Source: Pseudomonadota bacterium (GTDB lineage Bacteria > Oederibacteriota > Muellerivitia > Muellerivitales > Muellerivitaceae). From it: DNA of 32,711 bases. Shown in pieces: positions 1-32,711 of the stretch. The stretch spans positions 1-32,711 of the forward strand of contig JAJPJW010000161.1 in assembly GCA_021324075.1 (NCBI GenBank), read 5' to 3'. The notes under the pieces were generated by a model. The model ran no database searches and was not told the origin of the DNA. It saw only the letters and a program-made list of their open reading frames with translations. The translations under genes were made by a program, and so were the position numbers. Every line of letters begins with the position of its first letter. Position 1 is the first letter of the stretch.

Positions 1-537
1 CTCCCACCCACCCAAACCCCGACCCCCTCCTGCACCCCCACCCCTTCCTCCTCACCTCCCTGGCCCCCGACCCTGACCGCGACTTCAACGCCCACTTCCA
101 CTCCAACTCCTTCGGCCACTTCGACCCTGACAGCCACGCCCACTTTGACCCCAACCACAACGCCGCCCGCTACCCCCACCGACAGCCCAACCTTTACGCC
201 TTCAACCCTTTACACTCCGACCCCCACGCCTTCACCCACATCCTCCTGTGAAATCCACCTCTGGCCTAATCCCTTCAATCCCGCGAAAGCGGTCGACAAC
301 TGCCTGAAGATTTCCTGCCTTCCGGAGGGTTCCCATATCGGCTTTTATACCCTCTCGGGCGAATCCGTGGACCGGGTCGAATCCACCGGTTCCCTGACGA
401 CGTGGAAAGGGCATAACCGGAACGGCGTACCCGTTTCCCCGGGCATTTATTACTACGTCATCCAACAGCAGGACCAAGTCCTGCAATCGGGTAAGCTCAT
501 GGTCTTACACGGGGACAGGGATCCAGCCGAAAAATAG
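1..537 (+). CDS. C-terminal part of a Thr/Pro-stalk surface protein with FlgD/T9SS-like end domain (5' truncated)
   Basis: The frame is open from base 1, so the start lies outside the window. The first ~80 codons encode a low-complexity Thr/Pro/Ser stalk (TPTPT-type repeats). After it comes a compact domain of about 95 residues beginning near the PNPFNP motif and containing a PGIYYYVI strand. That pattern matches the FlgD Ig-like or type-A C-terminal modules that end many secreted proteins in Bacteroidetes-like and candidate-phylum bacteria. The likely role is surface display or anchoring of an N-terminal domain that is not visible here. The stalk and end domain have the same architecture as the beta-propeller protein at 5588-8470, although the sequences are only loosely alike. 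The stop codon precedes the MFS gene by 67 bases. Function of the whole protein is unknown. Confidence 0.8.
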   Translation, partial: LPPTQTPTPSCTPTPSSSPPWPPTLTATSTPTSTPTPSATSTLTATPTLTPTTTPPATPTDSPTFTPSTLYTPTPTPSPTSSCEIHLWPNPFNPAKAVDNCLKISCLPEGSHIGFYTLSGESVDRVESTGSLTTWKGHNRNGVPVSPGIYYYVIQQQDQVLQSGKLMVLHGDRDPAEK

Positions 538-592
538 GGTTCCCGTGAAAACTTTTTCCCCTGGTCCTTCCTGGCAAGGCCGCCTTTTCGGT

Positions 593-604
593 TATGATTG
601 CCGG
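593..604 (+). promoter_or_regulatory. Possible -10 element of a leaderless MFS transcript
   Basis: TATGAT at 593-598 ends six bases before the ATG at 605, and no Shine-Dalgarno sequence precedes that ATG. A transcript from this -10 would start at or next to the start codon. No convincing -35 box is visible, so this is tentative. Confidence 0.35.
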
Positions 605-1861
605 ATGAAAAAACTTCCTACCCTTTCCGGCACCTTTTCCGCGCTGAAGCTCCCTTTCTTCCGTTATTTCTACATTGGGCAGATGGTTTCCCTCATCGGT
701 ACCTGGGCACGCACCGCGGCCGTGGGTTGGCTGGCCTTCCAGTTGACTCATTCCCGCCTGCTGTTGGGCGTCACGTTCACCCTCAACACCCTTCCTCCGC
801 TTTTTATCTCGGCTTATGCCGGAACCCTGGCCGACCGCCTGCCGCGGCTGGGAATTTTCAAGACCACCACTTGGTTTGCTTTTGCCTCCTCCGCCCTCAT
901 TGCGGTCCTGGATTTCACCGGCCACCTAAGCTATTCCCTACTGGCGCTGTTCTCCCTTCTCTGGGGGCTGGCCAGCGCCTTTGAAATGCCCGCCCGGCAG
1001 TCCCTCATGGTGGAATTGGTGGGGCCGAAGGAATTGGTCAACGCCATTTCCCTCAACAGCGCCATGGTCAACGTGGCGCGGGTGATAGGACCCTCGGTGG
1101 GCGGGCTCTTGATGGCCCGGGTGGGCGCGGCCTGGTGTTTCCTCTTGGACGCCCTAAGCTTCCTGGCCGTGGCCTATGCCTTGGGCCTGATCCGCCTTGC
1201 CACGCCGGAAAAGCCAAGCCATCCCCGGCGGGGGGCGGCACAGGAGGTTTGGCGGTATCTATTGGAAAGGCCGGTGCTTTCCCGCACGATGGGGCTGATC
1301 CTGGTGGTGAGCGCGGGGGGCTGGTCTTATATTTCGCAGACCGCCGCCTTCACGGCGGAAAACCTGGGTGGAAGCGCCTGGGACTATGGCTGGCTTTTGG
1401 GGCTGGGCGGCCTGGGGTCCTGCCTGGCGGCCCTCTACATTGCCTCGGGCGGCCGGGACCACATCCGGGAATCGAACCTTTATTGGGGCATCGGCCAATT
1501 CGTCTTTTTTATCCTGCTCTTTGGCTTCCAACACCAGATCCTGCCCGCCGCCTTGCTGTTGTTCGGCGCCACCTTCGGCCTGACCCTTTTCTTTTCTTCT
1601 TCCAACAGCCTGCTGCAAACCTCCACACCCAATGAGATGCGGGGAAGGGTAATGGGAATCTGGGCCTCTTTTTTCGGGGGAGGCATGCCCCTGGGAAGCC
1701 TGGCCCTGGGCTGGGCCGCATCCCGCTGGGGCTCAGGGCCTGCCTTGCAGTTGGGGGGGATTTTTTGCCTGCTAGGCTGTTTGTTAGTGCTAGCCGTCTT
1801 CCGGGGAAAAGGGAAATCCACGGCAGGAAGCCAAAACCTGAAGAGCCCCTCGGACGTTTAG
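605..1861 (+). CDS. MFS transporter, EntS/MFS_3-like exporter
   Basis: A 418-residue, very hydrophobic protein with about 12 predicted membrane segments. The N-terminus (FRYFYIGQMVSLIGTW, about residues 17-32), the loop ADRLPR after TM2 and the motif EMPARQS (about residue 120) are typical of the MFS_3 group that includes the enterobactin exporter EntS and many drug or small-molecule efflux proteins. It would export a small molecule across the inner membrane using the proton gradient; the substrate cannot be told. An upstream GTG at 545 is in frame, but it adds 20 residues unlike the family, so the ATG at 605 is preferred. The gene ends before a bidirectional terminator shared with the convergent GIY-YIG gene. 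It is separated from the pqq genes by strand, so a link to PQQ export is only a speculation. Confidence 0.85.
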   Translation: MKKLPTLSGTFSALKLPFFRYFYIGQMVSLIGTWARTAAVGWLAFQLTHSRLLLGVTFTLNTLPPLFISAYAGTLADRLPRLGIFKTTTWFAFASSALIAVLDFTGHLSYSLLALFSLLWGLASAFEMPARQSLMVELVGPKELVNAISLNSAMVNVARVIGPSVGGLLMARVGAAWCFLLDALSFLAVAYALGLIRLATPEKPSHPRRGAAQEVWRYLLERPVLSRTMGLILVVSAGGWSYISQTAAFTAENLGGSAWDYGWLLGLGGLGSCLAALYIASGGRDHIRESNLYWGIGQFVFFILLFGFQHQILPAALLLFGATFGLTLFFSSSNSLLQTSTPNEMRGRVMGIWASFFGGGMPLGSLALGWAASRWGSGPALQLGGIFCLLGCLLVLAVFRGKGKSTAGSQNLKSPSDV

Positions 1862-1954
1862 CAGGCTGCTGAAAAATAAAAAAGGGCCACAAAGCAGCTT
1901 GCCCACCCCAAAGATTCCGCAGGAATCGTGGGGTTTCCGCAAATGTCGTAAGCT
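1861..1954. other. Intergenic hairpin segment between two GCTGAAAAA copies
   Basis: After the MFS stop, GCTGAAAAA occurs at 1868-1876 and again near 1952-1960. The ~80 bases between them hold an imperfect hairpin (gattcc 1913-1918 pairing with ggaatc 1922-1927, with outer cccc/gggg). This may be a small non-coding insertion into the terminator region or simply two stacked terminators. No ORF is credible here. Confidence 0.35.
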
Positions 1955-1981
1955 GAAAAAGTCCGTTTTAAGGACTTTTTC
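1955..1981. terminator. Bidirectional intrinsic terminator between convergent genes
   Basis: A perfect 10-bp stem (GAAAAAGTCC at 1955-1964, GGACTTTTTC at 1972-1981) with a 7-base loop. The A-rich left arm and T-rich right arm let it act on both strands. It sits between the plus-strand MFS gene and the minus-strand GIY-YIG gene. Confidence 0.8.
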
Positions 1982-1990
1982 GGCAATCGA

Positions 1991-2353
1991 TTAAGTCCAA
2001 TAGGGTGTCCACCCTCGGGATTTCAGCTCGTCGAGCCAAATCTTTTCCAGCGCTTTTAGGTCCTCGGTCGGGTTCCAACCCGGCTCGTCTTTGGGCTTGA
2101 GGCTGTCCAACACCGTGAATTCAAAGGTCGCTTCGCCCTGGCTCCGGTAGTCTTCCATGATTTGGGGGTTTTTGATCAGCGGGTCCGTGGGCTTTCCCCA
2201 TTTCAAAACCTGCCGGTGCATATTCAGCGCGCCGTTCAAGTTGAGGCTGGATCCCAGCACGAATTCATTGGTCTTGGTATTGCGGACCAGGAAGACTCCC
2301 ATCGGCACCGGGGTGTCCTTATATTGTTTTTTCAATTCTTCGCGGCTCTTCAT
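1991..2353 (-). CDS. GIY-YIG nuclease family protein
   Basis: A 120-residue protein. MGVFLVRN (about residues 18-25) matches the position of the GIY strand, and LGSSLNLNGALNMHR (about 33-47) the YIG/helix-1 region with its conserved Arg-type residue. The layout fits the short single-domain GIY-YIG proteins of Bacillus, Clostridium and others that start with a Lys-rich helix and are about 110-120 residues long. The canonical GIY and YIG tyrosines are replaced (GVF, LGS), so catalysis is uncertain. AAAGGAG lies five to six bases before the ATG. The gene begins 37 bases after the pqqD-pqqE stop on the same strand and is probably the last gene of that operon; a role in PQQ metabolism is not expected from the family. 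No partner DNA-binding domain is present. Confidence 0.75.
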   Translation of the reverse strand: MKSREELKKQYKDTPVPMGVFLVRNTKTNEFVLGSSLNLNGALNMHRQVLKWGKPTDPLIKNPQIMEDYRSQGEATFEFTVLDSLKPKDEPGWNPTEDLKALEKIWLDELKSRGWTPYWT

Positions 2354-2390
2354 GATTCTCCTTTCGAAGACAGAGAGGACATTCTACCCG

Positions 2391-3812
2391 TTATGGATTC
2401 TGCCGGTAATCCCAGGGATTGGTCGATCCGGAGGCGGAAAGGGCCGCCTCCAGCTTGGGCCTATCGGGGGAAAGACCGCAGGCGGGGTCGGTGGCCGCGG
2501 GGTTCCCGGCCAAAAGCGCGGCTTGGCAGCGGCAGCCGCCGAAGTCCACCTCTTTGAGGTCGCAGGAAGAACAAGGCTCGGGCATCCACGCGGTGCCCCG
2601 GAAGCGGTTGAAAGATTCGCTTTCGTTCCAAATCCAGTCCAAGTTCTTCTCCTTCACATTTTCCAGCTTCAAGGAGCCGATCGAATAGGCCGTGGGACAG
2701 GGCAGCACCTTCCCATAGGGGTTCACGGTGATATAGCGCCTTCCCCAGCCGTTCATGCAGGGCTTGGGCCGGTCATAGAAGTAATCGGGGATGACGTAGA
2801 GGATTTCCATTTTACCCTTGAGCCGCTCGCGGGCCCGGGCGGCCATCCCGGAGGATTCCAGAACCTGCTCGCGGGTCGGCAACAGGCGGGAGCGGTTGCG
2901 GAAGGCCCAGCCGTAGTACTGGGTATTGGCCAGTTCCAGACGGTGGGCGCCGAGGGATTCGGCGAGGGCGATGAGCTTTTCCAGCCGCCCGATATTGTCC
3001 CGGTGAAGCACGATGTTCACCGTTATGGGAAGCCCTAGGGCCCTCACAAGTTCAGCCGTTTCCAGTTTTTTAGCGTGGGCCTTGGTCCCCGCAATCTCGT
3101 CCGCCGATCCCTGTTCGTCGGCCTGGAAGCTCAGTTGCACGCTGTCCAACCCCGCTTCCTTCAGGGCCTTGGCCCGGGAAGCCGAAAGCCCCAGGCCGCT
3201 GGTAATGAGGTTGGTGTAGAAACCCAAGCCGTGGGCGTGGGAAACCAATTCTTCCAAATCGGCCCGTTGGAGCGGCTCCCCGCCGGAAAACAGGGCGTGC
3301 AACACGCCCAAACTCCGGGCCTGGGTGAGGACTTCCTTCCACTTTCCCGCGGGAAGCTCTTCCCCACCGGGTTGGGATTTGTCCCAAACCGGGTTGGAAC
3401 AATAAGGGCAGTGGAGAGGACAACGGTAGGTGAGCTCGGCCAGGAGGCCCAGGGGCCGGTATTCGCCGGGCGCCTTTCCGGCCATTCCCGAAGCCTGGCC
3501 GGCGGAAGTGATCTCCGAATGGATAGGATTCTCAAAGGGTTCACCCCATTGGACCAGCCCCTTGGATTCCATTTTTTGGAGGGTCGTTTCCACATCCGCG
3601 GCGAGGAAATCCACCGGCGCCTTGAACTCCTGCGACAGTTTTTGGAGGATTTCACCCAGGACATTCCGGCCGTCGCAAAGCCGAAGGATGGCGGCGGCGC
3701 TCTCGTTGAGGTTCATCAGCCCCTCGGGGAACAGAAGCACCCAATGGCCCGTGGTTTCGTCCTTTTTCAGCCGCGCCCGGTCGGCCAGTCGGGGGGCCAG
3801 GTCGCCCCTCAT
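2391..3812 (-). CDS. pqqE: PqqD-PqqE fusion: PQQ peptide chaperone joined to radical SAM PqqA cross-linking enzyme
   Basis: A 473-residue fusion. Residues about 5-92 are PqqD-like (LAPRLADRARLKK..., NLNESAAAILRLCDG), the chaperone that presents the PqqA peptide. A short linker leads to the radical SAM domain with the Fe-S motif C131-x3-C135-x2-C138, then SGGEPL, then a Cys-rich SPASM-type C-terminus (CMNGWGRRYITVNPYGKVLPCPTA, split by me as two halves of the conserved block; later EPCSSCD and GGCRC). PqqE forms the Glu-Tyr carbon-carbon bond in PqqA, the first step of PQQ synthesis. The ATG overlaps the pqqC stop as ATGA, which fixes the start and implies translational coupling. Separate pqqD and pqqE genes are the common form; fusions are known in some lineages. 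Confidence 0.93.
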   Translation of the reverse strand: MRGDLAPRLADRARLKKDETTGHWVLLFPEGLMNLNESAAAILRLCDGRNVLGEILQKLSQEFKAPVDFLAADVETTLQKMESKGLVQWGEPFENPIHSEITSAGQASGMAGKAPGEYRPLGLLAELTYRCPLHCPYCSNPVWDKSQPGGEELPAGKWKEVLTQARSLGVLHALFSGGEPLQRADLEELVSHAHGLGFYTNLITSGLGLSASRAKALKEAGLDSVQLSFQADEQGSADEIAGTKAHAKKLETAELVRALGLPITVNIVLHRDNIGRLEKLIALAESLGAHRLELANTQYYGWAFRNRSRLLPTREQVLESSGMAARARERLKGKMEILYVIPDYFYDRPKPCMNGWGRRYITVNPYGKVLPCPTAYSIGSLKLENVKEKNLDWIWNESESFNRFRGTAWMPEPCSSCDLKEVDFGGCRCQAALLAGNPAATDPACGLSPDRPKLEAALSASGSTNPWDYRQNP

Positions 3813-4513
3813 TTCGCGCCGCCATAGGCCTGGGCCACCGATTCCACCAGGTCCCAAAGCAGGCCGCACTTGAATTGCAGGGCCTTCACCGCCTCCTCCT
3901 GCATCTCGCGGGTATCGCAATAGGTGAAGGTGAGCTCCAGGCCCTGGTCCGAATCCACCCGGGCCTGGGTCACGCGCGACTTGAAATAATCCAAGCCCCA
4001 GGATTTCACCCAGGTGTAATGCTTCTCGAAGGCCGTGATGCGGTTTTTCATCAGGTCCGGCGCGAAAAGCTCGGTCAGGGAGGAAGCCACGGCGATGGGC
4101 CAAGGCTTGGTTCGGGCGAAGGTGACGTAGGAATCCACCGCCGCCCGGGCCTCGGGCAGGAGCCCCTTGCCCGAAAGAAGGTCTTCCCGGGACAGGCCGG
4201 CAGCCTCGCCCAGACGCAGCCAGTTCTCGATGCCCCCCTCCCCTTCCTTCAGGCCGTCGTGGTCGCTGATGCGGTGCAGCCACAGCCGCCTCACTTCCCT
4301 CAAGGGACAGTTGGAGACGATGGCGGCGTCCTTGACCGGGATGTTGCGTTGGTAGTAGAAGCGGTTCACGATCCAGCCCTTCACTTGTTCAGGATTAAGC
4401 CTTCCCTCGTTCATGGCGATGTGGAAGGGGTGCTTGTCGTGGTAGCGGGTCATGCCTACCTCGCGCAGGCGTTCATGGAAGGCTTGGCGGTCCAAAAGGG
4501 GTCCGGCGGTCAT
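3809..4513 (-). CDS. pqqC: Pyrroloquinoline-quinone synthase PqqC
   Basis: A 234-residue, all-helical TENA/THI-4-fold protein. MTRYHDKHPFHIAMNEG (about residues 21-37) and GWIVNRFYYQRNIPVKDAAI (about 46-65) are signature PqqC blocks, as is RISDHDG (about 81-87). PqqC carries out the last step, the cofactor-free ring closure and eight-electron oxidation of AHQQ to PQQ in the cytoplasm. Length is close to the usual ~235-255 residues. The start overlaps the pqqB stop as ATGA and its own stop overlaps pqqD-pqqE the same way, so B, C and DE are tightly coupled. No truncation or missing motif was noticed. Confidence 0.95.
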   Translation of the reverse strand: MTAGPLLDRQAFHERLREVGMTRYHDKHPFHIAMNEGRLNPEQVKGWIVNRFYYQRNIPVKDAAIVSNCPLREVRRLWLHRISDHDGLKEGEGGIENWLRLGEAAGLSREDLLSGKGLLPEARAAVDSYVTFARTKPWPIAVASSLTELFAPDLMKNRITAFEKHYTWVKSWGLDYFKSRVTQARVDSDQGLELTFTYCDTREMQEEAVKALQFKCGLLWDLVESVAQAYGGAK

Positions 4514-5424
4514 AGTTCGAATTCCATCCCATCCATCCCCACCTCTACTCCCGCTTCCTTCACTTTTTTGTACTCGGGACTGGAAGCGTTCAAGATGGGG
4601 TTGGTGTTGTTGATGTGCAGGTAGATTTTACGGGCAATGGGAAGCTTGCGCAGGATTTCCAGGCTTCCCCGGGGGCCGTTTAAGGGCAGATGGGCCATCT
4701 GGGAGGCCGTCAGCTTGCCCGTTCCCGTCTTGGGCATCTCGTCATCCTCCCAAAAGGTGCCGTCCAGGAGCAAGGCCTGGCAGTCGGCAAGGTTCTCCAA
4801 CACTTTCACCGGCAGGTCGGCCACGTCGGGCAGGAAGGCCAGCTTGCCGCCGGTCTTTTCATCCACCAAAAGGTAACCCACCGCGCTTCCCGGCAGGGCC
4901 TTGGAGCCGGCGTAACGGGGAAGCTTTCCAGGGACCTCAAAAGCCCGGTAGAGGAGGCCGCTTTCCGACCCGTCGCTTTTCAAAAGGGGTTCCAATTCAA
5001 CGGGAGGTTCGTGCCAGGACACTCCGCCATAGGCTTGGAGCACTTGGGAGATCCGGAGGCCTTCATCCAGGGCCTGGCGGACCGCAGCGGGGGCATGCAG
5101 GTGGAGTACACCGCCCTCGCGGAGGATAAAAATGCCCAGCACGTGGTCCAGGTCCGCGTTGGTCAATAGGGCCCCCTCGATGGGGGTTCCCCTTACCTGG
5201 CTTTGGGGCGGCTTCAAGGGCTGGAAGGCTTCAATTTGGTGGCGGATGTCGGGCGAGAGGTTAAGCAGGAACCAGGCTGTCCCATCGGCGCTGACCGCCG
5301 CGGCGGACTGGCTGCGCGCCGGAACCTCCGCCTTTCCCTGCCGGGCCTGCCGGCAGAGGGCGCAGTTACAATTCCACTGGGGGAACCCGCCGCCGGCGGC
5401 GGTTCCCAGCAATCGGACGCGCAA
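4510..5424 (-). CDS. pqqB: PQQ biosynthesis protein PqqB
   Basis: A 304-residue metallo-beta-lactamase-fold protein. The N-terminal block LLGTAAGGGFPQWNCNC (about residues 5-21) is diagnostic of PqqB and includes the Cys residues that bind a structural zinc. A DLDH motif (91-94) corresponds to the altered metal site of this family, and a conserved LREG follows at about 101. PqqB hydroxylates the PqqA-derived Glu-Tyr intermediate. The start is TTG, chosen because the conserved N-terminus begins right there; no clear ribosome binding site precedes it (the leader is C-rich), so translation probably depends on coupling to pqqA, whose stop is 20 bases upstream. The C-terminal part (YLHINNTNPI) keeps the family's conserved His-rich strand. 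Confidence 0.93.
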   Translation of the reverse strand: MRVRLLGTAAGGGFPQWNCNCALCRQARQGKAEVPARSQSAAAVSADGTAWFLLNLSPDIRHQIEAFQPLKPPQSQVRGTPIEGALLTNADLDHVLGIFILREGGVLHLHAPAAVRQALDEGLRISQVLQAYGGVSWHEPPVELEPLLKSDGSESGLLYRAFEVPGKLPRYAGSKALPGSAVGYLLVDEKTGGKLAFLPDVADLPVKVLENLADCQALLLDGTFWEDDEMPKTGTGKLTASQMAHLPLNGPRGSLEILRKLPIARKIYLHINNTNPILNASSPEYKKVKEAGVEVGMDGMEFEL

Positions 5425-5444
5425 AGGGGTGGGAGGACCGGGTC

Positions 5445-5537
5445 TTAGATGACGCTGTCGTCAATCCCTGAATAGGCCGTGCATTCCGAGTTGACAGCCA
5501 CTTCCTCGACCTCGGGTTTGGTCCAAAGGTTTTCCAT
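5445..5537 (-). CDS. pqqA: PQQ precursor peptide PqqA
   Basis: A 30-residue peptide gene on the minus strand directly upstream of pqqB. The peptide starts MENLWTKPEVEEV and holds E18-C-T-A-Y22, the invariant Glu-x3-Tyr pair that PqqE cross-links to build PQQ. The N-terminal WTKP is shared with classical PqqA. A strong AAGGAGAA lies about six bases before the ATG. Longer peptides with the E-x3-Y near the end are normal outside Proteobacteria. The residues after Tyr22 (SGIDDSVI) are acidic rather than basic. No dedicated pqqF/pqqG protease gene is in the window, so trimming must rely on another protease. Identification rests on motif plus gene order and is strong. Confidence 0.93.
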   Translation of the reverse strand: MENLWTKPEVEEVAVNSECTAYSGIDDSVI

Positions 5538-5559
5538 CGTGCTTCTCCTTGAGTTTCTT

Positions 5560-5580
5560 CCCTTCCCTCTCAGGGAAGGG
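5560..5580 (-). other. Hairpin between the beta-propeller gene and pqqA
   Basis: A perfect 8-bp stem (CCCTTCCC 5560-5567 with GGGAAGGG 5573-5580, loop of 5). On the minus strand it follows the stop of the 5588-8470 gene and precedes the pqqA ribosome binding site. No T-run follows, so it is more likely an mRNA processing or stability element, or a partial attenuator, than a full terminator. Confidence 0.55.
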
Positions 5581-5587
5581 ACCTGGA

Positions 5588-8470
5588 TCACTCCAGGATC
5601 AAAAGTTTCAAAATCGTCCGCTTCCCATTCGCCGTGACCAGGACGTAATAAAGTCCGTTGGCCAGGGGACGGCCGCCCTTGTCCTTCAAGGGGATGTCCA
5701 GTTTATCAGTTCCGGCGGGTTCGGGAAGGGTGATATTCAGCACCTGCCGGAAGGACGGGGTGAAGATCTGGACGCGGACCTCCCCTGCCGTAGCCAGGCT
5801 CACTTGGAGCGTCACTGAACCGCCGGTAGCAGGATTGGGATAAAGCAGGGGAGTGGCGGAAACCGCCGGAGTGGTACTGGCGGAAGGCGTTGAGGTCATG
5901 GAGGGCTGGAGGGTGGGCGTCGGAGAGGGCGTCCAAGTGGGTGAAGGCGTCAGGGTGCGGGTAAAGGTCGGGGAAACCGTCACGGTGGGGGTAAAGCTGG
6001 GGGATAGAGTGGCCGTGGCGGTCGGGCTGGAAGTAGCGCTATTCACCGGCGTAGAGGTGGCGGTGGCGGGCAAAGTGGCCGTCGGCGTCGCCGAAGGCGT
6101 CTTAGACGGGGTGGCCGTCGCGGTAAAGGCCAGGGTCGGGGTGGAAGTCCCGGTGGCGGTGGAAGTAAGCGTGTTTCGCGGGGTAACCGTGGGCGTGGAA
6201 GAAGGGGTGGAAGAGGCCGTCGAGGTAGCCGTGCTGACTGGCGTCAATGTCGGCGTATCCGTAGCCGTACCGGTCGGTACGGAAGTAGCCGTCAGGGTGG
6301 AGGTCCCCGTGGAAGTCCGGCTGGGGGTCTGAGTCGGACTGCCCGTAGAAGTGTTTGACGGCGTCCAGCTTGATGTAAATGAAGCTGTCGGTGTGCTGGA
6401 GGCTGTCGCGCTGGCCGTCAACGTGCTTGAGGGCGTTGCTGAATTGCTGAGGGTGTTTGTCGGCGTGGCGCTAAGAGTCGGCGAAGCGCTATTAGTGGGA
6501 GTACCGGTCGTGGTGGCCGTGGGGGTACGGCTGGCGGTCGCAGTGGGCGTGGAAGATGCGGTTGAAGTCGCGGTGGCGGTCGGGCTGGCGGTGCCTGTTC
6601 CCGTGGGCGTAGAGGTTGTAGTGAAGCTAGGCGTGGCGCTGGGGGTTCTCGTGGCCGTGGACGTGGGGCTCCCCGTCGCTGTATTGGAGGAAGTCGCAGT
6701 GGGCGTGGAAGACGCGGTTGAAGTCGCGGTGGCGGTCGGGGTGCGGCTGGCGGTGGAAGTGGCCGTCGGCGCCGGGCTTCCCGTGGGCGTGGGACTGGGG
6801 GTCGCGAGCAACCCGTAAACCACCAGGCTGTTGGCGGTCGGCACGAAGACCTTGCCGTTCACGACGCTGGGCGGGGCGAACTTGACCACGCCGCCCACCG
6901 CCGAATCCCGGGCGCCGGTGGCCTGGCCGCTGTTGTAAAGCTCCGTCCCGAGGTTGGTGGCGTCATAGGCGTGCAGCGTGACCGGGGTGCCGGAGGAAAG
7001 GGCCCAGAGGATGCCGTTGGTGTTTCCGTTGGAGGAGACGCTGGGTACCGCGCCCTGGCCTCCGAAGGTTTCCGAAGTTTCCGAGAAAAAGGGCGTCACA
7101 TATTGGCCGTTGACGAAGCGGAAGGATTTGACCGGGGATCCCGTCATCCCCCAATAAACGAATTGGGTGACCCCGTTGCTGTAGATGGCGGGGGTGGTAT
7201 AGCCCCTGCCCCCGATGGCCGCCACCGTCTGGGGGACGTTGTTGGCGGTGGCGCTGAATTCGCCCATCTTGCCCGTGGCCGCGTCCACCACGTAAAGGTC
7301 GCCCGGTTTGTCCGCGCCCAGGATGAGGTTGGGATGGGCCGTCGTTCCCCAGGAGGCGGGCAGCAGGCACTGCCCCGCCGAACCCACGTCGTTGTCGGCG
7401 TTGCTCATGGTTTGCTGGTTCATGGGGGCGAAGTAATCCAGCACCGTCACCGCGTTGCCCGTGGTGTTCAATTTCAGGAAACACTGGGGGTAGTCAGGGC
7501 CGATCCCGCCGCCCGATTCGGAGGTCCCGTTGGAGGTGAGGAAATAAAGGTTGCCCGCCGAATCCACCGAGGGGCCGTCGCCCGATTCCCAAAGGGAGCC
7601 CTCGCTGGTGTTGGGGGTGGTGTCGTAAACGCTGAGCTGCTGGGTGATGTTGGCGGCGTTATAGCCGATGACCCATCCGTGGTAATTGCCCCAGGTGTTC
7701 AAATCGCAGTGGGAGGTCCAGCTGGTATAGACCACCCCGTTCACCAGGGCCAGGGCGCACCTTTCCTTGTAGGCCTGGGGGACGAAGTTCACGGTGGTGC
7801 CGCCGTTTCCCGTACCGGGGCCCGAAGCCTTGATGGTCTGGGGCCCGTTGGCGGTTTCGGCGCCGGTGGAGATGTTGACGGCGTGGAGGGTCTGGGTAAA
7901 AGTGGTGACACCGGCCGAGACCGTCTTGGTCATGGCCACGAAATACATGATGCCCGTGGAAGTGTCGATGACGGGCGTGTCCGTGATGCCGATCTGGGGG
8001 GTGATCTGGCCGCAGCTGCCCACATCGGCTTGGGCCACCGTCATGGTCACGCCGCCGATGTAGCTGTCATGCCAGTAGGTGACCCCGGCGGTGTCGGCGT
8101 CGAAGGCATAGGCGCTGTCGTTCTCGGTAACCACGTAAACCACGTTATGGGTGCCGCCGCCGATGCTGACATTGGGCATATAAAGGGGTTGGGCGTAGAC
8201 TTGGCCGTCCACCGCGTCAGAAAAAAGCTTCCCGAAGTTGGTGGAGTTGACATTGGTGGTGGTCAAGACGGTTTCAGACTGGTTCCATCCGTCACGGGCC
8301 TGGTCATTGTGGTAGGTGGTGAGGGAAGTTTGGGGAAAAACCGGGGAACAGGCCAAGAAGAGGAGGGTTGCGCGGAAGATTCCTCCCAGCCCGTAGCCAG
8401 GGGGAAAGGAAAAAAGCGGATTTTTTATATGAAAAAATCGGCGCTGCAACGCCGATCCAGTGGAGTTCAT
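5588..8470 (-). CDS. Secreted PQQ-like beta-propeller protein with ~310-residue Thr/Pro stalk and FlgD/T9SS-like C-terminal domain
   Basis: A 960-residue protein. Residues ~25-45 form a hydrophobic export signal (ATLLFLACSPVFPQ). Residues ~48-550 are a beta-propeller with PQQ-repeat-like strands (VVYVVTENDSAYAFDADT, YVVDAATGKMGEF, LYFLTSNGT), as in the PQQ-binding-like/BamB-like families. Residues ~555-865 are a Thr/Pro/Ser stalk, followed by a ~95-residue beta-sandwich (LYPNPATGGSV ... NGLYYVLVTANGKR) typical of FlgD-type C-terminal modules. The vicinal Cys pair of classic quinoprotein dehydrogenases was not seen, so enzyme activity is unproven. pqqA begins 50 bases downstream on the same strand, which suggests co-transcription and makes the protein a candidate PQQ user. 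No ribosome binding site precedes the ATG; a GATACT lies nine bases upstream. Confidence 0.8.
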   Translation of the reverse strand: MNSTGSALQRRFFHIKNPLFSFPPGYGLGGIFRATLLFLACSPVFPQTSLTTYHNDQARDGWNQSETVLTTTNVNSTNFGKLFSDAVDGQVYAQPLYMPNVSIGGGTHNVVYVVTENDSAYAFDADTAGVTYWHDSYIGGVTMTVAQADVGSCGQITPQIGITDTPVIDTSTGIMYFVAMTKTVSAGVTTFTQTLHAVNISTGAETANGPQTIKASGPGTGNGGTTVNFVPQAYKERCALALVNGVVYTSWTSHCDLNTWGNYHGWVIGYNAANITQQLSVYDTTPNTSEGSLWESGDGPSVDSAGNLYFLTSNGTSESGGGIGPDYPQCFLKLNTTGNAVTVLDYFAPMNQQTMSNADNDVGSAGQCLLPASWGTTAHPNLILGADKPGDLYVVDAATGKMGEFSATANNVPQTVAAIGGRGYTTPAIYSNGVTQFVYWGMTGSPVKSFRFVNGQYVTPFFSETSETFGGQGAVPSVSSNGNTNGILWALSSGTPVTLHAYDATNLGTELYNSGQATGARDSAVGGVVKFAPPSVVNGKVFVPTANSLVVYGLLATPSPTPTGSPAPTATSTASRTPTATATSTASSTPTATSSNTATGSPTSTATRTPSATPSFTTTSTPTGTGTASPTATATSTASSTPTATASRTPTATTTGTPTNSASPTLSATPTNTLSNSATPSSTLTASATASSTPTASFTSSWTPSNTSTGSPTQTPSRTSTGTSTLTATSVPTGTATDTPTLTPVSTATSTASSTPSSTPTVTPRNTLTSTATGTSTPTLAFTATATPSKTPSATPTATLPATATSTPVNSATSSPTATATLSPSFTPTVTVSPTFTRTLTPSPTWTPSPTPTLQPSMTSTPSASTTPAVSATPLLYPNPATGGSVTLQVSLATAGEVRVQIFTPSFRQVLNITLPEPAGTDKLDIPLKDKGGRPLANGLYYVLVTANGKRTILKLLILE
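5880..6815 (-). repeat. Low-complexity Thr/Pro/Ser-coding repeat tract
   Basis: About 935 bases of degenerate short repeats (read on the plus strand as GTGGCGGTCG-like and GGCGTGGAAG-like units) that encode the stalk of the beta-propeller protein. One unit, AGTCGCAGTGGGCGTGGAAG or close to it, recurs near 6536 and 6692, which indicates recent internal duplication. Such tracts commonly change length by slippage. Confidence 0.8.
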
Positions 8471-8661
8471 GGTTAAAAAGTATCACTTTTATTGGCGCTT
8501 TTCGGAGATTTAAAGGCTTTTTTTAGGAAACCGACTACACCAAAAAATTTAACGTTTAAGACTGGGGTCCAAGGCCTTCCAAGGCGTCCAAAACCAATAA
8601 GCTGTGTGTGAACAAAGTGTTAAAATTCCACATCATCGAAACAATCAAGGACATCAACACC
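8471..8661. promoter_or_regulatory. Divergent promoter region of the pqq-side operon and the TonB receptor
   Basis: This ~190-base AT-richer spacer separates the minus-strand beta-propeller/pqq unit from the plus-strand TonB receptor. It should hold promoters for both. I could not recognise a strong -35/-10 pair, a Fur-type box or a cobalamin riboswitch. A GATACT near the minus-strand start could serve as a -10. Confidence 0.5.
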
Positions 8662-10686
8662 ATGGCCTCGACCAACCCCTCCAAATCCCTCTTGTTCCTG
8701 CTATTTCCGACACTTCTTTATGGCCAATCCCCCTCCCCGACGTCCACTCCGGCTGTTGCCGCGACTCACCTGTCCCCCGGACCACAAGCCGGGGGACAAG
8801 GTTTGGTTGTGCCGAGCCAAGGTGCCGACGGTATCGGAGGCATCACTGGAGGCTCGGCAACCCAAGCTGAAACGGTTTTCCAAATCCAGGAAGTAGTGGT
8901 CCAGGCCAAGCCGTTCCCGGGCGACGTCTGGGAAGGTAAGGATTTGGAGGGACTCCAAAACGACGGCCGCCTTTCCACCTTCCTCAACGACGCGGGGGGA
9001 GTGGATGTGCAAGGGGTCGGCGGCGCCAAGACCTTCAGCACCGCTTCCATCCGGGGCTCTTCCCCCGGACAAACCCTCATCCTTCTCAACGGCCAAAGGA
9101 CGAACGAGGGTTTCGACCTGGGCCTCGTTCCCACCGGGGATATCGAGCGCATCGAGGTCCTCAAGGGGCCCGCGGCCCTGGCCTACGGGTCGGAAGCCAC
9201 GGGCGGCGCCATTAATATCATTACGAAAGCCGGAACCGGGGGCGCCAACCTGGACGCCTCGGGGGGCGACTTCAATACCTGGCAGGTCCAGGGTGGGACC
9301 GGCCACATGAAAGCCGGAGCCTGGGACAGTTCCTGGAACGCCGGCTGGTACCAGACCGGCGGCTATACGGTCAACACCGACGAGGTTTCGGGGGAGATTA
9401 ACCATGATTCCGAATGGTCCTGGGGGGACGACCGACTTTCCCTCCGGGCTGGTTACGTTTATAAGGACGGCGGTTCCCCCAACGGCGACAGTCTTTCAGC
9501 CCAGGATACGGGCCAGTTCGACACCGACGACCGCGAAAAGAGGAACGCGGTGGAGGTCTCCCTGCAAGGTGAGCGGGCCTCGGACGACTGGACCTTCCGC
9601 CCCTCCCTTTCCTACAGCTTCGCCGACGTCGAACGTTTAAACCCGCTGGGTCCGGACGCCGTGGCTGGCGTGCCACTGGGGGACGAGAACATCTACAACC
9701 ATTTCGATTCCAGGGCTTCGGCCGGTGGAAAATGGAGCGGTTTTTTACAATCGCTGGACCTGGACGCCGAGTTCAGGGCCCAAAACGTGACGGGCACCGA
9801 AGGCTTGGGGGGCGGCTACCGGTGGGACAACCGGACTTCCCTTTCCACCCATGCCGGCCTTGCCCTTTCCCCGGATCTTTTCCTGGACTTGGGCGGCCGG
9901 ATGGATTGGTATAACAGCTACGGACCCCTGGTCTTCAACCCCGAAGCCACCTTGCGGGAAGTCCTCTCCCCGGGCCGCGACCTTTACCTGGAAGCGGGCA
10001 CCGGCTATCGCTACCCGGATTTCGACGAATTATTCCACCCAACCATCGCCTATATCGTGGGTCCGGACACCCCGGTGGAATTCGGCAACGGGGAGACCGG
10101 GAACCCCAACTTGCTTCCCGAATCCTCCCTCAACCTGGAGGCCGGCACCGACCTGCTGTTCGGCGGCCTGCTCCTCAAAGCCGGCGGGTTTTGGAATACT
10201 TATTCCAACCTCATCGTGCCGGGGGAGGACGCTTCCAACTTCTGGACCTTCCTCAATGTGGCCCATGCCCGCCAATTGGGCGCCGAGGTCGGCTTGAAAT
10301 GGAACCTCACTAAAGATTGGTCCCTCCGGGGTGATTACACCTATGTGGATTCCCGCGACACGGACTCCAACCGGCTCATCCCCGCCCGGATGCGCCAAAA
10401 ACTTTCGGCAGGGGTGGATTGGGAACCGGCGCCCGGCGCCCGCTTGAACCTGGACGCTGATTACCTGGACCGCAACCCCGCCGTCTACAACGGACCGCAG
10501 GACAGCCCGCCCCTGGTCGTGGCCTCCGACTACACGGTCTTCAACGCCGGGTTCAAGCTCGACCTCACCCGGGACACCCGCCTTTTCCTCGAACTGGACA
10601 ACCTCCTCAACCAGACCTACGCCACCTTCCAGGGCCTTCCCATGCCCGGGCGCTCTTTCGAGGCCGGCACCCATTTAAGCCTCTAG
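8662..10686 (+). CDS. TonB-dependent outer-membrane receptor
   Basis: A 674-residue receptor. Residues 1-22 form a signal peptide (SLLFLLFPTLLYGQ). About residues 75-82 hold a TonB-box-like strand (IQEVVVQA), followed by a plug domain (STASIRGSSPGQTLILLNGQR, split motif; then RIEVLKGPAALAYGSEATGGAINIIT in two blocks) and a ~500-residue beta-barrel with alternating aromatic strands. It imports a scarce ligand through the outer membrane using TonB energy. The ATG at 8662 is preferred over the in-frame GTG at 8608 because it starts the signal peptide and has AAGGA ten bases upstream. Residues ~37-68 are encoded by a palindromic repeat and would not be expected in relatives. The gene diverges from the pqq operon; PQQ, a metal complex or cobalamin are possible ligands (inference). 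Confidence 0.9.
   Translation: MASTNPSKSLLFLLFPTLLYGQSPSPTSTPAVAATHLSPGPQAGGQGLVVPSQGADGIGGITGGSATQAETVFQIQEVVVQAKPFPGDVWEGKDLEGLQNDGRLSTFLNDAGGVDVQGVGGAKTFSTASIRGSSPGQTLILLNGQRTNEGFDLGLVPTGDIERIEVLKGPAALAYGSEATGGAINIITKAGTGGANLDASGGDFNTWQVQGGTGHMKAGAWDSSWNAGWYQTGGYTVNTDEVSGEINHDSEWSWGDDRLSLRAGYVYKDGGSPNGDSLSAQDTGQFDTDDREKRNAVEVSLQGERASDDWTFRPSLSYSFADVERLNPLGPDAVAGVPLGDENIYNHFDSRASAGGKWSGFLQSLDLDAEFRAQNVTGTEGLGGGYRWDNRTSLSTHAGLALSPDLFLDLGGRMDWYNSYGPLVFNPEATLREVLSPGRDLYLEAGTGYRYPDFDELFHPTIAYIVGPDTPVEFGNGETGNPNLLPESSLNLEAGTDLLFGGLLLKAGGFWNTYSNLIVPGEDASNFWTFLNVAHARQLGAEVGLKWNLTKDWSLRGDYTYVDSRDTDSNRLIPARMRQKLSAGVDWEPAPGARLNLDADYLDRNPAVYNGPQDSPPLVVASDYTVFNAGFKLDLTRDTRLFLELDNLLNQTYATFQGLPMPGRSFEAGTHLSL
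8771..8859 (-). repeat. In-frame two-hairpin palindromic element, copy 1 (TonB receptor)
   Basis: Short hairpin: TGTCCCCCGG (8771-8780) pairs with CCGGGGGACA (8789-8798), a perfect 10-bp stem. Spacer GGTTTGGT. Long hairpin: TGCCGAGCC (8810-8818) pairs with GGCTCGGCA (8851-8859), with an inner stem GGTGCC (8821-8826) to GGCATC (8839-8844). It encodes a Gly/Pro-rich insert between signal peptide and TonB box without a frameshift or stop. It is in opposite orientation to the copies in the VOC and CE15-like genes. Confidence 0.85.
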
Positions 10687-10710
10687 CCGGTCGGCCGGGC
10701 CAAAGCTCCC

Positions 10711-10739
10711 TTGCCCGGCCCCGGCCGCTCCCTTATAGT
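10711..10739 (+). promoter_or_regulatory. Promoter of hrpB giving a leaderless transcript
   Basis: TTGCCC (10711-10716), a 17-base spacer, then TATAGT (10734-10739). The ATG at 10747 lies seven bases past the -10, right where transcription should begin, and there is no Shine-Dalgarno sequence in front of it. Confidence 0.55.
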
Positions 10740-10746
10740 CCCTCCC

Positions 10747-13221
10747 ATGAAAAACGCCTCCCCGCTTCCCATCGACGGGCTCCTTCCCGGCCTCCTGGAA
10801 GCCCTCGAAAGACAGCCCTCCGCGGTGGTGACTGCCGAACCGGGCGCCGGGAAAACCACCCGCGTTCCCCCCGCCCTCCTGGCTTCCCCTTTCGCCGCCG
10901 GTAAGGAAATCTGGGTCCTCCAGCCCCGACGCCTGGCGGCCAAGATGGCGGCCCTGCGCGTGGCGGAGGAACTGGGGGAGGAAATCGGGCGGCGGGTGGG
11001 TTACCAGTTCAGGTTCGAGAAGGTGGCGGGCCGGGAAACCCGCCTCAAGTTCATGACCGACGGCATGCTCCTGCCCCTCTCCCAGGAGGATCCCCGGCTC
11101 TCCAAGGTCGCGGCGGTGGTCCTGGATGAATTCCACGAACGCAGCCTGGAGTTGGACCTGGGGCTGGGCTTCCTGCGACGCCTTCAATTAGGGCCCCGGC
11201 CGGACCTTCGTATCGTGGTCATGAGCGCCACCCTGGACGCGGGGGCTTTGTCCGACTATCTCTCCAACTGTCCTGTCTTCAAAAGCGAGGGCCGGATCTT
11301 CCCCGTCACCGTCGAATACCACCCCTTCCCCCAGGAACAGGACCTTGCCCTGAAAGTCCGGTCGGCGCTGAAACACCTGAGGGGATCGGGGGCCAGGGGG
11401 ACCGCCCTGGTCTTCCTGCCGGGCCTGGGGGAGATCCGGAATTCCCAGAGGGCCCTGGGAAAGGAATGCGGCGAAGTCCATGCCCTCTACGGCGACCTCT
11501 CCGTGGCCGAGCAGCAGGAGGTCCTGAAACCTTCGGCCGGGGACAAGGTGATCCTCAGCACCAACCTGGCGGAGACCTCCTTGACTGTGCCCGGCGTGAC
11601 GGCGGTGGTGGATTCAGGATTGACCCGCCAGTCCCGCGTTTCGGCTTGGTCCGGCCTCTCCAGCCTGGTCACCGTGCCCTCAAGCCAGGCCTCCGCCGTC
11701 CAACGGGCCGGGCGGGCGGGCCGCCTGCAGGAAGGCCTTTGCTACCGGCTCTACACCAAGTTTGATTTCGACCACCGGGCCTCCTTTGACCTTCCGGAAA
11801 TACTGCGCTCCGACCTGGCCCGGAGCCTTCTCGACCTCCTCTCCCTGGGCGTGGAGGACCTGGACGCCTTCCCCTGGTTCCAAAAACCATCCCCCGGTTC
11901 CCTGGAAGCTGCCCTTGCCTTGCTTCAAAGGCTGGGGGCCGTCGCCGGCAAGGGCCTGGCTCCCTTGGGCCGGAAGATGGCCGGCCTTCCGGTCGCCCCC
12001 CGCCTGGCCAAGTTCCTCCTGGAGTCGAAGGAGTTCTCCCAGGACGACTCCACCCTGGTGGAAAAGGCCTGCCGTTTGGCCGCCTTGATCAGCGAGGAGA
12101 GGCCCGATACGGAGGACCTGCTGGAGGAGTTGGGCCGGTATCGCCCCGACGGTGAGGCCAAAAAGCTGGAAGATAAATTGAGGGGGCTCCTCGCCGGAAA
12201 AACAACTTCCCCAAGCAGGGGGAAAGAAACACAGGCCCTCCTGGCCAAGGCCCTTTTGTCCGCCTTCCCCGACCGCGTGGCCAAGGTAAGGGGCGGTGAA
12301 TCCGCCCATTCGCGCAACCTGGGCGGCCGCAAGAAGGAACTCCTCCTCTCCGGTGGCGGCTCCGCCGTGGCCGCCGACAGCCCCCTCACCCGCGCCCACG
12401 AGGTTTTCCTGGTGGTGGAAGCGCAGGAGCTGACCCAGGGGATGAAGGACCGGATCGGGGGCGGGGCCCAATCCCAGGTCAAGGCCCGGTCCCTCTGTCC
12501 CATCGAGATGGATTGGCTCCTGGACCTTTTCCCGGACCGCCTGGCCGAACAGGTGGCCGTCGAATGGAATGGAAAGGCCCAGCGGGTGGAAGGTTTCAAG
12601 CGCTTGAAGTACGACGATCTGCTCCTGGATGAGAAGCCGCTCTCGCCCAAGGACTTTGGCCCTGAAACGCGGGATTTGCTTTTCAAGGAAGCCCTGGCGG
12701 CGGGCCCCGCGGCCTACTCGGACCCGGAAGAACTGGGGGATTTCTTGGGCCGGTTGAAATTCACCGCCCAAAGGGCTGGAGGGTTCACGGAGATTTCAAA
12801 AAACGAAGTGGAGAAAACCCTGAAGGAGCTTTGTGAAGGCCTCCGGAGCCTGGCGGAGCTGAAGGAAGCGGGGTTGGTGGCGGCCTTGAGGGGCCGCTTA
12901 TCCCCGAAGGAGCTGTCACTGCTGGAAAAGCTGGCCCCGGGTCAGGTGACCCTTCCCTCCGGGCGGCGTATGAGAATCCATTACGATGAAGGCAAACCGC
13001 CTTGGGGCGAATCCCGCATCCAGGATTTCTTCGGTTTGAAGCAGGGTCCTTCGGTGGCCGGGGACGGGGTGCCGGTGGTCTTGCACCTGCTCTCCCCCGC
13101 CCAGCGGCCCGTTCAGGTCACCAGCGACTTGGCGGGCTTTTGGAAGAACCACTATCCCCAGGTCCGCAAGGAATTATCCCGCCGGTATCCCCGGCACAAA
13201 TGGCCCGAGAACCCGGCGTAA
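10747..13221 (+). CDS. hrpB: ATP-dependent RNA helicase HrpB
   Basis: An 824-residue DEAH-family protein, the normal HrpB length. Walker A is EPGAGKTT (31-38); motif II is the HrpB-specific DEFH (127-130, followed by ERS); motif III is SAT (160-162); motif VI is QRAGRAGR in the C-terminal RecA domain near residue 317. The C-terminal half carries the HrpB-type region ending around PRHKWPENP, which is also characteristic of the family. It would unwind RNA or RNP using ATP; its cellular targets in bacteria are poorly defined. The start at 10747 is chosen over an upstream in-frame start at 10711 because MKNASPLPIDGLLPGLL begins the conserved domain and because of the overlapping promoter. The gene follows the TonB receptor by 60 bases but has its own promoter. 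Confidence 0.93.
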   Translation: MKNASPLPIDGLLPGLLEALERQPSAVVTAEPGAGKTTRVPPALLASPFAAGKEIWVLQPRRLAAKMAALRVAEELGEEIGRRVGYQFRFEKVAGRETRLKFMTDGMLLPLSQEDPRLSKVAAVVLDEFHERSLELDLGLGFLRRLQLGPRPDLRIVVMSATLDAGALSDYLSNCPVFKSEGRIFPVTVEYHPFPQEQDLALKVRSALKHLRGSGARGTALVFLPGLGEIRNSQRALGKECGEVHALYGDLSVAEQQEVLKPSAGDKVILSTNLAETSLTVPGVTAVVDSGLTRQSRVSAWSGLSSLVTVPSSQASAVQRAGRAGRLQEGLCYRLYTKFDFDHRASFDLPEILRSDLARSLLDLLSLGVEDLDAFPWFQKPSPGSLEAALALLQRLGAVAGKGLAPLGRKMAGLPVAPRLAKFLLESKEFSQDDSTLVEKACRLAALISEERPDTEDLLEELGRYRPDGEAKKLEDKLRGLLAGKTTSPSRGKETQALLAKALLSAFPDRVAKVRGGESAHSRNLGGRKKELLLSGGGSAVAADSPLTRAHEVFLVVEAQELTQGMKDRIGGGAQSQVKARSLCPIEMDWLLDLFPDRLAEQVAVEWNGKAQRVEGFKRLKYDDLLLDEKPLSPKDFGPETRDLLFKEALAAGPAAYSDPEELGDFLGRLKFTAQRAGGFTEISKNEVEKTLKELCEGLRSLAELKEAGLVAALRGRLSPKELSLLEKLAPGQVTLPSGRRMRIHYDEGKPPWGESRIQDFFGLKQGPSVAGDGVPVVLHLLSPAQRPVQVTSDLAGFWKNHYPQVRKELSRRYPRHKWPENPA

Positions 13222-13255
13222 ATCCCAAGCCCACCCGCGCAAAAGTCGATTCGCC

Positions 13256-13663
13256 TTAATTCGAAAGGGCTTCGGCCTTTTTCACTCCCGTTTGCAGGCG
13301 GACCGTCCCCACCAGGTTTTCCCAATCCAGGTCGGTCTTCGAAAGATAGGCCCGGGCGCCCATTTGCAGGGCGAAGGAGGAAACCGTCTCATTCATGAAG
13401 GAACTCATGGCGACGAGCGGAACGCGGGGGTAAGCCTGCGTCATCTTGAGGACCCCTTCCAGACATTCGACATCCGGCAGGAAAAGGTCCATCAAGACCG
13501 CATCCACCGCCTGCTTGGCCATCGTTTCCAATGCGCCCCGGAAACTGGAAGCATGGTGCAGCACGAACTGGCCCCTGCCGTGCATCTTAAAGGCCTCTTC
13601 CGTCAGGAGAACATCGCCTGGATTATCTTCCACTAATAGAATTTGCCGGGTCTTAAAAGGCAT
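13256..13663 (-). CDS. Single-domain response regulator (CheY/Rcp1-like receiver)
   Basis: A 135-residue stand-alone receiver domain. Acidic pocket E12-D13 (LLVEDNPGD), phospho-acceptor D59 (VLMDLFLPD), the Ser at 87 in place of Thr (VAMSS) and K109 (LSKTD) are all in place, so it should be phosphorylated. The EDNPGDV start and lack of an output domain match the Rcp1-like receivers that pair with phytochrome-like or hybrid kinases. No kinase gene is adjacent; the hybrid kinase at 30648 has a phytochrome-like second HisKA and could be a partner (inference). GGAGG lies about seven bases before the ATG. Its 3' end faces hrpB, only 34 bases away. Confidence 0.9.
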   Translation of the reverse strand: MPFKTRQILLVEDNPGDVLLTEEAFKMHGRGQFVLHHASSFRGALETMAKQAVDAVLMDLFLPDVECLEGVLKMTQAYPRVPLVAMSSFMNETVSSFALQMGARAYLSKTDLDWENLVGTVRLQTGVKKAEALSN

Positions 13664-13830
13664 GGCTTCCCTCCAATTGATTTTTCATTGGGCTCATTAG
13701 AGGGAGTCAAGAAGCCCTATTGCAACTCACTCCCGAAGATTTCCGGGCGCGAGGGGGATAATTGACGCCCCCTTAACACGAACTGCACAAATCCTTGCCG
13801 GATGGGAACGTTTTTAGGCGGGGCGGTTCC

Positions 13831-13875
13831 AAAAAAAATGCCGTGGACGGGGCGGCCAGGCCTCCGTCCACGGCA
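13831..13875 (-). terminator. Intrinsic terminator of the GH10 xylanase gene
   Basis: A perfect 12-bp stem (TGCCGTGGACGG 13839-13850 with CCGTCCACGGCA 13864-13875) followed on the minus strand by eight T residues (13831-13838). It lies 19 bases after the xylanase stop. Confidence 0.92.
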
Positions 13876-13893
13876 CTTGGCGTTAAAGAATAA

Positions 13894-15678
13894 TTACTTA
13901 AGAGTCACGGGCAGCGCAAGGCCGGCCTTGGTCAACTTGGCATGCAGGGTCACGGTCTTTCCGCCCTGGTTGACGGTCACGTCGTAATCCCCCAGGAAGC
14001 CCCGCAGCTTATAGGCGCCCGTATCGTCCGTGGTGCCCTCGGCGTTGGTCCACCAATCGTGCAACACCAGGTCTTCCCAAACCTTCTCGGAGGGCTTGGG
14101 GGACCAGTCTTGGTTGAACAGGGGGGCCTTGTGGTGCCAGTGGGCCCCGTCCCAGAACCCCCACATGAGGAAACCTTCCACCGAGGGATGGCTGTAGATG
14201 GCGATGAGGAAGTCCTTGAAGAACTGGGCGTCCAGCGCATCGTCCTTGATGTCCGTGTCGTATTCGGTGATCTCAATCGGCAACCCATGGGCCCCCAGCT
14301 TGTCCAGGGTGGCCAGGAGGGCCGGGATGGACCAGGGCGAGCCGCCCACGTGGCCCTGCAATCCCACACCCTGCAGGGGCGCGTGGTTGTCCAAAAGGAA
14401 CTGGATGTCCTGGTCGTAGCCTTCCAGGTGGCCCGTGGTGTCCGGGCTGGGATAGTCGTTCACGAACAGGAGCGCGTGGTGGTCCACCTTGCGGGCGGCT
14501 TGGTACCAGGTCACCATGGCCGACTTGCCCAGGATATCCGTCAGGTCGTGTTCCGGGACCGGCTCGTTGACCACGTCCCATTCGATCACCTTGCCGTCCA
14601 TGGCGGTGCCCACGTCCTGGATGCGCTTCTCGACGGCCGCTTCCAGGGCCTTGGGGTCGCCCGAGAGGGACTTCATGGATGCCGGCAGCCAGCGCCAGGA
14701 GCCCCAAACCATATTGTGGCCCCGGACGTCGATGTTGCGCGCCGAAAGCCATTTGAGGGCCTCGTCCACGTAGCTGCGCCGCCAGTAGCCGGTGTTGGCG
14801 GCCCCGTCTTCCCAGGGCCCCCATTTGAGGTCGTTCTCGAAGACGATGCGGTTGAAGAGCCGTTCCACCTGCTTCTGGTATTCGGTGTTCTCGTCCCCCG
14901 CCTGGGCCAGCTTCTGGGCCACCACCGCCGTGCCGAAGCCGAAGGCCTGTTTCTTCATGCGTATGGATACCTTGGCGCCTGTAACCGGGTTCCCGTCCTT
15001 GCCCTCCACTGTGACGGTGAGGTCGCCCTTGCGGAGCTTCTCGATGCGGTCCTGGGCCGCCTGGCGCCAGGAAGCGTCGGCGTCCGCGCCCTCATAGCTG
15101 ACCTTGGTCTGGGGCATGTCCGAGAGCTTCTTGCTGGTGCCGTAATCCACCAGGGTCAGGTTGGCCAGTTCGAAGGCCTGGGGCGTATAACCCATGCGGA
15201 TACATATATGGGATTTGCCCGCGTCCAGGTCCTCCACGGCCGTGAAGGGGATGGAATACAGCTTCCATTGGGGCCCGGCGGACAGGGCGTAGGTCGCGGC
15301 CTTGGTCCAGGGGTCGCCGTTACGCTCGAAATCGAACTCGCTCTTGGCTTCCCCGCTTTCCACGTGGGTGTCGGCCGCCCGCATGGAGAACTGGCAAAGG
15401 ATGACATCCCCCGTCCTGACGGCCGAGGTACAGACCGCGTCCACTTGCACGCTCCAGGGGTTGGTGCCGGTCTTGAGGGTGGTGAGCACTACCGCGTCCT
15501 TGAAGGCTTGGCCCGTGACCGGAACCTTTTCCATCGTGCCCATGCTCTTGTCCCCATCCAGTTGGAGGGCTTCCAGCCCCGCCTTATCAAAGAGGGACTT
15601 CCCTCCCGGGGGCGCCGTCTGGGCGAAAAGGGGTAGGGGCAGTACCAAGGCCAGGCAAAGGGCTAGTTTTTTCAACAA
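13894..15678 (-). CDS. Secreted GH10 endo-beta-1,4-xylanase with N-terminal carbohydrate-binding-like domain
   Basis: A 594-residue protein. Residues 1-20 are a signal peptide (LALCLALVLPLPLFAQ). Residues ~30-180 form a beta-sandwich resembling family 4/9-type carbohydrate-binding modules. Residues ~245-540 are the GH10 barrel: FENDLKWG (280-287), HNMVWG (321-326), the acid/base E372 in WDVVNEP, and the nucleophile E472 in EITEYD, then MWGFWDGAHW. It would cut the xylan backbone outside the cytoplasm. A short C-terminal beta domain (DDTGAYKLRGFLGDY) resembles the module common in bacterial GH10 enzymes. The start is TTG; GGAGG six bases before it and the signal peptide support the choice. It is flanked by its own terminator and appears monocistronic. 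Confidence 0.92.
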   Translation of the reverse strand: MLKKLALCLALVLPLPLFAQTAPPGGKSLFDKAGLEALQLDGDKSMGTMEKVPVTGQAFKDAVVLTTLKTGTNPWSVQVDAVCTSAVRTGDVILCQFSMRAADTHVESGEAKSEFDFERNGDPWTKAATYALSAGPQWKLYSIPFTAVEDLDAGKSHICIRMGYTPQAFELANLTLVDYGTSKKLSDMPQTKVSYEGADADASWRQAAQDRIEKLRKGDLTVTVEGKDGNPVTGAKVSIRMKKQAFGFGTAVVAQKLAQAGDENTEYQKQVERLFNRIVFENDLKWGPWEDGAANTGYWRRSYVDEALKWLSARNIDVRGHNMVWGSWRWLPASMKSLSGDPKALEAAVEKRIQDVGTAMDGKVIEWDVVNEPVPEHDLTDILGKSAMVTWYQAARKVDHHALLFVNDYPSPDTTGHLEGYDQDIQFLLDNHAPLQGVGLQGHVGGSPWSIPALLATLDKLGAHGLPIEITEYDTDIKDDALDAQFFKDFLIAIYSHPSVEGFLMWGFWDGAHWHHKAPLFNQDWSPKPSEKVWEDLVLHDWWTNAEGTTDDTGAYKLRGFLGDYDVTVNQGGKTVTLHAKLTKAGLALPVTLK

Positions 15679-15791
15679 GGGCGGCCTCCAGGAATGGGAT
15701 TGGACAACTCGTGAGTCCCTTATGTTACAAGGTTTTATTGGGATTCAATAGAGGGGAGTGGCTTTTGGGTTAACCGCTTTTCCAGGGCAAA

Positions 15792-16343
15792 TTAAGGAGA
15801 AGAGGAAATCTCCAACTGTTCCAGTTCAGGTCCGATCATGGCGCCGATGCGGTCGCCGGCGCTGAAGAGGGCATAGGTGAAGAACCCCAGGATCAGGGCC
15901 AGGGCGGCGAAGGCCCAGGCGTGGCGGGACTCAAAGCGCTCGATGCTGCGGGCAAAGGCCACGAGCCCGATCAAGGCCGCCACGACGATGACCGCGTCCA
16001 CGCTCACCCGCTGCCAGTAGCTTCCCCCCAAGTGGAGCCACATGCCGAACTCATCGAAGGTGAGGGCCATGGCGAAACCGTAAAGGAGTGCTGTGATTTC
16101 CGCCGCCCGCCCCGCGGGCCGCCGGAAAATGCTGAAACCCGCCACGGCCGAGAGCAGGAAAATTCCGTAATTCAGGTGGTGGACATGGGTTTGTCCCAGG
16201 AAAAAATAACCGTTGGGGATCTGGTGGGACATGATGAGGAAGACGTCCGCTCGGGCCACGAGAAAAGTCAGGATGAAGCCAAAGAGCGCCCGGCGCGCCA
16301 GCCGGTGGGCGGTCTCAGGACGGTGGATCGCGGCTTTTTTCAT
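15792..16343 (-). CDS. Integral membrane protein with HVHHLNYG motif, function unknown
   Basis: A 183-residue protein with about five hydrophobic segments (roughly 18-37, 58-74, 82-98, 112-130 and 142-162). Between the first two sits H53-V-H55-H56-LNYG, and TFDEFGMWLH follows the third; the clustered His, Asp and Glu residues could bind a metal or form an active site near the membrane. Similar His-rich membrane proteins occur widely as uncharacterised families, but I cannot name one with confidence. GGAGG four to five bases before the ATG at 16343 favours this start over an upstream in-frame one at 16403, which would overlap the terminator of the rhodanese gene. That terminator indicates an independent transcript or read-through. 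Confidence 0.75.
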   Translation of the reverse strand: MKKAAIHRPETAHRLARRALFGFILTFLVARADVFLIMSHQIPNGYFFLGQTHVHHLNYGIFLLSAVAGFSIFRRPAGRAAEITALLYGFAMALTFDEFGMWLHLGGSYWQRVSVDAVIVVAALIGLVAFARSIERFESRHAWAFAALALILGFFTYALFSAGDRIGAMIGPELEQLEISSSP

Positions 16344-16360
16344 GGTGCCTCCGCGGGCAT

Positions 16361-16387
16361 AAAAAAAGGGGCCGGTTTTCCGGCCCC
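16361..16387 (-). terminator. Intrinsic terminator of the rhodanese gene
   Basis: GGGGCCGG (16368-16375) pairs with CCGGCCCC (16380-16387) around a four-base loop, followed on the minus strand by seven T residues (16361-16367). It lies 19 bases after the rhodanese stop. Confidence 0.93.
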
Positions 16388-16406
16388 TGGAGTTCATCGG
16401 CAAAAT

Positions 16407-17033
16407 TTAAGGATTAACGCAACCCTCGGCCTGCGAAACCACATTGCGCAGGGGACGCAGGGCGGGACGGCCGGTGGCCATGTCCCGCGCGATTTCATAA
16501 CGGGGCACCTTTGAATCCACTTCCTGGGACCAGGCGTCGATCCCGCCGGTCATGGACTTGGCGTTGACGTAGCCGTGGCCCGCGAAATAGGCGGCCGCGT
16601 CCATGCTGCGCTGCCCGTGGTGGCAGAAAAAGACGATGTTGGTGTCCTTTGGCCAGGAATAGATCTCCTGGGCAAGTTCCTCGGTGATCAAGTCCGCCCC
16701 CTCAATCTTGGCCAGCTTGAATTCCTCGGGGGTCCTCACGTCGATCACGCGGGGCTTTTGGCCGTTTCCGTTCTTCATGGCTTCCGCCACTTCCTTGGGA
16801 CTCACCCGGGTGCGCTGGTCGATCTGTTCGGCTTCTTCAATGAAAGTCAGAACCTCGTCGATGTCCGTGATGTCGTGGCGCTGTACCACGCTGGCCAGGC
16901 TTTCCTGGGGCTCGTAGCCGCAACTATGGCAGCCGCCGATATGGTAGCGGCGGAAAAGGGCCCTTTGGGCGCTGGGGTAATTGTCCAAAACATCCTGCAT
17001 GGTGCTCTGCGGGTTGATCTTCGAAGCTGGCAT
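16407..17033 (-). CDS. Rhodanese-like sulfurtransferase with DUF1858/ScdA-like N-terminal domain
   Basis: A 208-residue two-domain protein. Residues ~8-70 resemble the short helical DUF1858/ScdA N-terminal domain (MQDVLDNYPSAQRALFRRY, with C35-H-S-C38), linked in other proteins to redox or metal chemistry. Residues ~78-175 are a rhodanese domain: VIDVRTPEEF (96-105), and the active-site loop C137-HHGQRS, then GGIDAWS. It probably accepts and transfers sulfane sulfur through Cys137. A C-terminal tail of ~30 residues (MATGRPALRPLRNVV) follows. GAGGAG lies about nine bases before the ATG. The gene has its own terminator, and its leader holds a second GC hairpin (17053-17068). Confidence 0.85.
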   Translation of the reverse strand: MPASKINPQSTMQDVLDNYPSAQRALFRRYHIGGCHSCGYEPQESLASVVQRHDITDIDEVLTFIEEAEQIDQRTRVSPKEVAEAMKNGNGQKPRVIDVRTPEEFKLAKIEGADLITEELAQEIYSWPKDTNIVFFCHHGQRSMDAAAYFAGHGYVNAKSMTGGIDAWSQEVDSKVPRYEIARDMATGRPALRPLRNVVSQAEGCVNP

Positions 17034-17052
17034 CTTGGGGCTCTCCTCAAAG

Positions 17053-17068
17053 GGCCGGTTTCCCGGCC
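17053..17068 (-). other. GC hairpin in the rhodanese 5' leader
   Basis: GGCCGG (17053-17058) pairs with CCGGCC (17063-17068) around the loop TTTC. It lies just upstream of the rhodanese ribosome binding site and has the same core stem as the terminator downstream of that gene. It could affect translation or be chance. Confidence 0.4.
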
Positions 17069-17257
17069 GTAAGTTAACTTATAGGTAGACTTTACGCTTT
17101 CGCCTTCTTGATGGCAAGAGGGTCGGTAAAACCGTTTACCTTGATTTGTCTTTTCCTTCCGGGTGGGGCCTCAACCTGCTGCAACCTGGGTCAAGTCATA
17201 GGGGCGGCAAGACAAAAACCTTACCCTGGGGATCTATCCTGGTGAAAGGGGTGCTTT

Positions 17258-17470
17258 ATGGCCAACGAATCCGATTCTTTCGAAAAACGCCATTGGGGGA
17301 GGGGATCCATGCGGGGAAACGGGACCATTTACGGGATGGGGGTCATCGGGGCCCTGTTTTACTACATCCACCAAGCCGCGAGTTTTATGGCCGGCGTGTT
17401 GGGCGTGCTCAAGGCCTTTTTTTGGCCCGCCGTCCTTATTTACAAGGTACTCGATCTTTTAAAGATGTGA
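17258..17470 (+). CDS. Conserved small membrane protein, function unknown
   Basis: A 70-residue protein with a charged N-terminus (~20 residues) followed by two hydrophobic stretches: NGTIYGMGVIGALFYYIHQ (about 21-39) and the segment ending FFWPAVLIYKVLDLLKM. I recall similar 50-70 residue proteins, with a YGLG-IGALVY start and a WPA-LVY end, in many unrelated bacteria, none of known function. A weak AAAGGGG lies about six bases before the ATG. It converges with the metallopeptidase-like gene, whose stop lies 11 bases away, and no clear terminator separates them. Confidence 0.7.
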   Translation: MANESDSFEKRHWGRGSMRGNGTIYGMGVIGALFYYIHQAASFMAGVLGVLKAFFWPAVLIYKVLDLLKM

Positions 17471-17481
17471 AGGCCCGGCGG

Positions 17482-18021
17482 CTAGAACTTGTTCTCGTTG
17501 ATCCAACGCTGGACGTCGGCCTCGACGGAAAAAATTTCCGAGGGATTTTTGGCGAACTTCTCTTCCAGCAAATGCGCGCTGGCCTCCAGGGGGATCTTCT
17601 CGTAGCTTCCCCGGGTCAAAAGCCCCCGCACATACTTGTTGGCGAACTGTTTCAGGCCCAGCTTCTGGTATTGCACCGCGTGCACCAGCTCGTGAAACCG
17701 GATATGGGGGCCCAGGTCGCGGTAGGACACCACCACGTCCATCAGCGTGACGGCTTCCATACGTTCCAGGGAAATGGCGATCCCGCGGTCGTTCAATTCC
17801 TTGACGAAATCCGGCGTCTCAACGGGGCCGTCGGTCTTCTTGCAGAATTGGGTTGTGTTCAGGATCGCTTCGCTGAAAAAAGGCTTGAAGGCAGCCATCT
17901 CTTCGGGGGAAAGGGGGGCGGCTTGGGGGGCGAAAGCCTCCCGCTGGGCCTTGATGAAGGAGGCCATTTCATTGACGTAGCGCAGGACGTCGCTATCGGA
18001 AAAACTATTCGTGAACAGCAT
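17482..18021 (-). CDS. Putative zinc metallopeptidase-like protein (HExxH)
   Basis: A 179-residue protein with no signal peptide. H110-E-L-V-H114 (FHELVHAVQYQKLG) is a classic zinc-binding helix, and E146 in PLEASAHLLE could be the third metal ligand of a gluzincin-like site, about 32 residues downstream. The layout, HE-x-VHAVQ followed by a Y..IPLE-A helix, recalls small DUF4157-like or M78-like predicted peptidases. The rest of the protein matches nothing I know, and a substrate cannot be inferred. The ATG is preceded by a weak AAAGG at about eleven bases. It is a single gene between two plus-strand small genes. Confidence 0.65.
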   Translation of the reverse strand: MLFTNSFSDSDVLRYVNEMASFIKAQREAFAPQAAPLSPEEMAAFKPFFSEAILNTTQFCKKTDGPVETPDFVKELNDRGIAISLERMEAVTLMDVVVSYRDLGPHIRFHELVHAVQYQKLGLKQFANKYVRGLLTRGSYEKIPLEASAHLLEEKFAKNPSEIFSVEADVQRWINENKF

Positions 18022-18311
18022 GAGGTTTCAGCCTTTGCTTGAAGTGGGTCGAGTATACACCTTTTGGGCTGTTTTGGATTAATCCCCGGTAAATTTGGGA
18101 ATAACTTCCTGTTCTTTCAACCCTAGGGTGGATTCAACATAAGGCGGCGGCTTCTTTCACCTACATAACGCCGGGAGAGGGACGGAGTTACAAGAAATGG
18201 GAAAACCGGTGGAAATACCGGGCAAGAATCGGCCAAGGATCGTTAAAACCTCCCGGCGGCCGCGGGCCTCATTCCCCTTCAGCTTTTGCCTTCCCTGCCG
18301 TTAGGAACGCC

Positions 18312-18482
18312 ATGGAACCAGTCTCCAACAACCAACCGTCCTTGATGCCGCAGGAACTCTCCTCGGTTGCCGGTCGGGCTTTCGCCTCCTTCAGCGGCGA
18401 AGTGCAGCAACTCATCGATATGACCAAGAATGAGAAACTGCCCGAAGCCAACCTCGGCGCCAAGGTGGATATCCGGGCCTGA
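18312..18482 (+). CDS. Small 56-residue protein, possibly YjfB/putative motility protein-like
   Basis: ATG at 18312 with AGGA five bases upstream opens a 56-residue frame that ends in TGA at 18480-18482. The protein has a helical middle (VAGRAFASFSGEVQQLI) and ends with LPEANLGAKVDIRA. The end is reminiscent of small YjfB-type putative motility proteins that close with an LG-x-x-DI-x-A segment, but the match is loose. Codon use is GC-rich in third positions like its neighbours. Its stop lies 15 bases from the end of the convergent SDR-like gene. No flagellar genes are in view. Treat as probable gene, function unknown. Confidence 0.55.
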   Translation: MEPVSNNQPSLMPQELSSVAGRAFASFSGEVQQLIDMTKNEKLPEANLGAKVDIRA

Positions 18483-18497
18483 TTTTCCCAGGCTTTG

Positions 18498-19166
18498 TTA
18501 TTCCCCGCCTAAGGCGTTGATATCCGGGTTTTCCAACCATTTCACCGGCGCCCCCTCGCGGGCCGCCTTGATCATGGCCCGTCCCAGGATGCGGGTCGTC
18601 GTCACATGCCGGGGAAAAAGCTTCCTTAAAACCGGGAACAACCACCCGAAGAGTTTCAACAAAACGTTGTACATCTTGGTCTTTGAGGTGATGCCGTCCA
18701 TGGGTTGGATGGCTCCGGGCCGGAACATATAGGCCGCTTTGAAGGGCAGTTTCAAAATGGCGTTTTCGGCGGCCCCCTTCACCCGGGCCCACATCACGCG
18801 TCCCTTTTCCGTACTGTCCGTACCCGTCCCGGAAACGAAAACGAAGGTCATTTGGGGGTTTAGGCGTGCCAGGGGACCGGCCGCCGCCAGGGTGAAATCG
18901 TAGGTGATGTGCCGGTAATCCGGCTCGCTCATCCCTGCCGAGGAAATACCCAGGCAAAAGAAGCAGGCGTCATAACCCTTCCATTGGGTTTCCATGTTGG
19001 AAAAATCCGTGAAGTCCTTATGGACGACCTCCTTCACCTTGGGGTCACTGATTCCCAGCGGACTCCGGCCGATGGATAGGACTTCGGCCACAACCGGATC
19101 CTTCAGGCATTCCTTCAAGACCCCCTGTCCCACCATGCCGCTGGCCCCAAAAAGGATGGCTTTCAT
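18498..19166 (-). CDS. NAD(P)-binding oxidoreductase, atypical SDR
   Basis: A 222-residue Rossmann-fold protein. The N-terminal G7-A-S-G10-M-V-G13 is the dinucleotide-binding loop of atypical (NmrA/HTATIP2-like) short-chain dehydrogenases, followed by an IGRSPLG segment that would contact the NADP phosphate through Arg. FCLGISSAGMSE (about 70-81) and VFVSGTGTDS (about 109-118) correspond to strands 4 and 5. The classical YxxxK catalytic pair is not obvious, though RVKGAAE (near 130) holds the Lys position. The substrate is unknown. The ATG at 19166 is preferred over an in-frame TTG four codons upstream because GGAGG sits five bases before it. It lies 23 bases downstream of the serine hydrolase gene and may be co-transcribed with it. 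Confidence 0.8.
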   Translation of the reverse strand: MKAILFGASGMVGQGVLKECLKDPVVAEVLSIGRSPLGISDPKVKEVVHKDFTDFSNMETQWKGYDACFFCLGISSAGMSEPDYRHITYDFTLAAAGPLARLNPQMTFVFVSGTGTDSTEKGRVMWARVKGAAENAILKLPFKAAYMFRPGAIQPMDGITSKTKMYNVLLKLFGWLFPVLRKLFPRHVTTTRILGRAMIKAAREGAPVKWLENPDINALGGE

Positions 19167-19189
19167 CACCGCCTCCAAAATTCCCTTGT

Positions 19190-20350
19190 TTATTTGAACG
19201 ATCCTAAAACCTTCTCGTTAAAAAAATTCTCTTCCATCGAATAAATCATGTTGTCCTGGCTCCCGGCCGTCATCACGCAAACCAGCCCAGCCTCCGGCGA
19301 AACGAAGATGGCCTGTCCCTGGTAGCCGTTGGCGTAAAAGACCCGCACCGACTTGCCCTTGTACTTCATGTCCTTCAGGTGCCAGAGATAACCGTAGCTG
19401 TGCCCGAAGGCGGTGCCGGGCTTGCAATGCAGGGCGGTGGCCTCCTTGACCCATGAGGCGGAAACAATCTGTTTTCCCTTCCACTTGCCCCCATCCAGGT
19501 ACAACTGGCCCAGTTTGGCCATATCCCTCGCCTTCCACTCCAAACCATAATCCACCCGGTTGACCCCTCCCGGTCCGGTCACCCAGCCGTCATCGGGGAT
19601 TGCCAGGGGTTCCAACAAGACCTTCCGGGCATAGTCCGGAAAATTCATCCCGCTTTTCTCGGCGATGAGGTTGGAAATCAGCGAAAGGCAGCAGCCGTTG
19701 TACATCCAGAAGGTCCCCACGGGATGGGCGACAGGCCGGCTGAAACAAAAGTCCAGCCAATCTTTCGACTGGCCCATGGCCGCGCCGCAATTGTCGCTCC
19801 CCACCCCCACATCGTCGCAATCCAGTCCGGAGGTCATGGAGAGCATGGATCCGATAGTGATGCCGGCCTTGTCCTTGCCCCAACCCTTCGAAACGCTGTC
19901 CGGGTAAAGGACCGAGATTTTCCCGTCGAGGGAAAGCAGCCCATGGTCCTGGGCGATACCGTAGACGGTGGAGAAGACCGACTTGGTGCAGGAAAAGAGG
20001 GGGTGGTGGGAATTCCCCGTGAAGCCGTTGAAATATTCCTCTAACAGCAGTCTGCCGTGCCGCAATATCAGCAGGCTGTGCATGGCGGGGATCTTGCCGC
20101 CGCGGATTTGTGAAACGCCCTGGGTGATGGGACCCGCGTCGACCTTTTCCTTCCGAAGGTCCCCCACGGGCCATCCGTCGGGAAGCTTTTGGGGAACTTG
20201 GTATTCATAAGGAACGGGCGTGTCGATGGGCTCGACGGCGGGGGGGGTGGCGGGCGGCGGGGGGATTCCATCGTCCGGCAGGGCCGGACCACAGGCGGCC
20301 AGGGCCAGGAAAAACAGGATCCATCCGGTTAAAAAGCGGCTTTTTTTCAT
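19190..20350 (-). CDS. Beta-lactamase-family serine hydrolase, predicted lipoprotein
   Basis: A 386-residue protein. Residues 1-20 form a lipoprotein signal with the lipobox LAAC and lipidation Cys20. A Pro-rich spacer (about 26-50) leads to a class C beta-lactamase/esterase fold: catalytic S120-C-T-K123 (SxxK), Y217-N218 in WMYNG as the second motif, and HSYGYLWH near the third motif region. Members of this group act as esterases, D-aminopeptidases or penicillin-binding-like enzymes; true beta-lactamase activity is not implied. The protein probably sits on the periplasmic side of a membrane. Repeated Cys residues (CCLSL, DNCGA, DCDD) may form disulfides. The gene ends 23 bases before the SDR gene on the same strand. 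Confidence 0.85.
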   Translation of the reverse strand: MKKSRFLTGWILFFLALAACGPALPDDGIPPPPATPPAVEPIDTPVPYEYQVPQKLPDGWPVGDLRKEKVDAGPITQGVSQIRGGKIPAMHSLLILRHGRLLLEEYFNGFTGNSHHPLFSCTKSVFSTVYGIAQDHGLLSLDGKISVLYPDSVSKGWGKDKAGITIGSMLSMTSGLDCDDVGVGSDNCGAAMGQSKDWLDFCFSRPVAHPVGTFWMYNGCCLSLISNLIAEKSGMNFPDYARKVLLEPLAIPDDGWVTGPGGVNRVDYGLEWKARDMAKLGQLYLDGGKWKGKQIVSASWVKEATALHCKPGTAFGHSYGYLWHLKDMKYKGKSVRVFYANGYQGQAIFVSPEAGLVCVMTAGSQDNMIYSMEENFFNEKVLGSFK

Positions 20351-20405
20351 GGGCTCATCATAAATGAAATCCGCCCTGAAACTCTAGCGGAGGGGCGATG
20401 GCGGC

Positions 20406-20732
20406 CTAACTATTGGTTGTCCCCTTGACCTGCCTTTTCTCGCGGTCCTCGTTCCGTTTTTGGAGCCATTGGAGGGCGCTTTCCAAACCATTGAGGGCCA
20501 GGACGTTCTCCGGACAGTTGAATTTCGTCCCCTGGTAATACTTCAAACGGGTGAGGCAGGCATTCAGGACGTCCTCCACACGGGCCCCGGTCTGTTCCTT
20601 CCGGTCCGCGCCCCTTCCCGAAGGGCCCTCCTGCCAGTTGATGGCCAGGCCGATTCCCCGGACAAACCCGCCCGCTGGAATGCCGTTTCCATCCAAATTA
20701 TTCTGGATTTCCAATTTTTGAAGCGGGGACAT
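20406..20732 (-). CDS. Small protein with possible Acb2/Tad1-type hairpin domain
   Basis: A 108-residue protein. The N-terminal ~40 residues hold a short beta-like region (GGFVRGIGLAINWQEGPSGR in two strands). The rest is two helices: GARVEDVLNACLTRLKYYQ (49-67) and NVLALNGLESALQWLQKR (76-93), then DREKRQVKGT. The pattern Cys-x-Glu-Asn, LE-x-AL-x-WL, R-x(3)-R-x(2)-V-x-GT is one I recall from small phage and prophage proteins now grouped with the Acb2/Tad1 hairpin domain, whose members bind cyclic-nucleotide immune signals. This is from memory and not certain. It lies nine bases after a 52-residue basic gene and forms a two-gene unit. No phage structural genes are nearby. Confidence 0.6.
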   Translation of the reverse strand: MSPLQKLEIQNNLDGNGIPAGGFVRGIGLAINWQEGPSGRGADRKEQTGARVEDVLNACLTRLKYYQGTKFNCPENVLALNGLESALQWLQKRNEDREKRQVKGTTNS

Positions 20733-20741
20733 GGGGGTTCC

Positions 20742-20900
20742 CTAACCCTTTGCTGTTTGGGCTGGTTTCCGCCCGGCCTGCGCGATTTTGGCCATGGCTT
20801 CCACCAGCGCGGAGCCGGTCAAATGGCGGGTTTTCTTGCGTTCGATCCGTTTCACTGAGAATTCCGTCTTGGGCTTTTTGCGGCCCTTTTGCTTGGTCAT
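20742..20900 (-). CDS. 52-residue basic protein, unknown function
   Basis: ATG at 20900 with GGAGG seven bases upstream opens a 52-residue frame ending in TAG at 20744-20742. The peptide is strongly basic at its N-terminus (MTKQKGRKKPKTEFSVKR) and then has a helix (GSALVEAMAKIAQAG) before a Lys-containing tail. It could bind nucleic acid, but no known family is recognised. Its strong ribosome site, GC-rich codon use and nine-base spacing to the 108-residue gene make it a believable first gene of a two-gene operon. Confidence 0.6.
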   Translation of the reverse strand: MTKQKGRKKPKTEFSVKRIERKKTRHLTGSALVEAMAKIAQAGRKPAQTAKG

Positions 20901-21202
20901 GTCCGACCCTCCGGTTCATTTTGAGATGCGCCCCAGCCTAGGGGTTCCGGGAAGGAATAGATACGCTTTGGAAAAATATAGTCGGGGAGAAGGGCCGGCC
21001 CCTATCGCTAATTCCTTCAATAGGTGCTAAGGTGTCGATGTTGTTTGCCTTTCCTCCTTGGGCCGCGCCTACCCAGCCAGAGGGTTTATCCGAAACACCC
21101 GCGTTCACAACCACCCATCCAATCACCACGGGGTCCCTCCACACCGGTCAACGGAAAGGGCCCTTAAAAATCCCCCTGCATTCAAACCAAGGAAAACAAG
21201 TT
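20901..21202. promoter_or_regulatory. Divergent spacer upstream of the STAS gene and the two-gene small-protein unit
   Basis: About 300 bases with no convincing gene. An in-frame extension of the STAS protein to a GTG at 21032 is open, but its residues do not look like a domain or signal. An AT-rich patch near 20969-20983 could hold a promoter. GGGCCGGCCC near 20994 is a short palindrome. I see no riboswitch or repeat copy. Confidence 0.45.
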
Positions 21203-21865
21203 ATGGACAACCTCACCGTCAGCGTTTCCCAATCCCCGTTCAACAAGGGCGTCACCCTGCTTACCGTCAAGGGTTCGATGGACACCAACACGATCTCCGA
21301 GTTCGACAGGAATTTCCGGTCCGCCCTGGGGGAAAACCAGTTCAAGCTGGTCGTCGACCTCAAGGACGTCTACTACATCAGCAGCGCCGGTTGGGGCCTT
21401 TTCATCAGTGAGATCAAGCGCATCCGCGGCGAAAACGGGGACTTGGTGCTCGCGGGGATGTCCCCCGATGTGCTGAATGTGTTCGAGCTCCTTCAATTCG
21501 ACACCATCCTGAAGTTTTTCCCCGACGTTGAAACGGCGGTGAATAAGGGGTTCCAGGGGCTTCCGGCCTGGGTGGATAAAACCCGTCCATCGAAAAACCG
21601 GTTGAAAAAAAAGGGGGAAAAGGCCGTTTCCTTGGAACAGGCGGGGGAGCCGGTTCCAACCGCAAGCCTCGAAAAAGCAACCGAATCCGCCTTCCCTCCC
21701 GAACCGCCACCCCCGGAAGTCCGCGTCTCTTATTGGGGGCGCGTGCTCCGCGACTGGCGTTTTTGGGGCTTGGTGCTGATGGCGGTCCTGGTGGCCTGCT
21801 TGGTTGCGCATCACCTGGGCTGGAAGGCGCTTTCTCTTTCCCATTGGGCCGGAAGCAGGAAGTAA
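21203..21865 (+). CDS. STAS-domain protein with C-terminal transmembrane anchor
   Basis: A 220-residue protein. Residues 1-115 form a STAS domain of the anti-sigma-factor-antagonist type: LLTVKGSMDTNT (19-30), VVDLKDVYYISSAGWG (50-65). S60/S61 occupy the place where SpoIIAA-type proteins are phosphorylated by anti-sigma kinases. Residues ~120-175 are a charged, Pro-rich linker. A single hydrophobic helix (FWGLVLMAVLVACLVAHHLG, about 188-207) ends the protein and would tether it to the membrane. Its likely job is partner switching in a sigma or kinase pathway at the membrane. AAGGA nine bases before the ATG decides the start over the GTG at 21032. No anti-sigma factor is adjacent, although rpoD lies just beyond on the other strand. 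Confidence 0.8.
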   Translation: MDNLTVSVSQSPFNKGVTLLTVKGSMDTNTISEFDRNFRSALGENQFKLVVDLKDVYYISSAGWGLFISEIKRIRGENGDLVLAGMSPDVLNVFELLQFDTILKFFPDVETAVNKGFQGLPAWVDKTRPSKNRLKKKGEKAVSLEQAGEPVPTASLEKATESAFPPEPPPPEVRVSYWGRVLRDWRFWGLVLMAVLVACLVAHHLGWKALSLSHWAGSRK

Positions 21866-21870
21866 TCAAG

Positions 21871-21888
21871 AAAAACGGCCGAAGGCCG
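21871..21888 (-). terminator. Intrinsic terminator of the rpoD unit
   Basis: CGGCC (21876-21880) pairs with GGCCG (21884-21888) around GAA; on the minus strand the loop is TTC and five T residues follow (21871-21875). It lies between the STAS gene and the small gene after rpoD. Confidence 0.75.
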
Positions 21889-21896
21889 GGTAAGAA

Positions 21897-22175
21897 TTAT
21901 TTCAACAGGTGGGCTTGGGTCAAAAACCGGTTCAAGATTTCCTCGATTAAAAGCTTGTCCTTCTTGCCCAGGATAAGGGGATTGTCCTGAATGGCCAGGG
22001 AGGCGATCTCCTCGAGCATTTGGTCACGGACCTCGAAATCCGTGACCTTGTGGTCCGGGGGGCTCGATTCCTTGAGCTGATTGAACCACTTCTCAAAAAG
22101 GGCGAGGCCTTCCCTTTCCAGCAGGTCTTTCGTGAAACGGCTGATGCCCGAAACCCTGTCCGCCTTGGGGCCCAT
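21897..22175 (-). CDS. Hypothetical 92-residue protein downstream of rpoD
   Basis: A small, mostly helical, charged protein (TKDLLEREGLALFEKWFNQL, then EVRDQMLEEIASLAIQ). No domain is recognised; there are no Cys motifs and no membrane segment. The ATG has AAGGG about seven bases upstream and starts 14 bases after the rpoD stop, so the two genes are most likely co-transcribed and end at the terminator at 21871-21888. A link to the sigma factor, such as an RNA polymerase accessory role, is only suggested by position. Confidence 0.65.
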   Translation of the reverse strand: MGPKADRVSGISRFTKDLLEREGLALFEKWFNQLKESSPPDHKVTDFEVRDQMLEEIASLAIQDNPLILGKKDKLLIEEILNRFLTQAHLLK

Positions 22176-22189
22176 TGGTTTCCCTTAAC

Positions 22190-23998
22190 CTAGTTGAGAT
22201 AGTCCCGGAGCATGCGGTCCCGGGAGGGATGCCGGAGTTTCCGCAGGGCCTTGGCTTCGATCTGGCGCACGCGCTCGCGGGTGACCTTGTAGATATTGCC
22301 CACTTCCTCCAGGGTTCGCGGAGTGCCGTCCTTCAGGCCGAAACGAAGGCGCAGGACCTCCGCCTCCCTTTCCCGGAGGGTCCCCAGCACCTTGGATATC
22401 TGCTCCTTCAGGAGCGTGAAGGCGACCGCGGTGTCCGGGCTGACGGCCTCCTTGTCGGCGATCAGGTCCCCCAGCTGGCTGTCCTTTTCCTCGCCCAGGG
22501 GCGTTTCCAGCGAGATCGGGTTCTGGGCGATTTTGAGGACGGCGTGGATCTTTTCCACCGGCATATCCAGCTTCTCCGCGACCTGGTCGGCCGTGGGCTC
22601 GTATCCCAGCTGCTGGACCAGTTCGCGGGTGGCCTGGATGGACTTGTTGATGATCTCGTGCATGTGCACGGGGACGCGGATGGTGCGGCTCATGTCCGCG
22701 ACGGCGCGGGTGATGGACTGGCGGATCCACCAGGTGGCATAGGTGGAAAACTTGTACCCCCGGCGGTACTCGAACTTCTCCACGCCGCGCATGAGCCCGA
22801 TGTTCCCCTCCTGGATGAGGTCCAGGAAAGGCAGGCCGCGGTTGTTGTATTTCTTGGCGATGGAAATGACCAGCCTCAGGTTCGCCTCCACCAGTTCCAT
22901 GCGGGCCACATAGGCCTCGCGCTCGCCCGTCCGGATGGCCCGCATCATCTCCTTCATCTCTTCCCGGCCGGCCATGGCCTCCTTCTCGATCCTCTTGATC
23001 CCCCGGCGCGCCTCGTCCCAGAGGCTGCAGGCCTGGGCGAAATCCCCGCCTTTCAGGGCGCTTTTCATCTCCACCTTCCTGGCGCCCGCTGGCCCGCCGT
23101 GCTGGAGCAGGCTGGGAAGCTTGACGTAGATCTCGGGCGGAATCTGCAGTTTCTTTTCCTGCTGGCTCATGGTGTGTTCCAGCTCTTCGATGGCTTCGCC
23201 CCGGTCGCGCAGCGCCCCGGTCAGCCCGTCCTTCACCTTCTTCTGGAACTGGCAATCCTTGACCAGCCAGATCAGGTCGATGAGCTCGGCGTCCAGCTGC
23301 GAGGTAAGGGCCTTTCGTTTCTCGGCCGAAAGGGATTTGAGCCCCACCCGGCGCTGGAGGGCCTTGATCCCGCGCTCCAGTTTTTTGAGCTTGGCGTGGC
23401 TCCGCTTCAACCCGGCCAGAAGTTTCTTTTCGGGCGGGCCCTCGGGCAGCTCGGCATAGGCGTCCAGGTTGAGGGTCTCGGTGAGGGGCCTCTTTTTTTG
23501 GAGGATGTCGTTGAAAAGCCCGTGCAGTTCCTTGAACCCCAGCAGCGATCCCAGGACGGCCTTGTCCATTTTGAACTCCCCGGCTTCGATGCGCTTGGCG
23601 ATGGCGATCTCCTCGGAGCGGGTCAAAAGCGGGGTCCGGCCCATTTGGTGCAGGTACATCTTGACCGGGTCCCCGACGAGGGTTTCGACGCCGGCGGGGT
23701 CGAGGCCCTTGCCGAAATCCTCCGCTTCGTCGTCGGTGTCGTCCTCATTCCCCCCGGCCTCGGGTGCGGGGACGACGGCTTCCTTCCCGTCTGATTCGGC
23801 GGTCTTCTTCTCCTGGTCCACGACCTTGATGTCGTTTTCACCCAGCATCAGGAGGATGTCGTCGATCTCCTCGGAGGAGACGACCTCCTCCGGCAGGATA
23901 TCGTTCACTTGCTTGAAGGTGATATAGCCCTTCTTCTTTCCCACCTTGAGGATGTTTTGGGCGTGGTCCGAGCTGTTTTTCGGCGTTTCTGGTTTCAC
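22190..23998 (-). CDS. rpoD: RNA polymerase principal sigma factor RpoD (sigma-70)
   Basis: A 602-residue group 1 sigma factor. Region 1.1 covers about 1-55, followed by an acidic stretch (65-95). Region 1.2 starts at [16 protein letters not shown] (about 109). A non-conserved region of about 200 residues follows. Region 2 runs from about 365: [19 protein letters not shown], then region 2.3/2.4 with [16 protein letters not shown] (about 412-427). Region 4.2 is at 561-590 ([21 protein letters not shown]), reading the -35 box. It directs RNA polymerase to housekeeping promoters. The start is GTG with GGAG about five bases upstream. The -10-like sequences seen in this window (TATAAT, TATAGT) agree with a normal sigma-70. 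A small gene precedes it by 57 bases. Confidence 0.96.
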
Positions 23999-24055
23999 AC
24001 TGTCTCCATCTTTTGGATTTTGTGCTTTTCCCGTCTTTACGGCAAAGGCCGGGGC

Positions 24056-24319
24056 TTATTTCCTTCTTGCCGCCCGGCCCGAGCTGATTCCCTCGGGGGT
24101 CAGGGAATAGTCCTTGGAGCCCTCGTAGGGGTGTTTGATCCAGCCCAATGTGGAGCAATGGCGCCGGACGGTTTCCACCCGCTTGGTGTCCCAAAGTATC
24201 TGGGTGGCGACCCTTTCGTCCGTGAAAACGGCCGGTTCGGTGGCGGGTGTCCTCTCCCATATCTTCAAAAGCTGCGTGATGTAATCCCGGACTTCGACAT
24301 TCGACGGCAAAACGGGCAT
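24056..24319 (-). CDS. Hypothetical 87-residue protein, possible winged-helix
   Basis: An 87-residue protein with helical segments (VEVRDYITQLLKIWER; TDERVATQILWDTKRVETVRR in two parts) and a short beta-like end (HPYEGSKDYSLTPEG). The order helix, helix, then a possible wing is suggestive of a small winged-helix domain, but no family is recognised. AAGGAG six bases before the ATG is strong. It lies 57 bases upstream of rpoD on the same strand and could be the first gene of the rpoD transcript; no terminator is seen between them. Confidence 0.6.
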   Translation of the reverse strand: MPVLPSNVEVRDYITQLLKIWERTPATEPAVFTDERVATQILWDTKRVETVRRHCSTLGWIKHPYEGSKDYSLTPEGISSGRAARRK

Positions 24320-24680
24320 GGAAGGCTCCTTACCTGGCGGGCTGGATTTACTTAAAGTCGGGATGGGGCGGGGAGGGTGTGAAAAGGGCCTTCAAAGAGG
24401 TTTCCAAGCCGATCGAGCCGTTCCGAATATCCCACTATACCACGTTCCCCAAGCCGGGACCCCTTATTAAGGAGATTAAGTTAAAAAGGACACGCTTTCA
24501 TGCCATCCCAACGAACATTTAAATTTATTTAGTATATTTAATGAGACAGGCAAAAAAAGGGGCCTAAATCGACAGGTCCCTCCTTGCGGCAGTCCCATCA
24601 GCCGGTCCTATACTGAACTTGCCGATCGTTTTCATTCTTACGCCGCCGCCGATGGCCCTTTCCCTGGGTCAGGAGGGAAC
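24320..24680. promoter_or_regulatory. Divergent regulatory spacer with an AT-rich core
   Basis: About 360 bases without a gene. The core 24465-24545 is strikingly AT-rich (for example TTAAATTTATTTAGTATATTTA near 24519, quoted in part), unlike the surrounding DNA. On the minus strand TATAGT (24439-24434) is a -10 candidate for the rpoD-side unit, about 115 bases before its first ATG. On the plus strand TATACT lies at 24609-24614. Both directions are therefore plausibly served from here. Confidence 0.5.
24584..24614 (+). promoter_or_regulatory. Possible promoter of the GGDEF/EAL gene
   Basis: TTGCGG (24584-24589), 19-base spacer, TATACT (24609-24614). Spacing is two bases longer than ideal. 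It would leave a leader of about 60 bases before the ATG at 24681. Confidence 0.3.
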
Positions 24681-26783
24681 ATGGACGCCACTCTCGAGAA
24701 GGTCCGGATCCTCCACGTCGAGGACAATCCGGGGGATGCCTTGTTGTTGAAAGTCGAGCTGGACGAGGCCTTCGGCCCCTCCTTCGCTTCCAGCGGGAAA
24801 AAAGCCCCCGCCTGGGACCTCACCTGCGTCCATAACTGCCGGGAAGCCAAGGCCCGCCTGGCCAAGGGTGGGATCGACGTCGTCCTTCTGGACCTGAACC
24901 TCCCCGACGGGAATGGGTTGGAGATCGTCCGGCAGATCACCCTGGCGGCGCCCAAAACCTCGATCGTGATCCTCTCGGGCCGGGCGGAATCCGAACATGC
25001 CTCCGACGTCCTGCGCAACGGCGTCCAGGACTACCTGGTCAAGGGCAAGGCGGACGGGGGCCAGATCTGGCGCGCCATCCGTTTCGCCGTCGAGCGCCAG
25101 AAGGTCCGCAACCACGACATCCGCGACCTCGACCAAAGCCAGGAAGGGTTCAAGGCCCTCATGGAAATGTCCATTGACGGCTTGGCCGTCTTCCGCGACG
25201 GCGTGATCCTGGCCGCCAATTGGGCCTTTGAGAAGACCCTGGGTTATGCGGCCGGAGAAACGGTGGGGAAACCCCTGGCTTTCTTCTGCGACCCCGAATA
25301 CGCGGCTTACTTCCAGTCCCAGCTGCAGCGGGCGGCGGAGACACCGATGGTCGTTTTCGGCCGCAAAAAGGACGGCGGGGGGGTGAACCTGGAATTCCGC
25401 GCCAAGTCCTGCCTCTATGAGGGCGCGCCGGCCCAGGTCCTGGGCCTGAGGGATATCACCACCCGGAAAAAGGAGGAGGAAGTCTTCCTCCAAAGGGCCT
25501 ACCAGGACCCGGTGACCGGGCTGCCCAACCGTTTCCTTTTTTTCGACCGCCTCAACATGACCCTCCAGCAGGCCGCGCGCGTGGGCGGCCGGGTCGGGCT
25601 GATGTTCCTGGACCTGGACCGCTTCAAGCTCGTCAACGACAGCCTGGGCCACCAGGTGGGGGACGAACTCATCCGGGCGGTGGCCTTGCGGCTGCAGGGC
25701 GTCATCGGCGAGACCGACACCCTGGCCCGCATCGGGGGGGACGAATTCACCCTCCTGCTGGCCGGCTTGCAGGAGACCGAACAGGCCCTGCAAATGGCCC
25801 GCCGCATCTTGGAAGCCCTCTCCAAACCCTTCCAGCTCCAACGCCATGAGCTGCATGTGTCCGCCAGCATCGGCATCAGCTTTTACCCCGAGGACGCGCC
25901 CGACTCCGAAAAACTCCTCCAACGGGCCGACATGGCCATGTACCGCGCCAAGGACAGGGGGCGCAGCAATTACCAGGCCTACCACGACTCCATGAACGCC
26001 AGCAGCGTCGACCGGCTGGAAATGGAAAACAGCCTCTTCAAGGCCATGGACCGGGGGGAGTTCAGCCTTTGCTACCAGCCCCAGACCGACCTGGCCACGG
26101 GGCGTGTGGTGGGCCTGGAGGCCTTGTTGAGGTGGAACCACCCCACCCAGGGGGCCATTTCCCCGTCCGTCTTCGTGCCCCTGGCCGAGGAAACCGGGCT
26201 CATCATCCCCCTGGGCCAATGGGTCATCCAGAAGGCCTGCGCCCAGGCCAAGGCCTGGCAGGACAAGGGCCTTCCGCCGGTCAGGGTTTCGGTCAACCTT
26301 TCCGGCGCCCAGTTCATCAAGCACACCCTTCCCTTCCTCATCGACAAGGTCCTGAAGGAAGTGGGCCTGGACCCCAAGTTCCTGGAATTCGAGCTCACCG
26401 AGAGCATCGCCATGCGCAATCCCGCCTTCACCCTGGCGGTCCTGAGGGAATTGACCGAGGTGGTCAAGGTTCGCATCGCCCTGGACGATTTCGGCATTGC
26501 CTATTCCTCGCTGGGGTACCTGAAGGACTTTCCCATCCATTCCTTGAAAATCGACAGGTCCTTCGTTTCGGACCTGGGAATGGGCACCAAGGACGAGGCC
26601 ATCGTAGAAGCCATCATGGTCTTGGCCCGGAACCTGGGGTTGGAGGTCGTGGTGGAGGGGGTCGAAAACGAGGCACAGATGGGCTTCCTCAGAAAACACC
26701 CCGGCATCATCATCCAGGGCTACTTCCTGCACCCGCCCCTCTCGGAACAGGAAGTGGAAGTCCTTTTAGGGAAGCAGCCTTAA
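24681..26783 (+). CDS. REC-PAS-GGDEF-EAL cyclic-di-GMP signalling protein
   Basis: A 700-residue protein. Residues 5-125 are a receiver: E14-D15, phospho-acceptor D71 (LLDLNLPDG) and K121. Residues ~155-275 are a PAS domain. Residues ~285-440 are a GGDEF domain with an intact GGDEF signature (about 352-356) and DPVTGLPNR, so diguanylate cyclase activity is possible. Residues ~450-695 are an EAL domain: GLEALLRW (about 477-484), ELTES, DDFG-IAYSSL, KIDRSF and VEGVE, all expected of an active phosphodiesterase, although loop 6 reads IA where TG is usual. AGGAGG lies six bases before the ATG. The protein would adjust cyclic-di-GMP in response to a phosphorelay; the kinase partner is not in the immediate neighbourhood. 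Confidence 0.93.
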   Translation: MDATLEKVRILHVEDNPGDALLLKVELDEAFGPSFASSGKKAPAWDLTCVHNCREAKARLAKGGIDVVLLDLNLPDGNGLEIVRQITLAAPKTSIVILSGRAESEHASDVLRNGVQDYLVKGKADGGQIWRAIRFAVERQKVRNHDIRDLDQSQEGFKALMEMSIDGLAVFRDGVILAANWAFEKTLGYAAGETVGKPLAFFCDPEYAAYFQSQLQRAAETPMVVFGRKKDGGGVNLEFRAKSCLYEGAPAQVLGLRDITTRKKEEEVFLQRAYQDPVTGLPNRFLFFDRLNMTLQQAARVGGRVGLMFLDLDRFKLVNDSLGHQVGDELIRAVALRLQGVIGETDTLARIGGDEFTLLLAGLQETEQALQMARRILEALSKPFQLQRHELHVSASIGISFYPEDAPDSEKLLQRADMAMYRAKDRGRSNYQAYHDSMNASSVDRLEMENSLFKAMDRGEFSLCYQPQTDLATGRVVGLEALLRWNHPTQGAISPSVFVPLAEETGLIIPLGQWVIQKACAQAKAWQDKGLPPVRVSVNLSGAQFIKHTLPFLIDKVLKEVGLDPKFLEFELTESIAMRNPAFTLAVLRELTEVVKVRIALDDFGIAYSSLGYLKDFPIHSLKIDRSFVSDLGMGTKDEAIVEAIMVLARNLGLEVVVEGVENEAQMGFLRKHPGIIIQGYFLHPPLSEQEVEVLLGKQP

Positions 26784-26795
26784 AAAGAGGCGGGT

Positions 26796-27395
26796 TTAGC
26801 GCACTTGTGTCAAATACAGGGGTGTGCCGTCGGGGTCGAAGAAGAAGGCCAGGATATTGACCTCGTTCTCCTGGAAATGGAACTTCACGCCCTTGGCCTC
26901 CATCTCCTTCGCGGTGGCGCGGATATCCTTCACCTCGAAACCGATGGTCAAGTTATGGGCCGTCGAGGTACCACCGTGGGGATGGGCCGCCGAGGCACCG
27001 GAGTGCGAGCTGGGGCCTTGTCCGGCCGGGGCGCCATGGGGCTGGGCCGCCTGCCCTCCGGCCCTCACGTCGGAGGGCAAGCCTCGATGAATTATATCGC
27101 CCTTGGCCGCGCTATCGGACAACGGGTGGCTGGGCCCAGTCGGGGTGCCGAAGCCTGCTGAGGCACCATCGTGCGACTGGGCAACCGCTCCCCAACCCAT
27201 CTTGGCGGCCAGTTCGGGGGAAGTCCCGACCTTCTTGGGATGCAGTCCGATGGTCAGGCCCTGGACCACCATTTCGGCCCAGTTGTCCCCGAAGCGCAGG
27301 TCCTCGACCATTCCCAGGACCTGGGTGTAGAAATCCACCGCCTTGTCCAGGTCGTCCACCATGATCGTGGCATAGGCTTTCTTGATTTCAGGCAC
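26796..27395 (-). CDS. VOC/glyoxalase-family protein interrupted by an in-frame palindromic insertion
   Basis: A 199-residue protein made of a ~122-residue VOC (glyoxalase/bleomycin resistance) fold split by an insertion. Residues 4-68 hold the first beta-alpha-beta half (AYATIMVDDLDKAVDFYTQVLG); residues 147-199 hold the second (HNLTIGFEVKDI ... FFFDPDGTPLYLTQ). The intervening ~77 residues (about 70-146) are Gly/Ala/Ser/His-rich and coded by a palindromic element plus short repeats. The fold could still assemble with the insert as a surface loop. VOC proteins bind metals and act on varied small molecules; the substrate is unknown. The GTG at 27395 is preferred because AGGAG lies seven bases upstream and the fold begins there; an in-frame start at 27428 is weaker. 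Confidence 0.85.
   Translation of the reverse strand: MPEIKKAYATIMVDDLDKAVDFYTQVLGMVEDLRFGDNWAEMVVQGLTIGLHPKKVGTSPELAAKMGWGAVAQSHDGASAGFGTPTGPSHPLSDSAAKGDIIHRGLPSDVRAGGQAAQPHGAPAGQGPSSHSGASAAHPHGGTSTAHNLTIGFEVKDIRATAKEMEAKGVKFHFQENEVNILAFFFDPDGTPLYLTQVR
26955..26999 (-). repeat. 27-base-period tandem repeat inside the VOC insertion
   Basis: Two 18-base units, 26955-26972 and 26982-26999, differ at only two positions and are spaced 27 bases apart, keeping frame. They encode GTSTAH and GASAAH. The long hairpin of the nearby palindromic element encodes the similar DGASAG, so the units may be degenerate pieces of it. Confidence 0.7.
27052..27182 (-). repeat. In-frame two-hairpin palindromic element, copy 2 (VOC protein), with enlarged spacer
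   Basis: Short hairpin: TGCCCTCCG (27052-27060) pairs with CGGAGGGCA (27071-27079), perfect 9-bp stem. Long hairpin: GCCCAGTCG (27134-27142) pairs with CGACTGGGC (27174-27182), with inner stem GGTGCC (27144-27149) to GGCACC (27162-27167). The spacer is 54 bases here against 11-13 in the other copies. In the coding direction the long hairpin comes first, as in the CE15-like gene. Confidence 0.85.
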
Positions 27396-27523
27396 GGACG
27401 CGCTCCTAAAAATGATAGTTCGTTCCACTCAACGGCTAACGGTATTTTCGGCTAGTCTTTGGGAAGGGCAAGGTTAAAATAAAACCCTATCGCCTCGGTT
27501 TCGATATTTTCAAGGAGGGCCCT

Positions 27524-28216
27524 ATGCCCAATATCAACTGCCCCAAGTGTAACGCCGAAGTCTCCTCGCTCAGCATGGCCTGCCCCGCCTGCGGGGCTTC
27601 CCTCTCCAACGTGCAAAGCGCGCCCCTTCCCTGGACCCAAACGCCCCAGCCGGCTTCCTCCTTCGGGACCCTCTTTTGGGGGATCCTCACCACAACCGCG
27701 TCCACCTTTGAGGACATCCTGGCCGGGCCCCCGAGGCAGCACGTTTGGAAAATGCTCCTCCTGGGAGGCTTCTTCGAGGGTTTGGCCAGCGCCTCGGAAA
27801 AAGGGGAGTTTCTTTACGTCTTGTTCTTCCCGATCTGGGCCCTGGTCGGTTACCTGGTCCTTTGGGTCATGGCCTGGCTCTTTTCAGCGACCGGCAAATG
27901 GCTGGGGGGCCGCGGCGAAATCGGAGAGCTCTATGACTCGAGCATCTGGTCCGAGGCGCCGATGGTCTTCGTCAACTTCGCCGGCTTCCTCATGAACCTC
28001 AGCTCCATCGGATTGTGGCATTACGGCTGGGAAATAGTGCGGTTCGGCCTGTCCATCTGGGCCTTCATCATTTCGCTTCGCCTCATCTCCACCGCCCACC
28101 GTTTTTCCATGGGAATGGCCTTCCTCAATATCATCATCGTCTCTTTGCTCATCCTGGCTGTCGTCGGCATCCCGCTGTTTTTCCTTGGGATTTTGGCCCA
28201 TAGCTTCGCGCCTTAG
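27524..28216 (+). CDS. Zinc-ribbon, Yip1-like multi-pass membrane protein
   Basis: A 230-residue protein. Residues 6-23 are a zinc ribbon (C-P-K-C and C-P-A-C) of the type found at the start of many bacterial membrane proteins. After a Pro-rich linker come about five hydrophobic helices (around 70-85, 95-120, 145-165, 170-190 and 200-225), with FWGILTTTASTFEDIL and the polar pattern typical of the Yip1 family. Yip1-like proteins in bacteria have no settled function; a role in membrane organisation is assumed. AAGGAGG about six bases before the ATG fixes the start. It diverges from the VOC gene across a spacer of about 130 bases and converges with the beta-barrel gene. Confidence 0.8.
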   Translation: MPNINCPKCNAEVSSLSMACPACGASLSNVQSAPLPWTQTPQPASSFGTLFWGILTTTASTFEDILAGPPRQHVWKMLLLGGFFEGLASASEKGEFLYVLFFPIWALVGYLVLWVMAWLFSATGKWLGGRGEIGELYDSSIWSEAPMVFVNFAGFLMNLSSIGLWHYGWEIVRFGLSIWAFIISLRLISTAHRFSMGMAFLNIIIVSLLILAVVGIPLFFLGILAHSFAP

Positions 28217-28262
28217 GGGCAAGGGCCAGCAAGAATTTCACCCTGGCTTTCCCGAATATTTT

Positions 28263-28868
28263 TCAGGGAAAGTAACTCAATCCTCCCTGGAGGGGGATAT
28301 ATTCCTGGCTGTTGCCGGGCATGAAATAGGCGTCCATCCCGAATTGACCGAAAACGCTCCACTGCCCCGACAAGGGCACTTCCAGCCCGATCATTCCAAC
28401 CACCATGGGGTAGGTTTGAGAGATATTGTGGGCGAATGTGGAAGAAATGCCTCCCACCACCTCCGTCCCGGATGAATTGTTGTTATAAAAGGCCGCGCCT
28501 GCCCCGGCTTCCAAAAGAAAATGGGCCGGCCCGCCGCCGAACCGTTTTTTACAGAGAAGGGAAATTTCCGTAAGCGTCTGGCCGCCCCCATGGGATAGGA
28601 CCTGCTCAAAACTGTCGGAGGGCGGTTGGAAGCCGATGGAGGTGAGCGTACCCTGCACGCCCAGGGTATAGTTATCCCCAACCGGAAAACCGAGGAACAT
28701 CCCGCCGCCGACTCCCAGGGCGTCATCATCGGCGCCTGTCGTAGCCAATCCCCCGAAGGCGGAGATTTCAAAGGCATGGTCCCCTTCCGCGGCGAAAACG
28801 GGCGCAGAAATGGACAGTAGGGTCGGCCCAAAAACGATAGCCACGACCAGCCAAAAGGAATTTTTCAT
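28263..28868 (-). CDS. Outer-membrane beta-barrel-like protein
   Basis: A 201-residue secreted protein. Residues 1-26 are a signal peptide ending SAPVFA|AEG. The mature part is rich in Gly and alternating hydrophobic residues (FEISAFGGLATTG, GVGGGMFLGFPVGDNYTLG, HFLLEAGAGAAFYNN, WSVFGQFGMDAYFM), the pattern of a small 8-strand outer-membrane barrel of the OmpA/OprF-like kind. It would be assembled by the BAM complex; function is unknown. GGAGG four bases before the ATG is strong. The end (GLSYFP) is slightly unusual, since barrels usually close on Phe or Trp. It is monocistronic and convergent with the Yip1-like gene. Confidence 0.75.
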   Translation of the reverse strand: MKNSFWLVVAIVFGPTLLSISAPVFAAEGDHAFEISAFGGLATTGADDDALGVGGGMFLGFPVGDNYTLGVQGTLTSIGFQPPSDSFEQVLSHGGGQTLTEISLLCKKRFGGGPAHFLLEAGAGAAFYNNNSSGTEVVGGISSTFAHNISQTYPMVVGMIGLEVPLSGQWSVFGQFGMDAYFMPGNSQEYIPLQGGLSYFP

Positions 28869-29025
28869 AAAGCCTCCTTGGAATATACCGACACCATGTT
28901 AGCGAAAAAACGAAACTCATGATTCCATTAAAACGACTATCGGCTATGCCCCCTTTGTTGGGGACCCCTGCCTTGTGTTAAATTTTCAATATATCCGCTA
29001 CTCAAAACTCCGGGAGGCCTCCGAA

Positions 29026-30489
29026 TTGGGAATCTTCAATAAACTTTCCATATTTCTCGCCGGCCTCGGAATGCTTCTGGCGGCCCAGCCCAGTAATGGC
29101 GCCTCCGCAGGCTCCGATGCCCCGGCTGGGCACAGCCAAAGCACGCCCTACGACCTGAGGGCCGGAGGGCAGGCGGCCGGGCCCTTAAAAGCCCAAGAAC
29201 CCTGTGCCCCGGTTACCCTCACCGCCGAGGAAGACCATACCCGGATGATGAAGCTTCTCGGCATCGCTTCCCTGCGACCCTGGGTCAACGGCATGGACCC
29301 CAACGCTCCCAACCGGCCCAATTACGACGAAGCCAAGGCCAATCCATACCCCGATCTTCCCGACCCCTTCCTCACCCAAAAGGGAAAGCGCATCACGGCC
29401 CCCGGGGAATGGTGGAGCATCCGCCGGCCGGAGATCGTCGAGGATTTCGACCGCGAGATCTACGGCCGGGTCCCCGCAGACGTCCCCGCCGTTACCTGGA
29501 AGGTCCAAAGTTCGGCGGAAGGGGAAAAAGCCGGGGTGCCTATCCTGACCCGAATTTTGGTCGGCCATGTGGACAACTCCTCCTGCCCGGGCATCACGGT
29601 CGATATCGAAGCGACCCTCATCACGCCCCGCAACGCCAAGGGCCCCGTGCCCGTAGTGGTGCAACTCTGCGGCGGCTTTTTCTACAAGCCCAAGGACAAG
29701 AACGGCAATATCCCCAAGTGGCTCGCCTGGCAGGACCTGGCCCTGGCCAAGGGTTGGGCCTGTTGCGAACTGAACACCGATACCATCCAGGCGGACAACG
29801 GCAGCGGCCTCACCCAGGGCATTATCGGGCTCTCCAACAAAGGCCAACCCCGAAAGCCGGACGATTGGGGCGCCCTGCGCGCCTGGGCCTGGGGCGCGGC
29901 CCGCCTGCTGGACTATTTTGAAACGGACCCCGCCTTGGACGCCGGGAAGGTGGCCGTCGAGGGCCACTCCCGCTGGGGCAAGGCCGCGCTGGTGGCCATG
30001 GCCTATGACCCGCGTTTCGCGGCGGCCTATGTGAGTTCTTCCGGGGAGGGCGGCGCCAAGCTTCACCGGCGCAACTTCGGGGAGCCCGTGGAGAACATCG
30101 CCTCCAGCGGCGAATACCATTGGATGGCGGGCAACTTCCTTAAATACGCCGGTCCCCTCACCTGGGACGACCTGCCGGTGGACGCCCACGAGCTCATCGC
30201 CCTTTGCGCGCCCCGCCCGGTCTTCATCAGTGCCGGCAACGTCGGCGACGCCTGGGTGGATGCCCGGGGCATGTTCATGGCCGCCGTGGCGGCCCAAAAG
30301 GTCTATGAGTTCTTGGGTAAGAAGGGCATGGGAACCGACGCGATGCCGCCCGTGGGCACGGGGCTTCTGGACGGCGATCTTGCCTTCCGCCAGCACAACG
30401 AGGGCCACACCGACGGCCCCAACTGGCTGTTCTTTCTGGATTTCGCCGAAAGACATTTCAAGGCCCCGCCCGGAACAAAAGCTGAATAA
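29026..30489 (+). CDS. CE15-like glucuronoyl esterase (secreted alpha/beta hydrolase)
   Basis: A 487-residue protein (from TTG at 29026). Residues 1-~20 form a signal peptide (KLSIFLAGLGMLLA); residues ~20-53 are coded by a palindromic element; the catalytic part starts near residue 60. VEGHSRWGK puts the nucleophile at S315 in the G-x-SR-x-GK motif of carbohydrate esterase family 15. SGEGGAKLHRRNFGE follows as in bacterial members, LPVDAHELIAL-APRPVF precedes the end, and H461 in NEGHTD is the catalytic His. CE15 enzymes cleave glucuronate esters linking lignin to xylan, which fits the GH10 xylanase in the same window. GGGAGG eight bases before the TTG and the signal peptide favour this start over the GTG at 28975, which lacks both. 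Confidence 0.85.
   Translation: MGIFNKLSIFLAGLGMLLAAQPSNGASAGSDAPAGHSQSTPYDLRAGGQAAGPLKAQEPCAPVTLTAEEDHTRMMKLLGIASLRPWVNGMDPNAPNRPNYDEAKANPYPDLPDPFLTQKGKRITAPGEWWSIRRPEIVEDFDREIYGRVPADVPAVTWKVQSSAEGEKAGVPILTRILVGHVDNSSCPGITVDIEATLITPRNAKGPVPVVVQLCGGFFYKPKDKNGNIPKWLAWQDLALAKGWACCELNTDTIQADNGSGLTQGIIGLSNKGQPRKPDDWGALRAWAWGAARLLDYFETDPALDAGKVAVEGHSRWGKAALVAMAYDPRFAAAYVSSSGEGGAKLHRRNFGEPVENIASSGEYHWMAGNFLKYAGPLTWDDLPVDAHELIALCAPRPVFISAGNVGDAWVDARGMFMAAVAAQKVYEFLGKKGMGTDAMPPVGTGLLDGDLAFRQHNEGHTDGPNWLFFLDFAERHFKAPPGTKAE
29083..29170 (+). repeat. In-frame two-hairpin palindromic element, copy 3 (CE15-like esterase)
   Basis: Long hairpin: GCCCAGCC (29083-29090) pairs with GGCTGGGC (29124-29131). Short hairpin: GCCCTACG (29145-29152) pairs with CGGAGGGC (29163-29170) with one mismatch. 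Spacer 13 bases. It codes AQPSNGASAG ... YDLRAGGQAA right after the signal peptide; the same peptide pattern (AQSHDGASAG ... SDVRAGGQAA) occurs in the VOC protein. Confidence 0.85.
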
Positions 30490-30518
30490 GCGGCCCCAGA
30501 CAAGGCCTGTCAGCTTTC

Positions 30519-30535
30519 AAAAGTGCAACTTTTTT
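30519..30535 (+). terminator. Weak intrinsic terminator after the CE15-like gene
   Basis: AAAAGT (30519-30524), loop GCA, ACTTTT (30528-30533) and two more T. The stem is AT-rich and short, so efficiency is doubtful. Confidence 0.35.
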
Positions 30536-30596
30536 GCCATTTCCGGTTCGCTTGTCCTTAACTCTTTCTTCTTTTTCCCATCCCAAGGGCCCGATT

Positions 30597-30602
30597 TATA
30601 AT
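30597..30602 (+). promoter_or_regulatory. Consensus -10 box of the hybrid kinase gene
   Basis: An exact TATAAT ends 45 bases before the ATG at 30648. No good -35 box lies 17 bases upstream (TTTCCC), so it may need an activator. The resulting leader of about 39 bases carries AAGGAGG. Confidence 0.5.
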
Positions 30603-30647
30603 CTAACTGGCCGTTAACCCATCCGGACAATTCCAAGGAGGCGACCC

Positions 30648-32711
30648 ATGCCCCCCTTCCTACCCGAGTCGGAGTTCCAGTTCATCTTTGATTCCCTGCC
30701 CGGCATCTACCTTGTCCTCAAACCCGATTTCACCATGGTGGCGGCCAACCAAGCCCGGTACAAGGCCACCATGACCACCCCGGAGGGCACCCTGGGCCGC
30801 AATGTCTTCGACCTTTTCCCCGACAACCCCGACGATCCCGCCGCCACGGGCGTGGCCAACCTGAAGGCCTCCCTCCTGCGGGTCCTGGCCAGCAAGAAGC
30901 CCGACACCATGGCGGTTCAGAAATACGACATCCCAAGGCCTGAAAGCGAAGGAGGCGGCTTTGAAGAGCGCTATTGGAGCCCCCTGAACTCGCCGGTGCT
31001 GGATGAAAAGGGCCAGGTGGCCTATATCATCCACCGGGTGGAGGACGTCACCGACTTCGTGCGCTTGAAGCAAAAAGGCGCGGAGCAAAGCAAGCTCACC
31101 GATGAACTGAAGGACAAGGTACAGGAAATCGAGATGGAGGTCTTCCAGCGGGCCCAGGAAGTCCAGCGGGCCAACGAGAAGCTGAGGGAGCTGGATAAAT
31201 TAAAGACCGAGTTCTTCGCCAACGTCAGCCATGAGCTCCGCACCCCCCTGACCCTGATCCTGGCGCCCATCGAGAGCCTGCTGGCGGACAAGCCCCAGGG
31301 CGACCCGCCCGCCCCCCGCCCGGTGTTGCAGACCGTCCACAACAACGCCGTGCGGCTGCTGCAGATGATCAACGGCCTGCTCGACTTCTCGAAGGTCTCC
31401 GCCGGCAAGACGGAGGTCAGCCGCGAGCCAGTGAATATCCTGGACCTGACCCGGTCCATCTTCTGGGACTTCAAGGGAATCCTGGCCCAGAAGGGCGTCG
31501 AGGGGGACCTCTCGGCCCAGGCCCCCCAACCCGTCGTGGAGATGGACCGCTACCTTTACGAGCGCGTCCTCTTCAACCTGCTTTCCAACGCCGTGAAGTT
31601 CACGCCCAAGGGCGGGAAGGTGGCGGTGGCCCTTGAAGCCCGCGACGGGAAGCTGACTTTGTCGGTGGCCGACACGGGCATCGGCATTTCGGAAAAGGAC
31701 CGGTCTAGGCTTTTCGAGAAGTTCTACCAGGCCGAGGGTTCCTCAACGCGCCGGTTCGAGGGGACGGGACTGGGCTTGGCCCTCGTGAAGGAATTCAGCC
31801 TGCTCCTGGGCGGGAACGTGGCGGTGGAAAGCGAGCCGGGCAGGGGCTCCACCTTCACCTTCACTTGCCTTGCCCCGGAATCGAAGGCCCCTGTCCCGAG
31901 GATACAATCCGAGGGACAAGGTTTGGGTGTACCCAATCCCATACCAGGATTGGGTGCCCCTGCCGAACCCCCGCCCGGGCGCAAACCCCTGGCTGTCCCC
32001 TTCCTGGCGGAGGCCCCGGCGGATTTGGCGGAAAAGGGGGGCGGGAACACCGGTCTTCCCAAGATACTGGTGGCCGAAGACAACCCGGAGCTCTCGGCCT
32101 TTCTTTTTTCCCTGCTTTCGCCCCTGGCCCGGGTGGAGACGGCCGCGGACGGCGCTGAAGCCTTGGAACTGGCCCGCCGATGGCGGCCCGACCTGGTGCT
32201 TTCGGACGTGATGATGCCCCATGTGGACGGCATCCAATTGACGAGGAGCCTGAAGGAAAACAAGGAAACCGCCACCATCCCCGTCGTGCTCCTGACCGCC
32301 ATGACCAACCGGGAGGGGCTGTTGAAGGGCTGGGAGGCCGGGGCCGACGACTACCTGTTCAAACCCTTCCATCCCAAGGAACTGGAGGCCCGGATCCGGT
32401 CCATCCTTTCGGGCCGGGAGTGGAAGCGCAAGGGGGAGGCCTATAAGCGCCAGCGGGACGCCATGGAGCACTTCACCCACATCGCCTCCCACGACCTCCG
32501 CGAGCCCCTGCGCAAGATCATGGTCTTCGTCGGGCTGTTCCTGGACGAGCAACCCGGGCTGGGCGGGGAGTCCAAGGAGGCCCTTTTGGGAATTTCCCGC
32601 ACCGCCGACCGCATGATGAGCCTCCTGGACTCCCTCATGCAATACACCCGGCTGGACGGCCAGGCGGACCCGCCGCAAAACACCCCCATGGGAAAAGTCG
32701 TGCGCGAAGCC
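30648..32711 (+). CDS. Hybrid sensor histidine kinase PAS-HisKA-HATPase-REC-HisKA (3' truncated)
   Basis: The frame is open from ATG 30648 to the end of the window (688 codons, no stop), so the C-terminus is missing. Residues ~5-140 form a PAS domain; ~150-185 a coiled coil; then HisKA with SHELRTPL (His near 198) and a HATPase domain with NLLSNAVKF, DTGIGI and GTGLGL. A Pro/Gly-rich hinge (about 408-475) contains a palindromic element. Next is a receiver (ILVAEDN, phospho-Asp in LSDVMMPHVDG, FKPF). After it comes a second, phytochrome-like HisKA (ASHDLREPLRKI), whose ATPase domain presumably lies beyond the window. AAGGAGG six bases before the ATG fixes the start. It would sense a signal through PAS in the cytoplasm (no membrane segment) and run an internal phosphorelay. 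Confidence 0.92.
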   Translation, partial: MPPFLPESEFQFIFDSLPGIYLVLKPDFTMVAANQARYKATMTTPEGTLGRNVFDLFPDNPDDPAATGVANLKASLLRVLASKKPDTMAVQKYDIPRPESEGGGFEERYWSPLNSPVLDEKGQVAYIIHRVEDVTDFVRLKQKGAEQSKLTDELKDKVQEIEMEVFQRAQEVQRANEKLRELDKLKTEFFANVSHELRTPLTLILAPIESLLADKPQGDPPAPRPVLQTVHNNAVRLLQMINGLLDFSKVSAGKTEVSREPVNILDLTRSIFWDFKGILAQKGVEGDLSAQAPQPVVEMDRYLYERVLFNLLSNAVKFTPKGGKVAVALEARDGKLTLSVADTGIGISEKDRSRLFEKFYQAEGSSTRRFEGTGLGLALVKEFSLLLGGNVAVESEPGRGSTFTFTCLAPESKAPVPRIQSEGQGLGVPNPIPGLGAPAEPPPGRKPLAVPFLAEAPADLAEKGGGNTGLPKILVAEDNPELSAFLFSLLSPLARVETAADGAEALELARRWRPDLVLSDVMMPHVDGIQLTRSLKENKETATIPVVLLTAMTNREGLLKGWEAGADDYLFKPFHPKELEARIRSILSGREWKRKGEAYKRQRDAMEHFTHIASHDLREPLRKIMVFVGLFLDEQPGLGGESKEALLGISRTADRMMSLLDSLMQYTRLDGQADPPQNTPMGKVVREA
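31892..31955 (-). repeat. In-frame two-hairpin palindromic element, copy 4 (kinase hinge)
   Basis: Short hairpin: TGTCCC (31892-31897) pairs with GGGACA (31913-31918). Spacer with GGTTTGGGTG. Long-hairpin position: ACCCAATCC (31931-31939) pairs with GGATTGGGT (31947-31955), perfect 9-bp stem with a much shorter loop than in other copies. It encodes PVPRIQSEGQGLGVPNP, which aligns with SPGPQAGGQGLVVPS of the TonB receptor copy in the same reading frame and orientation. Confidence 0.8.

Follow-up and report, generated by a model that had tools for sequence, protein, structure and literature searches.

Two genes of the window (the whole stretch of 32,711 nucleotides that was analysed) carry short hairpins of related sequence, and the locus raises the question of why the stem sequences differ while the pairing is kept. 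In the original prediction, the hairpins of a VOC/glyoxalase gene and of a TonB-dependent receptor gene were described as differing by compensatory base changes, which was taken to point to selection on, or gene-conversion-like maintenance of, the palindrome itself in DNA or RNA. Both hairpins were found where they had been placed:

27052..27079, minus strand (the coding strand): short hairpin (S) of the VOC/glyoxalase-gene copy, TGCCCTCCG-ACGTGAGGGC-CGGAGGGCA, with a 9-bp stem formed by TGCCCTCCG and CGGAGGGCA
8771..8798, minus strand: short hairpin of the TonB copy, with a 10-bp stem

The two double changes were also recovered, at 5/28 (C-G against T-A) and 8/25 (T-A against C-G) of a 32-base alignment, corresponding to 7/30 and 10/27 in the earlier 34-base numbering. 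The remaining differences lie within the loop or directly beside it. Two double changes from one pair of copies are little proof alone, but the pattern is general across a family of copies.

The short hairpin forms part of a larger element. This element had been missed at first, together with the linker covarying with its 3′ end and its in-frame insertion. The element is interspersed, measures about 70–100 bp and consists of a long hairpin (L), a linker and the short hairpin, in that order. A repeat search tied the VOC copy to a copy in an esterase gene and searches of the own genome added further copies; the window holds four, in VOC, TonB receptor, esterase and histidine kinase genes:

26796..27428, minus strand: VOC/glyoxalase gene, PF00903 matched at 19-202 around the insert
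27134..27182, minus strand: long hairpin of the VOC copy, with the inner GGTGCC/GGCACC arm
27085..27128, minus strand: 42-base middle module (M) of the VOC copy, between L and S, which most copies do not have
8608-10686, plus strand: TonB-dependent receptor gene, carrying a copy read on the minus strand
8767..8858, minus strand: complete L, linker and S copy in the TonB-dependent receptor gene, in frame, before the Plug domain
8805..8810, minus strand: linker ACAACC of the TonB copy, whose ACC pairs with the GGT of the 3′ CAGGTG at 8767-8772
29083..29175, plus strand: complete copy in a glucuronoyl-esterase-like gene (28975-30489), on the same strand as the gene and near the N-terminus
31888..31956, minus strand: short-form copy with a simple L loop in a hybrid histidine kinase gene, between the HATPase and receiver domains

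The histidine kinase copy is accompanied by CAGGGGC direct repeats at 31956-31962 and 31887-31893. VOC genes of relatives carry elements in the same loop as the insert of the window. The arms of L read about GCCRATTCC and GGAATYGGC, to which the long form adds the inner GGTGCC/GGCACC arm. Between L and S lies a linker with the consensus ACA-N1N2C-AARNCTY. The consensus of S is GNNNC-TC-GGC-TTGWG-GCC-TC-GNNNC with a single A on the 3′ side, followed by G-N2′-N1′-G, so that the element ends in CAG-N2′N1′-G. The TC/TC internal mismatch of the S stem was kept in 93 of 135 copies, and in 107 both positions were unpaired. Other conserved positions are the linker ACA, the AA..C motif, the apical loop sequence and a 7-against-1 internal loop.

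The middle module is confined to a minority of copies, located at 27085-27128 of the window, at locus L101 (1315-1400) and in an intergenic copy on G000:C87 (near 5251-5306); carriers of the module include RimO of genome G001. The RimO copy of G002 has no module and is otherwise nearly identical, which indicates gain or loss of the module inside the element. Other features of the window are a perfect 12-bp intergenic hairpin at 13838-13875 (TGCCGTGGACGG..CCGTCCACGGCA), which is not a copy of the element and is a possible terminator, and a 960-aa protein on the minus strand (5588-8470) with a long Thr/Pro/Ser-rich repeat of the TPTATSTPT type before a C-terminal sorting-like domain. The ORF at 1-537 contains a tract similar to that repeat.

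Covariance models were built, first from eight copies and then from 84, and gave 183 matches over eight genomes of one candidate-division FCPU426 family, whose members are uncultured soil bacteria. Of these, 24 are in the genome of the window (G000), and its seven relatives of the same family have 24, 8, 72, 1, 19, 31 and 4; these counts cover the best-scoring candidates only and are lower bounds for the real copies. The model had no match in 37 other genomes of the phylum. The copies form a family of interspersed insertions that is restricted to a single family of FCPU426. Searches of Rfam at curated and permissive thresholds gave no relevant match to the element, and the exact core pattern had no match in viral contigs.

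Comparison of orthologous genes showed that the element inserts precisely and in frame. A glycosyltransferase gene provides reciprocal empty sites, the first filled in G000 only and the second in G001 and G003 only. RimO is filled inside the TRAM domain in G001 and G002 and empty in four other genomes. In LeuRS the site is filled in G002 only, by 66 additional bases with CAGGTG on both sides, against a single CAGGTG in G001. A gene for a 603-aa protein, where the motif is lacking, holds a copy in G001, and its site is empty in G000, G002 and G003. Further carriers encode AddA/AddB-like helicase-nucleases, an ABC-F-like ATPase and a Y-family polymerase, and in-frame peptides are predicted from both orientations of the element. 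Insertion into other copies was observed as well: when one copy was excised and the flanks were joined, another copy reappeared in 7 of 124 cases, of which five were strong (0.7 in mismatched joins).

At tRNA-Thr, two tandem copies lie 5′ of the gene in G000 and one in G004, with the start of the tRNA, GCTGGGG, repeated at the junctions, which suggests that the 5′ ends of tRNA-Thr genes are a recurrent target. Copies directly 5′ of tRNA-Thr were located in two genera, at L208 330-580 (G000:C11:40400-41300) and L056 1370-1540. Head-to-tail tandem copies of near unit length are present in several genomes (L110 1358-1501, L208 473-542 and its neighbour, L212 834-970); they could have arisen by successive insertions at a single target or through circle-like intermediates. 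Proteins with a ParB_N domain carry copies in three genomes (L085, L034, L114) and form a hot host gene family; in G006 several copies occupy one ParB_N gene, sense and antisense.

The ends of the element are less regular. Direct repeats at the two ends are weak and not general across copies, and terminal inverted repeats joining both ends are lacking in most copies. An outer stem formed by the host flanks was rejected as a defining feature, as only 10 of 122 copies have one of at least 6 bp (3.8 expected). The longest of these stems belong to tandem units on G001:C45, where three element units with a 148-base period each lie within an outer inverted repeat, CCAGATGATGT/ACATCATCTGG (L068 227-592).

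Covariation over many copies, the check by which the original prediction was to be judged, was assessed in a structure-free MAFFT alignment of 105 dereplicated copies. Pairs were scored by a G-test with average product correction, and the scores were set against a null of 120 alignments simulated on the tree, keeping the inferred substitutions per branch; this test imitates R-scape and is not R-scape itself. Eight pairs scored 65–157 against a 95% maximum of 54 in the null, all of them in S and including two outer linker pairs. These linker pairs belong to an outer helix between linker and 3′ end, which covaries across an internal loop. In the model-fitted alignments, which unlike the structure-free test are biased towards structure, 93.7% of the cells were paired at the first count, and 401 had double changes, as opposed to 106 after shuffling. 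Among 139 distinct copies 93.8% of cells were paired, with 688 double-changed cells against 184, and all 18 modelled pairs had changes on both sides. Sliding the partners lowered pairing to 22–46%, and 21 copies obtained after the models had been built displayed the same pattern of double changes. The L and S stems and the linker-to-3′-end helix covary. That the hairpins are simply related copies, their two double changes being meaningless, would fit so few changes in one copy pair; at the scale of the family it is refuted by the tree-based null, the shuffled and slid controls and the later copies, and scarcely any weight is left to it.

Double changes were also seen where different genera carry copies at one and the same gene site. 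At glycosyltransferase site 2, four pairs changed on both sides stayed Watson-Crick between two genera, against 1.2 expected for independent arms, and three same-site comparisons of VOC copies gave 1, 3 and 2 double changes against 0.0, 0.7 and 0.5. The structure is either maintained once the element is in place, or some sites received an element twice. VOC copies from different genomes resemble each other most (similarity 0.77–0.86) and those of glycosyltransferase site 2 not clearly so (0.74), a difference that allows no firm statement on concerted evolution. Together with the covariation across the family, the changes between same-site copies strongly support the part of the original prediction that concerned selection on, or upkeep of, the palindrome.

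The gene-conversion-like part fared less well. Template switching during replication, or quasipalindrome correction, would copy one arm onto the other, making a double change a single event for which no selection on a fold is needed. It is a documented mechanism that can yield compensatory changes and has been proposed as their source (PMC8794818; also PMC8604942 and PMC7202029). It requires no mobiliser and, acting after insertion, would fit the same-site double changes between genera. Arm-to-arm copying would, however, tend to erase the TC/TC mismatch that is kept between two covarying segments of the stem, which makes conversion between the arms less likely. The conserved 7-against-1 internal loop and apical loop sequence, and the covariation of the linker with the 3′ end across an internal loop, argue against it too. 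Template switching may be the source of some of the double changes, and as the explanation of the pattern it is considered unlikely. A similar stem mismatch is needed by REP elements of E. coli for TnpA-REP (PMC8266576); with this parallel, the kept mismatch leads us to prefer selection for a recognised fold.

The choice between DNA and RNA, left undecided originally, could be narrowed to DNA from the wobble pairs. G.T and A.C were equally rare among the interior pairs (30 and 32 of 1886 cells) in the strictest count, made without the weaker basal pair of L and three outer pairs on the S side; an earlier count over all pairs together gave 41 G.T and 71 A.C. The acceptor and T stems of 35 tRNAs of G000 and G003 served as control and had 19 G.T and no A.C. 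Since a fold at the RNA level should favour G-U, the missing G-U excess points to a constraint on DNA, or on both strands alike, and selection looks to act at the DNA level; the equal counts also fit a mutational route such as template switching. A structured RNA (a small RNA, ribozyme or mRNA element) that is spread by transposition and keeps its fold by covariation would match the arrangement of paired, unpaired and conserved positions, and the covariance model does find the element well. This reading is nevertheless quite improbable, given the clear G-U excess of the tRNAs against none in the element, the lack of an Rfam match, and copies that lie in frame in coding genes in either orientation.

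The explanation favoured, to which we give a probability of about 0.6 from sequence comparison, is that of a short non-autonomous mobile DNA element whose fold would be recognised by a mobilising enzyme. It is read as an element like the Rickettsia palindromic elements or MITEs, with an anatomy like that of IS200/IS605. The enzyme would recognise the element folded in single-stranded or cruciform form; the stem sequence could then drift freely provided that pairing, mismatch and unpaired motifs persist, and only copies keeping the fold would spread or persist. The repeated CAGGTG at LeuRS and GCTGGGG at tRNA-Thr speak for this explanation. The end repeats, which are not general, and the clean empty site of the 603-aa gene without the motif count against it, as does the outcome of the search for a mobiliser: G000 and G003 yielded no Y1 transposase, and the Y1 and reverse transcriptase genes retrieved had no copy nearby. 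Most copies have diverged, so that the activity may be past, and if the compensating changes at shared sites arose after insertion, selection at mobilisation is not the full explanation.

Within the same explanation, the trinucleotide of the linker would be a guide pairing with the junction or target, by analogy with the guides of IS200/IS605 and REP. In 78 of 104 copies the linker N1N2C and the 3′ G-N2′-N1′ are complementary where they should be, against an expectation of 20. The guide complement was also weakly enriched at positions −5 and −4 of the 5′ flank, with 9 and 14 occurrences against 3.3 and 6.3 expected (z ~3.6). Guide pairing may be regarded as a lead, and these bases could just as well form the foot of the S stem. 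Across the family the guide takes the values ACC, CCC, GCC, CTC, ATC, TTC, AGC, GTC and others. It is conceivable, if rather doubtful, that the element is a minimal mobile DNA whose target is set by its own guide (N1N2C with G-N2′-N1′), drifted guides then being natural retargeting by an enzyme as yet undescribed.

In IS200/IS605 ends such as those of IS608 and ISDra2, a guide 5′ of the terminal hairpin pairs with a site 3′ of it, and a change of guide changes the site (PMC8266576). The order of putative guide, hairpin and putative cleavage site is equal in the present element, which differs in having no transposase gene, in a guide that varies naturally among copies and in carrying a repeated motif on both sides at some junctions. 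With the REP/TnpA-REP (RAYT) system, which works in single-stranded DNA (PMC8266576), it shares the conserved stem mismatch and a short motif 5′ of the hairpin. REPs, in contrast, are mostly extragenic and bear a GTAG tag, and many copies here are intragenic with the motif AARNC and a variable guide; the consensus hairpin foot is ACA-N1N2C-AARNC, not a GTAG or CGTC tag.

These likenesses (a conserved mismatch in the hairpin, a guide on its 5′ side and a site on its 3′ side, as for REP bulges and guides in PMC8266576) would suit a true repeat of REP type or of IS200/IS605 origin, mobilised by a HUH (Y1) transposase of the same genome. The REP class needs the TnpA-REP (Y1) gene. Y1 transposases were found in six of the eight genomes of the family; none was detected in the draft genomes of G000 or of G003, the richest carrier, an absence that is not final. 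Reverse transcriptases were found in three of the genomes only, and no copy of the element adjoins the Y1 or reverse transcriptase genes that were retrieved. Both enzymes were thus rejected as the resident mobiliser, being absent from key carriers and not beside copies; the mobiliser gene may be missing from the draft genomes. To our knowledge, IS200/IS605 insertion is not expected to duplicate a junction motif, and the repeated CAGGTG at LeuRS and GCTGGGG at tRNA-Thr depart from this, with no duplication at the 603-aa gene. With the GTAG tag lacking as well, true membership of this class has a poor chance of being correct.

Among known repeats, the Rickettsia palindromic elements (RPE-1 to RPE-3) and Wolbachia palindromic elements are palindromic, ~100-150 bp long and present in several copies per genome; they sit in frame within conserved protein genes and add a translated peptide to the product (PMC10969869, PMC2229807, PMC3767692). 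The present element is likewise a small palindromic repeat with several copies per genome (1–72 model matches in each of eight genomes), in frame in conserved genes with empty orthologous sites in LeuRS, RimO, the glycosyltransferase and the 603-aa protein; no common descent is claimed. It differs in its unrelated FCPU426 host, two separate hairpins, fixed internal mismatch and covarying linker. RPEs are reported to lose repeat identity with time (PMC6649704), whereas pairing is here maintained through double changes. Intragenic MITEs (ERIC, Correia, YPAL and others) are also small non-autonomous repeats giving in-frame fusions (PMC2229807). Unlike these, the element has two side-by-side hairpins and in most copies no terminal inverted repeats joining the ends, nor is there a general outer flank stem or a general direct repeat. 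Coding sequences of Nematomorpha mitochondria contain inverted repeats that are seemingly actively kept (PMC6649704); those are long perfect repeats scattered in genes, unlike one insertion family with a fixed internal mismatch.

The element belongs to a known kind, the coding palindromic mobile repeats, among which its strong covariation is unusual. Palindromic insertions that keep the reading frame of bacterial genes are known best from the Rickettsiales, and a family in LeuRS, RimO and DNA-repair genes of FCPU426 makes the insertion of peptides by mobile hairpins a broader phenomenon than that order. Strong covariation, a kept mismatch and no wobble bias are together a rare sign, at the scale of a family, of selection on the structure of DNA and not of RNA. 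They give a concrete route to a fold-reading enzyme and a natural data set for weighing selection against template switching.
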